The notes below the pieces were generated by a model. The model saw nothing but the letters and a program-made list of their open reading frames with translations. It did no database searches and was not told the origin of the DNA. DNA of 64,000 nt from assembly GCA_013817245.1 (NCBI GenBank), contig JACDDA010000004.1, positions 1 to 64,000 of the forward strand, given 5' to 3'. Source of the DNA: Gammaproteobacteria bacterium. Lineage in GTDB: Bacteria > Pseudomonadota > Gammaproteobacteria > HTCC5015. Below are positions 1 to 64,000 of this stretch, one piece after another. Position 1 is the stretch's first letter, and the number at the start of each line of letters is the position of its first letter. Position numbers and translations under genes: made by a program.

Positions 1-71
1 GATCGACCGGTTGTTGCGAGAAGCAAAGGCGGGGATCGTAAATCGGCAGATTTTCAACGGAAGCTCAAATG
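1..71 (+). CDS. C-terminal end of an unrecognised gene, cut by the window start
   Basis: An open frame runs from base 1 to a TGA at 69-71 and encodes about 23 residues beginning DRPVVARSKGGDRKSADF. I do not recognise the family. It is real coding sequence rather than chance because a diverged inverted copy at 620-691 keeps the peptide, with six of nine base differences synonymous. The rest of the gene lies left of the window. Confidence 0.5.
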
Positions 72-73
72 AA
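1..73. repeat. Left arm of a 73-bp inverted repeat
   Basis: Bases 1-73 match the reverse complement of 619-691 at 64 of 73 positions. The first 44 bases differ at only three. The arm may continue left of the window. It is the 3' end of a coding frame, so this is a duplicated gene end in convergent orientation rather than a classic transposon terminus. Confidence 0.85.
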
Positions 74-98
74 AAACCAATATCAATCGAGTCCGACC

Positions 99-623
99 CT
101 ATTGAAACTTCAATTTAATAATATAATTAGCTTGAACACCTTCTTTGTCAAATTCAACAAAATAATCATTCATCATGCTGATTTTATTTAATATTGATTG
201 TGTTCTTTCCTTTTTATAGAGCCAATCTATCAAAGAATTAATAAATGATTTTTGATATTCAATAAATTGATGGGCTGCATCAGAGTTTTTGCTTTTATAG
301 ATAGTGTATGTATCGTCAAACAATGTTTTCATAGATGCTGAAAGCTCACTTGGTATTTTTTCACTTTCTTTATAATCGGATAGTACTCCAGAAATAAGAA
401 ATCCTATCAGGAATATGGTACTAGCGACTAAACTTGTGAAAAGGGCATTTAATTCCATGACCTCTAATCCAAATTTATGAGAAAGAAACTTCAATATAGT
501 TACTAAAATAATTACAGGCATTATCCTGAATGCTATTGACCATTTCTGCCACAATTTTTTTGTTGATTTTATAATTATTTCTTGATCAATGGGGACAGAC
601 TTGTTTGATATTGGTGTTTTCAT
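99..623 (-). CDS. Hypothetical two-helix membrane protein in an AT-rich cassette
   Basis: A 174-residue protein of unknown function. Residues about 31-50 and 60-82 are hydrophobic and likely span the inner membrane; the C-terminal half is charged, helical-looking and probably cytoplasmic. The second helix followed by SGVLSDYKESEKIP resembles conserved hypothetical membrane proteins of the bestrophin-like/DUF4239 kind, but this is a weak impression. The ATG overlaps the TGA of the upstream gene relic (ATGA), which suggests it once was translationally coupled to it. The DNA is visibly richer in A+T than the nuo genes, and the gene sits between the arms of an inverted repeat, so it may be acquired DNA. 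Confidence 0.6.
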   Translation of the reverse strand: MKTPISNKSVPIDQEIIIKSTKKLWQKWSIAFRIMPVIILVTILKFLSHKFGLEVMELNALFTSLVASTIFLIGFLISGVLSDYKESEKIPSELSASMKTLFDDTYTIYKSKNSDAAHQFIEYQKSFINSLIDWLYKKERTQSILNKISMMNDYFVEFDKEGVQANYIIKLKFQ

Positions 624-691
624 TTAACCTTCCTTTGAAAGTCTGTGGATTTACGGTCGCCGCCTTTGCTTCTGGCAACAACCGGTCGATC
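619..691. repeat. Right arm of the 73-bp inverted repeat
   Basis: This is the inverted, 88 percent identical partner of bases 1-73. Six of its nine differences leave the encoded amino acid unchanged, which points to divergence under selection for the protein. Confidence 0.85.
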
Positions 692-775
692 TAGTTTCTG
701 ATCTTGCCCTGCTTTAACGAGTACTTCGAAAGGGGTTCTTCTGCGAATTGCCTCGTGCGATACCCATGAAAAACA
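620..775 (-). pseudogene. Relic of the gene whose 3' end is repeated at 1-71
   Basis: On the minus strand an open frame without any ATG, GTG or TTG runs from just after a TAA at 776-778 to the TGA at 620-622. It encodes about 51 residues containing VSHEAIRRRTPFEVL and then DRPVVARSKGGDRKSTDF. The last part matches the peptide encoded by 1-71. The lack of a start and the upstream stop suggest a 5'-truncated copy. VSHEAI and TPFEVL have a transposase flavour, but I cannot assign a family. Confidence 0.45.
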
Positions 776-980
776 TTAACTTATAAGCGATGAAAATACT
801 AAAATTCGATGAATCGTATTTTGGTAGTGCGTAGGCGCAGGGTCTTAAAGAAATAAATTTTCAAACATGATAATGTAAAAAACTTTCTGTCTCACGCGGT
901 GTTATTAATTAGCTTTAAATTTTTTGAGCTATCGAAACCTAAATAAAATAATCATTTTAAGAATGCAATTGTAATGAGCT

Positions 981-2450
981 CTATATACCGGAGCTTATTT
1001 TCATTACCCAATCTAATGCCGGTTGTGGATAGATACCCATTAATAATACTAATGTTGCGGCGATGATCACCATCACACCGCCTGCGAGTTGGCCCCAATC
1101 AGCGGGTGCGTCTTGTTGACGCATACCGGGTTCAGACAAATATAGTGTCACGATGACGCGTAGGTAGTAGTAGACACCAATGGCGCTGCCCATCACTAAA
1201 GCGCCAAGCAACCACCACAGTTGTGCTTGTACGCCGACGGCTGCGATATAAAATTTTCCGATAAAGCCTGCGGTTAACGGAATGCCGGCGAGTGATAACA
1301 GCATGACGGTGAGTGCAGCGGTGAGATAAGGATTTTTCCAGAATAAGCCGCGATAAGCATATAGCGTATCTGCGTCATGTCCTTGATACGGGCTGGACAT
1401 TAATGCAATCACGCCAAATGCACCTAACGTTGTGAGTACATACGCCAGTAAATAAACGGCGATGGCTTCGGTTGCGAGTGTGTGTGCGGGAACGGCGACC
1501 AGTGGGATCAGTAAATATCCAAAATGTGCAATAGATGAATACCCTAACAAGCGTTTGATGTTGTTTTGCATTAACGCTAATAAATTGCCTACGAGTATCG
1601 AAGCAATCGCTAATGCTGTGAATAAAGTAGTCAGCAAACCGTCGTGCAATAAGGGCGTTTCTTGTGATAAGCGTAACAACACAGCGAATACTGCAACTTT
1701 ACTGCTAGTGGCAAGATAAGCGCCGACAGGTGCAGGTGCGCCTTGATAAACATCGGGTGTCCATAAATGGAATGGCACGAGGGATAGTTTGAATGCAATC
1801 GCGACGAGTATCATGGCAACGCCAGCTAATAGTAGTGGATTGTAATGATAGGCTTCCATGAGTGGCATGCTTAAGTCAGCAGCGATATCTGCGAAAGCGA
1901 GACTGCCCGTGTGTGCATACAATAATGCCATGCCAAATAATAAGAAAGCAGAGGCAGCGGCCGATAGCACTAGATATTTTAGTCCCGCTTCCAGTGTGCG
2001 TTTTTCGCGAAAGGTGTAAGCGACGAGACCGTAAAGTGGCACTGATAAAATTTCTAAGCCTAAAAACAAACTTGCTAAGTGATTGCTGGATACGAGTACT
2101 AAGCCACCGGCTGCTGACATTAACAGCAACAAATAAAATTCTTCACGGTTGCCTTGGTATTTTTCTAAATAGGCGTGCGCAAGTGTTGCGCATGCAAGTG
2201 TTGAAATTAAAATAAGCGCCATATAAAAACAGGCGCTGGCATCAACTCGCAACAAACCAGTGACATCGTGAGGTCCTTGCCACGCGGCATAAGCCACACA
2301 CAATAAAGTGATATTTAAACCGATGACGGTGAAGGTCGCATTCCAAAAATGATTGCGACGAAATGCAATCGCTAACATTACCCCAACAATCGTGCAGCAG
2401 ATAGCAATGAAGGGTAGGAGTGCGATTAAATCTAAACGGGTAAATATCAT
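981..2450 (-). CDS. nuoN: NADH-quinone oxidoreductase subunit N
   Basis: One of three antiporter-like, proton-pumping membrane subunits of respiratory complex I (NDH-1), which couples NADH oxidation and quinone reduction to proton export. The 489-residue length is normal. The protein is hydrophobic throughout and carries the typical KLSLVPFHLWTPDVYQGAP stretch near residues 222-240, with a conserved lysine on a broken helix. It is the last gene of the nuoA-N operon, six bases after nuoM. Only a weak 5-bp hairpin lies near its 3' end, so I call no terminator. Confidence 0.97.
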   Translation of the reverse strand: MIFTRLDLIALLPFIAICCTIVGVMLAIAFRRNHFWNATFTVIGLNITLLCVAYAAWQGPHDVTGLLRVDASACFYMALILISTLACATLAHAYLEKYQGNREEFYLLLLMSAAGGLVLVSSNHLASLFLGLEILSVPLYGLVAYTFREKRTLEAGLKYLVLSAAASAFLLFGMALLYAHTGSLAFADIAADLSMPLMEAYHYNPLLLAGVAMILVAIAFKLSLVPFHLWTPDVYQGAPAPVGAYLATSSKVAVFAVLLRLSQETPLLHDGLLTTLFTALAIASILVGNLLALMQNNIKRLLGYSSIAHFGYLLIPLVAVPAHTLATEAIAVYLLAYVLTTLGAFGVIALMSSPYQGHDADTLYAYRGLFWKNPYLTAALTVMLLSLAGIPLTAGFIGKFYIAAVGVQAQLWWLLGALVMGSAIGVYYYLRVIVTLYLSEPGMRQQDAPADWGQLAGGVMVIIAATLVLLMGIYPQPALDWVMKISSGI

Positions 2451-2456
2451 ATTGCG

Positions 2457-3977
2457 TTACTCAATTGAGACCGGTAAGTAAGCTTGTTGGATGCTTTGCA
2501 TAACACTGGCTGAGGTGTCTAGTAACGGTTGTGGATACAAGCCGATGTAAAGCAATAACAGCACTAATGCAAACGACATGAGGAATTCGCGTAACGAAGG
2601 GCCGCGTATAGGTTCATCGGTTTTAGCGGGTCCATAAAATGCACGTTGCATCAAGGTGAGCGAATAAATAGAAGCTAATACTAAACCGCTGGCAGCAATG
2701 ATGACGATAATCGGCGCTGCGTCATACGCGCCGAGTAAAATTAAAAACTCGCCAACGAAGTTACCGGTGCCAGGTAAACCTAATGATGCTGCACTAAAAA
2801 ATAATGCGAAAGCGGGTAACAAAGGTAAGCGCGACCACAAACCACCCATTTCATTTAAATTACGAGTGTGTAAACGTTCATACACTTGGCCGCATAAAAT
2901 AAATAAGGCAGCAGCTGAGATACCATGCGCTACCATTTGCACCACAGCGCCTTGTAACGCTATTAAAGTACCTGCGTAAATAGCAATCAACACAAAGCCC
3001 ATATGCGAAATGCTGGTGTAAGCAATCAAGCGTTTGATGTCGGTTTGAGCAAACGCTAAAACCGCGCCGTAAATAATTCCAATGGCACCTAATGTCATCG
3101 CAATGGGTGCAAATTCTTGTGAGGCATGAGGAAAGATGGGTAGTACAAAGCGCAACAAACCATACGCTGCGGTTTTTAATAATAAACCGGCAAGATCCAC
3201 GCTGCCCGCAGTAGGTGCTTGTGCGTGCGCATCGGGTAACCATGAATGCAAAGGCACGACCGGGAGTTTTACGGCAAATGCAATGAAAAAACCTAGCATC
3301 AATACGAATTCTAGAGCAGGCGACAATACGGCGTGTCGTAAAACATCGTAATCAAAACTAAGAATGTTGGTGCTTTGATAATGCGCAAATACTAAACCGA
3401 GAATGGCAAGCAGCATTAATAAACCACTGGCTTGTGTATAGATAAAAAACTTAGTGGCAGCGGTGATCCGACTTTTACCATCGGAGCCACTATGTCCCCA
3501 TAGCGCAATGAGGAAATACATCGGCACTAACATCATTTCCCAAAAGAAGAAAAATAGAAATAAATCTAGCGCTAGAAATACGCCAATGACGCCGCCTAAA
3601 ATCCATAATAAATTTAGGTGGAAAAAGCCCACGTATTTTTGTACTTCATTCCACGAGCAAGCAACCGATAATGCGCCAATGAATCCGGTTAACATGACGA
3701 GTAACAAGGATAGGCCGTCTAATCCTAAATGGATGCTGATCCCAAAACGTGTGATCCACGGTATTTGATATTCTAGTTGCCACTGACTTTGAGTAGCTGC
3801 ACCACTAATGGCAGCAAGGTTGTAATCGCCTTGCAGCCATAATAAAACCGATATCACTGTGACTGAGGTCATGCACAATAATGCTATCCAGCGCGGAAAA
3901 TTTTCTCCGAAGCGTTCAATTTGCCAGCACAGTAAACCGCCGATGAAAGGAGTTAAGATAAGTAAAATCAGTAGCAT
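2457..3977 (-). CDS. nuoM: NADH-quinone oxidoreductase subunit M
   Basis: Second antiporter-like proton channel of complex I, in the inner membrane. It has 506 residues, about the family length, with multiple membrane helices and the signature KLPVVPLHSWLPDAHAQAP near residue 240, where conserved lysine and histidine form part of the proton path. The glutamate in FFFWEMMLVPMYF is the conserved helix-5 residue. It lies 23 bases downstream of nuoL and 6 bases upstream of nuoN, consistent with one transcript. Confidence 0.97.
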   Translation of the reverse strand: MLLILLILTPFIGGLLCWQIERFGENFPRWIALLCMTSVTVISVLLWLQGDYNLAAISGAATQSQWQLEYQIPWITRFGISIHLGLDGLSLLLVMLTGFIGALSVACSWNEVQKYVGFFHLNLLWILGGVIGVFLALDLFLFFFFWEMMLVPMYFLIALWGHSGSDGKSRITAATKFFIYTQASGLLMLLAILGLVFAHYQSTNILSFDYDVLRHAVLSPALEFVLMLGFFIAFAVKLPVVPLHSWLPDAHAQAPTAGSVDLAGLLLKTAAYGLLRFVLPIFPHASQEFAPIAMTLGAIGIIYGAVLAFAQTDIKRLIAYTSISHMGFVLIAIYAGTLIALQGAVVQMVAHGISAAALFILCGQVYERLHTRNLNEMGGLWSRLPLLPAFALFFSAASLGLPGTGNFVGEFLILLGAYDAAPIIVIIAASGLVLASIYSLTLMQRAFYGPAKTDEPIRGPSLREFLMSFALVLLLLYIGLYPQPLLDTSASVMQSIQQAYLPVSIE

Positions 3978-4000
3978 ATGGATGCTGTATCCGCTTTAAA

Positions 4001-5842
4001 TTAATTTAAAAATACTAAGGTTATTAAAACGATGACTGCGCCTATACCGATACTCGCGGTGTACCAGCGCAGGTAACCGGTTTGCGTCACGCTTAATAAC
4101 ATATTGCTACGTTTAACGAGTTTGGGTATTAAATTAATTGTGCGATCGGCGATATCGCGGCGCAGTAATCGTGCGACAGCAATATACGGTTTCACCAATA
4201 ACGCATCATATAAAGCATCGAATCCCCACGCGTTATACCAAACATGCGTTAAGCCTCGTCCGATAGTGCTATTGGCAATGCGAGTTATAAAATCACGATT
4301 GCCAAGATACAGTGCAATTGCAATGCCGATACCGAGGATTGCTACTGCTGCAGATATGATTTCTATGGTGTGCTTCAAGTGATTATTATTGTCGTCAAAG
4401 CTAGGCAATACCGCCGCTAGCGGTGGATGGATTAATGCGCCGACAAAAGTGGATAACACTAATAATGTTATAAGTGGCAGTGTATACGCTATGCCGTGAC
4501 CGGGGTGTGCATCGGTTTTTGCTTCGCCGTGAAATACGATAAAAATTAAACGGAAAGTGTAAATGGAGGTTAACAGCGCGCCGATTAAACCTGCGATGAA
4601 TAAATCCAAATGTTGATTTGCAAACGCTTGCCATAAGATTTCATCTTTGCTGTAGAAGCCGGCAGTAATAAAAGGTAAAGCAGCAAGCGCTGCGCCGGCG
4701 ACGATGAAGCAGGCGTATACCAGTGGTAATTTTTTACGTAAGCCACCCATTTTGAAAATATTTTGTTCGTGGTGACAGGCGACAATCACTGCACCTGCGG
4801 ATAAAAATAATAAGGCTTTAAAAAATGCATGTGTCATTAAATGGAAAATTGCGGCTCCCCATGCGCTAGCACCCAGCGCCAGAAACATATAACCAATTTG
4901 ACTCATTGTTGAGTAAGCAAGTATACGTTTGATATCGCGCTGCGCTAATGCGGCGAATCCTGCGAGTAATAAGGTGATGGCGCCGATATAACCAATGAGA
5001 GATAAAACGGTAGGTGATAATTCAAATATCGTGTGTAGTCGCGCAATTAAATAAACGCCCGCCGTAACCATAGTTGCGGCATGTATTAATGCCGATACCG
5101 GTGTTGGGCCAGCCATCGCATCGGCTAACCATGTATGTAAAGGTGCTTGTGCGGATTTGCCGATAGCGCCACCTAATAACATTAACGCGGTCAACATGAT
5201 GAGCAAAGAGTCGGGGCTATAAACAGTGGGTGCGCGAGTGAGAATTTCTTGAATATTTAAGGTGCCTAGTTGATACCACAGCATGAATAAACCAATTGCC
5301 ATGAATACATCACCTATGCGAGTGATGACAAAGGCTTTCATCGCAGCAGCGCCATTTGCCGCATTGCGATAATAAAAACCAATCAACAGATAGCTACATA
5401 AACCAACGCCTTCCCAACCAAAATAAAGGAATATTAAATTGTCGGCGAGTATGAGCACTAACATGCTGGCAATAAATAAATTCATATACGCAAAAAAACG
5501 TGAATAACCTTCTTCGCCGCGCATATACCATGATGCAAACAAATGAATTAAAAAACCGACGCCTGTTACTACGCCCAATAAGGTCAGTGACAATCCATCT
5601 AAATGTAACGCTAATTGTGGTGTGAAATTATCAATGCGTACCCAGTTCCATAATGGCTGAGTGAACTGTTGCTGGCTTTGTGACAATAAATCAAAACCAA
5701 CCCACGCTGTGACTAATGCAGATAAACCAATTGAACCAACACCAATAATGGCGGCGTGATTTTCTGCTAGTCGACCACGAGAAAAAGCCAGCAGCAAGAA
5801 ACCTAATAAAGGAAACGCAATAGTTAAAAAGAGTAAGCTCAT
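4001..5842 (-). CDS. nuoL: NADH-quinone oxidoreductase subunit L
   Basis: Largest antiporter-like subunit of complex I, at the distal end of the membrane arm; its C-terminal lateral helix runs along NuoM and NuoN. It has 613 residues. The motifs [16 protein letters not shown] (near residue 142) and [20 protein letters not shown] (near residue 229) hold the conserved glutamate, lysine and histidine. A long amphipathic C-terminal region follows the core. The start ATG overlaps the nuoK stop (ATGA), which indicates coupled translation. Confidence 0.97.
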
Positions 5843-6159
5843 CCGCGCATCTCACTGGCTGCGTCTATATCCAATGTGTGGAAGCGACGATAAAGTTGTA
5901 AGACTAAAGCAAGACCAATAGTGGCTTCGCATGCGGCTAAACTTAAAATCAAAATAAACATGATTTGACCATCTGCCTGCCCCCAGCGACTGCCTGCGAC
6001 TATGAATGCCAGCGCTGCCGCATTCATCATTATTTCTAAACACATCAACATAAAAATAATATTGCGACGCACGAGAATGCCGGCAAATCCAATAACAAAT
6101 AACATGGCGGCTAATGCTAAGCCGTGCTCCATGGGAACAGTGTTAGTCAGGTTAAACAT
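5839..6159 (-). CDS. nuoK: NADH-quinone oxidoreductase subunit K
   Basis: Small complex I membrane subunit of 106 residues with three helices. Two membrane-embedded glutamates, in [13 protein letters not shown] and in the third helix ([12 protein letters not shown]), relay protons between the quinone module and the antiporter-like subunits. The start overlaps the end of nuoJ by eight bases. A shorter start at MEHGLAL is closer to many homologues, so the first nine residues are less certain. Confidence 0.95.
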
Positions 6160-6655
6160 ATTTTTTCTCTTCAGGGCGACCTAAGTGCCAAGCGGTAACA
6201 AGTGCCGCTAATAATAAAAGTGAAGCGAGTTCTACTGCGAGCAAATAAGGACCAAATAGCGCGATGCCGACTTGTTTTGCATCGACGGTTATAGCCCCTG
6301 CGGGATGCGAACCGTTTTGTATAAATACATAAAGTAGGGTGCCTAACAAAATCAGCGATAAAAATGTGGGACCTAACCAAATGCGCGGTTTTAACCATTC
6401 GCGTTCTTGTTTAATAACGGCGGGGCCTAAATTTAACATCATCACGACGAATACAAATAACACCATAATGGCGCCTGCATAAACAATAATTTCTAATGCG
6501 CCAGCAAAGGGTGCGCCTAGCGCGAAAAAAATCATCGCAACGGCTATGAGTGAAATCACTAGATACAGTAATGCATGCACAGGATTGGTGTTGATAACAA
6601 CACTTAAGGTTGCAAATAATGCAACGGCAGAGGCTATGTAAAACGCAATTTCCAC
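6152..6655 (-). CDS. nuoJ: NADH-quinone oxidoreductase subunit J
   Basis: Membrane subunit of complex I with 167 residues and five predicted helices. The third helix ([17 protein letters not shown]) holds the conserved aromatic and glycine region that twists during turnover. It is encoded between nuoI and nuoK with the usual spacing and shares eight bases with nuoK. No unusual residues were seen. Confidence 0.95.
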
Positions 6656-6686
6656 TTTGGTGTTTCCTTATTAATTACTTTATAAA

Positions 6687-7244
6687 TTAGGGCAGTAAGT
6701 TTTTCACGTCAATGGGCGCTGCTTCGTGTTGTGCGTCGCCTTTTTGTTTGCCCGCTATTGCGAGTCCTGCCACACGATAAAAATTGTAATCAGGATATTT
6801 GCCAGGGCCTGATATGAGTAAATGTTCTTTTTCATAAACTAAATTTTGACGATTGTAATCCGCCATTTCAAAATCTGGCGTTAGTTGAATCGCTGTAGTA
6901 GGACACGCTTCTTCGCAGAGACCGCAAAAAATGCAACGAGAAAAATTAATGCGGAAAAATTCGGGATACCAGCGACCATCCTCGGTTTCGGCTTTTTGTA
7001 ATGAAATGCAGCCGACCGGACACGCGACTGCGCAAAGGTTGCACGCAACACAGCGTTCTTCACCGTCAGGATCGCGAGTAAGTACAATGCGGCCACGATA
7101 ACGCGGTGGTACGTTTACTTTTTGTTCGGGATATAAAATAGTGTCGCGTTTGCGGAAGGTGTGCATGAAAACCAGCCACATGCTGCGCAGTTGACTGCCT
7201 ACACCTGTCGTAATACTAACTAATGCGTTCCAAAAATAAGCCAT
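6687..7244 (-). CDS. nuoI: NADH-quinone oxidoreductase subunit I, two [4Fe-4S] clusters
   Basis: Peripheral-arm ferredoxin subunit of complex I that passes electrons through clusters N6a and N6b to NuoB. Both cluster motifs are intact: [12 protein letters not shown] at about residues 66-77 and [12 protein letters not shown] at about 105-116. The length is 185 residues. The N-terminal 40 residues, rich in aromatic and basic residues, anchor it to the membrane arm. It lies between nuoH and nuoJ with short gaps. Confidence 0.97.
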
Positions 7245-7267
7245 GTGTTAACTCCGGCTCGCTACGT

Positions 7268-8254
7268 TCATGAGCAACAACGCCATAAAATAACAGCGCC
7301 AGTGATTAATAGATTAAGTAAGGTCAGCGGTAAACATATTTTCCAACTGGCACTCATCAATTGATCGTAACGAGGACGCGGTAATGCGGCACGTATTAAA
7401 ATAAATAACATAATGAAAAATATCATTTTCAGTGCAAACCAAACGACGGGTGGTAAAAATGGCCCGTGCCAACCACCGAAGAATAAAGTCACTAATAATG
7501 CAGACACTAATAAGATGCCCACATATTCACCGACAAAAAACATTCCCCATTTCATGCCGGAATATTCGGTGTGATAGCCTGCCGCTAATTCTGATTCTGA
7601 TTCAGGTAAATCAAAAGGACTGCGGTGAGTCACCGCGACGCCCGCTAACGCAAAGGTTATAAAACCAAAAAACTGTGGCACGATAAACCACAGGTCTTGT
7701 TGCGCATCGACAATGTCACGCATATTAAAAGAGCCGGTGATGGCCACCACGCCCATGAGTGAAATACCCATAAAGACTTCATAAGAAACCGTTTGTGCGG
7801 CTGAACGTAAACCACCCAGTAATGCGTATTTGCTATTGCTAGACCAACCTGCGAATAACACGGCATAGACGGCTAGCCCGGCGAGCATTAAGAAAAACAA
7901 AATACCGATACTAAGATCAGCCACACCCCACGTAGGCGTGATAGGCACAATAGCAAATGCAATAAGGAAAGCGCTCATTGCAATGATGGGCGCTAACCAA
8001 AATGTTAATTTATCAACAAATGGCGGCGTCCAATCTTCTTTAAAAAACATTTTGATCATATCAGCAACAATTTGCAGTAGACCAAATGGGCCGACTCGAT
8101 TTGGGCCATAGCGATCTTGCCACAATGCTAATAAACGACGTTCGACGAAAGAAAGTAGTGATGCGCCCGTAACCGTTACGATGAGAATAAGCAGCGCTTT
8201 TGCAACAGCGATTAGAACTTCTAAGATGTCGGGTGTCAGCCAATTGAAATTCAT
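7268..8254 (-). CDS. nuoH: NADH-quinone oxidoreductase subunit H
   Basis: Membrane subunit that forms much of the quinone-binding chamber of complex I. I chose the ATG at 8254 (328 residues, [13 protein letters not shown]) because it overlaps the nuoG stop in an ATGA; an in-frame extension of six residues lies inside nuoG and is unlikely. Typical motifs are [15 protein letters not shown] near residue 50, [22 protein letters not shown] in the acidic loop region, and [20 protein letters not shown] with the conserved glutamates. Confidence 0.96.
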
Positions 8255-10983
8255 ACGATAACCTGCGCCCACAATTCTGTTTCGTCACGATTAATTATCA
8301 AGGGCATATTCGGTAAAACAGGTAAACCAATCGTGCCGCTCGCTAAAGCCGCGTGAATAATAACGGGGAGCTTCAATGTACATTGGCTGGTTTTTATATT
8401 AACAATCGTATTGTCGAGCACGTGAAGTTGCTGCGCATCGTGCGCAGAGATTGCGACATACGCTGTCGGCATGCGTGCTTGTATCGGTGCTGTGCGTGCG
8501 GATAATTCATCGCTGCCAAAAATATGGTGTAACGGTAAAACGCGCCATTCATTTTTGCGAGTAATAAAAGCGGCTGGTGCAGTGCCGAGATAGGGCGTTG
8601 TAGTGTTGTTAGGTTCTATTAAACGCACACCCGAATCACCGCCGCGTGAATGACCGCCGACTTCATCTTGAAATTTATTCCAAGCTTGCGGAGAATTCCA
8701 GCCAGGTACCCATGCAAAAGGAATAAGCGGCGCAACGGATTGTTTTGCACCGCTGTAACCTTCCATCGAGAATGCCAGTGCACTGTCTTTATCTTGGGAT
8801 GCGCGTGGTTCATGCACCGATAAATTTGCACGCATAGCGGTGCGACCGCTGTAACGATTAGGTTCGCGCGCAATTTTTAAACCTTGTACACGGAAAGTTG
8901 CATCAGGCGCGGCTTCAACAATGCGTGCTAAAGCGGGAATTGCCGTTGCGCAAGCAAGCGTTACTTGATCGAGTTGAGTCCAGTCGATGTTTTGATTTTT
9001 AGTTGCGCACTGGAGTGCATGTAACCAGCGCCAGCTTTCTTTGATTTGACATTGTGGATCGTAGTAGATGGGATCATAAACTTGAAAATAACGTTGCGCG
9101 CGCATTTCATTATTAATTAAGGTGCCGTCACTTTCAGCGAAGCTAGCAGTAGGTAATACCATGCTCGCTTGTTGGGTGGTGCGTGTAATTTGATGATCTA
9201 AAACAATTATATTTTTAATTTTTTGTAATGCGTTATCGATGACGCTCGTGTCAGCGCGCTGATACAGATCATTTTCAACAATAATAACGGTGTCAACATT
9301 ACCCGTATTTAATGTGTGTAGCGCGGCATCAAGTGATTGATTGTTGAGCATTGCTACGCCAAGACTATTTGTTTCTGGCACTACTAAACTGATTGCGGTA
9401 TTTTTATTGTGTGCGTGTAATGCCGTAGTGATGTTGGCAGCTGCGTGCAGCACTGCGGTAGAGCCCGCACCAGTACCAGAAATGATCAAAGGTTTTTTAG
9501 CGTTACGTAATGCTTGCGTAATTTGTTGCGCTAGTGCCGAAGTGTTTGCGTCTAAGTCTTTTACGGCCGGCGCTTTGGAATCTAGTGCATGCGCAATAGC
9601 AAAACCTAATCGTGCTAAATCTTCTGGCGCGGCGCGATAAGTTGCGGTCGCAATATCATCAAGTTTAGTGCTGCTGAAGCTCGCAACAAACAAAGGATTT
9701 TTTTCATGTTGCGCAATGTTTTTAATGGCGTCGGCTTGCCACGTAGCAATATTTTGAGCGGCAGCGAGTGTTTGAGCTTTGCCATAAACAATTGCTTGGC
9801 GTAATGCTAATGCAATGCGCGGTGCGGTTTGTGTTACATCTTCTCCGAGCACCAAGATGGCATCGTATGATTCGATATCACGTAATGAAGGTGTACGTGC
9901 GGGACTGTTTTTTAATATACTCAATATTAGTTGAGTTTGAGTTAATTCTGCCGCGCGCATGCCCGTGTAAAAGTTTTTGTCGCCCACCAATTCGCGCAAT
10001 GCAAAATTAGCTTCAAGACTGGCGCGAGGTGAACCAATACCAATAATGTTTTTGGCGTCGCGCAAATTGCTGCTAGTAATGGCTAATGCTTGATCAGTAT
10101 TGATAATGCTGTAGGCGTTGTTGCTTTGTTTGGCAGTAGGCTGGCGAGGGCGGTCTTTATTATTGACATAGCCATAACCAAAGCGGCCGCGATCACATAA
10201 GAACGAATGATTCACTGCGCCGTTGTAACGATTTTCAATCCGGCGCACTTCGCCATAACGTTCGCCGGGGCTGGTATTGCACCCCACAGAACATTGTTGG
10301 CAAATGCTGGGTGCAAATTGCATATCCCATTTACGCGTGTAATGTTCACCGTGAGTTTTATCGGTAAAAACACCGGTGGGACATACTTCTGTTAAATTGC
10401 CAGAAAATTCGTTTTCTAGTGGGCCACTTTCAACGCGACCAAAATAAACATTATCGTGTGCACCAAAAACGCCGAGATCATCTCCGCCGGCATAATCTTG
10501 GTAATAACGCACGCAACGATAACAGGCGATACAACGATTCATTTCGTGATTAATAAAAGGACCGAGGTCTTGATTTAAATGAGTACGTTTATCAAAACGA
10601 TAACTACGTTTGTTGTGACCGGTCATAACGGTCATGTCTTGTAGGTGGCAATTACCACCTTCTTCGCACACAGGGCAATCGTGTGGATGATTAACCATCA
10701 ACCATTCAACTACATTTTTGCGGAATGCTTTTGCTTCTGCATCGTCAATTGAAATCCATGCGCCATTGCTTGCCGGCGTCATGCATGACATGACAATCTT
10801 GCCGCGTTTATCATTTGCATTTGCGTATTGTTTAACTGCGCATTGACGACAAGCGCCGACGCTGCCGAGTGCAGGGTGCCAGCAAAAATAGGGAATATCG
10901 AGATCTAATGACAAACACGCTTGCAGCAAGTTGTCTGTATCATCAACTTCGTATGTCTTGCCGTCTACGTGAATAGTTGCCAT
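8251..10983 (-). CDS. nuoG: NADH-quinone oxidoreductase subunit G
   Basis: Large iron-sulfur subunit of the NADH-dehydrogenase module, 910 residues, close to the enterobacterial form. The N terminus is a [2Fe-2S] ferredoxin domain (C34, then GACRQC). It is followed by the His/Cys cluster motif [15 protein letters not shown], a [4Fe-4S] site with CIACYRC, and CQQCSVGC near residue 228, the extra cluster N7 kept only in some lineages. The rest is a molybdopterin-oxidoreductase fold without a catalytic role, ending in a small beta domain. It sits 18 bases after nuoF and overlaps nuoH. Confidence 0.96.
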
Positions 10984-11001
10984 GATTATTTGTCAATCTC
11001 G

Positions 11002-12300
11002 TTAGCGTTTAATGCCGAGTTCAAATTCAGCGCGAAAATATTTTAATGCGCTTTGTAATGGTTCCATTGCGCCGGGCGCTAATGCACAAAATGTTCTGCC
11101 AGGTCCAAGCGCTACCGCTGTGCGTTCTAACATTTCGATATCGCCAGGTTTGCCTTCACCGCGTTCAAGTGCGCGTAAAACTTTTGCGGTCCACGGTAAA
11201 CCATCACGACACGGTGTGCACCAGCCGCAAGATTCGCGCGCAAAAAATTCTTCAAGATTACGCACAGCCGCAATCATACTTTGTTGTTTGTCGATAACAA
11301 TTAATAGACCCGTACCAAGACGACTGCCGGTTTTTGCAATAGTGTCGAAGTCCATTGCTAAATCTAAATGTTCTGGTAATAAGAAATCAGTTGATGCGCC
11401 GCCCGGTAACCATGCTTTGAGCGCGCGACCTTGTTGCATGCCGCCCGCGTGTTCTTCAAGAATTTCGCGCGCGCTAGTGCCTATCGGTAATTCCCATAAT
11501 CCTGGACGTTTTGCGCGACCCGATACACCATAAATTTTAGTTCCACCATCGGTGCTTTTACCTTGCGCTAAACCGGTAAACCATTCAGCGCCATGCAACA
11601 CAATATGCGGAACGTTTTGTAAAGTTTCTACATTATTAATAATGGTGGGTTTGCCCCATAAACCAGCGACTTGTGGAAAGGGTGGTTTTGCACGCGGATT
11701 AGCGCGACGACCTTCTAAGGCATTGATGAGCGCAGTTTCTTCACCGCAGATATAACGTCCTGCGCCCGTGTGTACAAATAATTCAAAATCCCAACCGCCA
11801 CCGAGAATATTTTTTCCTAAATAACCAGCGGCTTTAGCTTCTGCAATGGCTTGATTTAAACGTTCTGCCGCAAGTACATATTCGCCGCGTAAAAAAATAT
11901 AACCTTTTTTTGCTTGTATGGCATAACCCGCGAGCAGCATGCCTTCTATCATTTGATGTGGTAAACGTTCGAGTAATAAACGATCTTTAAAAGTGCCGGG
12001 TTCCATTTCATCTGCATTGCAGACAATATATTTTTCTTTAGGCGCATCCGCAGTCATGGGAACAAATTCCCATTTCAAACCAGTAGAAAATCCTGCGCCA
12101 CCGCGACCACGAAGATTGGCGTCTTTTACAGTTTGTGTAATTTCAGCAGGCGCCATATTTTTTATAGCTTTGCGAACCGCTGCATAACCTTCTTGTTGTT
12201 CATACGTTTTTAAATCGGGTGCGCTGCCATCGGCGCGCATACGCCACGTTAGCGGATGTGTTTCGACCGATACATTCGTAGTGTTGCTAACATTACTCAT
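11002..12300 (-). CDS. nuoF: NADH-quinone oxidoreductase subunit F (NADH and FMN site)
   Basis: Entry point of electrons: it binds NADH and FMN and carries cluster N3. The glycine-rich [15 protein letters not shown] near residue 65 is the FMN/NADH fold. Cluster cysteines are in [12 protein letters not shown] near residue 355 and in [10 protein letters not shown] near the C terminus. Length 432 residues. Its ATG overlaps the nuoE stop by four bases, so NuoE and NuoF, which form a tight heterodimer, are translationally coupled. Confidence 0.97.
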
Positions 12301-12824
12301 GGGTATTGCTCCAACAACGAGCCAATTTTTTCGGGCGTTAAATTGTCGTGGGTATCATCATTAATCATTAACACGGGGCCTTTATCGCAGGCGCCTAAAC
12401 AACAGATGGGTAAGAGTGTAAAGCGGTTGTCGGCGGTGGTTTGTCCGTATTGAATGTTGAGTTGTTGTTGCAGTGCAGTTAGCACTTCTTCATAGCCGGT
12501 GAGCATGCAAGAAATGCTATCGCAGATTTTAATAACATGACGACCTACGGGGCGACGAAAAATTAAACTATAAAAAGTGGCAACGCCTTCGACATCGACC
12601 GCAGAAATGCCCAGTATATTTGCAATAGGTGTGATCGCACCGTCAGGCACCCAGCCGCGATGCTTTTGCACAATTTTTAATGCTTCAATGCACGCGGCGC
12701 GCGAGTCATCGTAATGCTGCATGTCGTGTTCAATCTCCGCACGTTCTGTTGCAGACAGCACGAATGCATCTTGTTGCACGAGATCAATGCGGTTTAATTT
12801 AAATGTAGTGTTATCGGTCGACAT
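12297..12824 (-). CDS. nuoE: NADH-quinone oxidoreductase subunit E, [2Fe-2S]
   Basis: Thioredoxin-like [2Fe-2S] subunit of 175 residues that pairs with NuoF. Cluster N1a cysteines are visible in [11 protein letters not shown] near residues 98-105 and in [11 protein letters not shown] near residues 140-146. The first 14 bases overlap the end of nuoCD in another frame, so the frames run together without a gap. Confidence 0.96.
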
Positions 12825-14595
12825 CGGCCATCACAAAATCAATACTTGCCAAATAGGCGATAAGATCGGGAACCATGCCGCCACGAATGACGGATGGGAT
12901 TTGTTGCAAATGCGGGAAACTTGGCGTGCGAATACGTGTGCGATAACTCATCGTGCTGTGATCGGAGATTAAATAATAACTGTTAATCCCTTTAGTGGCT
13001 TCAATCAATTGACTGGATTCACCGGCAGGCATAATAGGTCCCCACGAAACACTTAAGAAATGCGTAATCAGTGTTTCAATATCTTGTAAGGTTCGTTCTT
13101 TAGGTGGCGGTGTAGTTAATGGATGATCGGCTTTATACGGACCCGCTGGCATATTTTCTAAACATTGTTTGATGATGCGCACGCTCTGACGCATTTCTTC
13201 TAAACGCACCATGCCACGATCATAAGCATCGCCGTTGTTTGCAAGTGGCACATCGAATTCAAAATTTTCATAACCAGAATAAGGTCGCGCTTTGCGCAAA
13301 TCATAATCTAATCCGGTAGCGCGTAAACCAGGACCGGTGACGCCCCATGATAATGCTTGCTCGGTATTATATTGTGCAACACCAATAGTCCGTGCGCGCA
13401 AAATACCATTAAGCATCGCGGCTTTTTCGTATTCATGTAAACGTTTTGGCATCCATTCTACAAATTCGCGAACCAGTTTATCCCAACCTTCAGGTAAATC
13501 GTGTGCGAGTCCACCGATGCGGAACCATGCGGGATGCATACGAAAACCGGTAATGGCTTCGATAACGTTGTAAGCTTTTTGTCGATCAGTAAACATGTAG
13601 AAAATCGGTGACATGCCGCCGACATCAACAATATAAGTGCCTAAGAAAAGTAGGTGACTGGTAATGCGAAAAAATTCTGACAACATGACGCGAATTACTT
13701 TTACGCGCTCAGGTACTTTTATGCCGGCTAATTTTTCTACGGCTTGTACATACGCTAAATTATTCATCACACCGCCGAGATAATCGATGCGATCGGTGTA
13801 AGGAATGTAACTGTGCCAGGTTTGGCGCTCGGCCATTTTTTCAGCGCCGCGATGGTGATAACCGATGTCAGGTACACAATCGACTATTTCTTCGCCATCC
13901 AGTTGTAAAACAATACGGAAAGCACCATGCGCAGAAGGATGATTAGGGCCCAAATTTAAAAACATGAAATCAGCATTATCAGAATGGCGTTTCATTCCCC
14001 ATTCTTCAGGGTTAAAACGTAAGGCTTCTTGTTGTTCGTCTTGACGCGCAGTGGTGAGTGTAAAAGGATCAAACTCGGTGGCGCGTGCTGGATAACTTTT
14101 ACGGAGCGGATGACCTTGCCAGTTACGCGGTAATAAAATGCGTTGCAGTAAAGGATGACCATCGAAATGTATGCCGAATAAATCCCACACTTCACGTTCA
14201 TACCAATTGGCATTGGGCCAAATGCTGGTGACGGTGGGTAACGTTAAATCATCTGCTGATAATGCGACTTTAATGCGCACATCGCTGTTTCTTTCAATCG
14301 ACAACAAATGATAAAACACGGTGAAATCAGCAGGCGGTAATCCTGTGCGGCGCGTGCGCAATGTTTCATCCATTGCGGAAAGATCTAGCAGCATCACATA
14401 CGGACGTGGCAGCTGACGCAAAAAGCGCAACACTTCAAGTAGCTGGCTACGCGCTACCCACAAGGTGGGTATTTGATCGATCGTAGATTGAAATACAAAA
14501 TTGTCTGCACCAAAACGTGTATACAAACCTTGCACTACATCGTGCGCATATTCTGCATCGGCGTTAGGAGGAGTTAGCGTTGAATGTTCGGTCAT
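12811..14595 (-). CDS. nuoCD: Fused NADH-quinone oxidoreductase subunit C/D
   Basis: A single 594-residue protein joins the 30-kDa (NuoC) domain, about residues 15-185 with [18 protein letters not shown], to the 49-kDa (NuoD) domain, about 205-594 with [14 protein letters not shown]. The NuoD part lines the quinone site and is hydrogenase-derived. The fusion occurs in enterobacteria and other gammaproteobacteria, while many relatives keep nuoC and nuoD apart. It lies 23 bases after nuoB. The frame is continuous, so the fusion is not a sequencing gap. Confidence 0.97.
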
Positions 14596-14618
14596 TTATT
14601 ATTCGCTTGTAACAACGC

Positions 14619-15302
14619 TTAAATTTTATCGGGTGTGCGCAGATTGACAGTCTGCATGCGTGCTTCTTGTTTAACGTCACGTTGCGCGGGCATATTGGCG
14701 CGGTATACGCCTTGATCACCTACCACCCATGAAAGCGGTCGACGTTCTTTGCCGATAGAATCTTGTAAAAGCATTAAGCCTTGTAAAAAAGCTTCAGGAC
14801 GGGGAGGACAGCCAGGCACATACACATCGACAGGTAAAAACTTGTCTACGCCTTGGACGACCGAATAAATATCATACATGCCGCCGGAATTGGCGCAGGC
14901 ACCCATCGAAATTACCCATTTGGGTTCGAGCATTTGTTCGTATAAGCGTTGAATGACGGGCGCCATTTTAATGAAACAGGTACCCGCGATAACCATGAAA
15001 TCAGCTTGGCGTGGTGATGCGCGGATAACTTCAGCACCAAAACGGGCAATATCATGCGGTGGTGTAAATGCGGTGGCCATTTCGACATAGCAACAAGACA
15101 GGCCGAAGTTGTAAGGCCATAAAGAATGTTTGCGACCCCAATTGACGGAGTCGTGTAACACATCTTGCAGTTTGCCCATGAAGATACTGCGATTAATGTG
15201 TTCTTCTGAGGGGTCGGCTACTGTTTGGCGTTGTCCCTGCGGATAAGGCTCGCTGGGGTTTTCGGCAGCGGTGGGGTCAATACGGGTGAGGGTGTATTCC
15301 AT
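14619..15302 (-). CDS. nuoB: NADH-quinone oxidoreductase subunit B, cluster N2
   Basis: Holds the terminal [4Fe-4S] cluster N2 that reduces quinone. The unusual adjacent cysteines are seen in [10 protein letters not shown] near residue 70, with further ligands in [10 protein letters not shown] and in [11 protein letters not shown]. Length 227 residues, with a C-terminal extension of about 40 residues beyond the core. A 12-base gap separates it from nuoA. Confidence 0.97.
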
Positions 15303-15314
15303 ATATATAGTGTC

Positions 15315-15743
15315 TCAATTATCGGAATCGGCTTGCTGACGCGCGCGTTCGGCTAAGTTACGGCGCGCTTGAGGAGCCCAATCCAACGCGCCCAGGCGCC
15401 ATACGTAAATTAAGCCAGCCAGTAAAATCGCAATAAAAATAGTTACTTCGATAAAGCCCATCCAGCCGCTTTCGCGTACTGAGACTGCCCAGGCGTATAA
15501 AAACAACGCTTCAACGTCAAAAATGACAAACATCATCGCGACTAAATAGAATTTGGCAGAGATGCGCATCTGCGCGCCGCCAACTGAGACAACACCGGAT
15601 TCAAAGGCTTCTTCTTTAGCGCGGCCGCGGGCACGACCACCTAATACAAAGGATAGACCCAGCATAAAAGTGCACATTCCGCATACACCTAGCAGGTATA
15701 CGATAAAAGACAAGCTGTGCGCGTCTAGCAGAGGCAGTGACAT
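15315..15743 (-). CDS. nuoA: NADH-quinone oxidoreductase subunit A
   Basis: First gene of the operon: a 142-residue membrane subunit with three helices and the conserved loop EEAFESGV plus [13 protein letters not shown] that touches the quinone site. A GAGGGA ribosome-binding site lies four bases before the ATG, and a TATAAT hexamer about 23 bases upstream. Confidence 0.96.
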
Positions 15744-16048
15744 AGTGATCCCTCAAGGGTGAATGATTATAAAGGAACTGTGAAAAACTCTCTACGCTGT
15801 TTTTTTGACGCTTAACGCACGCGCAATGTTGAAGATTGTTGCATTGATAGCGGTTGCATGAAAGGAAAGTTGAGTCGGGTGACGGTTTTTTTAAACCGCT
15901 TGACGTTGATAATTGCAAAACGGGTTTGCTTTGAAAAAATTGTTTATATGTTTTTGTAGGTGTCATTCAGCAATATCGGAGCGCGCGCATTTTTTATATT
16001 GCAGCGCGCTAATTTTGTCTGATGGTTTTATCGCCATAATAATAAAAC
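15744..16048 (-). promoter_or_regulatory. nuo operon promoter region
   Basis: This 305-base gap holds no gene. On the minus strand a perfect TATAAT (15766-15771) sits 22 bases before the nuoA ATG, giving an expected start near 15759 and a very short leader with the GAGGGA site. No good -35 hexamer stands at 16-18 bases, so an activator may help. A GC-rich hairpin (AGCGCGC, 15980-15986, with GCGCGCT, 16004-16010) lies after the MFS gene but lacks a clear U tract. Confidence 0.5.
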
Positions 16049-17338
16049 TTACATGATTTCAGTGTAATTCAGATCTTTGCCAAAGGTTTCTTTGCTGTTA
16101 AGTGTTGCAATGAAGGCTAGACCAATACAAATCATACCGACAATGAGCGCGCTAGTGATGCTGCCTGTAAAGGGGGTCAAATAAGTAAACAGCACAGTAA
16201 TGGGTAATACGGCGCCGCGGACAAAATTAGGCACGGTGTTAGTAACAGTGGAACGAATATTAGTACCAAATTGTTCGGAGGCGATGACTACAAACAATGC
16301 CCAATAGCCAGTCGCACATCCCAATAAGAAACACAAAGTATAGAAATAAGTGAGCGAAGAGTGTGGCGGCATAAATAAATAAGCTAATACTAAGATGACG
16401 GTGGCAGTGAGATACGCTAATACAATTTTCTTGCGGCTGCGGAACCATTGACTTAATAAACCGCTGAGTAAATCACCTACTGATAAACCAATATACGCGC
16501 ACATAATAGCGGTACCATTTTCAACAACACCGTCTACTTTTAGTTCAATGCTAAACACATCTTGCGATAAACTGATGAGCACACCAATCATGTACCAAAT
16601 AGGCAAGCCGATTAAAATGCAATTGAGGTATTTGAAAAAACGTTCGCGATTATTGAATAATTTAAAGAAGTTGCCTCTACTAACACCGGTATGTTGCAAA
16701 GACTGAAACATACCTGATTCGTAAATGCTGAGTCGCAATGCGAGCAACATTAATCCTAAGGTGCCGCCAACCAAGTAGGCAACTTGCCAATTAGCAAATG
16801 CTATTCCGGTGGTTGCCAGCAGTATTTCTCCTAGCGCCGTGCCACGCGCACCGACGAATGCCGCCAGCACTGCGCCCAAAGCGCCAAAAGTAACAATGAT
16901 CATCGTTCCATAACCGCGTTTTTCTTTGCTCATGGCTTCTGACACGAGTGTTACACCAGCGCCTAATTCACCGGCTAATCCAATACCCGCTAAAAATCTG
17001 AGCATCGCATAGGTGTTGACGTCGGTAACAAATGCATTGGCAATATTAGCCGCAGAATAAAGCAGGATAGAGCCAAATAGCACTGAGACTCGGCCGCGTT
17101 TATCGCCCCATACACCCCATAAAATGCCGCCAATTAACATGCCTAACATTTGCATGTTAAATAAGAAAATCCCGGTGTTTTTTATAATTTCTGCTGAATG
17201 ACCAATGAGAATTTGCTCAAGGCTGGCCTTTTTTACGATGTTAAACAGAACTAAATCGTAGATATCGACAAAATACCCCAGTGCCGCGACGGTAATGAGA
17301 ATGGCGGTAGAGCCTTTTATTTTGCTAAGCGATGTCAT
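16049..17338 (-). CDS. MFS transporter, metabolite/proton symporter-like
   Basis: A 429-residue transporter with about 12 membrane helices. The family signature between helices 2 and 3 is present as GGILWGVWGDKRGR near residues 70-83, and RFLAGIGLAGELGAG near residue 115 matches the metabolite/H+ symporter branch (ProP/KgtP-like), which brings organic acids, betaines or sugars into the cell. The substrate cannot be told from sequence. It is a single gene, 205 bases from flgN, on the same strand as both neighbours. Confidence 0.85.
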   Translation of the reverse strand: MTSLSKIKGSTAILITVAALGYFVDIYDLVLFNIVKKASLEQILIGHSAEIIKNTGIFLFNMQMLGMLIGGILWGVWGDKRGRVSVLFGSILLYSAANIANAFVTDVNTYAMLRFLAGIGLAGELGAGVTLVSEAMSKEKRGYGTMIIVTFGALGAVLAAFVGARGTALGEILLATTGIAFANWQVAYLVGGTLGLMLLALRLSIYESGMFQSLQHTGVSRGNFFKLFNNRERFFKYLNCILIGLPIWYMIGVLISLSQDVFSIELKVDGVVENGTAIMCAYIGLSVGDLLSGLLSQWFRSRKKIVLAYLTATVILVLAYLFMPPHSSLTYFYTLCFLLGCATGYWALFVVIASEQFGTNIRSTVTNTVPNFVRGAVLPITVLFTYLTPFTGSITSALIVGMICIGLAFIATLNSKETFGKDLNYTEIM

Positions 17339-17546
17339 GCGATAGTCCAGGTTACGAAGAAGCCCAAAGGTTGTGCATATTACGATATTTTCGTTATTTT
17401 AACAGCGCACGCGAAATTCTGAAGAAGATTTTCATCAACGCTAATTGCCAATTTATTGATTCATCTAGGAAGACGAGGGGCGGGAAGACGGAAATTTTAG
17501 AGCTTAAAAATTATAAAATTTCTAAGCGCCTATCAATTTAACACGA

Positions 17547-18041
17547 TCAAACTTGCGCATCAAATTGGCGGCTGAGATTATTATTGCTGTTAGTGTTGCC
17601 AGTAGTGTTGAGAGGACCGTAGGTGTTGTTATTGTCGTTGGTTAAACCCAATGCTTGACATATAAACTGTAAAGCATTGCGGGTGTTTTGTAATTGGCTG
17701 TGAGTGACTTGGCGGTTATTTTGGTTTTGTTGAAAACATTGCAGCAACACACTTAAATATTGTTGCCAGAGATCGTGAAGCTGTTCATCGTTAGCTTTAA
17801 GCAATGCGCTAATGGCGATTGCATCGCTATTAGAAATTTGTAATTGTTGTTTGAGTTTGCGATCAAGCAAGTCCAATGATTCGGTAGCGTGATGCAAATC
17901 AGGGGTGATGCGTTCTAATGTTTCAGTGTCGCGTTCACGCAGAGCGCGTTCCATGCTACGACTGATGTTGCCGAAAAGATGCGCCTGCTGGATGAGATCA
18001 TTCAGCAGGCGGTTTAATGAACTGATCGTATCCTTGTTCAT
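17547..18041 (-). CDS. flgN: Flagellar export chaperone FlgN
   Basis: A 164-residue, strongly helical and glutamine-rich protein of the FlgN family, the cytosolic chaperone that delivers the hook-filament junction proteins FlgK and FlgL to the export gate. Both clients are encoded in this window. The identification rests on the helical pattern (LNRLLNDLIQQAHLFGNISRSMERALRERD) and on its position 40 bases after flgM, as in flgAMN clusters. The last 30 residues are a low-complexity Asn/Thr-rich tail that is probably disordered. Confidence 0.82.
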   Translation of the reverse strand: MNKDTISSLNRLLNDLIQQAHLFGNISRSMERALRERDTETLERITPDLHHATESLDLLDRKLKQQLQISNSDAIAISALLKANDEQLHDLWQQYLSVLLQCFQQNQNNRQVTHSQLQNTRNALQFICQALGLTNDNNNTYGPLNTTGNTNSNNNLSRQFDAQV

Positions 18042-18081
18042 GCCGATCCTCCCTGGTAATTTTTTTGCTCGTCCTGAGCGA

Positions 18082-18420
18082 TTATTTCAGTAAATTTTCC
18101 ATATCCAGAAGTTTGTTTGCAATCTTGTCGGCATCGACACGATAACTTCCATCCGCTAAAGCTTGTTTAATACTATCTACTTTCGCGGTGTCGACTACGG
18201 GAATTTGCGCGAGCGTTTGCTCTAACTGCTGCAAACGTTTTGCAGAGTCCGTCAGCACTAGTTCGTCGCTGCCACTCGTGCCACTTGTGATGGCTGAGTT
18301 AGCTTGGCGGCGAGTATCGATATCCTTATCCGTTTGCCCAGCAGATTCCCGCAATTTCGCAGCGGTTTCAGTATTCGCCGCGAGGTTATTGCTAGATACA
18401 CTGTCAATTGAATTACTCAT
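18082..18420 (-). CDS. flgM: Anti-sigma-28 factor FlgM
   Basis: A 112-residue inhibitor of the flagellar sigma factor FliA, exported through the finished hook so that late genes switch on. The N terminus is Ser/Asn/Thr-rich and disordered. The C-terminal half (DELVLTDSAKRLQQLEQTL, then KVDSIKQALADGSYRVDADKIANKLLDME) is the sigma-binding region with the family's conserved GSY-VD-KIA pattern. A strong sigma-28 promoter lies 58 bases upstream, giving the usual autoregulatory loop. Confidence 0.92.
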   Translation of the reverse strand: MSNSIDSVSSNNLAANTETAAKLRESAGQTDKDIDTRRQANSAITSGTSGSDELVLTDSAKRLQQLEQTLAQIPVVDTAKVDSIKQALADGSYRVDADKIANKLLDMENLLK

Positions 18421-18477
18421 CTTTCTCTCCGGTTGATATTCCCAAGGTTGCCGTGTTTTACAGGGAATTCACTGTAC

Positions 18478-18504
18478 CTAGCGGCCAATAAGCGCAAAAC
18501 TTTA
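18478..18504 (-). promoter_or_regulatory. Sigma-28 (FliA) promoter of flgMN
   Basis: On the minus strand the sequence reads TAAAGTTT-N11-GCCGCTAG. The -35 octamer matches the FliA consensus exactly and the -10 matches GCCGATAA at six of eight positions with the standard 11-base spacer. The expected start is near 18470, about 50 bases before flgM. Confidence 0.85.
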
Positions 18505-18547
18505 AACCCCAGCCCCGCCCAAGCAAGAGCTTGCCAAGTTCGGGTGA

Positions 18548-19270
18548 TCATAAAGGAACCTCGACTATACCACGGGCAATAACGACGCCTTGTATAACGC
18601 GGGCGCTACTATGGCTGCGCGCGCGTAAGGTTTCGCCGAGGCGAGCGGTATTTAAGGCAATGCCGCTACTATTTACGGCCAACGTGCTACTACTGGCGCG
18701 AATAATCACGTTTTCGCCTTGTTTCACCAACGGTGGGTTAATCACCGCGGAGCCACTCAAAACTTCACCTTGTTGAAGATTGCGGCGTAATTGTTGGCCG
18801 ACCACTTCTTGCGGCGTTTGCCAATAACCTTGTAACAAATAACTGACGTTTTGTTCGGCGATTTCCACATCGTTTGCGGTCAGCGTAGTGCCGCGCATTA
18901 ACGCGCTGCGGGCAACCAACACGGGGCGAACGACTTGCACATCCAGCGGTATATAAAGTTGCCAAGGTTTATCGCTATGGTCGCAACGCACTTGTAAAGA
19001 TGTTTTACCTAAGCGCCGCGCTTGGGCGGGCCATTGCAAGTTAATCGGGGTATTGCAAGCTAACTGTAAGCGTTGATCCAACTCCATATTAATAGTCACG
19101 CTTTTGGCGTCGGCATGTTCTGCGCGCACAAATTGTTCAATGCTGTTTTGTAAATTCAATGCACGCGCCTCAATCGCGATCGCGTGATTGCCGAGCAGCA
19201 TAATGAATAAGTATACGAGCAGCACGTGCTTATTAGTTTTGTCAGATTTTTGTCGGAGTAATATTTTCAT
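18548..19270 (-). CDS. flgA: Flagellar P-ring assembly chaperone FlgA
   Basis: Periplasmic chaperone that helps FlgI polymerise into the P ring. It has 240 residues with a hydrophobic signal segment (about residues 16-32), an SAF/antifreeze-like domain (PVLVARSALMRGTTLTANDVEIAEQ near residue 130), and the typical C-terminal VVGQQLRRNLQQGEVL and ARVIQGVVIARGIVEV. The start is uncertain: the sigma-54 promoter ends so close to the ATG at 19270 that the message would be nearly leaderless, while an in-frame GTG at 19225 directly precedes the hydrophobic core. Confidence 0.92.
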   Translation of the reverse strand: MKILLRQKSDKTNKHVLLVYLFIMLLGNHAIAIEARALNLQNSIEQFVRAEHADAKSVTINMELDQRLQLACNTPINLQWPAQARRLGKTSLQVRCDHSDKPWQLYIPLDVQVVRPVLVARSALMRGTTLTANDVEIAEQNVSYLLQGYWQTPQEVVGQQLRRNLQQGEVLSGSAVINPPLVKQGENVIIRASSSTLAVNSSGIALNTARLGETLRARSHSSARVIQGVVIARGIVEVPL

Positions 19271-19281
19271 GCTTAGGATTC

Positions 19282-19298
19282 AGCAAGTACTGTGCCTA
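19282..19298 (-). promoter_or_regulatory. Sigma-54 promoter of flgA
   Basis: The minus strand reads TAGGCACAGTACTTGCT, which has the invariant GG-N10-GC of RpoN promoters and matches most of the wider consensus. The expected start is near 19271, next to the annotated flgA ATG. Confidence 0.75.
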
Positions 19299-19493
19299 GT
19301 TCTAATAATTATGGATGGATGTGTGAGCGCAGCAACAGAAGGATTTTAATGCGTACGAGTGATTAATAGGATGGCGGCGATTGTTTGCCTGTCATTGCGC
19401 AGCGCGCGGGCAAAATTTTGCCGCCATAAAAATAACAATAAAAAATAAAAATAAAAAACAGTTTTGCATAGTCTGATGCGCCAGCATTAGCGG

Positions 19494-19510
19494 CTGGCAT
19501 AAGCATTGCT
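19494..19510 (+). promoter_or_regulatory. Sigma-54 promoter of the flgB operon
   Basis: CTGGCATAAGCATTGCT fits the RpoN consensus (CTGGCAC-N5-TTGCA) with GG and GC ten bases apart. The expected start is near 19521. Two further observations support it: an A-rich tract at about 19424-19470 that could bend or bind activators, and a matching, divergently oriented promoter for flgA 200 bases away. Confidence 0.82.
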
Positions 19511-19554
19511 TTAGTCTTTATTGCCAAGGAGTATTGACGGCAAGGATGCTTGAT

Positions 19555-19956
19555 ATGACTAATATATTAGACCAACATTTCGGTATACACGCCAAAGCGT
19601 TGACAGTGCGCTCGCAGCGCAGTGAATTACTGGCTTCGAATATCGCGAATGCCGAAACACCTAACTACAAAGCACGCGACCTCGATTTTAAATCTATTTT
19701 AAGTTCTGAAGCAAAAGCTAATGATGATAGTTTAGGTAATACAATGCTCAGTACAGCCAATGGGCATATCCATGATAATGAGTTTTCTGCTAATACTTTA
19801 TATCGTGTGCCTAATCAATCTGCTTTAGACGGTAACACGGTCGATCCTCATATGGAACACAGCCAGTTCACTGAAAACGCCGTGCGTTATCAGATCAGTT
19901 TGCAATTACTTAACAGCAAAATTACCGGCATGTTGAAAGCGTTGACGGGAGATTAA
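19555..19956 (+). CDS. flgB: Flagellar basal-body rod protein FlgB
   Basis: Proximal rod protein, exported without a signal peptide. The family motif ELLASNIANAETPNYKARDLDF is near residue 25, and the C terminus FTENAVRYQISLQLLNSKITGMLKAL is typical. I chose the ATG at 19555 (133 residues), nine bases after AAGG and about 34 bases after the predicted sigma-54 start. A TTG at 19534 and an ATG at 19546 are in frame but worse placed. Confidence 0.93.
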   Translation: MTNILDQHFGIHAKALTVRSQRSELLASNIANAETPNYKARDLDFKSILSSEAKANDDSLGNTMLSTANGHIHDNEFSANTLYRVPNQSALDGNTVDPHMEHSQFTENAVRYQISLQLLNSKITGMLKALTGD

Positions 19957-19958
19957 TC

Positions 19959-20372
19959 ATGTCTTTGTTTAATATTTTAAATATTTCTGGTTCTGGGATG
20001 AGTGCAGAAAATTTGCGCTTAAATATGATCGCTAGCAATATCGCCAATGCTGAAACCGTTGCAAGCTCGGCGGCTGACGCTTACAAATCCAAACAACCGA
20101 TTTTTTCTACGGTCATGGAAAACGCGACCGAAGAACAAGTTCAAGGCGGTGTTGCCACTACCGCGATTGTGCAAAGCAAAGCAGAGCATGCGCGTCAATA
20201 CGAACCTGAAAATCCATTAGCGGATAAAGAGGGTTATGTGTACGCGTCTAATGTTGACCCCGTAACTGAAATGACCAACATGATCAGTGCGTCGCGTAAT
20301 TATCAAAACAATGTTCAAGTGTTTAATACTTCTAAAGAACTGGTGTTAAGAACCTTGTCATTAGGTCAGTAA
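19959..20372 (+). CDS. flgC: Flagellar basal-body rod protein FlgC
   Basis: Rod protein of 137 residues, two bases after flgB. It shows the N-terminal SGMSAENLRLNMIASNIANAET and the C-terminal DPVTEMTNMISASRNYQNNVQVFNTSKEL motifs that form the coiled-coil D0 domain of rod and hook proteins. Export is by the flagellar type III system. Confidence 0.95.
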   Translation: MSLFNILNISGSGMSAENLRLNMIASNIANAETVASSAADAYKSKQPIFSTVMENATEEQVQGGVATTAIVQSKAEHARQYEPENPLADKEGYVYASNVDPVTEMTNMISASRNYQNNVQVFNTSKELVLRTLSLGQ

Positions 20373-20405
20373 CACATAGCGAAAATATTAATCAGGAGTT
20401 AAATC

Positions 20406-21083
20406 ATGACCGCAATCAGCGCAGATGCTTTAAGCAATCTTGGCATTAAGCAGCAAGAAAGTATTGGCGAAACGAAAACGCGTAAAGCCGATGATTTGGG
20501 CGTGAATGATTATCTGCAATTAATGATTGCACAAATGCGTAATCAAGATCCGTTTGAACCAATGCAAAACGGCGAGTTTATTGCACAGCTTGCCCAGTTC
20601 GGTACCGTTTCCGGTGTAGAAAAATTACAGCAATCATTTGAAGGTTTATCGAAATCTATAGATTCCGATCAACGTTTGCAGGCCGCTGGTTTAATAGGTC
20701 GGCAAGTGAGCATTGCTAGCGATAAAATTAATTTTGATGGACAGAATATTTCTAGCGGTGCGGTTTCATTACCGTACTCGACCTCGGAATTAAAATTACA
20801 AGTTGTCGATGCAAGCGGACAAGTCATACGCGAAGCATCGTTAGGTTTGCAAGCAGCAGGCGAAATCCCCTTTGCGTGGGATGGTCGCGATCAAGCGGGT
20901 AATACCGTGGCCGCAGGCAACTACACATTAAAAGCGTCTGCACAAAATAATGGCACATATACTGCAGTTCCTACTTTAGTAGATTTAAGAGTAGACAGTG
21001 TTGCATTTGGTAGTGGTAGTTTGGAATTGCAATTAGCGAACGGACAAGTCACAGGTTTAAATAATGTATTACGGGTTTTTTGA
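20406..21083 (+). CDS. flgD: Flagellar hook assembly protein FlgD
   Basis: Hook-capping scaffold needed for FlgE polymerisation, 225 residues. The N-terminal LGVNDYLQLMIAQMRNQDPFEPMQNGEFIAQLAQF is the defining motif. The C-terminal two-thirds is a Tudor-like and FnIII-like (FlgD Ig-like) region with FAWDGRDQAGNTVAAGNYTL. It lies 33 bases after flgC and 39 before flgE, consistent with one operon. Confidence 0.95.
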   Translation: MTAISADALSNLGIKQQESIGETKTRKADDLGVNDYLQLMIAQMRNQDPFEPMQNGEFIAQLAQFGTVSGVEKLQQSFEGLSKSIDSDQRLQAAGLIGRQVSIASDKINFDGQNISSGAVSLPYSTSELKLQVVDASGQVIREASLGLQAAGEIPFAWDGRDQAGNTVAAGNYTLKASAQNNGTYTAVPTLVDLRVDSVAFGSGSLELQLANGQVTGLNNVLRVF

Positions 21084-21122
21084 GATTTATTTTTAAGATT
21101 CATCTTCAAGGAGAAGAGTGTT

Positions 21123-22349
21123 ATGCCATTTAATGTTGCGTTAACAGGATTGAATGCAGCGTCAACTGATTTGGAAGTGACGGCTAATAATATTGCAAAC
21201 AGTAATACCACAGGTTTTAAACGTTCGCGCACCGAGTTTGGTGATATTTATGCCAATACTAATTTAGGCGGCGGCGGTAATTCTGCGGGGCAAGGCGTGC
21301 AAGTAACGAAAATAAAACAAGACTTCGGTCAAGGCAGTATTAGTTTTACTGACAATGCGCTGGATATGTCGATTTCAGGCCGCGGTTTTTTTCGATTAAG
21401 TGATAACGGCACGGTTTCATATAGTCGTTCAGGCGCATTCAGTGTTGATCGAAATGGATTTGTTGCCAATGCGCAAGGTCAACATTTAACCGGTTATTTA
21501 GCGGATACCGCGGGTAATTTAACGGGCGCGTTAGGTGATTTGCAAATTGATACGGCAGATCAACCACCACAAGCAACCACCGATATTGCGGCGCGTTTAA
21601 ATGTTAATGCAAGCAGTGTTATTCCCGGTGCATTCACCGTAGGCGTGGGTGGGCCCGATCCTGCAACGTACAATCACTCCACATCATTAACGGTTTATGA
21701 TTCTTTAGGTTCTTCGCATATTGCCTCGACGTATTACCGCAAAAATGCGGTGAATGATTGGCAAGCATTTTTATTCGTTGATAACGCGCAAGTCGATGGC
21801 CCCGACGCTATTACTTTTAATACCGATGGCAGTTTAAATCAAATCAATGGCGGGCCGGCTACTACGCTTACATCACCTGCATTTAATCCAGGCGGTGGTG
21901 CAGCGAATATGACTTTAACGTTGGATTATAGTGAGATCACACAATTCGGTAGTCCGTTTGGTGTTAGTGCTTTAAGTCAAGACGGTTATTCAACCGGTCG
22001 TCTAACCGCAATTGATATTGATCAAAGCGGTGTATTGTTTGCGCGTTACACCAATGGTCAATCACGTTCACTAGGTCAAGTCGCGTTAGCAAACTTTGCC
22101 AACGTTGAAGGTCTGCGACCAATTGGTAACACCGGTTGGACTGAAACTGTGTCTTCAGGTTCGCCGTTAGTAGGCGCGCCGCAATCTGCGGATTTAGGTG
22201 GCATTGAATCCGGTGCATTAGAAGAATCGAATGTTGATTTAACGCAAGAGCTTATTAGCATGATTACGTCGCAACGTAATTTTCAAGCGAATGCGCAAGT
22301 GATTAGTACTGCCGATACGATTACACAAACTATTATCAATATTCGTTAG
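21123..22349 (+). CDS. flgE: Flagellar hook protein FlgE
   Basis: Main subunit of the hook, the universal joint between rod and filament. It has 408 residues, with N-terminal LTGLNAASTDLEVTANNIANSNTTGFKRSR and C-terminal ELISMITSQRNFQANAQVISTADTI forming the D0/D1 core, and a central variable region. A strong AAGGAGAAG ribosome-binding site precedes the ATG. Confidence 0.96.
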   Translation: MPFNVALTGLNAASTDLEVTANNIANSNTTGFKRSRTEFGDIYANTNLGGGGNSAGQGVQVTKIKQDFGQGSISFTDNALDMSISGRGFFRLSDNGTVSYSRSGAFSVDRNGFVANAQGQHLTGYLADTAGNLTGALGDLQIDTADQPPQATTDIAARLNVNASSVIPGAFTVGVGGPDPATYNHSTSLTVYDSLGSSHIASTYYRKNAVNDWQAFLFVDNAQVDGPDAITFNTDGSLNQINGGPATTLTSPAFNPGGGAANMTLTLDYSEITQFGSPFGVSALSQDGYSTGRLTAIDIDQSGVLFARYTNGQSRSLGQVALANFANVEGLRPIGNTGWTETVSSGSPLVGAPQSADLGGIESGALEESNVDLTQELISMITSQRNFQANAQVISTADTITQTIINIR

Positions 22350-22381
22350 TAGTAATGTTAAAGCAATAGCGAGGTAGCGCG

Positions 22382-23122
22382 ATGGATCGCATGTTATATA
22401 CCGCCATGACCGGTGCTCAGCAAATTATGCTGCGTCAAACGAGTAATAATAACAACTTGGCGAATACTCAAACCACGGGTTTTCGCCAAGACCTCGATAC
22501 CTTCAAAGATTTACCGTTGTATGGCCCAGGATGGGAAACACGCGTACTCACCGAATTGCAAAGTAAAGGCGTTGATATGACACCGGGCGCCATTATGGAA
22601 ACCGGGCGCAGTTTAGATGTCGCTGCAAAAGGTAATGCGTTAATTGCTATTCAAGCAAAAGATGGTAAAGAAGCATACACCCGTGCCGGTGCATTAAACG
22701 TTAATGCTAACGGCATGTTAGAAACATCCACAGGACAACTCGTTATCGGTAATGGTGGACCAATTTCAGTCCCGCCTTATGAAAATATTGCCATTGCTGC
22801 TGATGGTTCTATTTCAGTACAACCGCTAGGCCAAGCCGCATCAACACTTGCAATATTAGATCGCCTCAAATTAGTCAGCGCCGACGCGAAGGAATTAGTT
22901 AAAACCGCAGACGGTCATTTGCGCGCAGTGAATGGCAAGCCACTCGCGGTTGATGCGTTTGCACAAGTGCAAAGTGGGGCTTTAGAAACCAGTAATGTGA
23001 ATACCGTAGAAGCTTTGGTGAATATGATTGCGCTGTCGCGCCAGTTTGAACTCAATGTGAAGCTAATGGAAACAACCGAGAAATTAGATGAACAATCCGC
23101 GTCGCGGATGACATTAAGTTAA
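22382..23122 (+). CDS. flgF: Flagellar basal-body rod protein FlgF
   Basis: Rod protein of 246 residues. The start MDRMLYTAMTGAQQIMLRQ, the SNNNNLANTQTTGFRQDL motif and the C-terminal VNTVEALVNMIALSRQFELNVKLM identify FlgF rather than FlgG. It stands between flgE and flgG in the standard order. Confidence 0.95.
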   Translation: MDRMLYTAMTGAQQIMLRQTSNNNNLANTQTTGFRQDLDTFKDLPLYGPGWETRVLTELQSKGVDMTPGAIMETGRSLDVAAKGNALIAIQAKDGKEAYTRAGALNVNANGMLETSTGQLVIGNGGPISVPPYENIAIAADGSISVQPLGQAASTLAILDRLKLVSADAKELVKTADGHLRAVNGKPLAVDAFAQVQSGALETSNVNTVEALVNMIALSRQFELNVKLMETTEKLDEQSASRMTLS

Positions 23123-23143
23123 TACGGATAAGAGGATAAAAAC

Positions 23144-23929
23144 ATGAATCAAGCATTATGGGTTGCGAAAACCGGTTTAGATGCGCAGCAAACTAAAATG
23201 ACAGTGATTGCTAATAACTTAGCAAACGTAAATACCACTGGATTTAAAAAAGATCGAGCGGTTTTTGAAGATTTGCTGTATCAAAATATTCGCCAATCAG
23301 GTTCTGCATCATCACAAGACACACAATTGCCGAGCGGACTTTCACTGGGTACCGGCGTGCGGCCTGTCGCTACTGAAAAATTACATACTCAAGGTAATTT
23401 AACGTTGACCGGTAATCCTTTAGACATGGCTATTCAAGGGCGCGGTTTTTTCGAGATTTTATTACCCGATGGTTCCACCGGTTATACGCGCAATGGTGAA
23501 TTTCAAATTGATTCGCAAGGTCAAGTAGTAAACTCAACCGGTTATGCATTGCAACCTGGTATTACAATTCCGCAAGGCTCTTTAAGCGTCAGTGTTGGAG
23601 CAGATGGCACTATCACCGCGTTGCAATCGGGTAGTGCATCACCCACGCAGATTGGCACTTTGCAATTAGTGGATTTTGTAAATCCAACCGGCTTGCAACC
23701 GCGCGGTGAAAATTTATTTTCTGAAACAGCGTCGAGTGGTTCACCGCAACCTGGCACGCCAGGATTAAATGGTTTAGGTACTTTAACGCAAGGTTCTTTA
23801 GAAACATCCAACGTTAATATTGTTGAAGAATTAGTGAGCATGATTGAAACCCAGCGCGCTTATGAAATTAATTCTAAAGCCATCGAAACCGCTGACAATA
23901 TGTTGCAGTATTTAAACAATAACCTTTAG
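23144..23929 (+). CDS. flgG: Flagellar distal rod protein FlgG
   Basis: Distal rod subunit of 261 residues that sets rod length and passes through the P and L rings. Motifs: [20 protein letters not shown] at the N terminus, [15 protein letters not shown] in the middle, and [23 protein letters not shown] at the C terminus. It lies 21 bases after flgF. Confidence 0.96.
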
Positions 23930-23943
23930 TCAGGATAATACTG

Positions 23944-24612
23944 ATGCGTAGTCTAATTATTATATTTTTTATAGTTATGTTAAGCGCTTGCGCTAGCATG
24001 GATGATTTGCGTAATCCAGAATACGCACCTACGCAACCGTCACAAGTTGATTATCAATTAAAACCGAACGGCACCATTTACAGTCCATTAACAGCGCAAT
24101 ATTTATTTGAAGATATTAAAGCACGTCGCGTCGGTGACACAATCACCGTCGTGTTAGAAGAAAGTACTCAAGCGAGCAAGTCTGCAAAAACTTCCGCGAA
24201 GCGCGCCAATGAAGTCAGTATTGCGAATCCTACTATTTTAGGACATGTGCCTGTGCATAAAGGCAATCCTTTGTTTACCACTAGCTTAAGTCAAGACTCT
24301 AGCTTTTCAGGACAAGGAAACAGTGCGCAAAGTAATAATTTAAGTGGCAACGTCACCGTTACGGTTGCTGAAGTGCTGGGTAACGGTAATTTATTAGTGA
24401 AAGGCGAAAAATTACTGACACTAAATGAAGGTAGTGAAGTCGTACGCGTCAAAGGCATTGTGCGCCCGATTGATATTTCTCCTGACAATACTATTTTGTC
24501 GACGCAAATAGCCGCTGCTGAAATTACTTATGGCGGCAATGGCATTGTTGGTAATAGTAATAAACCAGGCCCTTTAACGCGATTCCTTAATAGCAGCTGG
24601 TGGCCTTTATGA
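23944..24612 (+). CDS. flgH: Flagellar L-ring lipoprotein FlgH
   Basis: Outer-membrane L-ring protein of 222 residues. The signal peptide ends in the lipobox LSACAS, so the mature chain starts with a lipidated cysteine at about residue 16. Family motifs include [21 protein letters not shown] and the C-terminal GVVRPIDIS-like segment ([13 protein letters not shown]) with TYGGNGIVG. Its TGA overlaps the flgI ATG. Confidence 0.96.
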
Positions 24613-25715
24613 AAAATATTCGCATCGTGATATTTTTATTATTCTGCATAGCCACTACGGCACAAGCAGTAGAACGCATTAAAGATTTAGCCGATGTAGC
24701 GGGAGTGCGTCCTAACCAATTAGTCGGTTATGGTTTAGTAGTGGGTTTAGATGGTACGGGTGATCAAACCAGTCAAACGCCGTTTACGGTGCAAAGTTTA
24801 AAAAGCATGTTAAATCAATACGGTATTACTTTACCGCCTGGCGTAACGCCCCAATTAAAAAATGTAGCAGCCGTAGCGATACACGCAGAGTTGCCGCCGT
24901 TTGCAAAACAAGGGCAAACGATTGATATCACCGCTTCATCCATTGGTAATTCAAAAAGTTTGCGTGGTGGTTCTTTATTAATGACACCGCTGCGGGGTGC
25001 AGATGGTCAAGTGTATGCTGTGGCGCAAGGCAGTTTAATTGTCGGTGGTTTTGGTGTGAGCGGCAGCGATGGTTCTAGCATCACAGTTAATATACCCAGT
25101 AGTGGCCGCATTCCTAATGGTGCAACCGTTGAACGTACGGTTATTAATTCATTCGCGTCAGATCCAAAATTAGTTCTGAATTTGCATCGCGCCGATTTTA
25201 CGACCGCAACCCGTTTATGTTTAGCGATCAATGAAGCGATGGGTTCAGAAGTGGCAATGGCGATTGATGCTACCAGCATCATTGTTAAAGCGCCCGCTGA
25301 AGCGCAACAACGAGTGGGTTTTGTTTCGTTTCTAGAAAATTTAACATTAGAACCCGGCGAAACCTCAGCCAAGGTCATTGTGAATTCACGTACCGGCACT
25401 GTTGTTATTGGTGCGCACGTTAAAGTATTACCTGCGGCAGTGTCACACGGTAATTTAGTCGTAACGATTAGTGAGCGTACTGATGTGAGTCAGCCGGGTC
25501 CGTTTTCGAATGGCGAAACCAAAACCGTTAAACGCAGTGAAATAAAAGTAGAAGAAGACGCGGGCGACCGTATGTTTTTATTTAACCCCGGCGTGACCTT
25601 AGATGAAATTGTGCGCGCGGTAAATCAAGTCGGCGCTTCGCCTTCAGATCTGGTCGCCATTCTTGAAGCCTTACGTGAAGCCGGCGCTTTGCGTGCACAA
25701 TTGATTGTGATTTAG
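24609..25715 (+). CDS. flgI: Flagellar P-ring protein FlgI
   Basis: Periplasmic P-ring protein of 368 residues with a cleavable Sec signal ([20 protein letters not shown]). Diagnostic motifs are [25 protein letters not shown] near the mature N terminus, [14 protein letters not shown], and the C-terminal [16 protein letters not shown] chose the ATG at 24609 because it overlaps the flgH stop (ATGA) and gives a normal signal peptide; a GTG at 24600 is possible. Assembly needs FlgA, encoded just to the left. Confidence 0.96.
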
Positions 25716-26722
25716 TGATGATAGATGCACGCAGCCAATTACAGCTAAATGGTTTAAGCAGCGCTGAGAGCGCAGCTAAGGCTACGCCATCAAAAATGTT
25801 GACTGGGAAAAACGTTGAGAAAAATCAGCGTGAATCAGTCGCGCAGCAATTTGAACAAATAATGTTGAAGTCAATGTTAGACAGTATGCAAGACACCGTC
25901 GCCAAAAGTGAACTTATGCATAGCGATAGCGAATCGTTATATCAAGACATGCTCAATCAACATCTGGCTAAAGTATTAGCCGAGAGAGGCACTTTAGGAT
26001 TCGCTAAAATAATTGCCGAACAATTACCAGATCAAACCTCGAATGCTGAAATTAAAACAGCTTTACCGAGCGTGAGTCCGAATACCAATCAAAATAATAA
26101 TCCGCTACCGGACTCAACGACAAAAAGCCCAGAGACTAAACAGCCCGTTTGGAGTAATCCACAAAGTTTCGTTAAAGATATTTATCCGCATGCCTCAATT
26201 GCTGCGGCTAAATTAAACACCTCGCCAGAAGCCATTATTGCGGTTGCTGCCTTAGAAACAGGTTGGGGCGCGAATGTTATGTCGGCCAATGCAAACACGG
26301 GCAATGAAAGCAGTTATAACTTATTTGGCATAAAAGCAGATACTGCTTATGACGGTGAGAAAACCTTGCAATGGACGCATGAATTTTCAGCGGGTGCGAT
26401 GCAGCGCAAACAAGATAATTTTCGTGCGTATGATTCGGTAGCCACTGCGATTAATGATTTTGCAAATTTTATTGAAAAAAATCCTCGTTATAGCGCAGCG
26501 TTGGAAACCCAAGGGGACGCTACAAAATTCACCGCCGCATTAGCGCAAGCGGGATATGCGACCGATCCGCAATATCAACAGAAATTATTGGGCATTTTAA
26601 ATGGCAGCGTCTTAAAAAGCGCATTAAATGAAGTCAAGAATCTGACCTATCAGCCGATAGTAGAGGCAAGTAATACGCAATCTGCATCACTTTCGACTAG
26701 CCCAATGTTTGCGCTGCGCTAA
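25715..26722 (+). CDS. flgJ: Peptidoglycan hydrolase FlgJ
   Basis: Bifunctional rod protein of 335 residues. The N-terminal third (AQQFEQIMLKSMLDSMQDT, residues about 44-110) is the rod-binding domain. After a low-complexity linker rich in Asn, Pro and Thr (about 115-150), a GH73 glucosaminidase domain follows, with the catalytic glutamate in AALETGWGANV near residue 187. It cuts peptidoglycan so that the rod can cross the wall. Its ATG starts one base inside the flgI stop. Confidence 0.94.
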   Translation: MMIDARSQLQLNGLSSAESAAKATPSKMLTGKNVEKNQRESVAQQFEQIMLKSMLDSMQDTVAKSELMHSDSESLYQDMLNQHLAKVLAERGTLGFAKIIAEQLPDQTSNAEIKTALPSVSPNTNQNNNPLPDSTTKSPETKQPVWSNPQSFVKDIYPHASIAAAKLNTSPEAIIAVAALETGWGANVMSANANTGNESSYNLFGIKADTAYDGEKTLQWTHEFSAGAMQRKQDNFRAYDSVATAINDFANFIEKNPRYSAALETQGDATKFTAALAQAGYATDPQYQQKLLGILNGSVLKSALNEVKNLTYQPIVEASNTQSASLSTSPMFALR

Positions 26723-26750
26723 TCATGAACTTCATCATTGAGGTAACGCT

Positions 26751-28646
26751 GTGACCGATATGCTCAAAACCAGTGTCAGCGGTTTAATCGCTTTTCAGCG
26801 CGTGCTGACAACTACGAGCCACAATATTTCGAATGCCAGCACGGAAGGTTATTCGCGGCAAAAAGTAGAACTACAATCGCGCTTACCGCAATATTTTGGC
26901 AATGGCTTTGTGGGACGCGGTGTTAATGCCACCACTATTACGCGGGTGCGCGATCAATTTATTGATAAACAATTGCAACAAGGTTTATCGGATCAGTCGC
27001 GCTTGAATATCTTTCATTCTCTATCTAGTCGTGTTGATAATTTGCTCGCCGATGGTGGTGGTAGTTTAGCGCCGACCTTGCAACGTTTTTTTAATAGCAT
27101 GCAAGATGTCGCAACGGATCCTACGTCCACATCTGCAAGACAAGTTTTATTGGGCGAGGGTGATAATCTTAGCAATCGTTTGCTATTTTTAGATCAGCAA
27201 TTGTATACACAAGAAAAAGAAGTGAATGCGCGGATGGGAGAGATCACTACTGATATTAATCGCATCGCTAACAATATTGCTGAATTAAATAAAACCATCA
27301 TCATTGCGCAAGGCCAAGCCGGTGGTACTTTATTACCCAATGATTTATACGATCAGCGCGATAAATTAGTAACAGATTTATCGAAACTAGTAAAAGTGAC
27401 TACCTTAGAAGAAGATACTGGCGCGTTGAATGTTTTTATTGGCAATGGACAAGCGCTGGTTGCTAGTACAGATGCACGTCAATTAGTTAACCAACAAAAC
27501 CCTGATAATTTTGCTGAATATGTTATTAGCTACCAAACGCCGACGGGGACAGTGTTAATTAATAATCAATTAACCGGCGGTGAGTTAGGTGGCTTATTAG
27601 ATTTTCGTCGTGAAGTATTAACGCCCGCTCGCAACGAATTGGGCCGTATTACGATCGCGTTAGCTGATCAATTTAATCAGCAACATAGTTTAGGTGTGGA
27701 TTTAAATGGCAATACCGGTGCAGATTTTTTTAGTACACCAACAGGCACCGCCATTACTAGTTTGTTAAATGCAGGTACCGCGTCTGCTACGGTGAATATT
27801 ACTAATTCCGGTGCGTTAACGACGTCGGATTATCGCTTGAGTTATGATGGCGCAAATTACACGTTGACACGTTTATCGGATAATAATGCGATAACGGGTG
27901 CAGGCCCATTAAGCATGGATGGTTTTACGGTAAGCGCCACTGCCGGTGCTGTCGCTGGCGATACATTTTTAGTGCGACCTACCTATGGCGCAGCGAGTCA
28001 ATTAAATCGCCTGATTTTAACTACCTCTGAAATTGCTGCGGCTGCACCGATGCGTGTTAGCCAGCTTAGCGGCAATATTGGTAATGCTAATGTTAGTTAC
28101 GTGCAAACATTAGATGCTACGAACGCCGATTTTAGTGACACTGTAGAAATTGTTTTTAATGATCCACCGACCACGTTTAATATTTTAAACATCACCGATA
28201 GTACAACAATTTCTGCGGGCGTCGCTTATACGGCTGGTGCAAATATTGATGTGAACGGTAATCGTTTATCCATTAGTGGTATTCCACAAAATGGTGATCG
28301 ATTTAGATTGGAAGTGAATACCAATGGTTATGGCGATAATCGCAACGCCTTGGCGCTCGCCAATTTACAAAGTGCGAATATTATTGCGGGCGGTACAGTA
28401 CAAAACGCTTATGCAAGCACCGTGGGAAGAATTGGTACTTTAACGCGTCAAGCTGAAATTAATGCTACCGCCCAAGATAATTTAGTTTCGCAAGCACAAG
28501 CCGCGCGTGATGCGCGATCAGGCGTTAATTTGGATGAAGAAGCGGTGAATTTAGTGCGTTATCAGCAAGCTTACGAGGCATCTGCCAAAGTTATCTCGGT
28601 TGCTGATAATTTGTTTCAAACGATTTTGGCAGCGTTTGGGAGATAA
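26751..28646 (+). CDS. flgK: Flagellar hook-associated protein 1, FlgK
   Basis: Hook-filament junction protein of 631 residues, exported with the chaperone FlgN. It begins with a GTG preceded by GAGG at seven bases (an in-frame ATG lies three codons in). The N terminus TSVSGLIAFQRVLTTTSHNISNASTEGYSRQ and the C terminus GVNLDEEAVNLVRYQQAYEASAKVISVADNLF are hallmark HAP1 motifs. The middle is long and variable. Confidence 0.95.
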   Translation: MTDMLKTSVSGLIAFQRVLTTTSHNISNASTEGYSRQKVELQSRLPQYFGNGFVGRGVNATTITRVRDQFIDKQLQQGLSDQSRLNIFHSLSSRVDNLLADGGGSLAPTLQRFFNSMQDVATDPTSTSARQVLLGEGDNLSNRLLFLDQQLYTQEKEVNARMGEITTDINRIANNIAELNKTIIIAQGQAGGTLLPNDLYDQRDKLVTDLSKLVKVTTLEEDTGALNVFIGNGQALVASTDARQLVNQQNPDNFAEYVISYQTPTGTVLINNQLTGGELGGLLDFRREVLTPARNELGRITIALADQFNQQHSLGVDLNGNTGADFFSTPTGTAITSLLNAGTASATVNITNSGALTTSDYRLSYDGANYTLTRLSDNNAITGAGPLSMDGFTVSATAGAVAGDTFLVRPTYGAASQLNRLILTTSEIAAAAPMRVSQLSGNIGNANVSYVQTLDATNADFSDTVEIVFNDPPTTFNILNITDSTTISAGVAYTAGANIDVNGNRLSISGIPQNGDRFRLEVNTNGYGDNRNALALANLQSANIIAGGTVQNAYASTVGRIGTLTRQAEINATAQDNLVSQAQAARDARSGVNLDEEAVNLVRYQQAYEASAKVISVADNLFQTILAAFGR

Positions 28647-28649
28647 TTT

Positions 28650-29855
28650 ATGCGAGTCGCGAGTTCTTTACTGTATCAACAATTTGTTAAAAATATGCAA
28701 CGTCAACAAGCGGCGGTTGCGCATTTGCAAAATCAAATATCGTCAGGTAAGCGTATTATTTCACCGTCCGATGATCCCGCCGGTGCTGCACGCGCGGTAG
28801 ATCTGAATCAATCAGTATCCCGCTTAGAGCAGTTTGCTGCTAACGCTAATATTGCGGGCCAGCGCATTTCATTAGAAGAAAATACTTTGGAACAAGCGGG
28901 TAATGTTTTGCAACGCGTGCGTGAATTGATTGTTGCGGCGAATAACCAAGCGCTACAAACGGATCAAACGTATACCGCGTATCGAACTGAAATCCAACAG
29001 CGTTATGATGAATTATTAAATCTAGCAAATACAGTAGACGCGAATGGCGATTATTTGTTCGCCGGTTATTCGACGAATACTCAGCCCTTTCAAAAAACCG
29101 CCGCTAGCGTTGCTTATAATGGCGATCAAGGTCAGCGCTTTATACAAATTAGTGAAAATCGTCAAATTGCGAGTAGCGATGCAGGCGATCGTTTATTTGC
29201 TGGCATGCGCAATGGCAACGGGCGTTTTTCTATCAATACCGCGCTTACTAATACGGGCGTCGCTACTATTGCGGATGGCGGAGTAGTGAATGCCAGCTTA
29301 CTAACGCATCATGATTATCGTATTCAGTTTACAGCCGCGAATACTTTTGATGTGATAGATATTAATACCGCCACTACGGTATTAACTGCACAACCTTATA
29401 CGAGTGGTGCAGCGATTAGTTTTGACGGCTTATCGGTTAGCGTTAATGGCAGCACCAATACCGGCGATCAATTTTTAGTTTCGGCCGCGCGTGAACAGTC
29501 TGTTTTTGCAACGCTGGAAAATATTATAGGCGCTTTGCAACAACCACCAGCCAATGATGTTGATCGTGCGCAAAATAGACAAACCTTAGGAAATTCTCTA
29601 TCCGATTTAGAGCAGGGCATTAATCATTTACTAGAAGCGCGCACGCGGGTGGGCGGACGTTTAAATGCTTTAGATGATGCTTTGGCGGAAAATGAAGATT
29701 TGAGTTTGCAACTACAAAAAACGCTGTCGAATATTCAGGACGTAGATTACGCAAAAGCGGTGTCTGATTTGCAATTACAAATAACCAGTTTGCAAGCGAA
29801 TCAACAAAGTTTCGCGAGTATTCAAGGTTTGTCCTTGTTTAATTATATCCGCTAA
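28650..29855 (+). CDS. flgL: Flagellar hook-associated protein 3, FlgL
   Basis: Second junction protein, 401 residues, three bases after flgK. It has the flagellin-like N terminus (QQAAVAHLQNQISSGKRIISPSDDPAGAARAV) and a C-terminal coiled segment DVDYAKAVSDLQLQITSLQANQQSF. It ends the rightward flagellar block; no flagellin, motor or export gene is in the window. No terminator was seen in the 16 bases before the convergent repair gene. Confidence 0.95.
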   Translation: MRVASSLLYQQFVKNMQRQQAAVAHLQNQISSGKRIISPSDDPAGAARAVDLNQSVSRLEQFAANANIAGQRISLEENTLEQAGNVLQRVRELIVAANNQALQTDQTYTAYRTEIQQRYDELLNLANTVDANGDYLFAGYSTNTQPFQKTAASVAYNGDQGQRFIQISENRQIASSDAGDRLFAGMRNGNGRFSINTALTNTGVATIADGGVVNASLLTHHDYRIQFTAANTFDVIDINTATTVLTAQPYTSGAAISFDGLSVSVNGSTNTGDQFLVSAAREQSVFATLENIIGALQQPPANDVDRAQNRQTLGNSLSDLEQGINHLLEARTRVGGRLNALDDALAENEDLSLQLQKTLSNIQDVDYAKAVSDLQLQITSLQANQQSFASIQGLSLFNYIR

Positions 29856-29871
29856 ATAAAAATCTAATTAG

Positions 29872-30531
29872 TTATGGCTTTGGCAGCGAATGTATCTGCC
29901 ATAAATACCACGCGGCAATCGTTCGGTAAGGGCTACACACTAAACCGGCGGCATGCATTTCTTTTTCAGTTGGCGCAACGTTTAATGATTTTAGCAAGCG
30001 ATAACCTTGGCGCACGCCTAAATCACCCACGGGCAATATGTCTAAACGCGCCAAGGTAAACATTAGCATCATTTCTACGGTCCAGCGTCCTACGCCTTTT
30101 AAAGTAATTAATTGTTTAATTAATGCTTCATCGCTTAATTGCTCGGCTATTTTTCGAGTAGGCACAATGCCATCCACTGTAGCATTTGCAATATTTTGGA
30201 TGGTCTCGACTTTACGTGCTGAAAAACCACAGGCACGCAAAGTAGCAAACTCCGTTCGTAAAATTTCATTTGCAGTAGGGAAGTCCGCATTTGAATAAAG
30301 ATTTAAAAAGCGACCCATAATCGTAGCCGCTGCTTTACCGTGAAGTTGTTGATACGCCACCGCGCGAATCAATGATTCATAAGGTTCGCGGGTAGCGTGA
30401 AGTTGCGGTGCGTAAACGCCTACTTGTTGTACTAATGCCGCCCAATCAGCGTCAATATCGGCAATATATTGACTCCCATGTGCATGTGCTTGAATTTGCT
30501 TATCTGGATATATCACGTCTGGATTTATCAT
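29872..30531 (-). CDS. DNA-3-methyladenine glycosylase II (HhH-GPD, AlkA-like)
   Basis: Excises alkylated purines as the first step of base-excision repair. The 219-residue protein is a compact HhH-GPD glycosylase without the N-terminal TBP-like domain of E. coli AlkA. The helix-hairpin-helix is LKGVGRWTVEMML at about residues 144-156, and the catalytic aspartate is D170 in LPVGDLGVRQG. It converges on flgL and is divergent from the methyltransferase gene, which acts in the same kind of repair. Confidence 0.9.
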   Translation of the reverse strand: MINPDVIYPDKQIQAHAHGSQYIADIDADWAALVQQVGVYAPQLHATREPYESLIRAVAYQQLHGKAAATIMGRFLNLYSNADFPTANEILRTEFATLRACGFSARKVETIQNIANATVDGIVPTRKIAEQLSDEALIKQLITLKGVGRWTVEMMLMFTLARLDILPVGDLGVRQGYRLLKSLNVAPTEKEMHAAGLVCSPYRTIAAWYLWQIHSLPKP

Positions 30532-30664
30532 GTTTGGATTTAGTCGGTGTTTTGTTTAAGGCTTAAATACATGCTATTTGTTATTATTCGTTGAGGATAT
30601 CATTAGCACAATTTAGAAATCGAATTAAATGTAATTATTTAAGTAAGTCTACAAGGAATACGGA

Positions 30665-31192
30665 ATGTCATCGAATCTTCATCGTCCTGCTACTGTAAAA
30701 GAAATTATCCATTTTTCAGTAGGTAAAAGTGCTTTGGGTTTAATATTGGTTGCACAAAGCAATCAAGGTATTTGCGCCATCGCGTTGGGTGATAATGCCG
30801 AGAGCTTAATAGACGCTTTGCAAACTCGATTTTCTAAATTAGACATCATTGCTGATGATAATAAACTCAAAAATGTCATTAGTCATATTGCTAATTGGAT
30901 TGACAAACCTGTCGCAGATCTGGAGTTTGCTCTAGATTTACGCGGTACACCTTTTCAGCAACAAGTGTGGCGCGCATTGCGTAATATCCCATTAGGAAAA
31001 ACGGCTACTTATACGGATATCGCTAACCAAATTAATATGCCAAAAGCAGCGCGGGCGGTTGCCTTAGCCTGCGCTGCGAATCCGGTGGCCTTGGCTATTC
31101 CATGTCATCGCGTCGTGCGCCAAGATGGTAATTTGTCTGGCTATCGTTGGGGTATAGAGCGGAAAAAAGCGTTGTTAAAAAAAGAAATATAA
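30665..31192 (+). CDS. ogt: Methylated-DNA--protein-cysteine methyltransferase
   Basis: Suicide repair protein that takes the methyl group from O6-methylguanine onto its active-site cysteine. The motif AIPCHRVVRQDG places that residue at C147. The DNA-binding wing GTPFQQQVWRALRNIPLGKTATY is intact. The 175-residue length and absence of an Ada regulatory domain fit Ogt. AAGGAA stands six bases before the ATG. The last codons lie inside a transcription terminator serving the opposite strand. Confidence 0.94.
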   Translation: MSSNLHRPATVKEIIHFSVGKSALGLILVAQSNQGICAIALGDNAESLIDALQTRFSKLDIIADDNKLKNVISHIANWIDKPVADLEFALDLRGTPFQQQVWRALRNIPLGKTATYTDIANQINMPKAARAVALACAANPVALAIPCHRVVRQDGNLSGYRWGIERKKALLKKEI

Positions 31193-31211
31193 ACTCAGTT
31201 TTTAACAACGC
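31169..31211 (-). terminator. Terminator of the pqi operon inside the 3' end of ogt
   Basis: A perfect 13-bp stem (31169-31181 with 31199-31211) spans the ogt stop codon. Read on the minus strand it is followed by a run of T (the AAAAAA at 31163-31168 of ogt), so it ends the leftward pqi transcript. It may also protect the ogt mRNA end. Confidence 0.75.
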
Positions 31212-31217
31212 CGCTAT

Positions 31218-32891
31218 TTAGTTACTGATGGCATTGGTATTCAAAGGAATATTGGGTTGCCATTGTTCCCATGCCGAATCTATTTCATCTGCTAATCCGA
31301 AACTCGCTTCAGCAACGACAGCATCGCCCATCTCTGGATTATTAGGTGTTGCGAAAGCAATGCCGCCCTCTAATAAAGTATCCATAGATTGTGTTTTTAT
31401 ATCTAAACCGCTAAATAATTTATATCCTACGTTAATGCCGCTAGCATTCCAAAAACGCGTGTTGGTACGAACTAACGGCGCGTATTTATAGGCGATAGAT
31501 GCATAAATGCGAACTTGGCTACCGTCTTTTTCTAGCTCGAAACCATCTACTTGTCCTACTGCGACATTGCGATAATAAATTTTCACACCTTGTTTAACCG
31601 AGCCCAGTTGTTTTGCAATCAAGATAATTTTTAAGTCTTGTCCGCTGACATTAGATTTTAAATTAGGGGGGCTATCTAATCCTACAAAGCGATTAGCCGT
31701 TTTTCCTTTGCCAGGCTCTACTGTAATGTATTGTCCTTCAAGTAAAGTATCTAAGTTTCGTGATCCAGTTAAACCTAGCTGTGGTTTAATAATCCAAAAT
31801 TTAGAATCTAAGCGGGCAATATGATTGGCGTGCTCAAATAAGTTTACAGTGGCTACCACTCCCTTCAGGTTTTTTTTCAATTCTATCGTTTCTACTTCGC
31901 CGACTTGTAAGCCGTTATATTTTATGGGCGTGCCTGCCGATAAACCATCGGCAGATTTAAATTCTATGCTGATTAAGTGTTTTTTTGAAAACGCTTCATC
32001 GTTATCAGGAAATAAAACAAATTTATGATTATTGTCTTTTAAAGGTGCTAATCCTTCGCTACTCGATGGATTGCCAAATGCAATCCCGCCAATTAATAAA
32101 GTATTTAATGAGTCCATTTTTATTTCAACATTTTTTAATGAACCTTGAACTGTTATGCCGCTGACATCCCAGAATCGCGTTCTAGCGTTAATTAAATGTC
32201 GATAGCTTTCTTCTATATACACATCGTAATAAACGGTTTTTCCGTCTTGTGATAATGATACCTTTTCTATTTCTCCGACTTTTACTTTTTGATAATTAAC
32301 GGACGCCCCGCTTGTAATGGAAGCAGGGCGGGTTGAAGTAACCACTAAATGTAAGCCGCCTAAATAAGTAGGTTTAGACGGTGGTTTTATTAATGCGGTA
32401 TATTCACGGGTGGTCGGTTTCAGTTTTAATATATCTTTTTCTGGCATATTTCCGAGTTTTTCACCAATTTGGAAAGTGATGTAACTGCCCGAAACCAAGG
32501 TGTCCAATCCAGAAATGCGCGATAAAGAAATTTGCGGTTCAACAACCCAAAAAACCGTATCTTCTTGCAATACGGCAGCAGCGCGTTTGTCTATTTCAAT
32601 AACAGCATTTACGCCTCGCAAATTGTCCGCAAGTTGTACTTCTTTTACTAAACCAAAACGCACGCCTTCAAATTTTACTTCTGTTTGATTAGCAACAATG
32701 CCTCTGCCATTAGGTAAATGAATAAGGATTTCGGTGCCGGCATCAACATAACTTTTATAGATTAACCATCCACCAATCATTAACGTAATAGCGGGCAATA
32801 ACCAGATTAACCAAGGAGTGTGTTTTTCTTTAATAATAACGTCGGCGGTGTCCGGCGTAATTTCATTATTGTGTTGCACGTGATTATTCAT
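31218..32891 (-). CDS. pqiB: PqiB-like MCE-domain protein
   Basis: Inner-membrane-anchored periplasmic protein of 557 residues with three MCE domains, the family that builds lipid-carrying tubes between the membranes. One helix (about residues 27-47, WLIWLLPAITLMIGGWLIY) is followed by repeats starting near residues 53, 170 and 303, each with a phase such as GVRFGLVKEVQL, YQKVKVGEIEKVSL and YNGLQVGEVETIEL. The start overlaps the PqiA-like gene by eight bases, so the two are coupled. No pqiC lipoprotein gene follows. Confidence 0.92.
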   Translation of the reverse strand: MNNHVQHNNEITPDTADVIIKEKHTPWLIWLLPAITLMIGGWLIYKSYVDAGTEILIHLPNGRGIVANQTEVKFEGVRFGLVKEVQLADNLRGVNAVIEIDKRAAAVLQEDTVFWVVEPQISLSRISGLDTLVSGSYITFQIGEKLGNMPEKDILKLKPTTREYTALIKPPSKPTYLGGLHLVVTSTRPASITSGASVNYQKVKVGEIEKVSLSQDGKTVYYDVYIEESYRHLINARTRFWDVSGITVQGSLKNVEIKMDSLNTLLIGGIAFGNPSSSEGLAPLKDNNHKFVLFPDNDEAFSKKHLISIEFKSADGLSAGTPIKYNGLQVGEVETIELKKNLKGVVATVNLFEHANHIARLDSKFWIIKPQLGLTGSRNLDTLLEGQYITVEPGKGKTANRFVGLDSPPNLKSNVSGQDLKIILIAKQLGSVKQGVKIYYRNVAVGQVDGFELEKDGSQVRIYASIAYKYAPLVRTNTRFWNASGINVGYKLFSGLDIKTQSMDTLLEGGIAFATPNNPEMGDAVVAEASFGLADEIDSAWEQWQPNIPLNTNAISN

Positions 32892-33525
32892 TTTTATTCT
32901 CCACTAAATCCCAGATTAAACGCTGATCAAAACTATGTGCTGCTAATACGGTTATTACGACTACGCTAGCAAATGCGGTTGCGCCTGCGCCAGCATGAAT
33001 CGTAGCAAGGGCGCCGAGGTTAACTAACGTGATTAAAATAGAAATTATAAAAAGATCGAGCATAGACCAACGACCAATAATATGAATAAAGCGGTACATC
33101 ACTATCGCTTGACGATGATTGATTTTGCGTTTTCGCTGAATCGCTACTAACAACATGACTAAACCTATTAATTTTATAGCAGGCACTAAAACGCTAGCGA
33201 TAAATACAACCGCCGCAATTGGATAAAGACCTGCTTGTGCAAGACGAATGATGCCAGATACGATAGTGTCGGGTTGGCCCTGACCTAAATGTATAACCGT
33301 CATAACGGGATAGAGGTTGGCGGGTACTAATAAAATCGCAGCGCTTAATAATAACGCCCACGTCTTGGCAATGCTATGCGGGATTCTAGTGTGTAGTACC
33401 GATGTGCAGCGGGGACAATACGCGTGTTCATCATCACGCAGTCGCGGCAATAATGAAATTTTGTTGCAGCCATCGCAACGCGCTAATCCGGAAAGTTTTG
33501 CTGTGGCGCCTATGAATGTTGTCAT
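32884..33525 (-). CDS. pqiA: PqiA-like membrane protein, second half-unit
   Basis: A 213-residue protein equal to one PqiA domain: an N-terminal zinc-ribbon-like pair (CDGCNKI and CPRC, residues about 17-40) and four membrane helices. E. coli PqiA carries two such units in one chain; here each unit has its own gene. It most likely partners PqiB in lipid transport across the periplasm. A 13-base gap separates it from the preceding unit. Confidence 0.88.
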   Translation of the reverse strand: MTTFIGATAKLSGLARCDGCNKISLLPRLRDDEHAYCPRCTSVLHTRIPHSIAKTWALLLSAAILLVPANLYPVMTVIHLGQGQPDTIVSGIIRLAQAGLYPIAAVVFIASVLVPAIKLIGLVMLLVAIQRKRKINHRQAIVMYRFIHIIGRWSMLDLFIISILITLVNLGALATIHAGAGATAFASVVVITVLAAHSFDQRLIWDLVENKNE

Positions 33526-33538
33526 GATTATATTTTTA

Positions 33539-34210
33539 TTAATGTTGTTTGACAGGGTGATTTGAATCTAAATAATTAAAACCGCTTTCGGTGTTAAATG
33601 AAGATTGGGCTAACAAGGTCGACAATACCATACCTATAAAACAATAAAGTCCCGTGCCAATTACAATGTTGCCCATGGTAAGCATTTTAATATACGCCAC
33701 GACAATGCCGAGCAGGTATACTTCTAGCATGCCCCAGTCTTTGATGGTTTGTTGCCACAATAAAAGTTGTTTTAAATGAGTTTTTGAAATTAACGTATTT
33801 TCTTGTCTCACTATCGGAACTTTATTTCTTTTAAAGCCAAACTTTAAAGAAAAACTAATCAACAATAATAAAGTAAGATCCAGCAAAGGCACGACTATGC
33901 TGCACATTAATACTAAAAAACCCATCCACCAGTAACCGGTTTCGAATAAATGTTCTACGCCATTCCACATGGTATTGGTGCTGTTAAAACTCAACATGCC
34001 AAAGCTCAAGATAGGCAAGATATTAGCGGGAATATAAAATAATAATCCCGCTAAACTAAAAGCCAGTGTTTTATCAATATAATGTTTTTTTTCTTGATAA
34101 ACGACCGCACCACAACGTGTACAGATTGCGACTTGATTATTTTGTAATGCATGTTTAGGTAATACCAGGTCGCAATCGGGGCACACCGTTATGTTTAGAG
34201 AGGTGCTCAT
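33539..34210 (-). CDS. pqiA: PqiA-like membrane protein, first half-unit
   Basis: A 223-residue PqiA-type protein with the cysteine pairs CPDCDLVLP (near residue 9) and CTRCGAVVY (near residue 31), and four helices. It is paralogous to the next gene downstream and probably forms the other half of a bipartite PqiA. Gene order 5'-pqiA1-pqiA2-pqiB-3' supports one operon, 42 bases after the YceI gene. Confidence 0.88.
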   Translation of the reverse strand: MSTSLNITVCPDCDLVLPKHALQNNQVAICTRCGAVVYQEKKHYIDKTLAFSLAGLLFYIPANILPILSFGMLSFNSTNTMWNGVEHLFETGYWWMGFLVLMCSIVVPLLDLTLLLLISFSLKFGFKRNKVPIVRQENTLISKTHLKQLLLWQQTIKDWGMLEVYLLGIVVAYIKMLTMGNIVIGTGLYCFIGMVLSTLLAQSSFNTESGFNYLDSNHPVKQH

Positions 34211-34252
34211 TGCTTGAGCTTTGTATGCATGTGTGGATTAGTCATTTGTATG

Positions 34253-34822
34253 TTATTTATCTTTAATCGCTTCAACTTGAATGCGCAGATGAATTTTCCC
34301 TGCATTGTTTTCTGTATATTGCGTTAAACCAAAATCCGCTCGATTTAAATCACCTTCAGCGTCAGCACCGCAAACTTCGGTTTTGTAGTAGGGATGATCG
34401 GTTAAACAATTAAATTGATTTATTTTAAGCTTTAATGGTTTCGTTATGCCCAATAAAGTTAACTGACCATCCACCGCGATTGGCGTAGCGCCATCAAACT
34501 TAATAGTGCCTTTATAAGTCATCGTGGGAAATTTTGTGACATTTAACCACTCGGTTTTAAGCGCATATTCATTCATCAGATCCATACCAAAATCGATGCT
34601 GGCAATATCAACAATGATTTCGGTGCTACCCGTTTTAGCTGCGCGATCTAAGGTTACTTTGCCGCTGGTTTTATTAAATTTGCCGCGCCAAATGGATAAA
34701 CCCATGTGCGAGAATTCTAAGCTTGGATAAGTATGACTCGGTTCAATGGTGTAATTAGCCGCCAATGAAGGCATACAAAAACTCAGTAGTAATAAGCAAA
34801 ATAAAGATTGTTTTTTAAACAT
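34253..34822 (-). CDS. YceI-family periplasmic lipid-binding-like protein
   Basis: A 189-residue exported protein with a clear Sec signal (LFCLLLLSFCMPSLAA, cut near residue 22). The mature part begins NYTIEPSHTYPSLEFSHMG and contains SIDFGMDLMNEYALKTEWLN and FDGATPIAVDGQLTLLGITKPL, all typical of the YceI lipocalin-like barrel that binds polyisoprenoid lipids. The exact role is unknown. It lies on the same strand as the pqi genes. Confidence 0.9.
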   Translation of the reverse strand: MFKKQSLFCLLLLSFCMPSLAANYTIEPSHTYPSLEFSHMGLSIWRGKFNKTSGKVTLDRAAKTGSTEIIVDIASIDFGMDLMNEYALKTEWLNVTKFPTMTYKGTIKFDGATPIAVDGQLTLLGITKPLKLKINQFNCLTDHPYYKTEVCGADAEGDLNRADFGLTQYTENNAGKIHLRIQVEAIKDK

Positions 34823-34845
34823 GGTTTCTCCTAAATTTTAAATTA

Positions 34846-35307
34846 TTATTGGGTGTTGATTAATATAGCCAAATTATTTAATAACGCTTCAGTACCGCGT
34901 TTGCGATTCTGCGCATTATCTAGCGGATCTAAAAACACCGCTTGTTCAGTGTAAGTCAGTTGGGTCTCATTATTCATTGCGCTAAAAATAACCGTGACCA
35001 GTGAAACTGAAATCCGTTTGTTGTTCAGGTGCATATCATAACTATAAATAATGCGTTGACTAGGTATGATTTCTTGATAATAACAACTAAACGTAGAGAT
35101 GACACCATCGCTAAATTCGCCGCTGAGATATTCTCGGCCACCCACGCGGAAATCAAATTCGCGTTTCATCACGGTCCAACTCTCGGGCCCCGCAAACCAG
35201 CGTGCTTTTGCTTCTGCGCTGGCCCACGTATTAAAAAGTTCATCAGGCGTGGTGTGATAGTGACGTTCAATAACGAAACTGTCGTGCTGTGTGTTGTGGT
35301 GGGTCAT
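34846..35307 (-). CDS. SRPBCC (AHSA1-like) domain protein
   Basis: A 153-residue START-like fold protein of the AHSA1/CalC branch. The motif YHTTPDELFNTWASAEAKARWFAGPESW at the N terminus and FDFRVGGREYLSGEF are characteristic; these proteins bind small hydrophobic ligands or act in stress responses. The ligand is unknown. It ends 23 bases before the YceI gene and may share its transcript. Confidence 0.85.
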   Translation of the reverse strand: MTHHNTQHDSFVIERHYHTTPDELFNTWASAEAKARWFAGPESWTVMKREFDFRVGGREYLSGEFSDGVISTFSCYYQEIIPSQRIIYSYDMHLNNKRISVSLVTVIFSAMNNETQLTYTEQAVFLDPLDNAQNRKRGTEALLNNLAILINTQ

Positions 35308-35566
35308 AGGCTGGCCTCTTGATAAATATCTATGTTGGGGTTGTAGCCTTTATACCAATTATAAATAGCTTGTTGCATTTGGGTGCGTCATGGCAGGCTT
35401 TAATTGAAAACCCCTGTCTATATATAAGGTATAGCGTGACCTAAACCGAGATAAGTATTCAAAATACGCGCGGGGAGGTTGCTGAATGGGGAGCATTAGC
35501 AGCAGGTCGCAACTTTCCACCGGAGCGGTAGGGAATGCCGCGACATAAAGGCGCTGAGCATGAGCC

Positions 35567-35606
35567 AAAAAAAAGCTCATACAGCGGACACTGATGAGCT
35601 TTTTTA
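35567..35606 (-). terminator. Hairpin terminator after the 21-residue peptide gene
   Basis: A 12-bp A/T-extended stem (35569-35580 with 35594-35605, core AGCTCAT/ATGAGCT) is flanked by A and T runs and works in either direction. It lies 21 bases past the stop of the peptide gene on the minus strand. Confidence 0.75.
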
Positions 35607-35626
35607 CAAATAAAACAATGGGGCGG

Positions 35627-35692
35627 TTAGTTGGGTAAAAGAACCCCGGTGAACCAAATAGCCAATAAGACAATTGCGAGCGCTCCAAGCAT
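35627..35692 (-). CDS. 21-residue single-helix membrane peptide
   Basis: A very short gene encoding MLGALAIVLLAIWFTGVLLPN, one hydrophobic helix. Support comes from a GGAGAT ribosome-binding site four bases before the ATG, a terminator just after the stop, and a regulatory box plus -10 hexamer (TAACAT) placed exactly as in the other stress promoters of this region, giving a 39-base leader. It resembles the first half of the 48-residue peptide at 61086-61232. Function unknown; likely a stress-induced membrane peptide. Confidence 0.6.
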   Translation of the reverse strand: MLGALAIVLLAIWFTGVLLPN

Positions 35693-35737
35693 GGTAAATC
35701 TCCATAATTTAAAGTGGTGATGGATAATAAAGCACGA

Positions 35738-35779
35738 ATGTTACAAACAATCTTTGATAGCGGCTGTGCGATAGGCCAC
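35738..35779 (-). promoter_or_regulatory. Stress-box promoter of the 21-residue peptide gene (8/10 match)
   Basis: In transcription direction GTGGC-N4-CGCAC-AG (35766-35779), then TAACAT at 35738-35743, 22 bases on. The promoter-proximal half is perfect and the distal half has two changes. Palindrome centre about -41.5; expected start near 35731. Confidence 0.55.
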
Positions 35780-35975
35780 CTTAATTTAATTATATTGAGA
35801 GGAAAAAATATCACAGCCGAAATGTAGCTTTTACCAATCACCACGTTTAGCAATAATTTTGTCATTTTTTTAATCATGATCTGAATTACCTGCAATTGAG
35901 GGATGGCGTTACATTTCTTTATTTTCTTAGTCTGATTATTTGTGACTTGAAAAATAATCCTAAATTTTATAAATA

Positions 35976-36004
35976 AAGCCCGCCAAATACTTACTGGCGG
36001 GCTT
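35976..36004 (-). terminator. Terminator of the OmpA/DUF4398 operon
   Basis: Perfect 10-bp stem AAGCCCGCCA (35976-35985) with TGGCGGGCTT (35995-36004) and a 9-base loop, followed on the minus strand by TTATTTATAAAATTT. It lies 39 bases past the stop of the OmpA-family gene. Confidence 0.9.
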
Positions 36005-36042
36005 CATGGTGTTGCTCATTAATTTATTCTGATCTTAATTAA

Positions 36043-37002
36043 TTACTTCTTTTGGCCAGAGTTTTGCGCTGCGGTATTAGCAATAATGACTTCAACGCGG
36101 CGATTTTGTTGGCGTCCCGTATCAGAATCATTGCCAGCAATCGGAGTGCTTTCACCTTTACCAGTAGCGGTTAAGCGCGCTGCATCTACACCGTGTGTAA
36201 CTAAATAAGACTTTACTGCATCCGCACGACGTTGTGATAAAGCAAGATTAGTTGCATCGCTGCCTAAATCATCAGTATGACCTTCGATAGTCACATTGCG
36301 ATCTGGATATTGAGCCAAAAAAGCAGCTAACTTATCTAAATTTTTAGTAGCGCCACCTTTCAGATCTGACTTACCCGTTGCAAATAACACATCGCCTAAG
36401 GTCACAACAAAACCGCGATCCGTGGTTTTAGCATTAAGCTCAGCGAGTTGCTGTTGCAAACCCGCATTTGCTTCTTGCATAGCCACATTTGCTTCTTGCA
36501 TAGCAGCGGCGTTCATCATGGCGATTTCGGCATCAGTACGAGCCATATTGGCATCCGTACGCGCCATATTTGCATCTTCGTTCGCCATCTTTGCTTCGCC
36601 ACGTGCTTTTTTAGCATCACCGCGCGCTTGATCCGCTTCTTTAGTACGGGCTTCTAAGCGAATTTTCTGAGTTTGATCGCTCAAACCTTTGCGTTGATCT
36701 TCTAACAAACGTGTTTGCGCTTGATCGCGTGCAATATCAACTTTGCGATCTGCCATCATGACCAAATGCTTAGATTTATCTTTATCACTTTCTGGTTTTT
36801 CCGCGAGCTTGACAGCTTCTTCAGCTTCTTTAATAGCCACGGGCGCACGAGTTGCTAATTGCGGATCTGCTTGTAATACCGTCAATTTATTGCGTACGTT
36901 TTCAGAACCTTCAGGCTTTTTAGTTTTAAAGCTACAACCTGCTAATGCTAAAGATAATAAAGCAGGGGCGATTAAATACTTAAGATTGTGTGAGTAGTTC
37001 AT
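36043..37002 (-). CDS. OmpA-family lipoprotein with DUF4398-like coiled coil
   Basis: A 319-residue envelope protein. The lipobox LALAGC near residue 23 makes it a lipoprotein. Residues about 35-100 resemble DUF4398, residues 100-190 form a long Ala/Glu/Lys coiled coil with tandem seven-residue repeats (ANMARTD twice, then AMQEANV), and residues 195-310 are an OmpA-like peptidoglycan-binding domain with TIEGHTDDLGSDATNLALSQRRA. It probably ties the outer membrane to the wall. Its ATG overlaps the stop of the upstream DUF4398 gene. Confidence 0.9.
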   Translation of the reverse strand: MNYSHNLKYLIAPALLSLALAGCSFKTKKPEGSENVRNKLTVLQADPQLATRAPVAIKEAEEAVKLAEKPESDKDKSKHLVMMADRKVDIARDQAQTRLLEDQRKGLSDQTQKIRLEARTKEADQARGDAKKARGEAKMANEDANMARTDANMARTDAEIAMMNAAAMQEANVAMQEANAGLQQQLAELNAKTTDRGFVVTLGDVLFATGKSDLKGGATKNLDKLAAFLAQYPDRNVTIEGHTDDLGSDATNLALSQRRADAVKSYLVTHGVDAARLTATGKGESTPIAGNDSDTGRQQNRRVEVIIANTAAQNSGQKK

Positions 37003-37412
37003 TGTTTTGCTCCTGAACGTTGCATTTCTTGTTTCAATGTTTCATTGCTTTTTTGCATATCGTCATTGACAGCTTTAGCTTTGGCAGCGCTAGCTTTAGC
37101 GGTCGCTAATTCAGCGTTAACGCGCGCTTGCTCGGCTAAACGTTTGGCTAATTCCATATCTTCTTTTTCTACGGCGCTATTAGCAGCCGCAAGCTCTTTA
37201 CGCGCTTCGCTAAGTTCAGGCGAGGCATAATCTGACACCCGTGCTTGTTCCGCATTAGCGATAGCCATTTCAGCCGCTTTTAGTTCTGCAGTAGGAGCAG
37301 GTAAAGAAGCACATGCAGTTATGATGAATAGTCCAGTAGTTAATAGCATTAACGGTAAAGATAAACCCCGGCTGGTTTTTACTTTTACCAGATTGTAAGT
37401 AGAGTGAGTCAT
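36999..37412 (-). CDS. DUF4398 lipoprotein
   Basis: A 137-residue protein with an N-terminal signal and lipobox (FIITAC near residue 34), then an alanine/glutamate-rich helical region (PTAELKAAEMAIANAEQARVSDYASPELSEARKEL) that is the DUF4398 signature. It is related to the N-terminal half of the next protein and co-transcribed with it (four-base overlap). It is probably anchored in the outer membrane; its role is unknown, perhaps envelope stability. Confidence 0.87.
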   Translation of the reverse strand: MTHSTYNLVKVKTSRGLSLPLMLLTTGLFIITACASLPAPTAELKAAEMAIANAEQARVSDYASPELSEARKELAAANSAVEKEDMELAKRLAEQARVNAELATAKASAAKAKAVNDDMQKSNETLKQEMQRSGAKQ

Positions 37413-37460
37413 AGTATTTTCCTTGTTTATTGGCAGTACCGGTTGTCCGGTAGTGATGTA

Positions 37461-37501
37461 AGTATGAACGCACGGGCGGGCAATTCAGTGCGTTGCCGTA
37501 C
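37461..37501 (-). promoter_or_regulatory. Stress-box promoter of the DUF4398-OmpA operon (9/10 match)
   Basis: In transcription direction GTACG-N4-CGCAC-TGA (37488-37501), followed 21 bases on by CATACT (37461-37466). Palindrome centre about -40.5. It ends 76 bases before the DUF4398 start and is also 232 bases upstream of the divergent Crp/Fnr gene. Confidence 0.7.
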
Positions 37502-37733
37502 ATACATCCTCAAAACTGACAGTTAAGGCCAAGGCGTATTTTCCTAACCCATAATTTTGAAATGTTGTTAATAATTGCTCGATACCATGCGCTTACATTA
37601 GGTGATGACTCATTTTATAAACAACCTTCTTTGTGTATTAAAGCGTACAGACCTCGATAGGAGAACTAGTTAGGTTAACGATGGAGATATGACATTTTTG
37701 AATGCTCGTATCGTGTTGAATAGGGAGTGTAAC

Positions 37734-38447
37734 GTGTTAACTACTGTTCCTGTTAATCGACTAATTGAAGCCTTGCCGCATAAAGAGCGTAATAAACTAC
37801 TGCAGGAGTGTGAGCCTGTTGAGTTAGAGTTTGGTATGGTTTTATGCGAAGAAGATCGGCTTATACAATATGTTTATTTTCCTACCACTAGTATTATTTC
37901 TTTGGTAACAACGCTAAGTGACCATCCTCCTTTACAAATGGGAATGATTGGTAATGAAGGAATGCTTGGGGGCACCCTCGCATTGGGCATTAACGTAGCA
38001 TCGATGCGTGCGCTAGTCCAAGGAAACGGTACGGCCTTGCGTATGAACGCGGAACAGCTGCGTCATGAATTACGTGAAAATGCAGCCTTACTACAGATTT
38101 TAAATCGTTATATATATGTGTTGATGGCGCAACTATCAAAAACAGTAGCGTGCACCCATTTTCATGAAATTGAACCGCGCTTAGCGCATTTGTTATTAAT
38201 GACCCATGATCGCGCACCTGCCGATCACTTTCATTTAACCCATGAATTCCTAGCAAATATGCTAGGCGTTCGTCGCAGCGGCATTACTGTGGCGGCAGGT
38301 ATTTTACAAAAACATAAATTAATAAATTATAAACGTGGCGAAATCAGGATACTAAATCGTAAAGGATTAGAAGCGGTAGCGTGTGAATGTTATAAAGATG
38401 CAATTGAAGATTACGAGCAAATATTGGGTGAGAATGTTAAATTTTAA
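37734..38447 (+). CDS. Crp/Fnr-family transcriptional regulator
   Basis: A 237-residue regulator with an N-terminal cNMP-binding-type barrel (LQMGMIGNEGMLGG near residue 76) and a C-terminal winged helix. The recognition helix lies in LANMLGVRRSGITVAAGILQKH. It has no FNR-type N-terminal cysteine cluster and no obvious full cAMP-binding signature, so the signal is unknown. I chose the GTG at 37734, six bases after AGGGAG; an ATG at 37689 is in frame but has its GGAG only two bases away. It is a paralogue of the regulator at 48149-48877 and stands beside a stress-box promoter. Confidence 0.88.
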   Translation: MLTTVPVNRLIEALPHKERNKLLQECEPVELEFGMVLCEEDRLIQYVYFPTTSIISLVTTLSDHPPLQMGMIGNEGMLGGTLALGINVASMRALVQGNGTALRMNAEQLRHELRENAALLQILNRYIYVLMAQLSKTVACTHFHEIEPRLAHLLLMTHDRAPADHFHLTHEFLANMLGVRRSGITVAAGILQKHKLINYKRGEIRILNRKGLEAVACECYKDAIEDYEQILGENVKF

Positions 38448-38490
38448 GATAACTATTAATTACTTAGATTAATAATGTGCACTTATATAA

Positions 38491-38532
38491 ATTTGGCGGC
38501 TGGCTACCATAATGGTAAAACAACCGCCAAAT
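38491..38532 (-). terminator. Hairpin between the Crp/Fnr and outer-membrane protein genes
   Basis: Stem ATTTGGCGG (38491-38499) with CCGCCAAAT (38524-38532) encloses a second small hairpin (TACCAT/ATGGTA). It lies between two convergent genes, with an A/T-rich tail on the minus side, and can end the outer-membrane protein transcript. Confidence 0.6.
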
Positions 38533-38550
38533 AGTCACATTAGCTATAAA

Positions 38551-39141
38551 TTAAAAACTAACTACTAAGCCAATGCTAGCAACGTCAAGATCAGTCGAGT
38601 TATCTACGTTACCCACATCGTCTTGACTTAACTCAAATTTATAACGTTCAAGTTCTACACGCAGTGCAAAATGTTCGTCAAAATTAAAGTTGGCACCTAC
38701 ACCATAAAAAACCTCATCGCCATCAAACTCAGTGTTAACAACGTTAAGTATTTCTACATCGTTTTTCCACCACAATTTTCCGCCTTTAATAAACGGTTCG
38801 ATCACGTCTGAGATAGGAAACATACCTACTAAAGCCAAGGTGTTACCTTCAAATTCTGAAGAATAACCAGGGCCTTCCGCTGAGCCGTAATTATTGATAG
38901 CCGCTTCAAGCGCGATATGACGATTAAATTTTGCGCCAATGAGAACTTTATAAGCAGAATCTTTATCGTCATCAAACTCTTCATTGTCGACACGAGTTAA
39001 ACCGTAAGCGGCACCGGCATAAATACCTGGCTTAGAAAATTCTGACTCAGCAGCAACGTTGCCACTAGTAAGAAGTAGGCCAGAAGTAATAGCTAAAGCT
39101 ACTACGCTGTTTCTTGCTTGCTTCGTTTTAAAATTTTTCAT
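38551..39141 (-). CDS. Outer-membrane beta-barrel protein, OmpA-like/porin fold
   Basis: A 196-residue exported protein: Sec signal ending GNVAAES near residue 32, then alternating beta strands with YAGAAYGLTRVDNEEFDDD at the start and a terminal phenylalanine (IGLVVSF) typical of outer-membrane insertion. Several acidic loops suggest a small eight-stranded barrel. It shares strand order and the ending (VELERYKF, LDVASIG) with the protein at 61549-62142; both have stress-box promoters. Function unknown. Confidence 0.85.
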   Translation of the reverse strand: MKNFKTKQARNSVVALAITSGLLLTSGNVAAESEFSKPGIYAGAAYGLTRVDNEEFDDDKDSAYKVLIGAKFNRHIALEAAINNYGSAEGPGYSSEFEGNTLALVGMFPISDVIEPFIKGGKLWWKNDVEILNVVNTEFDGDEVFYGVGANFNFDEHFALRVELERYKFELSQDDVGNVDNSTDLDVASIGLVVSF

Positions 39142-39196
39142 GATAATTTCCTGAGTTAATTAACAAGGGAATTGATATAAATCAACTCTTGGAACA

Positions 39197-39238
39197 ATTG
39201 TCGCGGAGGCTTGATAAATGGTCTGTGCGGTGTCGCTC
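39197..39238 (-). promoter_or_regulatory. Stress-box promoter of the first barrel gene (9/10 match)
   Basis: In transcription direction GAGCG-N4-CGCAC-AGA (39225-39238), then GACAAT (39197-39202) after 22 bases. Centre about -41.5. The box ends 84 bases before the start codon. Confidence 0.68.
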
Positions 39239-39373
39239 ATAGGAATTTTTAGAATTTTTTTCTAAAATTTTTAATATAATATTAGTATGTAGACATTGAT
39301 TATTAAGGTATATATGCAAATAAATAAAGAACTGCACGCAAATATAAAATTTATTCAATTTAATATTTATTAA

Positions 39374-39415
39374 GTGTGATAACGAACCGATCCAAAATAG
39401 ACATCTTCATAATAT
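39374..39415 (+). promoter_or_regulatory. Degenerate stress-box promoter of the first DUF883 gene (8/10 match)
   Basis: GTGTG-N4-CGAAC-CGA (39374-39387), then TAATAT (39410-39415) after 22 bases. The same TAATAT at the same distance stands in the promoter of the DUF883 paralogue at 63078. Expected start near 39422. Confidence 0.5.
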
Positions 39416-39510
39416 ATTTGCAAGTAAGCATGAAAAACAAGACATAAAGATAATTTATGTTTTTAAATCAACTCATGTTTTTTTACAACACTCTAAAAAG
39501 GTATTATTTT

Positions 39511-39999
39511 ATGGAAAACAAAATCGGTAGTTCTGATCATGATTCATCAATGAAGAAAGACGGCAACGGTCAAAGCCGAGCAAATAGCCATGAATTTTCT
39601 GCTAATGCTCAAGGTAGCAGTGCAGGTTATTCTGCTAGTGCGCAAACTGGCCAAGCCGGTAAATCTGGTAAAGCTGGTCAATATGCAGGCAGCCAAGCTA
39701 ATAAAGCGCAATCAGGCATAAGCGGTGAATTCCACAGCTTTATTTCTGACATTGAAGAGTTCATTACATCTAATACCTCTTTAACTGGCGAAGATTGGGC
39801 GCAAGCAAAAGCAAAGCTTAATGCGCGCATTGCTTCTGCTAAAGAATCTGTACAAGAAATGAGTGGTGCGGTTGTAGAACGTGCTCGTACTACGGCACGT
39901 GCTACCGATGGATATGTACGTGAAAATCCATGGAAAGCAATTGGTGTAATGGCTGCTTTAGGTTGCTTAGTAGGTGTAATAGCGGCTCGCCGTCGTTAA
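39511..39999 (+). CDS. DUF883 (ElaB/YqjD-like) membrane-anchored protein
   Basis: A 162-residue member of the ElaB/YqjD/DUF883 family, whose E. coli members are stationary-phase, membrane-anchored proteins reported to bind ribosomes. The N terminus (about 70 residues) is a low-complexity Ser/Gly/Gln/Ala region. Then comes the conserved core (EFHSFISDIEEFITSNTSLTGEDWAQAK) and a C-terminal helix ending in AARRR. AAAAAGG nine bases upstream supports the ATG at 39511; an ATG at 39457 is in frame and would shorten the leader. Paralogue of 63078-63497. Confidence 0.88.
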   Translation: MENKIGSSDHDSSMKKDGNGQSRANSHEFSANAQGSSAGYSASAQTGQAGKSGKAGQYAGSQANKAQSGISGEFHSFISDIEEFITSNTSLTGEDWAQAKAKLNARIASAKESVQEMSGAVVERARTTARATDGYVRENPWKAIGVMAALGCLVGVIAARRR

Positions 40000-40034
40000 T
40001 AGGCAAGCAAGGCGAGTTTTACTTGTTAGGTTGT

Positions 40035-40153
40035 GCGTCATGCTCTTGCTAGAAGTAGCGGCCCTGGGAGGCTTGTATAAATGCTTCTTCTAGATATCGC
40101 TCGTAAATGCCCTGGACAGTATTTACGAAAATGGAGGCGATATAGCATGACGC
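40035..40153 (+). ncRNA. Structured RNA element: packed three-way junction
   Basis: Three perfect stems nest with almost no unpaired joints. An outer stem GCGTCATGCT (40035-40044) pairs with AGCATGACGC (40144-40153). Arm A has CTAGAAG (40049-40055) with CTTCTAG (40087-40093), extended by AGC/GCT across one U-U mismatch. Arm B has ATATCGC (40094-40100) with GCGATAT (40137-40143), plus CGTAAAT (40102-40108) with ATTTACG (40121-40127). Arm B abuts arm A and the outer stem directly. Both arm loops contain GCCCTGG. It lies between the DUF883 gene and a terminator. No known RNA family is recognised, the strand is not settled, and it could also be a dispersed palindromic element. Confidence 0.55.
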
Positions 40154-40182
40154 CCCTACCAAGTAATACCATGTAATAATAG

Positions 40183-40280
40183 AAAAGCAGTGACAACAAT
40201 AGGTTGCTCACAAACGTCGGACAACTTAATTACATTTAGGCGACGTCTTTGTCGAACAGCCTTTTGTCTTCACTGCTTTT
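40183..40280 (+). ncRNA. Second structured element, branched hairpin
   Basis: An 11-bp outer stem AAAAGCAGTGA (40183-40193) pairs with TCACTGCTTTT (40270-40280). Inside are a small hairpin CAAC/GTTG (40194-40206) and a 10-bp stem ACAAACGTCG (40210-40219) with CGACG-TC-TTTGT (40241-40252). It starts 29 bases after the three-way junction and ends 15 bases before a terminator, so both may belong to one transcript or to the 3' UTR of the DUF883 gene. Confidence 0.45.
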
Positions 40281-40295
40281 TGTGTAATCCAAATA

Positions 40296-40325
40296 AAAAA
40301 GCCAGAACTAAAATTCTGGCTTTTT
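40296..40325. terminator. Bidirectional terminator between the DUF883 and ferritin-like genes
   Basis: Stem AAAAAGCCAGAA with TTCTGGCTTTTT, loop of six, with A and T runs on both sides. It serves the rightward transcript of the structured elements and the leftward ferritin-like gene that ends at 40349. Confidence 0.9.
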
Positions 40326-40348
40326 GTTTTCATAAGCATTTCGTATTT

Positions 40349-40927
40349 TTACAAAATATTGGCGCTAGTTGGCTCAGCTGATCCCGTTGATTGGGAAAAG
40401 TCGGCTAATAACCCCGCTAATTCATCTGCATGATCTTCTTCTACCGCTAAAATTGATTTTAATAAATGAGTAGTTGTAGAATCTTTATCACCTAGATATT
40501 GTATAAATTCACGATAGCTATCAATGGCAATGCGTTCAGCGATTAAATCTTCTTTAATCATCTCAGCTAAAGATTCTCCCGTAATATATTCAGCATGACT
40601 GCGTTGAGTGAGCGTGTCTGGCGAAAAATCGGGTTCGCCTCCTAACTGAACGATACGACTAGCGAGTTGATCGGCATGAAGTTGTTCTTCTATTGAATGC
40701 GCCATAAATTCATCGGCAATACTTTTGGCATTAATGCCGTTCGCCATAAAATGATGACGTCTATAACGCAACACGCAGACGAGCTCAGTCGCTAACGCTT
40801 CATTAAGCAATTTCAACACTTCGGTTCGATCTGCAGAATAACTCGAAGTAACGGCGCCTTGTTCAATATTTTGGCGTGCTTGTAGACGTAAGGTTTTTAC
40901 ATCAGTTAAGGCGTTTTCAGTAAGCAT
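40349..40927 (-). CDS. Ferritin-like/bacterioferritin-type diiron protein
   Basis: A 192-residue four-helix-bundle protein of the bacterioferritin/ferritin-like group. Likely iron ligands are in LATELVCVLRYRRH (near residue 48), HSIEEQLHADQLA (near residue 80), LIAERIAIDSY (near residue 129) and VEEDHADELAGLL (near residue 161). No methionine clearly placed for bacterioferritin heme was identified. It likely stores iron or detoxifies peroxide together with the catalase and hemerythrin of the region. The C-terminal 15 residues are disordered. No stress box precedes it. Confidence 0.85.
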   Translation of the reverse strand: MLTENALTDVKTLRLQARQNIEQGAVTSSYSADRTEVLKLLNEALATELVCVLRYRRHHFMANGINAKSIADEFMAHSIEEQLHADQLASRIVQLGGEPDFSPDTLTQRSHAEYITGESLAEMIKEDLIAERIAIDSYREFIQYLGDKDSTTTHLLKSILAVEEDHADELAGLLADFSQSTGSAEPTSANIL

Positions 40928-40987
40928 AAAAGCTCCGGTAATGATGATGCGGGGATTCTAAAATTTCTTAATTAATACGAAAAAAAT

Positions 40988-41019
40988 AAAGTGCTTCCGT
41001 ATCGATTGGGAAGCACTTT
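40988..41019 (-). terminator. Terminator of the BON-domain gene
   Basis: An 11-bp stem AAAGTGCTTCC (40988-40998) pairs with GGAAGCACTTT (41009-41019), with a 10-base loop. On the minus strand it is followed by ATTTTTTTC. It lies 15 bases past the BON gene stop. Confidence 0.85.
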
Positions 41020-41033
41020 ATGCGGTCAAAAGA

Positions 41034-41354
41034 TTATTTTGCTTTTATGACCATATCGCTTTTAACGTTTTTAACGTGCTTTACATTTTTTGCAACTTGA
41101 ATAGCTTTATCGATTTGCCATTGTGAATTAACAAAACCAGCTAACTGCACATTACCTTCAAAAACGGTGACATTAATATCAAATGAATTAACGTCTTTTT
41201 CAGCTAACAAAGCTGCTTTAACTTGTGCTGTGATCGTAGAATCGGTAACTACTTCACGCCCCGTTCTTTCATGACCGTCATGATGTGCGCAGGCTACAAA
41301 AAATAAACTGCTAGTGCCAATAACAGCGGAGACTAATAAGGTTTTAAAATTCAT
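41034..41354 (-). CDS. BON-domain periplasmic lipoprotein (OsmY-like)
   Basis: A 106-residue protein with a lipoprotein signal (SLFFVACAHHDG, lipidated cysteine near residue 22) and one BON domain (residues about 37-104, DSTITAQVKAALLAEKDVNSFDINVTVFEGNVQLAGFV), a fold that binds phospholipid surfaces in osmotic-stress proteins such as OsmY and DolP. The ATG at 41354 is six bases after AAAGGA; a longer frame to 41453 would cross the promoter and is rejected. A perfect stress box lies 75 bases upstream. Confidence 0.88.
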   Translation of the reverse strand: MNFKTLLVSAVIGTSSLFFVACAHHDGHERTGREVVTDSTITAQVKAALLAEKDVNSFDINVTVFEGNVQLAGFVNSQWQIDKAIQVAKNVKHVKNVKSDMVIKAK

Positions 41355-41400
41355 AAGAAGATCCTTTATGATTGAGAGAGATACGAGGTTTTCGTAGTGC

Positions 41401-41442
41401 AATGTGCTATGAGCGCCATTTAAAGTCAGTGCGCAAGCGCAC
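41401..41442 (-). promoter_or_regulatory. Stress-box promoter of the BON-domain gene (exact match)
   Basis: GTGCG-N4-CGCAC-TGA (41429-41442) followed 22 bases on by CACATT (41401-41406). The -10 is poor apart from A at position 2 and T at position 6, as expected for an activator-dependent promoter. Centre about -41.5. Confidence 0.75.
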
Positions 41443-41535
41443 ATACGACCCACGCGATTTTATTTAAGATAATTTATACATTAAGGAATGAGCTGATATT
41501 GCTAGCTCAATTGCGATCAATAATTGGAGTTAGCT

Positions 41536-41949
41536 ATGTTTAAGTATGTTGTCGTATATAGCGTTATTTTAATTGTAATGTTTTTGCTGGATTTTATATG
41601 GTTGGGTTATATCGCCAAATCTTTTTATCAAAATAGCATGGGTCACTTAATGGCCGCGCGGCCTAATTTTTTTGTAGCGTTTCTGTTTTACGCGATTTTT
41701 TCCGTCGGTTTGTTGATCTTCGCCGTAGCGCCTCATGGCGCTATTAATTCATGGTCAACGACGTTTGTTACCGCCGCGCTTTTCGGATTTTTTGCTTACG
41801 CTACTTATGATTTGACTAATCTGGCCACCTTAAAAAATTGGCCCATTAGCCTGACAGTAGTAGATATCGCTTGGGGAACTTTTGTTAGCGGAATCTCAGC
41901 CGTCGCGGGCAGATCTGCGTGGGAATGGTTTGCTACAGCCATTAGATAA
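41536..41949 (+). CDS. DUF2177 integral membrane protein
   Basis: A 137-residue protein with four membrane helices of the DUF2177 family (FLLDFIWLGYIAKSFYQ at the start, YATYDLTNLATLKNWP in the third helix). The function of the family is unknown; relatives often sit in stress or light-response clusters. TTGGAGTT stands four bases before the ATG at 41536. It starts a rightward group with the flavoprotein gene 45 bases downstream. Confidence 0.85.
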   Translation: MFKYVVVYSVILIVMFLLDFIWLGYIAKSFYQNSMGHLMAARPNFFVAFLFYAIFSVGLLIFAVAPHGAINSWSTTFVTAALFGFFAYATYDLTNLATLKNWPISLTVVDIAWGTFVSGISAVAGRSAWEWFATAIR

Positions 41950-41994
41950 TTTTTCTTAAATTTAAGTACGTAAAACTAACTAAGGAAATTATTT

Positions 41995-42567
41995 GTGAGT
42001 ACATATGATATTGCGGTAATAGTGGGCAGCTTACGTAAACAATCTTATAATCAAAAATTAGCGCAAGCCTTGATAAAATTAGCGCCTCCTGAGTTTTCAT
42101 TTAATTTTATTTCAATAGCAGATTTGCCTCTTTATAATCAAGACGATGATGAAAATCCTGCTGCTACAGTACAACGTTTAAAAAAAGAAATATTAGCCGC
42201 GGACGGCTTATTATTTGTAACGCCCGAATATAACCGTTCGATCCCCGGCGTATTAAAAAACGCGATGGATCATGGCTCGCGTCCGTATGGAAAAAGTGTA
42301 TGGACGGGTAAACCGGCGGGTATCGTCGGCGCTTCTATAGGTGCTATGGGCACTGCCTTGGCGCAACAACATTTACGTAATGTTTTATCGTATTTAGATA
42401 TGCCTACTTTAGGTTTACCAGAAGTTTACGTGCATATTCAAAAAGATTTTTTTGATGCGCAGGGTGAGCTTGCCGAAAAAAATCAGAAATTTTTACAAGA
42501 CTGGATGAATCCATACGTAGCATGGATAAAACAACATGCTTCTACAGCGCGGACGGATGCTAAATAA
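41995..42567 (+). CDS. NADPH-dependent FMN reductase
   Basis: A 190-residue flavodoxin-fold reductase of the FMN_red family (chromate/quinone/azo reductase-like). The FMN phosphate loop is GSLRKQSYNQKLA at about residues 11-23, and TPEYNRSIPGVLKNAMDHGSRP near residue 75 is the family signature. It reduces flavin or quinones with NADPH and may limit one-electron quinone cycling under oxidative stress. The start is GTG, with AAGGAAATT upstream. Confidence 0.92.
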   Translation: MSTYDIAVIVGSLRKQSYNQKLAQALIKLAPPEFSFNFISIADLPLYNQDDDENPAATVQRLKKEILAADGLLFVTPEYNRSIPGVLKNAMDHGSRPYGKSVWTGKPAGIVGASIGAMGTALAQQHLRNVLSYLDMPTLGLPEVYVHIQKDFFDAQGELAEKNQKFLQDWMNPYVAWIKQHASTARTDAK

Positions 42568-42623
42568 TCTATTATCAGTCATGCCCGCATTTTATTTATT
42601 GTTATATTTTTGGAGACTATGCT

Positions 42624-43037
42624 ATGAGCAATAAAAATCCTCCGGTGTTAGATCCTGTGCAAACCCGGGAAAAAGCCTTATCTCGCTGGGATGATGAAGG
42701 CGGTTCCGTAGCCGTGCAACCAGATCGCACACCCAATGAAATACAGGGTGAAACGCCCAATGAAATACAGGGTGAAACGCCTAGCGGTATATATAGTGAA
42801 GTGCCTGCCTTAACTCATGCGGAATTAGTCCAATTGCGTGTACGGGTGATTGCCTTGGAAAATTTGCTAATCAGTCTATTAAGCGACGCCTCTATCGAGC
42901 AATTGCAGCAAGTGAGAGAGATGGCCAGTTATATCTCGCCGCGCGTGGGCGCGACGCATCATCCACTTACAGTACGAGCGGCCGCACAGATGAATCATTT
43001 GGTCGAACGCGCAAGTCACTTTCGTGATCTAGCATAA
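42624..43037 (+). CDS. Conserved hypothetical protein with an octapeptide tandem repeat
   Basis: A 137-residue soluble protein of unknown function. The start PVLDPVQTREKALSRWDDEGG is a motif seen in small hypothetical proteins of proteobacteria. Residues about 36-52 hold a tandem repeat (TPNEIQGE twice, then a degenerate third). The C-terminal half is helical (ALTHAELVQLRVRVIALENLLISLL), possibly a short coiled coil for oligomerisation. It is 56 bases after the FMN reductase and may share its transcript. Confidence 0.7.
   Translation: MSNKNPPVLDPVQTREKALSRWDDEGGSVAVQPDRTPNEIQGETPNEIQGETPSGIYSEVPALTHAELVQLRVRVIALENLLISLLSDASIEQLQQVREMASYISPRVGATHHPLTVRAAAQMNHLVERASHFRDLA
42732..42779 (+). repeat. 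Two perfect 24-bp tandem repeat units
   Basis: The 24-base unit at 42732-42755 is repeated exactly at 42756-42779, adding eight codons in frame. A degenerate third unit may follow. Perfect identity implies recent expansion. Confidence 0.9.
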
Positions 43038-43069
43038 CTCGGACAGGGAAACTCTATATTATGCGCTGT

Positions 43070-43111
43070 GTGCTGTACCGCACATACTGCGTGTGCGCAA
43101 TCGCACATGAT
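43070..43111 (+). promoter_or_regulatory. Upstream stress-box promoter of the signalling operon (9/10 match)
   Basis: GTGCT-N4-CGCAC-ATA (43070-43083), then CATGAT (43106-43111) after 22 bases, centre about -41.5. The expected start near 43118 leaves a 125-base leader before the first kinase gene. Confidence 0.55.
43093..43106 (+). promoter_or_regulatory. Second stress box of the signalling operon (exact match)
   Basis: A perfect GTGCG-N4-CGCAC whose centre is 23 bases downstream of the upstream box centre, roughly two helical turns. Bound protein here would cover the -10 of the upstream promoter. Two sites could therefore give activation followed by self-limitation, or dimer-dimer contacts; this is inference. 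Confidence 0.65.
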
Positions 43112-43242
43112 TTTAGCGTCTTGCGATCCGCCTAAAATAACGCAATAAAATCGAGTGTGATATCCAATCTCTTTTTTGTTGATAGCTGATAACACGCCAT
43201 TCATATTATTTGGTTTTATCCCAATAGGAAGCAGGGCTGTTT

Positions 43243-45339
43243 ATGATTGATGAAAAGGCCCAGACTTTAGATATAAATACCTCCCCGTTAAGTTCGCAAG
43301 CCATGTCTCTGGTTGCCGATGATGCAAAAAAATTATTAAAAACAGGCGTATTGCAAACCCAACTGCTTACCAATCCTCATTTCGCGCTGATCGCTACCGA
43401 CCAACAAGGAGTCGTGCAGGTTTTTAATGCAGGCGCCGAGTGCATGTTAGGTTATCAAGCCACAGAAGTGCTGAATGCTATTACGCCCGCTGCTTTGGCT
43501 GATCCTGTGGAATTAATTAATCGTGCTCAAGCACTCAGTTTAGAATTTGGCACTTCTATTGCACCGGGGTTTGAAGCTTTAATATTTAAAGCTGCGCGCG
43601 ACCTTGAAGATAAGTATGAACTGAGTTTTGTGGACAAAGAAGGTCGCCGTCTTCCAGCTATGTGGTCGGTGACGGCATTACGCGATCAACATAATGAAGT
43701 GATCGGTTATTTATTAATGGGCATAGATAACTCTTCGCGTAAACGTGTAGAGGAAGACAGCAAACGATTTTTTTCCGTGTCACAAGACCTCTTATGTATT
43801 GCGAGTTTTGATGGTTATTTTAAATCTTTAAATAGCGCTTGGGAAAAAACGCTAGGTTTTAGCTGTGAGGAAATTATGGCTAAACCAATAATTGAATCTA
43901 TATATCCGGAGGACAGAGAAGATACTCTAAACCATATTCAAAAATTGATTGCGGTTCCTGTTACTGATAAACAGCTCTATGAAAATCGTTATCTTTGTAA
44001 AGACGGATCTTATCGCTGGTTGTTATGGAGCACCACAGTAGTAGTTGAAGATCAATTATTGTACGCCTCAGCACGCGATGTCACTGAATATAAAGAAGCG
44101 CGTGAAGCCTTGCTGAAAAATAATATTGAATTACAACAAGCCTGGACAGAAGCTGAAAAAGCGAATCGAGCAAAGTCGGAATTTTTATCTAGCATGAGCC
44201 ATGAATTACGCACGCCGCTGAGCGCGATTCTAGGCTTTGCGCAATTAATAGATTCAGCAACGCCGCCACCTACACCCGCACAGAAAAGCAGCGTTGATCA
44301 AATCTTACAAGCCGGTTGGTATTTGCTGGATTTAATTAATGAAATTTTAGATCTAGCCTTGATTGAGTCTGGAAAATTATCTTTATTGCTAGAGCCCATC
44401 TTGCTAGAGGAAGTAATGTGCGAATGTGAAATGATGATAGAACCACAAGCAGAGCGCCGTGGCATTACATTATCTTTTGAGCAAAGAGCGACTGAACACG
44501 TCCTACATGCCGATCGTACGCGTACCAAACAAGTGATCATCAACTTATTATCCAACGCAATTAAATATAATATTGCTGGCGGTACGGTTAATGTCCATTA
44601 CGCCACAAGCAAACTTGGTTTCATTCGTATTTGTATTTCTGATAGTGGCGAAGGTTTGCCGCCCGAAAAAATGGCTCAACTATTTCAACCGTTTAATCGT
44701 TTGGGCCAAGAATTGGGTTGCGAAGAAGGCACTGGTATCGGTTTAGTCTTGAGCAAGCGTTTGATTGAATTAATGGGCGGCACTATTGGCGTAGAAAGTA
44801 CCGTAGGCAAGGGTAGTACCTTCTGGGTAGAATTTAAATTAAGCGCGCAATCTTTATCAAATGCTATATCTACCGAGAATCTTATGGATAATGCCGAATC
44901 TGTCAAAGTCGAAAAAAAATCCCCTACCATCTTATACGTAGAAGATAACGCAGCAAATTTAATGTTGGTAGAAAACCTGATTGCCCGTCGTGCCGATTTA
45001 AATCTCATCAGTACGCTTGATGGCCATGCAGGCATTGCGCTTGCGCGTAATGCTCAGCCTGATATGATTTTAATGGATATCAATTTGCCGGGTATTAATG
45101 GCGTTAATGCGCTACAGATTCTAAGGAATGATCCTCTTACGGCTCATATTCCAGTAGTAGCACTCAGTGCCAATGCTATGTCCGGTGATATTGAAAAAGG
45201 CTTGCAAGCAGGTTTTTTTCGTTATCTAACCAAGCCTATTGTATTGGATCAGTTTATGGAAATCGTAGACCTTACCTTGAAACATGCGCGCACAAAATTA
45301 GCCAATAAAGATTCGACTTCAACCGATCAAAAAGTATAA
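43243..45339 (+). CDS. Hybrid sensor histidine kinase, PAS-PAS-HisKA-HATPase-REC
   Basis: A 698-residue soluble sensor kinase with two PAS domains (about residues 40-160 and 172-288), a short coiled coil, HisKA with phospho-acceptor H320 in SMSHELRTP, an ATPase domain with N-box (NLLSNAIKYN) and G-boxes (DSGEGLPPEK, GTGIGLVLSK), and a C-terminal receiver with phospho-acceptor D612 (MILMDINLPG) and K near 664 (YLTKPI). It has no membrane helix, so it senses a cytoplasmic signal. It is the first gene of a four-gene signalling operon behind two stress boxes. Its kinase and receiver parts are nearly duplicated in the next gene. Confidence 0.95.
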   Translation: MIDEKAQTLDINTSPLSSQAMSLVADDAKKLLKTGVLQTQLLTNPHFALIATDQQGVVQVFNAGAECMLGYQATEVLNAITPAALADPVELINRAQALSLEFGTSIAPGFEALIFKAARDLEDKYELSFVDKEGRRLPAMWSVTALRDQHNEVIGYLLMGIDNSSRKRVEEDSKRFFSVSQDLLCIASFDGYFKSLNSAWEKTLGFSCEEIMAKPIIESIYPEDREDTLNHIQKLIAVPVTDKQLYENRYLCKDGSYRWLLWSTTVVVEDQLLYASARDVTEYKEAREALLKNNIELQQAWTEAEKANRAKSEFLSSMSHELRTPLSAILGFAQLIDSATPPPTPAQKSSVDQILQAGWYLLDLINEILDLALIESGKLSLLLEPILLEEVMCECEMMIEPQAERRGITLSFEQRATEHVLHADRTRTKQVIINLLSNAIKYNIAGGTVNVHYATSKLGFIRICISDSGEGLPPEKMAQLFQPFNRLGQELGCEEGTGIGLVLSKRLIELMGGTIGVESTVGKGSTFWVEFKLSAQSLSNAISTENLMDNAESVKVEKKSPTILYVEDNAANLMLVENLIARRADLNLISTLDGHAGIALARNAQPDMILMDINLPGINGVNALQILRNDPLTAHIPVVALSANAMSGDIEKGLQAGFFRYLTKPIVLDQFMEIVDLTLKHARTKLANKDSTSTDQKV

Positions 45340-45417
45340 AAAATTTATAATGAAACGATTATTTATTTTAAATATAAAGCCTCTGTCTTTATATCGTGAC
45401 GTAAAGGACGGCAGTAT

Positions 45418-47310
45418 ATGAAGAAGGCGCCATCCGGATCCGGGTATAGAGTGGTTGGATTTATCAGCGTAGCCGCATTGATAGTTTCTTTAGGTGCGTT
45501 TTGGACGTTTAGGCAAATTCAACACGCAGCAGATGCACGTCAGCAAACCTATATAGTGCTTACTACTGCCAATAAACTATTATTAGAAGTACAAATATCT
45601 GAACCTGAGCGCGCTTATGTCCTGTTACAAGATCCTCATTTTCTGTCTAACTATATCGCAGCGCGCGAAAATATTCGCCGACTTTTAAAAAGCTTGCGAG
45701 TCGTTACCAAAAATAATAACGATCCCGCGAATTTGAATGCAGTGACGGCCTTGATCGAAATAAAAAAAGCCAAAATGAAGCAGATCATAGATTTTTTACA
45801 AAACAATCAAACGCTGCCAGCCATTCTAGAAATAGAGAGCGAGCAGAATCAACAGTTGATGAGTCGCATTCACTTTGAAATGCAAGCTTTTATGCAGTAT
45901 CAAGAAGAATTAGTGATACGCCGAGATGCCAAATTCCAAGCTGAAATGCGTTTGTTGTTTATATTTATTGTGGTCGGCAGTGTATTTGCATTCGTTATCG
46001 CTGTTGTATTCGTGTATTTTGTTTATCAGCAATCACAGCATCGAATAAAAAATTTAGTGTTCTTGAAAACACAAGAATTATTAGCATCGCAAGAACGCAG
46101 CAATCAGCAATTACAAAAAATGATTGCTGTCGCGGAAAAAGCGAATTTGGCGAAATCAGAATTCTTATCCAGCATGAGCCACGAATTACGCACACCCTTA
46201 AGTGCCATTTTGGGATTTGCTCAATTGATAGATTCCGGTACACCTGAGCCTTCAGCTGCACAAAAACGCAGCCTCGATCAGATCTTGCAATCCGGGTGGT
46301 ATTTATTAGATTTAATTAATGAAATTTTAGATTTGGCATTAATTGAATCAGGACGTTTGTCAGTGTCATGTGAACCCATGGCTTTAAATGACGTGTTGCA
46401 AGAATGCCGCATGATGGTAGAGCCAAAGGCTCTTGAGCGTGACATCATTCTAAGTTTCCCTCCCGCGTATGTTTCATACACAGTACACGCGGATCGCACG
46501 CGCTTAAAACAAGTCATTATTAATTTATTAACTAATGCCATTAAATACAATGTCATCGGCGGCAAGGTAATCGTGGACTGTAAAGAGTGTGCGCCGGGAT
46601 ATATTCATATTTCAATCAAAGATACCGGCGAAGGTTTATCGCCAGAACAAACGGCGCAACTATTTCAACCTTTTAATCGTTTAGGCCAAGAAATTAAGGC
46701 GACCGAAGGCACGGGTATTGGCCTAGTGTTAAGTAAACGCTTAATCGAATTAATGGAAGGTACGATTGGCGCAGACAGCATGGTAGGCGAAGGTAGTGTA
46801 TTTTGGGTAGAGTTAAAATCAACTGAAGCAGCGCTACCTGTGTTCGCACCTAACGATACCGTTAAAAAAATAGTGACACCAGTGGATGCTAATATGAAAA
46901 AACGGACTTTACTGTATGTGGAAGATAATCCTGCAAACCTGATGTTGATAGAGGACCTGGTTGCCCGTCGTTTGGATTTACGTTTAATTAGTGCACGGGA
47001 TGGTATTCAAGGAATTGAAATGGCACGCACTGAACAACCCGACATTATTTTGATGGATATTAATTTACCGGGTATTACAGGCGTTAAAGCCTTGCAAATT
47101 TTGCAAGATGATCCGCTGACGATGCATATTCCCGTCATTGCGGTCAGCGCTAATGCAATGCCGCGAGATATTGAAAAAGGTTTAAAAGCGGGTTTTTTCC
47201 GTTATTTAACTAAGCCTATTATGGTTAATTCTTTTATGGACACGATTGATTTAGCATTAAAAGTTGCAGAAACCCGAGCCACCAACAGTCCCGTGGAGAA
47301 AGCATGGTAA
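45418..47310 (+). CDS. Membrane hybrid histidine kinase, CHASE3-like sensor
   Basis: A 630-residue kinase with a membrane helix at about residues 12-31, a helical periplasmic domain of about 145 residues resembling CHASE3, and a second helix near 180-204. Then follow HisKA with H255, an HATPase domain, and a receiver with D547. The kinase and receiver parts are closely similar to the preceding protein (for example SEFLSSMSHELRTPLSAILG in both), so the pair arose by duplication with exchange of the sensor. It ends overlapping the REC-PAS gene. Confidence 0.94.
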   Translation: MKKAPSGSGYRVVGFISVAALIVSLGAFWTFRQIQHAADARQQTYIVLTTANKLLLEVQISEPERAYVLLQDPHFLSNYIAARENIRRLLKSLRVVTKNNNDPANLNAVTALIEIKKAKMKQIIDFLQNNQTLPAILEIESEQNQQLMSRIHFEMQAFMQYQEELVIRRDAKFQAEMRLLFIFIVVGSVFAFVIAVVFVYFVYQQSQHRIKNLVFLKTQELLASQERSNQQLQKMIAVAEKANLAKSEFLSSMSHELRTPLSAILGFAQLIDSGTPEPSAAQKRSLDQILQSGWYLLDLINEILDLALIESGRLSVSCEPMALNDVLQECRMMVEPKALERDIILSFPPAYVSYTVHADRTRLKQVIINLLTNAIKYNVIGGKVIVDCKECAPGYIHISIKDTGEGLSPEQTAQLFQPFNRLGQEIKATEGTGIGLVLSKRLIELMEGTIGADSMVGEGSVFWVELKSTEAALPVFAPNDTVKKIVTPVDANMKKRTLLYVEDNPANLMLIEDLVARRLDLRLISARDGIQGIEMARTEQPDIILMDINLPGITGVKALQILQDDPLTMHIPVIAVSANAMPRDIEKGLKAGFFRYLTKPIMVNSFMDTIDLALKVAETRATNSPVEKAW

Positions 47311-48149
47311 TAACTAATGAAGATATTCTTAACGCCAGTATTTTGATCGTTGATGATCAAAAGCCGAACGTTCAATTATTAGAACAGTTACTGGAAGAAG
47401 CAGGTTATGTGCAAGTGAGTTCTACGATGAATCCGCAAGAAGTTTGCGCTTTGCATCGAAAAAATCACTATGACTTAATTTTGCTGGATTTGCAGATGCC
47501 CATTATGGATGGTTTTGAAGTCATGGCTGGCTTAGATACCAATGCTGCAGATAGTTATTTGCCGGTGATTGTGTTAACTGCGCAACCAGCCCATAAATTA
47601 CGCGCTTTGCAGTCGGGCGCTAAAGATTTTATTAGCAAGCCCTTTGATTTGGTCGAAGTTAAAACGCGTATTTATAATATGTTAGAAGTGCGCTTGTTGT
47701 ATAAAAAATTAGAAAATTATAACCAAGTGTTAGAAGAAACCGTGGCGGAAAGAACCGCAGAATTACGTGAGAGCGAAGCACGTTATCGTAGTCTCACGGA
47801 GTTGGCCTCGGATTGGTATTGGGAACAAGATGAAAATGGCAACTTCATAAAAATGTCTGGCCCCGTGCTAGAAATGCTCGGCATTCGCGTTGATCCTTTA
47901 ATTAACGATACAGATGAAGAACAACAGGCGGGTTGTAATGAAAGCGAGCGTAAAGTGTTACAAGAAAAAATTGCCGCGCGCGAGCCATTTTTAGATTTTT
48001 TAGTTAATTACAAAAACCCGAATGGCATGGCGCAACAGTTTCGCGTCAGCGGTGAACCCATGTTTAATCGGTTTTCACGCTTTATTGGTTATCGCGGGAT
48101 CGGCGTGGAGATTACGAGTAAACATAACCTAAAAAATAATAAGGGTTAA
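47304..48149 (+). CDS. Response regulator with REC and PAS domains, no classic output
   Basis: A 281-residue protein: receiver domain (about residues 10-130) with acidic pocket VDDQ, phospho-acceptor D62 in ILLDLQMP and lysine in FISKPFD. Then come a helical linker (EETVAERTAELRESEARY) and a single PAS domain to the end. There is no DNA-binding, GGDEF, EAL or kinase domain. It may sequester or allosterically control a partner, such as the Crp/Fnr protein encoded next. The start overlaps the kinase stop and its TAA overlaps the next ATG. Confidence 0.9.
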   Translation: MVITNEDILNASILIVDDQKPNVQLLEQLLEEAGYVQVSSTMNPQEVCALHRKNHYDLILLDLQMPIMDGFEVMAGLDTNAADSYLPVIVLTAQPAHKLRALQSGAKDFISKPFDLVEVKTRIYNMLEVRLLYKKLENYNQVLEETVAERTAELRESEARYRSLTELASDWYWEQDENGNFIKMSGPVLEMLGIRVDPLINDTDEEQQAGCNESERKVLQEKIAAREPFLDFLVNYKNPNGMAQQFRVSGEPMFNRFSRFIGYRGIGVEITSKHNLKNNKG

Positions 48150-48877
48150 TGATGGCTATCATACGTAGTTCACAACCCAGTCCACAGCAGAATAGTTTGC
48201 TTGCAGCTTTAACAGCTGAAGATTTAAAAAGATTAACGCCGCATTTGGAATGGGTAGCGATGCCCTTGGGTCAGATTCTGTATGACCCGGGCGAAAAATT
48301 ACAACACGCTTATTTTCCAACTACGGCTATTGTGTCCTTACATTATATTACTGAGTCGGGCGCTTCTGCCGAAAGCGCAGGCGTAGGTAATGAAGGGGTA
48401 GTGGGCGTTACTATATTTATGGGTGGTGATACGATGCCAAGTTCTGCGGTGGTAGTGAGCGCGGGACATGCGTATCGATTAGATCGACACATCTTCAAAC
48501 AAGAATTTGAACGCCATGAAATATTGCACCGCATGTTATTGCGTTATACGCAGGCGTTAATGACACAAATGATGCAAACAGCGGTGTGTAATCGTCATCA
48601 TGCTATTGAACAACAACTCTGCCGTTGGTTATTACTCACGATTGATCGCTTGCCTTCAACAGAAGTGGTGATGACGCAAGAACTGATCGCGAGCATGTTA
48701 GGCGTACGCCGTGAAGGCGTAACAGAAGCCGCGAGAAAATTGCAGCAAGCCGGCTTTATTCAATATCGACGCGGGCATATTTCGTTATTGGATCGAAAGG
48801 GTTTGGAAAGTCGTGCTTGTGAATGTTATGACGCGGTGAAAAAAGAAATGCATCGTTTATTAAGTGATGTTGATTAA
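48149..48877 (+). CDS. Crp/Fnr-family regulator ending the signalling operon
   Basis: A 242-residue Crp/Fnr-like regulator: an N-terminal sensory barrel (ILYDPGEKLQHAYFPTTAIVSL, AGVGNEGVVG), a long dimer helix and a winged helix with recognition region LIASMLGVRREGVTEAARKLQQAG. It has no iron-sulfur cysteines at the N terminus. It overlaps the REC-PAS gene (TAATG), so the stoichiometry of signalling proteins and regulator is coupled. Two GTGCG-N4-CGCAC boxes stand before the operon, which makes it the best candidate to bind them. Paralogue of 37734-38447. Confidence 0.92.
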   Translation: MMAIIRSSQPSPQQNSLLAALTAEDLKRLTPHLEWVAMPLGQILYDPGEKLQHAYFPTTAIVSLHYITESGASAESAGVGNEGVVGVTIFMGGDTMPSSAVVVSAGHAYRLDRHIFKQEFERHEILHRMLLRYTQALMTQMMQTAVCNRHHAIEQQLCRWLLLTIDRLPSTEVVMTQELIASMLGVRREGVTEAARKLQQAGFIQYRRGHISLLDRKGLESRACECYDAVKKEMHRLLSDVD

Positions 48878-48989
48878 ATCATTAATTTTGTGTGAGATCG
48901 TTCTTCAAAATCATAATAAAGTGTCTGCTTAGACTCAATACACAAGTGCAACACTTTCCGTGAAGATGAGGCTTATGAAAAGTTATCAT

Positions 48990-49075
48990 CCTTGCGCTCA
49001 TCTGGCTACATTTTACTCAATGCAAAAAAGCAGATGTAGCCTGGATGAAGCCGAATTTATTCGGCGCAATCCGGG
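48990..49075. repeat. Dispersed palindromic repeat, copy 1
   Basis: An imperfect palindrome of about 85 bases: GCGCTCATCTGGCTACA, a central segment with ACTCAATGCAAAAAAGCAGA, then TGTAGCCTGGATGAAGC. The arm TAGCCTGGATGAAGC with GCAATCCGGG is of a kind found as intergenic repeats in several gammaproteobacteria. It belongs to a 388-base gap (48878-49265) with no gene. Confidence 0.7.
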
Positions 49076-49136
49076 AACGTTCTTCACAATATCGCGGATT
49101 GCTTACGCATCAAATGATGAGGAATTAAAACCCCCT

Positions 49137-49222
49137 CCCAGATTACGCTGCGCTCATCCGGGCTACATTTGACTCAATACAAAAAAACAGATGTAGCGTG
49201 GGTTGAGCAAAGCGCTACCCAC
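49137..49222. repeat. Dispersed palindromic repeat, copy 2
   Basis: A second direct copy of the element at 48990: CTGCGCTCATCCGGGCTACA, centre ACTCAATACAAAAAAACAGA, arm TGTAGCGTGGGTTGAGC. The arms are more diverged than the centre. The pair lies between the Crp/Fnr gene and the TPM gene, both of which end here. Confidence 0.7.
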
Positions 49223-49265
49223 AGAAGGCAGTTTCATTTGGCGTTATTAAAAGGGCAGCTGAGCC

Positions 49266-49784
49266 TTATAACACGACAGGCGTATCAGACAATTCATTGG
49301 GATTAGCGTTGAGACCTGCAGTTGTTTTAGCCGCAGGAAAATGGTGAACCAGTTGCGCTGTTATCGCTTCGATCCCAATAATAACACCGCTCTGATAAGC
49401 ATTTTGTCTAAAATTAACTTCCATCGTCTGACAAATAGTTTCCCAAGCAGCGGCACCCACAGCGCTATGAATACCGCGATCGGCAATGATTTCTACGTCA
49501 CGATCCGCGAGTAATAAATAAATCAGCACACCATTATTATGTTCAGTATCCCAAATACGTAATTGCGAAAAAACATCAATCGCGCGTTCGCGTGCGGTTT
49601 GGCCTTGGAACAGAGGTGCGCCATCCAAGGCATTTTCTACCACGAAACGAATTTCACCCGTGTGCGCGATCTCACTCGCTTTAATCGCGTGTTCAATGGC
49701 TAACAAAGTAGCCGCAGGGAAAGCGCGTTTAACGCGCCAATTCATAGCGCATAAATGTGTAAAGATACGTTTAATATTCATCAT
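49266..49784 (-). CDS. TPM-domain protein, cytoplasmic-type
   Basis: A 172-residue TPM (YgcG-type) domain protein without signal peptide. Motifs: ALLAIEHAIKASEIAHTGEIRFVVENALDG, VFSQLRIWDTEHNNGVLIYLLLADRDVEIIADRGIH and a C-terminal GIEAITAQLVHHFP. The ATG at 49784 overlaps the stop of the preceding TPM gene (TAATG). A longer frame to 49988 would only add an Arg/Trp-rich antisense-like stretch inside that gene. Third gene of a LemA-TPM-TPM operon. Confidence 0.88.
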   Translation of the reverse strand: MMNIKRIFTHLCAMNWRVKRAFPAATLLAIEHAIKASEIAHTGEIRFVVENALDGAPLFQGQTARERAIDVFSQLRIWDTEHNNGVLIYLLLADRDVEIIADRGIHSAVGAAAWETICQTMEVNFRQNAYQSGVIIGIEAITAQLVHHFPAAKTTAGLNANPNELSDTPVVL

Positions 49785-50662
49785 TACCACCGTCCCGATG
49801 CGCCGCCGCCGCCAAAACCGCCGCCGCCTCCACCAAAACCACCACCGCCGCCAAAACCGCCTCGGCCGAATCCACCACGACCTAAACCGCCGGCCATGCC
49901 ACCGCCCATACCACCACCCAGTAAGGTAAATAACAAGGCAATGACACCGGCGATCACGGCAATGGATATAGCGCCCGCGAAGAACCATGCTACTAACGCA
50001 ACCGCACCGCCCGTGAGTAGTGAACCAAAAAATCTACCGAGTAATGAACGTAATGCGCCGCCTAATATAAGTGCAATCATAAAAATGATAGGCACATAAG
50101 ATTGAATCTTAGTTTTGTTATTTGCTCGTGTATTCGCAGCTGGCGGCAAAGGTTCGCCGTCGATAACACGCATCATTTGTTCAACACCAGCGGCAATGCC
50201 GCTATAAAAATCCCCTTGCTGAAAATGCGGTGTAATAATGTCACTGATAATGCGTTTACTGGTCGCATCATTTAAAGCGCCTTCTAAACCATAGCCTGCC
50301 TCTATACGCAGTGCGCGATCATTTTTTGCAATGATTAGAAGTGCGCCGTCCTCAATTTTTTTACGGCCTAATTTCCATTGATCGACGACTCGCAAACTAT
50401 ATTGTTCAATGGTTTCGGGTGCGGTTGTAGGAATAATTAACACCGCTACTTGACTGCCTTTTTTGTTTTCAAAAGCTTCTAATGTTTGTTCTAACTGATT
50501 TTTTTGCTGTGCGTTCAGCGTATTGGTCTGATCAATAACGCGGGCATTGAAAGCAGGAATAGCCTGCAAAGCGTCTTGGGCATTGACTAGCCAAGGCCAG
50601 CCTAACATTGCTATAAACAATAATGTTTTGATGGATAGGCTGGCGCGCATTAAAGAGCTCAC
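49784..50662 (-). CDS. YgcG-family TPM-domain membrane protein
   Basis: A 292-residue protein: Sec signal (about residues 1-28), a periplasmic TPM domain (FNARVIDQTNTLNAQQKNQLEQTLEAFENKKGSQVAVLI near residue 38), two membrane helices in residues about 185-245, and a glycine-rich tail of about 50 residues ending GASGRW. Relatives are co-encoded with LemA throughout bacteria and linked to envelope homeostasis; the biochemical role is unsettled. It lies 28 bases after the LemA gene. Confidence 0.9.
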   Translation of the reverse strand: MSSLMRASLSIKTLLFIAMLGWPWLVNAQDALQAIPAFNARVIDQTNTLNAQQKNQLEQTLEAFENKKGSQVAVLIIPTTAPETIEQYSLRVVDQWKLGRKKIEDGALLIIAKNDRALRIEAGYGLEGALNDATSKRIISDIITPHFQQGDFYSGIAAGVEQMMRVIDGEPLPPAANTRANNKTKIQSYVPIIFMIALILGGALRSLLGRFFGSLLTGGAVALVAWFFAGAISIAVIAGVIALLFTLLGGGMGGGMAGGLGRGGFGRGGFGGGGGFGGGGGGFGGGGASGRW

Positions 50663-50690
50663 TGAAAAGGATGTTTAATTGGCTGCGAGA

Positions 50691-51302
50691 TTACTGAATA
50701 CTAGGCGCCGCAGAATTAAAATCAACAGTAGGGGGTTTGGCAATTTCTTTTTCGTTTTCTACTGTGAAGTTCGGTTTGGCTTTGTAGCCAAAAATCATCG
50801 CCGTTAAGTTCGAAGGAAACGAACGTACAGTGACGTTATATTCTTGCACGGCAGTAATGTAACGATTACGCGCTACGGTAATTCGATTTTCAGTGCCTTC
50901 GAGTTGCGCTTGTAAATCACGAAAATTAGCATCGGATTTTAATTGTGGGTAGTTTTCCGATACGACCAGCAAACGCGACAAGGCGCTAGACAATTCACCT
51001 TGTGCTGCTTGGAATTTAGCAAAGGCTTGTGGATTGTTAACCAGTTCTGGCGTTGCTTGAATGCTGCCTACTTTTGCACGCGCATTGGTTACGCCTAACA
51101 GCACATCTTTTTCTTGAGCTGCAAAACCTTTAACGGTATTTACTAAATTGGGAATCAAATCTGCTCGACGTTGATATTGGTTTAACACTTCAGACCAGCT
51201 GGCGGTAATTTGTTCATCGCCGCGTTGAAAATTATTGTAGCCACAACCTGATAAGGTCAAGCTTAAAAACAGCATGGTCAGGCAGGCTAAAAGTTTGGAC
51301 AT
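50691..51302 (-). CDS. LemA-family lipoprotein
   Basis: A 203-residue protein with a lipobox (LTLSGC near residue 19) and the LemA helical domain: YQRRADLIPNLVNTVKGFAAQEKDVL, a central helix ENYPQLKSDANFRDLQAQLEGTENRITVARNRYITAVQEYN and FPSNLTAMIFGYKAKPNF. The ATG at 51302 follows GGAG at seven bases; a 16-residue longer frame lacks a site. It is the first gene of the LemA-TPM-TPM operon. Confidence 0.93.
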   Translation of the reverse strand: MSKLLACLTMLFLSLTLSGCGYNNFQRGDEQITASWSEVLNQYQRRADLIPNLVNTVKGFAAQEKDVLLGVTNARAKVGSIQATPELVNNPQAFAKFQAAQGELSSALSRLLVVSENYPQLKSDANFRDLQAQLEGTENRITVARNRYITAVQEYNVTVRSFPSNLTAMIFGYKAKPNFTVENEKEIAKPPTVDFNSAAPSIQ

Positions 51303-51472
51303 GTTTTTTCTCCGAATGAATGAGGTGCTAAAGAATCCTAAAAATATCACATTTTGACTACAGAATTTAAGTACATCTGTACGTGAATATAATGTGTGAA
51401 CATCAAAGCTAGGTTATTTTATGTGCATGACTTTAAGCTGCAAATACTTAACACTCTGTACGTTGGCGCTCA

Positions 51473-52879
51473 TTACAGCCAATAGGCCCAAATCGACGCG
51501 AAGTATTCTTTGATCCGACTATGAATGGGTCGGTTTTGCCATTCTTTTAACAGAACCTCTTTGGAATAGCGAAGGTCCTTCATAAACATTTTCTGAGTTT
51601 GCGCACCAAAGTCTGCGCCTAAGATAACAGCGGTGAGTTCAAAGTTATGGACGAAACTACGCCAATCTAAATTAGTTGAACCAATAGTAGTCCATACGCC
51701 ATCAATAAGTACGGTTTTGGAATGCAAGACTACGTCTTGAAGTTCATAAATTTTGACGCCGGCTTGTAAAAGTTTTGTGTAATAACTGCGGCCAGCATGA
51801 AAGGCTAACCATGAATCCGTTTTACTGGGCAATATTAATCGTACGTCAACGCCACGGCGTGCAGCAGTTTGTAAGCGCAGCAATAATTGAGGGTCTGGAA
51901 TAAAATAAGCATTCGCAATATAGATAGTGGTTTTTGCATTATCAATCGCAGATATCAATGTTGCATAAATAAGGCTATAGGGTTCTTCGGGCGAGCTGCC
52001 AATAGCACGGACGACTTCATCACCTACATTTTCAAGCGGCGGAAAATAATTTTTTTGCGACAGCGGAGCGCCATGCTGCTTTTTCCAAGCAGTGAGAAAA
52101 AGTTTTTGAAATTCTGCAACTACGGGGCCTTGTATTTGTACGTCAGTATCACGCCATGCTGTTTTGTTATTATTATTTTTAGTCCGAGAAGCACGTTTAA
52201 AAGAGCTGCCGGAATAGACACTGCTAATATTAATGCCGCCTAAAAAAGCTGTGTGGCCATCAACGATCAATAACTTACGATGATTACGCTGATTCCATTC
52301 AAAGTCTTTTCGAAGTTCGGTAGGATTGATCGGATTAAATTCTAATACCTTGATGCCATGATCACTTAAGTCTTTAAAAAAATCATCAGAAGTATAAAGG
52401 CTACCCACGTCATCATAAATAAGATTAACTTGTACGCCGGCTTTTTGTTTTTCGATTAAGGCTTGAGCAAACAGTTTTCCTACATCGTCTGCTTCGAAAA
52501 TGTAAGTTTCCATATTGATATGATCTTTAGCGGCTTTAATGGCGCTAAGCATGGCTTGATAAGTGGCAGGGCCATCTTGCAGTAAAACCACTTTATTGCC
52601 CGCAACCAGTGGACTATCAGCCACCGAGTCTTCTAATGCAAGATGATGAGTAAAAATATTGGTATCTTGTTTAGGATTCTTTAAATTTTTTAGAATCTGT
52701 TTACTTTCGGTATTGGATAAAACTCCCTGTGAGTTTTCTAATTGAATAGCAAAGCGGGGGGTAGTGGTACTAGTCGTTTTCTCAGCCGCAAAAACCGGCA
52801 GAGTTTTGCAGCTCACTAAAGTAATGAAAGCTAAACTTATAACCAATATTGAAGAAAAGACAGTACGCAAAAACAACAT
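51473..52879 (-). CDS. Phospholipase D-family cardiolipin synthase-like protein
   Basis: A 468-residue PLD-superfamily enzyme with two HKD motifs: H200-K202-D207 (HRKLLIVDG) and H386-K388-D393 (HSKTVLIDG), each followed by the usual GS/GG-N element. Such enzymes condense two phosphatidylglycerols into cardiolipin or transfer phosphatidyl groups. Unlike ClsA it has no pair of N-terminal helices but a signal with a cysteine (LVSCK near residue 24), so it may be a lipoprotein facing the periplasm. Its ATG overlaps the upstream stop (TAATG) at the end of a five-gene operon. Confidence 0.88.
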   Translation of the reverse strand: MLFLRTVFSSILVISLAFITLVSCKTLPVFAAEKTTSTTTPRFAIQLENSQGVLSNTESKQILKNLKNPKQDTNIFTHHLALEDSVADSPLVAGNKVVLLQDGPATYQAMLSAIKAAKDHINMETYIFEADDVGKLFAQALIEKQKAGVQVNLIYDDVGSLYTSDDFFKDLSDHGIKVLEFNPINPTELRKDFEWNQRNHRKLLIVDGHTAFLGGINISSVYSGSSFKRASRTKNNNNKTAWRDTDVQIQGPVVAEFQKLFLTAWKKQHGAPLSQKNYFPPLENVGDEVVRAIGSSPEEPYSLIYATLISAIDNAKTTIYIANAYFIPDPQLLLRLQTAARRGVDVRLILPSKTDSWLAFHAGRSYYTKLLQAGVKIYELQDVVLHSKTVLIDGVWTTIGSTNLDWRSFVHNFELTAVILGADFGAQTQKMFMKDLRYSKEVLLKEWQNRPIHSRIKEYFASIWAYWL

Positions 52880-54207
52880 TATTGAGTATTTCCAGCAGTT
52901 GCAACACGCCAGATTATATTGCCAACATCGTCTGCAACTAATAAGGCGCCTTTTTTATCGATAACCACACCGACAGGGCGGCCGTACGCTTCCCCTTTTT
53001 TACTTAAAAAGCCGCTTAATACTTCTATGGGTGTGCCGCTCGGTTGAGCAGGGGCTTGAGCATTATTAAACGGTATAAAAACCACGTTGTATCCACTGTG
53101 AGGTTTGCGATTCCATGAACCATGTTGACCAACAAACATGCCATTTGTAAATGGCGCAGGTAAGGTTGCGCCGACAGAGGATGTTAAACCTAATGGTGCC
53201 ACGTGGGAACCTAAAGCGTAATCAGGTCGAAGCGCTTGCGCCACCAGTGCGGGGCGTTGGGGGCTCACTCGTGTATCAACATGTTGACCATAATAACTAT
53301 AGGGCCAACCATAAAATCCGCCTTCGCGCACTGAGGTTAAATAATCAGGTACTAAATCATTGCCTAAGCCATCACGTTCATTCACTACTGTCCATAATGT
53401 TTTGCTAGAGGGTTCCCACGCTAAACCATTGGGATTACGTAAGCCGCTCGCAAAAATTTGATGTTTGCCAGTTTTAAGATTCACTTGCCAAATTGCTGCG
53501 CGCTCCGATTCAGCCGCCATTCCATTTTCGCCGATGTTACTGTTCGAACCAATGGTTACATACAGCGTGGTGCCATCGGCATTAGCAATTATATTTTTAG
53601 TCCAATGATGATTGATAGGTTCAGCAGGTAAGTCAATTACTTTAACCCCTGGTGCGGTAATGACAGTATCACCGGATTGATAGGGGAATTTTACAATTGC
53701 ATCTGTGTTAGCTACATAGAGTGTATTTTCTATTAGCGCCATACCAAAAGGGGAATTTAAATCTTGCAACAATACCGAACGAAAATCCGCAATGCCATCA
53801 TTGTCGGTATCGCGCAGTAAACTGATACGATTAGCGCTGGGGACGCTAGCGCCTGCTTTTTTCATAGCTAAATTCATAAAAAATTTCTTAACACTGGCTT
53901 TTTTAGCCGGTGCATTCGTTTCAGCTACTAAGACATCGCCATTAGGCAATACATATAACCAGCGTGGATGATCGAAATCTCGTGCGAAAGCGTTTACTTG
54001 CAAACCAGTCGCCGCTTGTGGAAGTACATCTTTTGGCCAGCCGATCGCATTTGCAATATTTACGGTAGGAATAAGATTGGTTTCGGCAGCCGGTAATACA
54101 GGGTGAGGGCCCGTGCTAATTGGCACGGGCTTCTCTATTTCATTACCACAGGCGATTAAAACCCAAATCCATAAAACCAATAAGCTGGGATATAAAATTG
54201 TTTTCAT
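52879..54207 (-). CDS. PQQ-dependent sugar dehydrogenase-like lipoprotein
   Basis: A 442-residue beta-propeller of the glucose/sorbosone dehydrogenase (GDH/Hedgehog-interacting-like) family. The signal ends in VLIACGN (lipidated cysteine near residue 20). Family motifs include FARDFDHPRWLYVLPNGDVLVAET, FGMALIENTLYVANTDA, ASGLRNPNGLAWEP and FVGQHGSWNRKPHSGYNVVF. It may oxidise sugars in the periplasm with PQQ; no PQQ genes are in the window. It is co-transcribed with the cardiolipin-synthase-like gene. Confidence 0.87.
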   Translation of the reverse strand: MKTILYPSLLVLWIWVLIACGNEIEKPVPISTGPHPVLPAAETNLIPTVNIANAIGWPKDVLPQAATGLQVNAFARDFDHPRWLYVLPNGDVLVAETNAPAKKASVKKFFMNLAMKKAGASVPSANRISLLRDTDNDGIADFRSVLLQDLNSPFGMALIENTLYVANTDAIVKFPYQSGDTVITAPGVKVIDLPAEPINHHWTKNIIANADGTTLYVTIGSNSNIGENGMAAESERAAIWQVNLKTGKHQIFASGLRNPNGLAWEPSSKTLWTVVNERDGLGNDLVPDYLTSVREGGFYGWPYSYYGQHVDTRVSPQRPALVAQALRPDYALGSHVAPLGLTSSVGATLPAPFTNGMFVGQHGSWNRKPHSGYNVVFIPFNNAQAPAQPSGTPIEVLSGFLSKKGEAYGRPVGVVIDKKGALLVADDVGNIIWRVATAGNTQ

Positions 54208-54217
54208 CGCGAATGTT

Positions 54218-54376
54218 TTAGAAACGTCCCGTCATAACTAAAATTAACACAACAATAAGCACCAAACCTAAAACACCGCTGGGAGCATATCCCCAACTTC
54301 TGCTATGTGACCAAGTAGGAATAGCGCCAATTAATAACAAAATTAAAACAACTAAAATAATAGTTCCGACAGACAT
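54218..54376 (-). CDS. DUF3309 small membrane protein
   Basis: A 52-residue protein with two hydrophobic segments around GAIPTWSHSRSWGYAPSG, the DUF3309 hallmark. A GGAGATC ribosome-binding site precedes the ATG by three bases. It lies between the PNPOx-like gene (37 bases) and the dehydrogenase gene (10 bases), so it belongs to the same operon. Function unknown; the family is common in stress-tolerant proteobacteria. Confidence 0.88.
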   Translation of the reverse strand: MSVGTIILVVLILLLIGAIPTWSHSRSWGYAPSGVLGLVLIVVLILVMTGRF

Positions 54377-54413
54377 GATGATCTCCTAATATTAATAAAT
54401 GAATAGAACTTTT

Positions 54414-54947
54414 TTATTGCACGTGATGGTTTTTATGGCGATGTATTAACGCTAAGTTTGTTAGCGTTTCATGTTCGCCCATACCAATAGGGTTAGCTGC
54501 GATAATAGAAGCCGCCATCGTAAACATTTGAATCATTTTACTATGAGCTGCATCCCAATATTCGCCGGTATCCGCTAAGAATTTTAATAAACCTAAATTA
54601 GGCGAATCAGGTCCTTGCGGAAACCAGGGTCTAAGAAAAGGCGTCCATAACTCATCGATTTTCGTTCGATCAGTAGTAACCTCTCCATATCCCGATAAAG
54701 AAACGAATGTAGAACGTGATATGTCAGCAAAACTTAAATTGATTAAACGTAAATTTTCTAATTTTGCTGACTTGATATCAATAGAAAACCATAAAGCACC
54801 GGTTTCATCCATTTGTAAGGGTGACATTGGTCGACTAACCAATGCACCCTTATCATCTAGAGTAGTGAACATGGCGACTGAAATATTTTCAATCAGCTTG
54901 CCTAGGTGGATTAGCTCAGCATTATTTTGAGTTTCTATTTTCATCAT
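54414..54947 (-). CDS. Pyridoxamine 5'-phosphate oxidase-like general stress protein
   Basis: A 177-residue split-barrel flavin-binding protein of the general stress protein 26 type. Motifs: LIENISVAMFTTLDDKGALVSRPMSPLQMDETGALWFSID and SFADISRSTFVSLSGYGEV, with a typical C-terminal TPFLRPWFPQGPDSPNLGLLKF. It likely binds FMN/FAD or F420-like cofactors; the substrate is unknown. I chose the ATG at 54947, preceded by AGAAGAAG; a start at 54968 is possible. It is the second gene after the hemerythrin-like gene. Confidence 0.9.
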   Translation of the reverse strand: MMKIETQNNAELIHLGKLIENISVAMFTTLDDKGALVSRPMSPLQMDETGALWFSIDIKSAKLENLRLINLSFADISRSTFVSLSGYGEVTTDRTKIDELWTPFLRPWFPQGPDSPNLGLLKFLADTGEYWDAAHSKMIQMFTMAASIIAANPIGMGEHETLTNLALIHRHKNHHVQ

Positions 54948-54973
54948 TCTTCTTCTGGTTTTTATCAAAAAAA

Positions 54974-55576
54974 TTATGCTTTATTGAAGAATGATGAAAG
55001 TGTGCCGCGCGATTTTGAGTTTTTATCTGAAGGATATTCTGATAATAACTCAGCTTTGCGTTCTGCCATTTTTCGTCCCAGTTCAACCATATCCAACTTA
55101 GTTGCTTTTGCTTTTGGGAACATTTCGTTGTGTTCTTCTTTGACGTGATGTTTTACGTATTCAGACAGTACCTTGATTTTTGCATCGTACATTTCACCAT
55201 TCGGTTCAACGCCTTCAACTTGGGCAATAAGATCTTTTACGGTGGCATGTTCAACTGTAGCTTCTGGAATAAGCTCTTTATCTTTTAATGCCGCTTTTAC
55301 GGCAGGATAAAAAATTTCTTCTTCAATTTGTGCATGCACCGTTAATTCCATGCAAATTTGATCTACTAATTTTTTCTTCTTTGTGTCAGAACGAGTGGTT
55401 TCGAAGGCGGCAAATAAATCACTTACCTTTTTATGGTCTGCACGCAATAAAGCGATGGCTTCTTGAGCTTTTGGTGCTGCCTTTGAGCCTCTAGGTGCGC
55501 TCTTTGATTTGCGGGCAGGTGATTTTTTGCTCATTGCTTTCTTTTTGCTGTTTACTTTCTTTTTGCTAATGGCCAT
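54974..55576 (-). CDS. Hemerythrin HHE-domain protein with lysine-rich N terminus
   Basis: A 200-residue protein. Residues 1-38 are Lys/Ser/Ala-rich with KSPARKSKSAPRGSKAAP, resembling histone-H1-like tails that can touch DNA. Residues 40-185 form an HHE hemerythrin bundle with iron ligands in LLRADHKKVSDLF, HAQIEEEIFYPAV, EHATVKDLIAQVE and HHVKEEHNEMFP. It may sense or store oxygen, NO or iron, or guard DNA. It is the first gene of the leftward operon down to the cardiolipin-synthase-like gene; AGAGGA lies eight bases upstream. Confidence 0.9.
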   Translation of the reverse strand: MAISKKKVNSKKKAMSKKSPARKSKSAPRGSKAAPKAQEAIALLRADHKKVSDLFAAFETTRSDTKKKKLVDQICMELTVHAQIEEEIFYPAVKAALKDKELIPEATVEHATVKDLIAQVEGVEPNGEMYDAKIKVLSEYVKHHVKEEHNEMFPKAKATKLDMVELGRKMAERKAELLSEYPSDKNSKSRGTLSSFFNKA

Positions 55577-55663
55577 TTATTGTTTCCTCTTTAATATTGA
55601 TGGTAATAAATTATTAAGTTTTAAATTAAATATTTTTAAAATATTGTTTGTTTTTAAATTTAA

Positions 55664-55713
55664 AACCATCGTTAAGTTACCATATATTTCTTATAAAACG
55701 CTTAACGATGGTT
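55664..55713 (-). terminator. Terminator after the 23-residue peptide gene
   Basis: A perfect 13-bp stem AACCATCGTTAAG (55664-55676) pairs with CTTAACGATGGTT (55701-55713), with a 24-base loop. On the minus strand it is followed by TTAAATTTAAAAAC. It separates the PhnA-like operon from the hemerythrin operon. Confidence 0.7.
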
Positions 55714-55740
55714 GCTTCATTTAAAAAAGTTCTTTCTGGA

Positions 55741-55812
55741 TTAAGTAAATAAAGCAATTAATATAATAATAGGAATAGGGATCCCCAAAAAAAGCAATAA
55801 TAATGAACGCAT
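55741..55812 (-). CDS. 23-residue membrane peptide
   Basis: A short gene encoding a hydrophobic peptide MRSLLLLFLGIPIPIIILIA followed by LFT. The Ile-Pro-Ile-Pro core is a pattern I have seen in unannotated small proteins of proteobacteria. AGAGGA stands about seven bases before the ATG. It follows the PhnA-like membrane gene by 33 bases and is followed by a terminator, so it is the last gene of that stress-box operon. Confidence 0.6.
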   Translation of the reverse strand: MRSLLLLFLGIPIPIIILIALFT

Positions 55813-55845
55813 GGTTATATCCTCTCTTTACAGGTTAATTAGAAA

Positions 55846-56781
55846 TTAAAGATCGCGATGACGACCGCCCCAAGTAGCGGCCAAACTGGCACTAAATGCC
55901 CCAATTAATAAAGCAACGAAAAACCACAATGCAGCATAAGCAGATGCTTTACGTGCTTTATCAGCTGCTTCTTTTGCACTGGTTAACATTTCTTGAATCC
56001 GCGTGTAAGTGGCGCTAACGCGTTGTTCGGCTTGTTCTTGCGATAGGCTAGTGCGCTGCGCAACCAATTGACCTACATAACGAGTATCTGCATTTGATAG
56101 TTCACCGCTATTAATGCTGTTGGTGAAAATGCGAGTTACTTCTTTAGAATGATCAACGGGAGTATTAACGGAAGCCTTAGTGTCTTGACGAAATAATGAG
56201 TCGACAAAATAACCCATTGAATTATTGTCATTATTGCCTTCCTGCATTTCTGAACCAACTGTGCTCATAACATGAGTAGCTGTTTTGGCAGCACCGCCTA
56301 CTACAGAAGCGCCAGCTTGTACGCCGCCACTCACGATGGAGCCAATGACGGAGGTCAATAAAGCCGCAGTTGCTAATGTCGCTATAGCCCAGGTTAAAAA
56401 GCCATGCGCAGTATCACGAAAAAAGACTTCGTCTACATGAATAGACGTCCAACGGTTTCTTAAACGACCGGCAAGATAACCACCTAAGGCTGAAACAATT
56501 AATTGCGTTAAAGTAATCCACAAAATTACGGAAACGCTAAAAGTGGCAGCACTAATGCCTTCATGTTTCCAAGGGGATATGGCAGACAAACCTAAGCCCG
56601 TTCCAAGCAGAAATAAAATTAACGTTAAGGCCGCCGCTGTGGCCGCGCCTGCAAAAACAGCACTCCAACAAACGCCGTGTTCTTCATTAATCAGATTTCG
56701 GGTGGTATTAGTAGGGGTATTATGTTCGTTAGCAACTATGTTCATAAATGTGCTCTTAATTAAGGTTAATAGGGTCCGCAT
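55846..56781 (-). CDS. Membrane protein of the kind annotated PhnA-like
   Basis: A 311-residue protein with helices near residues 37-65, 80-105, 130-160 and at the C terminus (YAALWFFVALLIGAFSASLAA). The first half, with GVCWSAVFAGAATAAALTLILFLLGTGLGLSA and GGYLAGRLRNRW, matches membrane proteins of stress clusters often called PhnA-like, with no proven link to phosphonates. Residues 180-280 are a soluble helical region. The start may be the ATG at 56745 (MNIVANEHN), as neither start has a strong ribosome-binding site. A perfect stress box lies upstream. Confidence 0.78.
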   Translation of the reverse strand: MRTLLTLIKSTFMNIVANEHNTPTNTTRNLINEEHGVCWSAVFAGAATAAALTLILFLLGTGLGLSAISPWKHEGISAATFSVSVILWITLTQLIVSALGGYLAGRLRNRWTSIHVDEVFFRDTAHGFLTWAIATLATAALLTSVIGSIVSGGVQAGASVVGGAAKTATHVMSTVGSEMQEGNNDNNSMGYFVDSLFRQDTKASVNTPVDHSKEVTRIFTNSINSGELSNADTRYVGQLVAQRTSLSQEQAEQRVSATYTRIQEMLTSAKEAADKARKASAYAALWFFVALLIGAFSASLAATWGGRHRDL

Positions 56782-56813
56782 GGGCGGAGGAATAAAATAA
56801 ATTTCACATAGGC

Positions 56814-56855
56814 ATACTAAAAATTGTGGGTGTAAAGGTCAGTGCGCTGCCGCAC
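56814..56855 (-). promoter_or_regulatory. Stress-box promoter of the PhnA-like operon (exact match)
   Basis: GTGCG-N4-CGCAC-TGA (56842-56855), then TAGTAT (56814-56819) after 22 bases. Centre about -41.5, expected start near 56807, leader of 26 or 62 bases depending on the start codon. Confidence 0.8.
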
Positions 56856-56998
56856 GTAAGCAGGTGTCAGCATTACCAGAAAAACGGGGGGCAAAGATCT
56901 GAATGAACTTCATAAGGAATATTATTTTTTTGATGTTAAATTTATTTAAAAATCAATGTATATCTAAGTTTTATTAGTTATTGCATCTGGCAATAAAA

Positions 56999-57027
56999 AA
57001 GCTGGCAAAAAGTTATTTCGCCAGCTT
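56999..57027 (-). terminator. Terminator of the DUF4142 gene
   Basis: Stem AAGCTGGC (56999-57006) with GCCAGCTT (57020-57027), followed on the minus strand by TTTT and ATTG. It lies 31 bases past the stop of the DUF4142 gene. Confidence 0.85.
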
Positions 57028-57058
57028 CGGTTAAAAACCGCATGAAAATTCAGATGGA

Positions 57059-57697
57059 TTACATTTTTTTATCTAAATTTTCTGCTGCTTGCAAATGCTT
57101 TCTTAGAACCGGTAAGGTTTTATTTGCAAAGGCGCGAATATCAGCATCTTTGGTATCTTTTGCTGTAGTTTCACATAACTCTATTGCATCTTTATGACCT
57201 TTTACCATGTTATCTGCATAGTTATCATCAAAATCTTTTGCGTCTTCTTTTTGAAGTTTTTCCAACATTTTTTGATGTTTATCATCTAAGGCAGTAGGTA
57301 AGGTCACTGATTTTTTCATCGCTAACGCTTTTAACTCGTTATTGTTGTCGGCATGGTCAGTGGTCATCATTTTTCCAAACGATTTAGTTTCGGCATTAAC
57401 ACCACGCGTGACAGCAACGTTGCCTGCTTTAACTTCATAAAGACCAATTTGTGCGGCTTTTTCAAAAAACATTTTATCGTTTGCTGACAGGGCTGGAGCT
57501 TTGGAAGCTTTCATATTATTGTTAACGTTGCTACCGGTGTTATTGGGGCCGCTATTGCTATTAGTAACGCCTGTATTGTTAGTACGGCTACTGTTGGCGT
57601 CGCTGCTTTTATCTAGCATATCGGCAAATACATAACCGGCCATAGAAGTGGTAGCAATACACAGAATAAAAGAACTCTTTCGAATAAATCTTTTCAT
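57059..57697 (-). CDS. DUF4142 exported protein
   Basis: A 212-residue protein with a Sec signal (about residues 1-25, SSFILCIATTSMAGYVFA), a disordered Asn/Ser/Thr-rich linker (about 30-68), and a ferritin-like helical DUF4142 domain (FFEKAAQIGLYEVKAGNVAVTRGVNAETKSFGKMMTTDHADNNNELKALA). The family is periplasmic and of unknown function. Only a half-match to the stress box (near 57800) lies upstream, and I do not call it. Confidence 0.88.
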   Translation of the reverse strand: MKRFIRKSSFILCIATTSMAGYVFADMLDKSSDANSSRTNNTGVTNSNSGPNNTGSNVNNNMKASKAPALSANDKMFFEKAAQIGLYEVKAGNVAVTRGVNAETKSFGKMMTTDHADNNNELKALAMKKSVTLPTALDDKHQKMLEKLQKEDAKDFDDNYADNMVKGHKDAIELCETTAKDTKDADIRAFANKTLPVLRKHLQAAENLDKKM

Positions 57698-57826
57698 AAA
57701 ATAACTCCTAAAGATGTTGTGAAATTAATTTCTTCGTTTTTTAAATATTTGTCGAATATTTTATTAATTATTTAGGTTTAAGATTATCAAAATTATTCAA
57801 CAAATTAGTTTGCGCACATAAATTAA

Positions 57827-59968
57827 TTACGCTTTTTCTTCTCTTTGCCAATGTCTATGTTTGGCAATCGCGCTAATAAATTCTTTACTTATTTGACTGG
57901 CTGCAGCAGTTGTACCCACGATCAGACCGGGGTCATCATCGGAGTCGGTGGCGACATTGGTACGTTTTATCAATTCATAGCCTTCACCATTACAAGCAAT
58001 GGTTTTGCAATGCTTATAAGCATCATTAATAAAATCGCGCGTGTCGTTTTCTTTGCTCAGCGCAGCAATACTTTTTGCGCCGCCGGGTATATAAACAGCA
58101 TCGAAAAGGACAGAACTGGTAGTTAATAAACTATGATCAACTAAAATTTCTGTGCCATCCATGCCGGTTATGCTGCCACCATGAGGCGCAATAATTTTTG
58201 TTTGAGCACCGGCTGCACTCAGCGCTTTTTGCATCGTTAACAGCGTAGTTTCATTAACTCCGTTAGCTGCTAAAATTGCAATTTTACGAGTATGAATATT
58301 ATCTAGCGCTTGCTTGGCCATGCTTAGCGCAGGTGATGGCGTAATAGCTTTATTAATTGCTTTGGGTTGATAATCTTTTGGATTGCCATCGGCAGGAATG
58401 CTTCTATTAAGTGGCAGTTCGATTTTTACAGAAGGAGAAATACCTAAACCCGCTGCTACGCGAGCGCTTAAGTTTTTATCAATATGAGCTAACATTCCTA
58501 CCATACGCTCACGAATAGCAGGTGTTTCTACTTTGCCTAATTCAAATTGCAATGCTTTTACCATATGTTGTTGTTCCCAATCAGCTTGACTGTGGAAAAA
58601 CATCGCGGCTTGGCTAAAGTGATCAAAAAATTTCTCACTTCGCTGGTGAGTTTTTTGAGCATTAATTTTTTCGGGGTGACTCACAAAACCGCTCATATCG
58701 ACACCGGCTTGCATAGGGCAACCGCCGCCTAAGCTATTGGGGGAATAATTTGCGCGGCCTTTATTAATAGTTTGGCGCATCAGCCCATCGCGCTGATTGT
58801 TATGTACTGGCGCAATTGAGCGGTTAATAGGAATTTCATGAAAATTGGGACCGCCTAAACGCAATAGTTGAGTGTCGGTATAGGAAAATAAACGGCCTTG
58901 AAGTAGGGGGTCGTTAGTAAAATCAATCCCAGGAACGATATGACCCGGATGAAATGCCACTTGTTCGGTTTCAGCGAAGAAATTATCTGGATTACGATTT
59001 AGCACCATTTTGCCAATGCGTTGAACTGGCACTAATTCTTCCGGAACTAATTTGGTGGGGTCTAACAAATCGAAATCAAAAAGATGTTCATCTTTTTCTT
59101 CAATAATTTGTACGCCGAATTCCCATTCAGGAAAATCGCCATTTTCAATTGCTTCTGCTAAATCACGACGATGAAAATCTGAATCTTTGCCTGAAATTTT
59201 TTGTGCTTCATCCCATACGACAGAATGTATGCCTAATAAAGGTTTCCAATGAAATTTTACAAAACGAGATTTTCCAGCGGCTGTGATCAAACGAAAGGTA
59301 TGTACTCCAAAACCTTCCATCATTCGATAGCTACGCGGAATAGCGCGGTCGGACATCGTCCACATAATCATATGCATGGATTCCGGCATCAAAGAAATAA
59401 AATCCCAAAAAGTATCATGTGCAGAAGCCGCTTGTGGAATTTCTTTATCAGCCTCTGGTTTAGCGGCATGAATTAAATCAGGAAATTTAGTGGCATCTTG
59501 AATAAAAAAAACAGGCATATTATTGCCAACCAAATCGTAATTGCCTTCGGCAGTATAAAATTTTACTGAAAAACCTCTTACGTCACGCGCGAGATCGGTA
59601 GAACCGCGTGAACCTAACACAGTTGAAAATCGCACAAATACAGGTGTTTGCACGGCAGGATCTTGTAAAAAACCTGCTTTAGTTAAATGTGCTTGTGATT
59701 CATATACTTGAAAATAACCATGCGCTGCCGCACCTCGTGCATGTACCACACGTTCTGGAATGCGTTCATGATCGAAATGTGTGATTTTTTCACGAAGAAT
59801 AAAGTCTTCTAATAAAGTCGGCCCGCGTTCACCTGCTTTTAAGGAATTTTGATCATCATTAATGCGCAAACCTTGATCGGTCGTAAGGTATTGTTCAGTG
59901 CCATCTTCTTTAAATGGCGTTAAATCAGCTTGTTTTAGATTTTTATCTTGTGGTTTGGACTTTTTCAT
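57827..59968 (-). CDS. katE: Catalase HPII, large-subunit clade with C-terminal flavodoxin-like domain
   Basis: A 713-residue monofunctional heme catalase that splits hydrogen peroxide. The catalytic histidine is H76 in RVVHARGAAAHG, the partner asparagine is in YDLVGNNMPVFF, and the heme-ligand tyrosine is in RLFSYTDTQLLRLG near residue 365. Residues about 565-705 form the DJ-1/PfpI-like domain of large catalases (KIAILAANGVNETTLL, VDHSLLTTSSVLFDAVYIPGGA). In E. coli katE is sigma-S dependent; here a perfect stress box lies 58 bases upstream. Confidence 0.96.
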   Translation of the reverse strand: MKKSKPQDKNLKQADLTPFKEDGTEQYLTTDQGLRINDDQNSLKAGERGPTLLEDFILREKITHFDHERIPERVVHARGAAAHGYFQVYESQAHLTKAGFLQDPAVQTPVFVRFSTVLGSRGSTDLARDVRGFSVKFYTAEGNYDLVGNNMPVFFIQDATKFPDLIHAAKPEADKEIPQAASAHDTFWDFISLMPESMHMIMWTMSDRAIPRSYRMMEGFGVHTFRLITAAGKSRFVKFHWKPLLGIHSVVWDEAQKISGKDSDFHRRDLAEAIENGDFPEWEFGVQIIEEKDEHLFDFDLLDPTKLVPEELVPVQRIGKMVLNRNPDNFFAETEQVAFHPGHIVPGIDFTNDPLLQGRLFSYTDTQLLRLGGPNFHEIPINRSIAPVHNNQRDGLMRQTINKGRANYSPNSLGGGCPMQAGVDMSGFVSHPEKINAQKTHQRSEKFFDHFSQAAMFFHSQADWEQQHMVKALQFELGKVETPAIRERMVGMLAHIDKNLSARVAAGLGISPSVKIELPLNRSIPADGNPKDYQPKAINKAITPSPALSMAKQALDNIHTRKIAILAANGVNETTLLTMQKALSAAGAQTKIIAPHGGSITGMDGTEILVDHSLLTTSSVLFDAVYIPGGAKSIAALSKENDTRDFINDAYKHCKTIACNGEGYELIKRTNVATDSDDDPGLIVGTTAAASQISKEFISAIAKHRHWQREEKA

Positions 59969-59997
59969 GTGGACATCTCAAAATAAGAAGTAGGGCA

Positions 59998-60039
59998 AGA
60001 TTGAAGCGTTCAGAGCAAAGGATCTGTGCGGGAACGCAC
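59998..60039 (-). promoter_or_regulatory. Stress-box promoter of katE (exact match)
   Basis: GTGCG-N4-CGCAC-AGA (60026-60039), then CAATCT (59998-60003) after 22 bases; TTCAAT two bases nearer is an alternative. Centre about -41.5 with the first choice. The poor -10 suggests full dependence on an activator. Confidence 0.72.
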
Positions 60040-60168
60040 GAAAAGTTATTTTGAGTTTGTTTTGCTAAATTTATATTTATACCAATTTACTAGGCTCTGC
60101 GCCTGGTCTGCGCCGGTATTAAAATGGCTGGTAATAAATACGTTGTATTTTTCGATTTATAGATAAGC

Positions 60169-60203
60169 ATGGAAGAAATAGTAAGTGATACTATTTCCTC
60201 CAT
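60169..60203. terminator. Hairpin after the copper-storage-like gene
   Basis: A 15-bp stem with one mismatch (60169-60183 with 60189-60203), loop AGTGA, followed on the plus strand by AGTTTTTTG. It lies 35 bases past the stop of the leftward Cys-rich gene, but its T run faces the plus strand, so direction is uncertain. The rest of 59969-60237 holds the katE promoter and nothing else I can name. Confidence 0.5.
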
Positions 60204-60237
60204 AGTTTTTTGCATGAAACTTTATTTATAATAAAAT

Positions 60238-60603
60238 TTACATTATTGCCGCGCTCATTTTGCGGCAGCTGTCTGCACACGCTTTGCAAGCGACCACACA
60301 GGCTTCCATATCACCGACTTCATCACAGCTAGCTGCACACGCATCACATATCTTCGCGCAAATAGCACAAATGTCTTTATGAAAAGCAGAACCGCTTAAC
60401 ATGAAATGGGTGGATGTTTCGCAGATTTCTGCACAATTCATTAACAAGCGAAAATGTGCGGGTTCTACATGTTTATCTCCGACCGCTAAGCAATGCATCA
60501 TCGCGGTATGTAAACAGGTTTGATGACAATTGTTACAAGCCTCAATACATGCCTGCATGTCTTTATTAATGTGGCGATCATGAGCTAGGTTGTTCATATT
60601 CAT
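60238..60603 (-). CDS. Four-helix-bundle copper-storage-like protein (Csp/DUF326)
   Basis: A 121-residue cytosolic protein with cysteines spaced along four helices (CIEACNNCHQTC, CAEIC, CAICAKICDACAASC, CVVACKACADSCRK), the pattern of Csp3/DUF326 proteins that bind many Cu(I) ions in the bundle core. There is no signal peptide. I chose the ATG at 60603 after GGAGA; the frame extends 16 residues further without a site. It may lower copper toxicity alongside the oxidative-stress genes. No stress box found. Confidence 0.9.
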   Translation of the reverse strand: MNMNNLAHDRHINKDMQACIEACNNCHQTCLHTAMMHCLAVGDKHVEPAHFRLLMNCAEICETSTHFMLSGSAFHKDICAICAKICDACAASCDEVGDMEACVVACKACADSCRKMSAAIM

Positions 60604-60774
60604 AAGATTCTCCAGATTTCTGATATAAGTTAGTAAATATAAATACAGCATCTTTAATGTATATTTTAGGATTCATTATTTCTGTTCGTTGAAACGCTTA
60701 AATAATTAAACAACATGAACTTTTACCAGCCGGAAAACCACTTAAATTATTAGTTATAAAAAAATAGGAATTAA

Positions 60775-60800
60775 AAAAGCCCGCGGGGAAGCGAGCTTTT
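60775..60800 (-). terminator. Terminator of the small membrane-protein pair
   Basis: Stem AAAAGC-C-CGC with GCG-A-GCTTTT (one C-A mismatch), loop GGGGAA, followed on the minus strand by six T including the stem edge. It lies 26 bases past the stop of the 72-residue gene. Confidence 0.75.
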
Positions 60801-60826
60801 TAATGAGAAAGTAGTTAATAAATAGA

Positions 60827-61045
60827 TTAAATTTTTCTACGTATTAACAACAGAGCGCCACCTATGGCAATGGCACCAATACCTGCCCATACAGGTACAT
60901 TGACTCGTTCTTTATCATCAATAGCAATGCTGACAGGCCCTACATCCGCTTTATGAGTTTCTTTGGTATAAGTAAAACCACCATAAACCAATGCTAAAGT
61001 ACCGGCAATTATTAGTAAAATAGCAATAATTTTCTGTGCGCTCAT
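60827..61045 (-). CDS. Small two-helix membrane protein, DUF3185-like
   Basis: A 72-residue protein with one helix near residues 5-24 (IIAILLIIAGTLALVYGGF), a short charged loop ending DDKERVNVPVWAG, and a second helix ending in LLLIRRKI. It resembles DUF3185-type small membrane proteins; the assignment is tentative. It is 40 bases after the 48-residue gene and shares its stress-box promoter and terminator. Confidence 0.75.
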   Translation of the reverse strand: MSAQKIIAILLIIAGTLALVYGGFTYTKETHKADVGPVSIAIDDKERVNVPVWAGIGAIAIGGALLLIRRKI

Positions 61046-61085
61046 ATTAATTCCTCTTAATTTTTTTTAAACGTATTTTTTGAAA

Positions 61086-61232
61086 TTACACTCTTCGGCC
61101 TTGGATGAGGCGCACTACTATTACGATAATAGCTAATACTAAAAGGATGTGAATAAAGCCGCCAACAGTGTAAGAGGTGACTAAGCCTAATAACCACAGA
61201 ACCAATAAAATAACTGCAATAGTTTCTAACAT
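61086..61232 (-). CDS. lmo0937-family small membrane protein
   Basis: A 48-residue protein with two hydrophobic helices (MLETIAVILLVLWLLGLV and HILLVLAIIVIVVRLI) and the ending QGRRV. This pattern matches the widely conserved lmo0937/YqaE-sized family of unknown function. An AAGGAGTT ribosome-binding site lies six bases before the ATG. It is the first gene after an exact stress box, with a 34-base predicted leader. Confidence 0.85.
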   Translation of the reverse strand: MLETIAVILLVLWLLGLVTSYTVGGFIHILLVLAIIVIVVRLIQGRRV

Positions 61233-61272
61233 GATAGAACTCCTTCGTTTTAATGAATAATCAGTAAGAAGA

Positions 61273-61314
61273 AGCTTAATTTAGCTTTGTAAGTGAATCT
61301 GTGCGTTATCGCAC
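61273..61314 (-). promoter_or_regulatory. Stress-box promoter of the lmo0937-family operon (exact match)
   Basis: GTGCG-N4-CGCAC-AGA (61301-61314), then TAAGCT (61273-61278) after 22 bases, centre about -41.5, expected start near 61266. The remainder of the 61233-61548 gap holds only this promoter and the terminator at 61494-61526. Confidence 0.8.
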
Positions 61315-61493
61315 CTAAGTGTGTTTTTTATAGATAGTCAAAAACAGCTAATAGGGTACTCATGCTTCGAAGTATCGTTTATAGAAAGTGTTTTTTATGT
61401 TGTTTTCGTCATGGTTTGAAAATTTTATAATTTTAGTGGTTCGTTAATTATAATGCTTTTATGTTTATGAAAGAATAAGTGCCTCATTAATAA

Positions 61494-61526
61494 AAAAGCA
61501 GTCATTTTTACAAAATGACTGCTTTT
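61494..61526 (-). terminator. Terminator of the second barrel gene
   Basis: A perfect 15-bp stem (61494-61508 with 61512-61526) with a three-base loop, followed by more T on the minus strand. It lies 22 bases past the stop. Confidence 0.93.
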
Positions 61527-61548
61527 AAGGGTAGATACAAAAATATAT

Positions 61549-62142
61549 TTAGAATTTAAAAAACGCACCTATGCTGGCTACATCAAGATTATATTTTTGA
61601 TCTAAATTGCCGCCATTTGCATCTTCATCTAGGTCTAGTTTATAGCGTTCGATTTCTAAACGAAGTGCTACTCTTTCGTTAAAATGGATATTCATCCCCG
61701 TGCCATAAAAGCGATCATTACCGCTAATATCGTCGCTATAGGTATTGAAATATTTTACGTCATTATTCCAGTGAAATTTTCCACCTTTGACAAAAGCTTC
61801 ATACTTGTCAGCTACCGGTAAAAAATCCGATAACGACATATAGCCAACAGCAGCTACCGTCAAAGCAGTTAGTTCTGAGGAATAGCCTGATGATTCAGAA
61901 GATCCAAAATCACTCAACGCAGCTTCTATGCCGAAATAATCTTTGAGTTTGATTCCTCCAAAACCTTTAATGGCGATGTCCTTATCATCAAAATCAGATT
62001 TAGAGACACGAGTATGGCCTACGGCGCCACCAGCATAAAATTCTGCTGCTTGAACGTTGAAAGAAAAAAGTCCTAATAAACCAACACAGAATCCCATATT
62101 TAAGAAACGACTGGTTTTGGAGGTGAGAAGTATTAAATTCAT
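61549..62142 (-). CDS. Outer-membrane beta-barrel protein, paralogue of 38551-39141
   Basis: A 197-residue exported barrel protein: signal ending NVQAAEF near residue 33, then YAGGAVGHTRVSKSDFDDKD, acidic loops, LRLEIERYKLDLDED and a terminal phenylalanine (IGAFFKF). It aligns with the barrel at 38551 along its whole length, with shared positions such as SSGYSSEL versus GPGYSSEF and a matching KGGKFHWNNDV / KGGKLWWKNDV segment. Function unknown. Stress box 73 bases upstream. Confidence 0.85.
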   Translation of the reverse strand: MNLILLTSKTSRFLNMGFCVGLLGLFSFNVQAAEFYAGGAVGHTRVSKSDFDDKDIAIKGFGGIKLKDYFGIEAALSDFGSSESSGYSSELTALTVAAVGYMSLSDFLPVADKYEAFVKGGKFHWNNDVKYFNTYSDDISGNDRFYGTGMNIHFNERVALRLEIERYKLDLDEDANGGNLDQKYNLDVASIGAFFKF

Positions 62143-62187
62143 ATATAAACCTCTTAATTTGTTGTAGATAAAAATATTTCAGATTTG

Positions 62188-62228
62188 ATCTTAACTTATT
62201 GTCAATATGGTTCTGTGCGGTTGCGCAC
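62188..62228 (-). promoter_or_regulatory. Stress-box promoter of the second barrel gene (exact match)
   Basis: GTGCG-N4-CGCAC-AGA (62215-62228), then TAAGAT (62188-62193) after 21 bases. Centre about -40.5. Confidence 0.78.
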
Positions 62229-62263
62229 CGACTAAAGAAGTATGAAAACATATCACACAAAAA

Positions 62264-62293
62264 AATGCCATCTGGTGATAACCAGATGGCATT
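62264..62293 (-). terminator. Terminator of the hydrophilic-protein gene
   Basis: A perfect 13-bp stem AATGCCATCTGGT (62264-62276) with ACCAGATGGCATT (62281-62293), loop GATA, followed on the minus strand by TTTTTGTGTG. Confidence 0.92.
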
Positions 62294-62349
62294 GTGTTGT
62301 TTAGAGCAGATCTTTGCTAAAGATTTATAAATGATAGTTGTTTAAAGAA

Positions 62350-62856
62350 TTAACGTTGACCGCGGTCTTGTTGGTTTTGGCCTTGCCCTGGGCGCTTACC
62401 TTGGTCTTGACGTTGAGCTTGACGTTCGCTTTCAGCTTGGTTGTCATCTTGATTTTCATCTTGGCTTTCATCTTGGTCAGCAGCATTAAGTTCATAACGA
62501 CGTGGAGATTCTTCTTGTGAATCATTATCTACATTATTTTTTTGAAAGCTTTTATCTTGATTTTGGCCTAATTCAATATCTTGTGAAAATTTGTCATTAC
62601 GATTTTTGGTTGGACGTGCGAAACCGTCTGCAAAATCATCGCTTTGATCGTCACGGGGGGTAACGTTAAAACCTTCTTGACGGTTTTTTTCCTGTTGATC
62701 AAAATTTGTTTTATCGACACCAGAGTGTTGATCCCGTTTGCTAGAATCTGATTTAGAATCTTGGTTATTGTGATCCGCATTTTGGTTTTGGCTTTTGTTG
62801 CTCTTATCACTACCTTTGTTATCCGTAGATGATGGATTTCTCGTGTTGTTATTCAT
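62350..62856 (-). CDS. Highly hydrophilic, disordered Gln/Asn/Asp-rich protein
   Basis: A 168-residue protein with almost no hydrophobic residues and no predicted fold. It is dominated by Gln, Asn, Asp, Ser, Lys and Arg, with a C-terminal run of acidic then Gln/Arg/Gly-rich short repeats (DESQDENQDDNQAESE, then RQDQGKRPGQGQNQ). It has no signal peptide. Composition resembles hydrophilins, which protect proteins during water loss. The ATG at 62856 follows AGAGG; a longer frame to 62886 lacks a site. A degenerate stress-box promoter lies upstream. Confidence 0.75.
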   Translation of the reverse strand: MNNNTRNPSSTDNKGSDKSNKSQNQNADHNNQDSKSDSSKRDQHSGVDKTNFDQQEKNRQEGFNVTPRDDQSDDFADGFARPTKNRNDKFSQDIELGQNQDKSFQKNNVDNDSQEESPRRYELNAADQDESQDENQDDNQAESERQAQRQDQGKRPGQGQNQQDRGQR

Positions 62857-62912
62857 GATAATTACCTCTGTTGTAAATTTAGGCACTTGGCATATGCTAA
62901 GTGTGTAGGCTT

Positions 62913-62954
62913 AGAGTAATTATTGTAGATTCACTTGTGCGTGCGTTATGTAAC
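62913..62954 (-). promoter_or_regulatory. Degenerate stress-box promoter of the hydrophilic-protein gene (7/10 match)
   Basis: In transcription direction GTTAC-N4-CGCAC (62941-62954), then TACTCT (62913-62918) after 22 bases. The proximal half is perfect and the distal half has three changes. Expected start near 62906, 50-base leader. It stands back to back with the DUF883 promoter at 62993. Confidence 0.5.
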
Positions 62955-62992
62955 TTAAACTGAAAATAAATTCATCTTGTGAGTTACATTAG

Positions 62993-63034
62993 GTGCGATG
63001 ACGCACAGAAGGATTGGCTCTAGGCTATTAATAT
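62993..63034 (+). promoter_or_regulatory. Stress-box promoter of the DUF883-holin operon (exact match)
   Basis: GTGCG-N4-CGCAC-AGA (62993-63006), then TAATAT (63029-63034) after 22 bases. Centre about -41.5, expected start near 63041, 37-base leader. Confidence 0.82.
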
Positions 63035-63077
63035 GAAGCTGTAAATATTATAGTTTTTTTATTACTAGGAGATTACC

Positions 63078-63497
63078 ATGGACAATAAATCAAATACTTT
63101 TCCACATGATATAAGTTCATCAGCAAAATCTGCTGTTTCTAATGCATCTATTAGTCGTCAAGCTAATAATGTGAAACAGTCGGTAAGTTCTTTAGCCAGC
63201 AGCTCGCGTTCACGCATATCAGAAGAATTTCATAATTTTCTGGCGGATATCGAAGAGCTGATTACTCAAACCACTTCTTTATCAGGTGAAGATTTAGCGC
63301 GTGCTAAAGAAAAACTGAATGAGCGTGTAGAAATGGCACGTGAATCTTTAGACGATATGGGCGGTGTTATTGCGCAACGTGCTCGTCAAACAGCGGCAGC
63401 TACAGATAATTATGTACGTGATCAACCGTGGACTGCGATCGGTATTGGCGCTGCATTGGGCGTAATACTGGGCGTTGTTTTAGCGCGTCGTCAATAA
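63078..63497 (+). CDS. DUF883 (ElaB/YqjD-like) membrane-anchored protein
   Basis: A 139-residue paralogue of 39511-39999: Ser/Ala/Asn-rich N terminus (about 45 residues), core EEFHNFLADIEELITQTTSLSGEDLARAKEKL, then AATDNYVRDQPWTAIGIGAALGVILGVVLARRQ with the C-terminal membrane anchor. In E. coli yqjD, yqjE and yqjK are neighbours; here the following two genes fit the same order. AGGAGA stands five bases before the ATG. Confidence 0.92.
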   Translation: MDNKSNTFPHDISSSAKSAVSNASISRQANNVKQSVSSLASSSRSRISEEFHNFLADIEELITQTTSLSGEDLARAKEKLNERVEMARESLDDMGGVIAQRARQTAAATDNYVRDQPWTAIGIGAALGVILGVVLARRQ

Positions 63498-63513
63498 ACT
63501 AGAGGATGCTGAT

Positions 63514-63966
63514 ATGACTTGGGTACCCCCAGTGACTAATGGAAGCCATTATGAACCATTACCCCACATACAGTCAGCTTCTAGAGGCGTAAATCCGCTG
63601 GATGCAATTCGTATATTGCGTTCAGCGGGTGGAGCCCTTATAGGGCAGATCTCTTTGTATGGGCAGCTTGCAGAAGTAGAGTGGGCAGAAGAGAAAGAGC
63701 GTCTTTTCAAAATGGGTTTAATACTCTTAGGAGGTTTAGCTTGTTTATTGTGCGCTATGCTGTTCGTAGGTGTAGTAGTTTTAATGTTAAGTTGGAATAC
63801 CGAATATCGTCTAATAGCAGGGGTTAGTTTAATCTTTGTGTATTTAGCCGGCTTAGGCGTTGCCTATAAATATTTTAATTCTTGCTTAAAAAGATCAGTG
63901 CGTGCGTTTTCGGCCACACGTGAAGAAATTGCAGCGGATATTGAAATGCTTAGGAGTAAAGTATGA
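63514..63966 (+). CDS. Phage-holin-superfamily membrane protein (YqjE-like)
   Basis: A 150-residue protein with two adjacent membrane helices (about residues 67-92 and 98-122) after an amphipathic stretch AGGALIGQISLYGQLAEVEWAEEKERL, the pattern of the holin-X/YqjE family (PF07332). Despite the name the family is chromosomal and linked to stationary phase. The helical C terminus carries ATREEIAADIEMLRSK. It follows the DUF883 gene by 16 bases; its TGA overlaps the next ATG. Confidence 0.88.
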   Translation: MTWVPPVTNGSHYEPLPHIQSASRGVNPLDAIRILRSAGGALIGQISLYGQLAEVEWAEEKERLFKMGLILLGGLACLLCAMLFVGVVVLMLSWNTEYRLIAGVSLIFVYLAGLGVAYKYFNSCLKRSVRAFSATREEIAADIEMLRSKV

Positions 63967-64000
63967 CTACATTTACTAACCAATCATTGGCTGAGCAACG
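63963..64000 (+). CDS. Start of a gene cut by the window end, YqjK-position
   Basis: An ATG at 63963 overlaps the preceding TGA (ATGA) and opens a frame MTTFTNQSLAEQ that runs off the window. Position after YqjD- and YqjE-like genes suggests a YqjK-like small protein, but only 12 residues are visible. Confidence 0.5.
   Translation, partial: MTTFTNQSLAEQ

Follow-up and report, generated by a model that had tools for sequence, protein, structure and literature searches.

A compact three-way junction, present as a single copy in a 2.27-Mb genome, was found at positions 40035 to 40153 of the window (the whole 64,000-nt stretch of DNA that was analyzed), in the gap between a DUF883 family gene and a convergent gene for a ferritin-like protein. 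The three-way structure is real and unusual but is an orphan. A single-copy orphan in this gap is therefore probably a structured end of the mRNA from the upstream gene, and we tentatively favor the reading that it may be a functional structured 3'-UTR of the DUF883 mRNA.

A tightly packed three-way junction

The core of the fold (plus strand, 119 bases) consisted of a closing stem and two arms. The closing stem was a perfect 10-bp helix (GCGTCATGCT/AGCATGACGC, 40035 to 40044 with 40144 to 40153). Arm A (40049 to 40093) contained a 7-bp helix (CTAGAAG/CTTCTAG, 40049 to 40055 with 40087 to 40093) and a 3-bp helix (AGC/GCT, 40057 to 40059 with 40083 to 40085) and carried the hexaloop CUGGGA (40064 to 40069), within which a GGA is located. 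Arm B (40094 to 40143) had a first helix of 7 bp (ATATCGC/GCGATAT, 40094 to 40100 with 40137 to 40143) and a second helix (CGTAAAT/ATTTACG) that comprised 10 pairs in the MFE structure (40101 to 40110 with 40119 to 40128); its loop (CCUGGACA, 40111 to 40118) and a 3'-side bulge of 8 nt (AAAUGGAG, 40129 to 40136) each exposed an unpaired GGA. The stems of 10, 7(+3), and 7+7 bp described in the initial annotation were seen both in the sequence and in the MFE structure. The close packing of arm B against both other helices was also borne out, as it abutted arm A and the closing stem, leaving two of the three joints without a free base and four free bases in the third. Weaker outer helices added in the MFE structure (UAGG/CCUA, UUACUUG/CAAGUAA, and GU/AC) extended the complete fold to 40016 to 40169 on the plus strand, for which the MFE and centroid structures were identical (z about -6).

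The strength and rarity of this fold were then compared with those of shuffled, simulated, and genomic sequences. An MFE of -59.5 kcal/mol was obtained for 40018 to 40168 (z = -5.9), and none of 200 dinucleotide shuffles was as good. Using a search for tight junctions, defined as an outer stem of at least 10 perfect pairs enclosing two arms of at least 7 pairs with no more than 12 free bases, 40035 to 40153 was the sole match in 1.504 Mb of the genome, and no match was detected in 5.57 Mb of Markov-simulated sequence. When 13,780 windows covering a further 1.04 Mb of the genome were compared by MFE residual, only 4 exceeded the fold; two of these were TwoAYGGAY regions, and a third was another dispersed palindromic repeat. 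The simulations, the genomic search, and the shuffles indicated that the fold is well beyond chance, as had been proposed from the economy of its joints.

A 7-mer, GCCCTGG, had been reported in both hairpin loops. It was present in both arms but was partly in stem in the MFE structure, and a 7-mer of one kind or another recurs in approximately 39% of 119-mers produced by shuffling, so that the shared motif is weak evidence and the weight placed on it was unjustified. A more telling feature common to both arms is the GGA at unpaired positions.

Position of the fold between the DUF883 and ferritin genes

The DUF883 gene (YqjD/ElaB-like; 39457 to 39999, plus strand) was identified as an ORF with a match to Pfam PF19029 (DUF883_C; E = 2e-10), and its 3' end was about 20 to 35 nt upstream of the fold. 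The convergent gene for the ferritin-like protein (Pfam PF00210; E = 2.2e-27) occupied 40349 to 40927 on the minus strand. Directly downstream of the fold was a second long imperfect palindrome with A-tract/T-tract ends (40182 to 40281; -41.8 kcal/mol, z = -8.3), which was terminator-like on both strands, unrelated to the three-way fold, and also single copy by whole-genome BLAST. This palindrome resembles an oversized bidirectional terminator. A bidirectional intrinsic terminator predicted on both strands (40296 to 40325) serves both convergent genes.

As the fold lies between the end of the plus-strand gene and two terminator-like hairpins, it was read as the DUF883 3'-UTR on the plus strand; viewed from the minus strand, it is beyond the ferritin gene terminator. 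No convincing promoter-like site was found just upstream of the fold, and read-out from the DUF883 gene is therefore favored. The small ORFs in the gap encoded no convincing protein. We infer that plus-strand read-out from the DUF883 gene would transcribe the fold and that the transcript would end at the long hairpin and terminator (40182 to 40325). The compact junction might then block 3'-to-5' decay of the message, and the fold could possibly be cleaved from it to give a stable small RNA.

The neighborhood contained other envelope and stress genes, with Pfam matches to a Crp-type regulator, an OmpA-like protein, and BON. A long stress/envelope run was apparent from 36043 to 63966, comprising DUF4398/OmpA, the Crp-type regulator, two DUF883 genes, ferritin, and BON, and 57827 to 59968 was taken, by eye from its translation, to be a catalase gene. 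The DUF883 paralogue (63078 to 63497) was followed by another gene, and no junction fold was present after it. A strong hairpin was observed upstream of this paralogue (62930 to 63010), and a 25-nt segment of this hairpin (TTAGGTGCGATRACGCACAGA) was shared with 61298 to 61322 on the opposite strand. Another convergent-gene gap (48960 to 49230) contained a cluster of palindromic dispersed repeats of the GTAGCCTGGATGAAG... and GTGGGTTGAGCAAAGC... types (z = -5.5).

Copy number, homologues, and a palindromic DNA alternative

Whole-genome BLAST with the fold detected only itself and its own palindrome, and a covariance model of the fold had one match in its own genome, thereby excluding for this genome the many copies of a dispersed repeat. 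No homologues were detected by BLAST or with the covariance model in 94 relatives, none of them a congener. Only two weak matches, at chance level (E = 0.06 and 0.2 per genome), were obtained with the model in 369 genomes of the class. Homologues with compensating changes, for which the initial annotation had advised a covariance search, were thus undetected in both sets, again with no congener included; without a congener in the sample, this absence says nothing against constraint. The DUF883 gene was undetected in three family-level genomes, which thus offered no orthologous gap for comparison. Loci with relatives of the ferritin gene (in Paraperlucidibaca, Methylovulum, Thauera, and others) had a partly common stress neighborhood and no such fold.

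Database searches agreed with the earlier view that the fold belongs to no known RNA family. Rfam gave no match to the fold at gathering scores in the window, and scans of 411 and 129 bases at E values up to 10 detected terminator-driven or chance matches only. BLASTN against plasmids and phages matched the terminator hairpin and left the fold unmatched, while a 14-mer scan of viral contigs produced more than 80 matches, all by chance.

The main rival to the 3'-UTR reading is a palindromic DNA element, the relic of a small nonautonomous mobile element or insertion in a tolerant convergent gap, with no current RNA role. Of the 53 pairs in the stems, 51 were Watson-Crick and 2 were G-U, whichever strand was read. 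The minus strand folded as well as the plus strand (z = -5.8 versus -5.9), and folding as single-stranded DNA gave a z score of -7.8. Because the stems are almost purely Watson-Crick and without strand asymmetry, a DNA palindrome fits equally, and because both strands fold equally well, an RNA is unproven over palindromic DNA. A relic would also be in keeping with the second, unrelated palindrome adjoining the fold and with the richness of this genome in palindromic dispersed elements. Within the sequence, only the position of the fold and the exposure of its GGA triplets favor RNA over a DNA palindrome.

Two observations argue against a recent mobile element, namely, the lack of a second copy and the absence, on direct reading, of a target-site duplication on either side of the outermost inverted repeat (TTACTTG...CAAGTAA). 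The fold is not the remnant of a retron (msr-msd), since the genome has no reverse transcriptase (PF00078 was unmatched). An integron attC site was rejected because, on direct reading of the sequence, the order of the ends does not fit. Overall, a DNA relic is possible but somewhat unlikely. Of the original proposal of a selected RNA fold or structured mobile element, the claim that the fold exceeds chance stood, while selection as an RNA was undemonstrated, as no homologues were detected that could show covariation and the stems had no strand asymmetry.

A structure that is neutral and arose by chance, in intergenic sequence free of constraint, would account for the lack of homologues among the 94 relatives and 369 class genomes (no congener included), and intergenic terminator hairpins often raise folding scores. 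Such an origin is nevertheless very unlikely given that no shuffle folded as well and that neither the simulations nor the rest of the 1.5 Mb of genome searched yielded a comparable junction.

Exposure of GGA triplets and a putative link to CsrA

The 151-nt fold contained three GGA triplets, all of them fully unpaired, with one in the loop of each arm and the third in the bulge of arm B. Only 0.13% of shuffles had as many as three fully unpaired GGAs, as did 4 of the 639 tiles from the window, in a test that was chosen after the fold had been seen. CsrA is encoded in this genome (PF02599; E = 8.7e-25; C5:219930-220085). The exposure of all three triplets in loops and bulge, together with the presence of this gene, suggested that CsrA is the most likely partner. 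As the GGA test was post hoc and the A-N-GGA core was present in the arm B bulge only, binding of CsrA by the fold as a 3'-UTR RNA stays hypothetical, and we consider it unlikely. If the GGAs in the loops and bulge did bind CsrA, the product would be a small CsrA-binding (sponge) 3'-UTR RNA like RsmW or TwoAYGGAY.

A GacA upstream site is typical of RsmX/Y/Z and not of RsmW. No such site (TGTAAG-N6-CTTACA) was found with up to 3 mismatches in 38702 to 40030, and the counts in the window were those of chance. Searches for known RNAs of this kind detected no match to CsrB in the genome and a subthreshold match to RsmZ that was rejected as spurious, being made up of a terminator and the last part of a coding gene.

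TwoAYGGAY RNAs in the same genome

A scan for strong folds in the genome detected dispersed repeats with ACARGGATGT hairpins, and three regions of strong folding matched TwoAYGGAY (Rfam RF01731; gathering score, 43 bits), an RNA predicted to bind CsrA (PMC4333381). At least 30 matches were present in the 2.27-Mb genome at E values up to 1e-4, and 21 of the 30 matches listed were at or above the gathering score. Examples were located at L235 1272-1396 and 1501-1615, L217 18068-18219, and L049 15506-15868. Among the 30 listed copies, 22 formed 11 pairs, all of which were head to head (minus then plus), with a spacing of 78 to 125 nt in ten pairs and 273 nt in one. Several copies were between convergent genes.

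In an alignment of ten copies, 93% of pairs were kept and 15 pairs were changed on both sides, with far lower values in controls. The number of independent changes is below 15 because most of the sequence variation separates two main types of copy. This covariation supports the TwoAYGGAY junction as predicted from the aligned copies. No copies were detected in the family's three other genera, and 18, 14, and 6 copies were present in a few distant genera; this patchy distribution suggested mobility. Judged by sequence, the TwoAYGGAY pairs look like a mobile or amplified RNA element of the CsrA-binding type.

The orphan fold and TwoAYGGAY share an outer stem with two arms, and the arm loops of TwoAYGGAY hold one GGA-containing motif (PMC4333381). 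The three-way junction with two hairpin arms was present in both the MFE and centroid structures of the fold, and its 119-nt core compares with about 115 to 160 nt for TwoAYGGAY. Both arm loops of the fold (CUGGGA and CCUGGACA) contain GGA but neither contains AYGGAY, of which CUGGAC in loop B and AUGGAG in the bulge each match 5 of 6 letters. Unlike TwoAYGGAY, the fold is single copy, has longer arms and an 8-nt bulge, and has no head-to-head partner. RF01731 did not match the fold in the window at the gathering score or in the 411- and 129-base scans at E values up to 10. A model (R2) built from the genome's own TwoAYGGAY copies scored the fold at 4.7 bits, with a better chance match on the other strand, and no real alignment of the fold with these copies was obtained using MAFFT. 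The fold was not assigned to TwoAYGGAY, since despite a common topology and the GGA at its arm tips it fails the sequence test of this family.

A highly diverged relative of these dispersed RNAs is thus a highly improbable origin for the fold, as the similar core size, the matching topology with GGA at both arm tips, the near matches to AYGGAY in loop B and bulge, and the occurrence of several of the at least 30 copies between convergent genes are set against the failure of RF01731, R2, and MAFFT and the missing head-to-head partner.

Comparison with known systems

Were the RNA made and able to bind CsrA, the DUF883/ferritin stress locus would be linked to global carbon-storage control, and one genome would hold a second, unrelated three-way-junction scaffold presenting GGA sites. 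We regard as quite unlikely the further proposal that the fold represents a novel kind of 3'-UTR RNA, restricted to this lineage and sequestering CsrA through a compact three-way junction with three GGA sites, that evolved independently in a genome already rich in TwoAYGGAY. If the fold is only a palindrome, it illustrates that a strong fold, taken alone and with no covariation behind it, is insufficient to identify an RNA gene.

Bacterial MITEs and palindromic repeats (ERIC, NEMIS, and RPE) resemble the fold as highly paired intergenic stem-loops of approximately 100 to 200 bp (PMC2229807). The fold differs from MITEs in being single copy and branched rather than a long stem-loop, and neither a target-site duplication nor TA ends were seen. 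Sponge RNAs of the CsrB/RsmZ type (RF00018 and RF00166) have exposed GGA motifs in common with the fold, which has fewer GGAs, no upstream activating site, and no match to these families.

A further likeness is to RsmW, an RsmA-binding RNA of Pseudomonas aeruginosa, which is located 3' of a protein gene, has no evident promoter or GacA site of its own, and carries several loop GGAs. RsmW provides a precedent for a 3'-UTR-derived RNA without a GacA-activated promoter (PMC4950607). The fold has three GGAs, compared to seven in RsmW, and a three-way-junction layout, and it is by position and GGAs that the two are likened.
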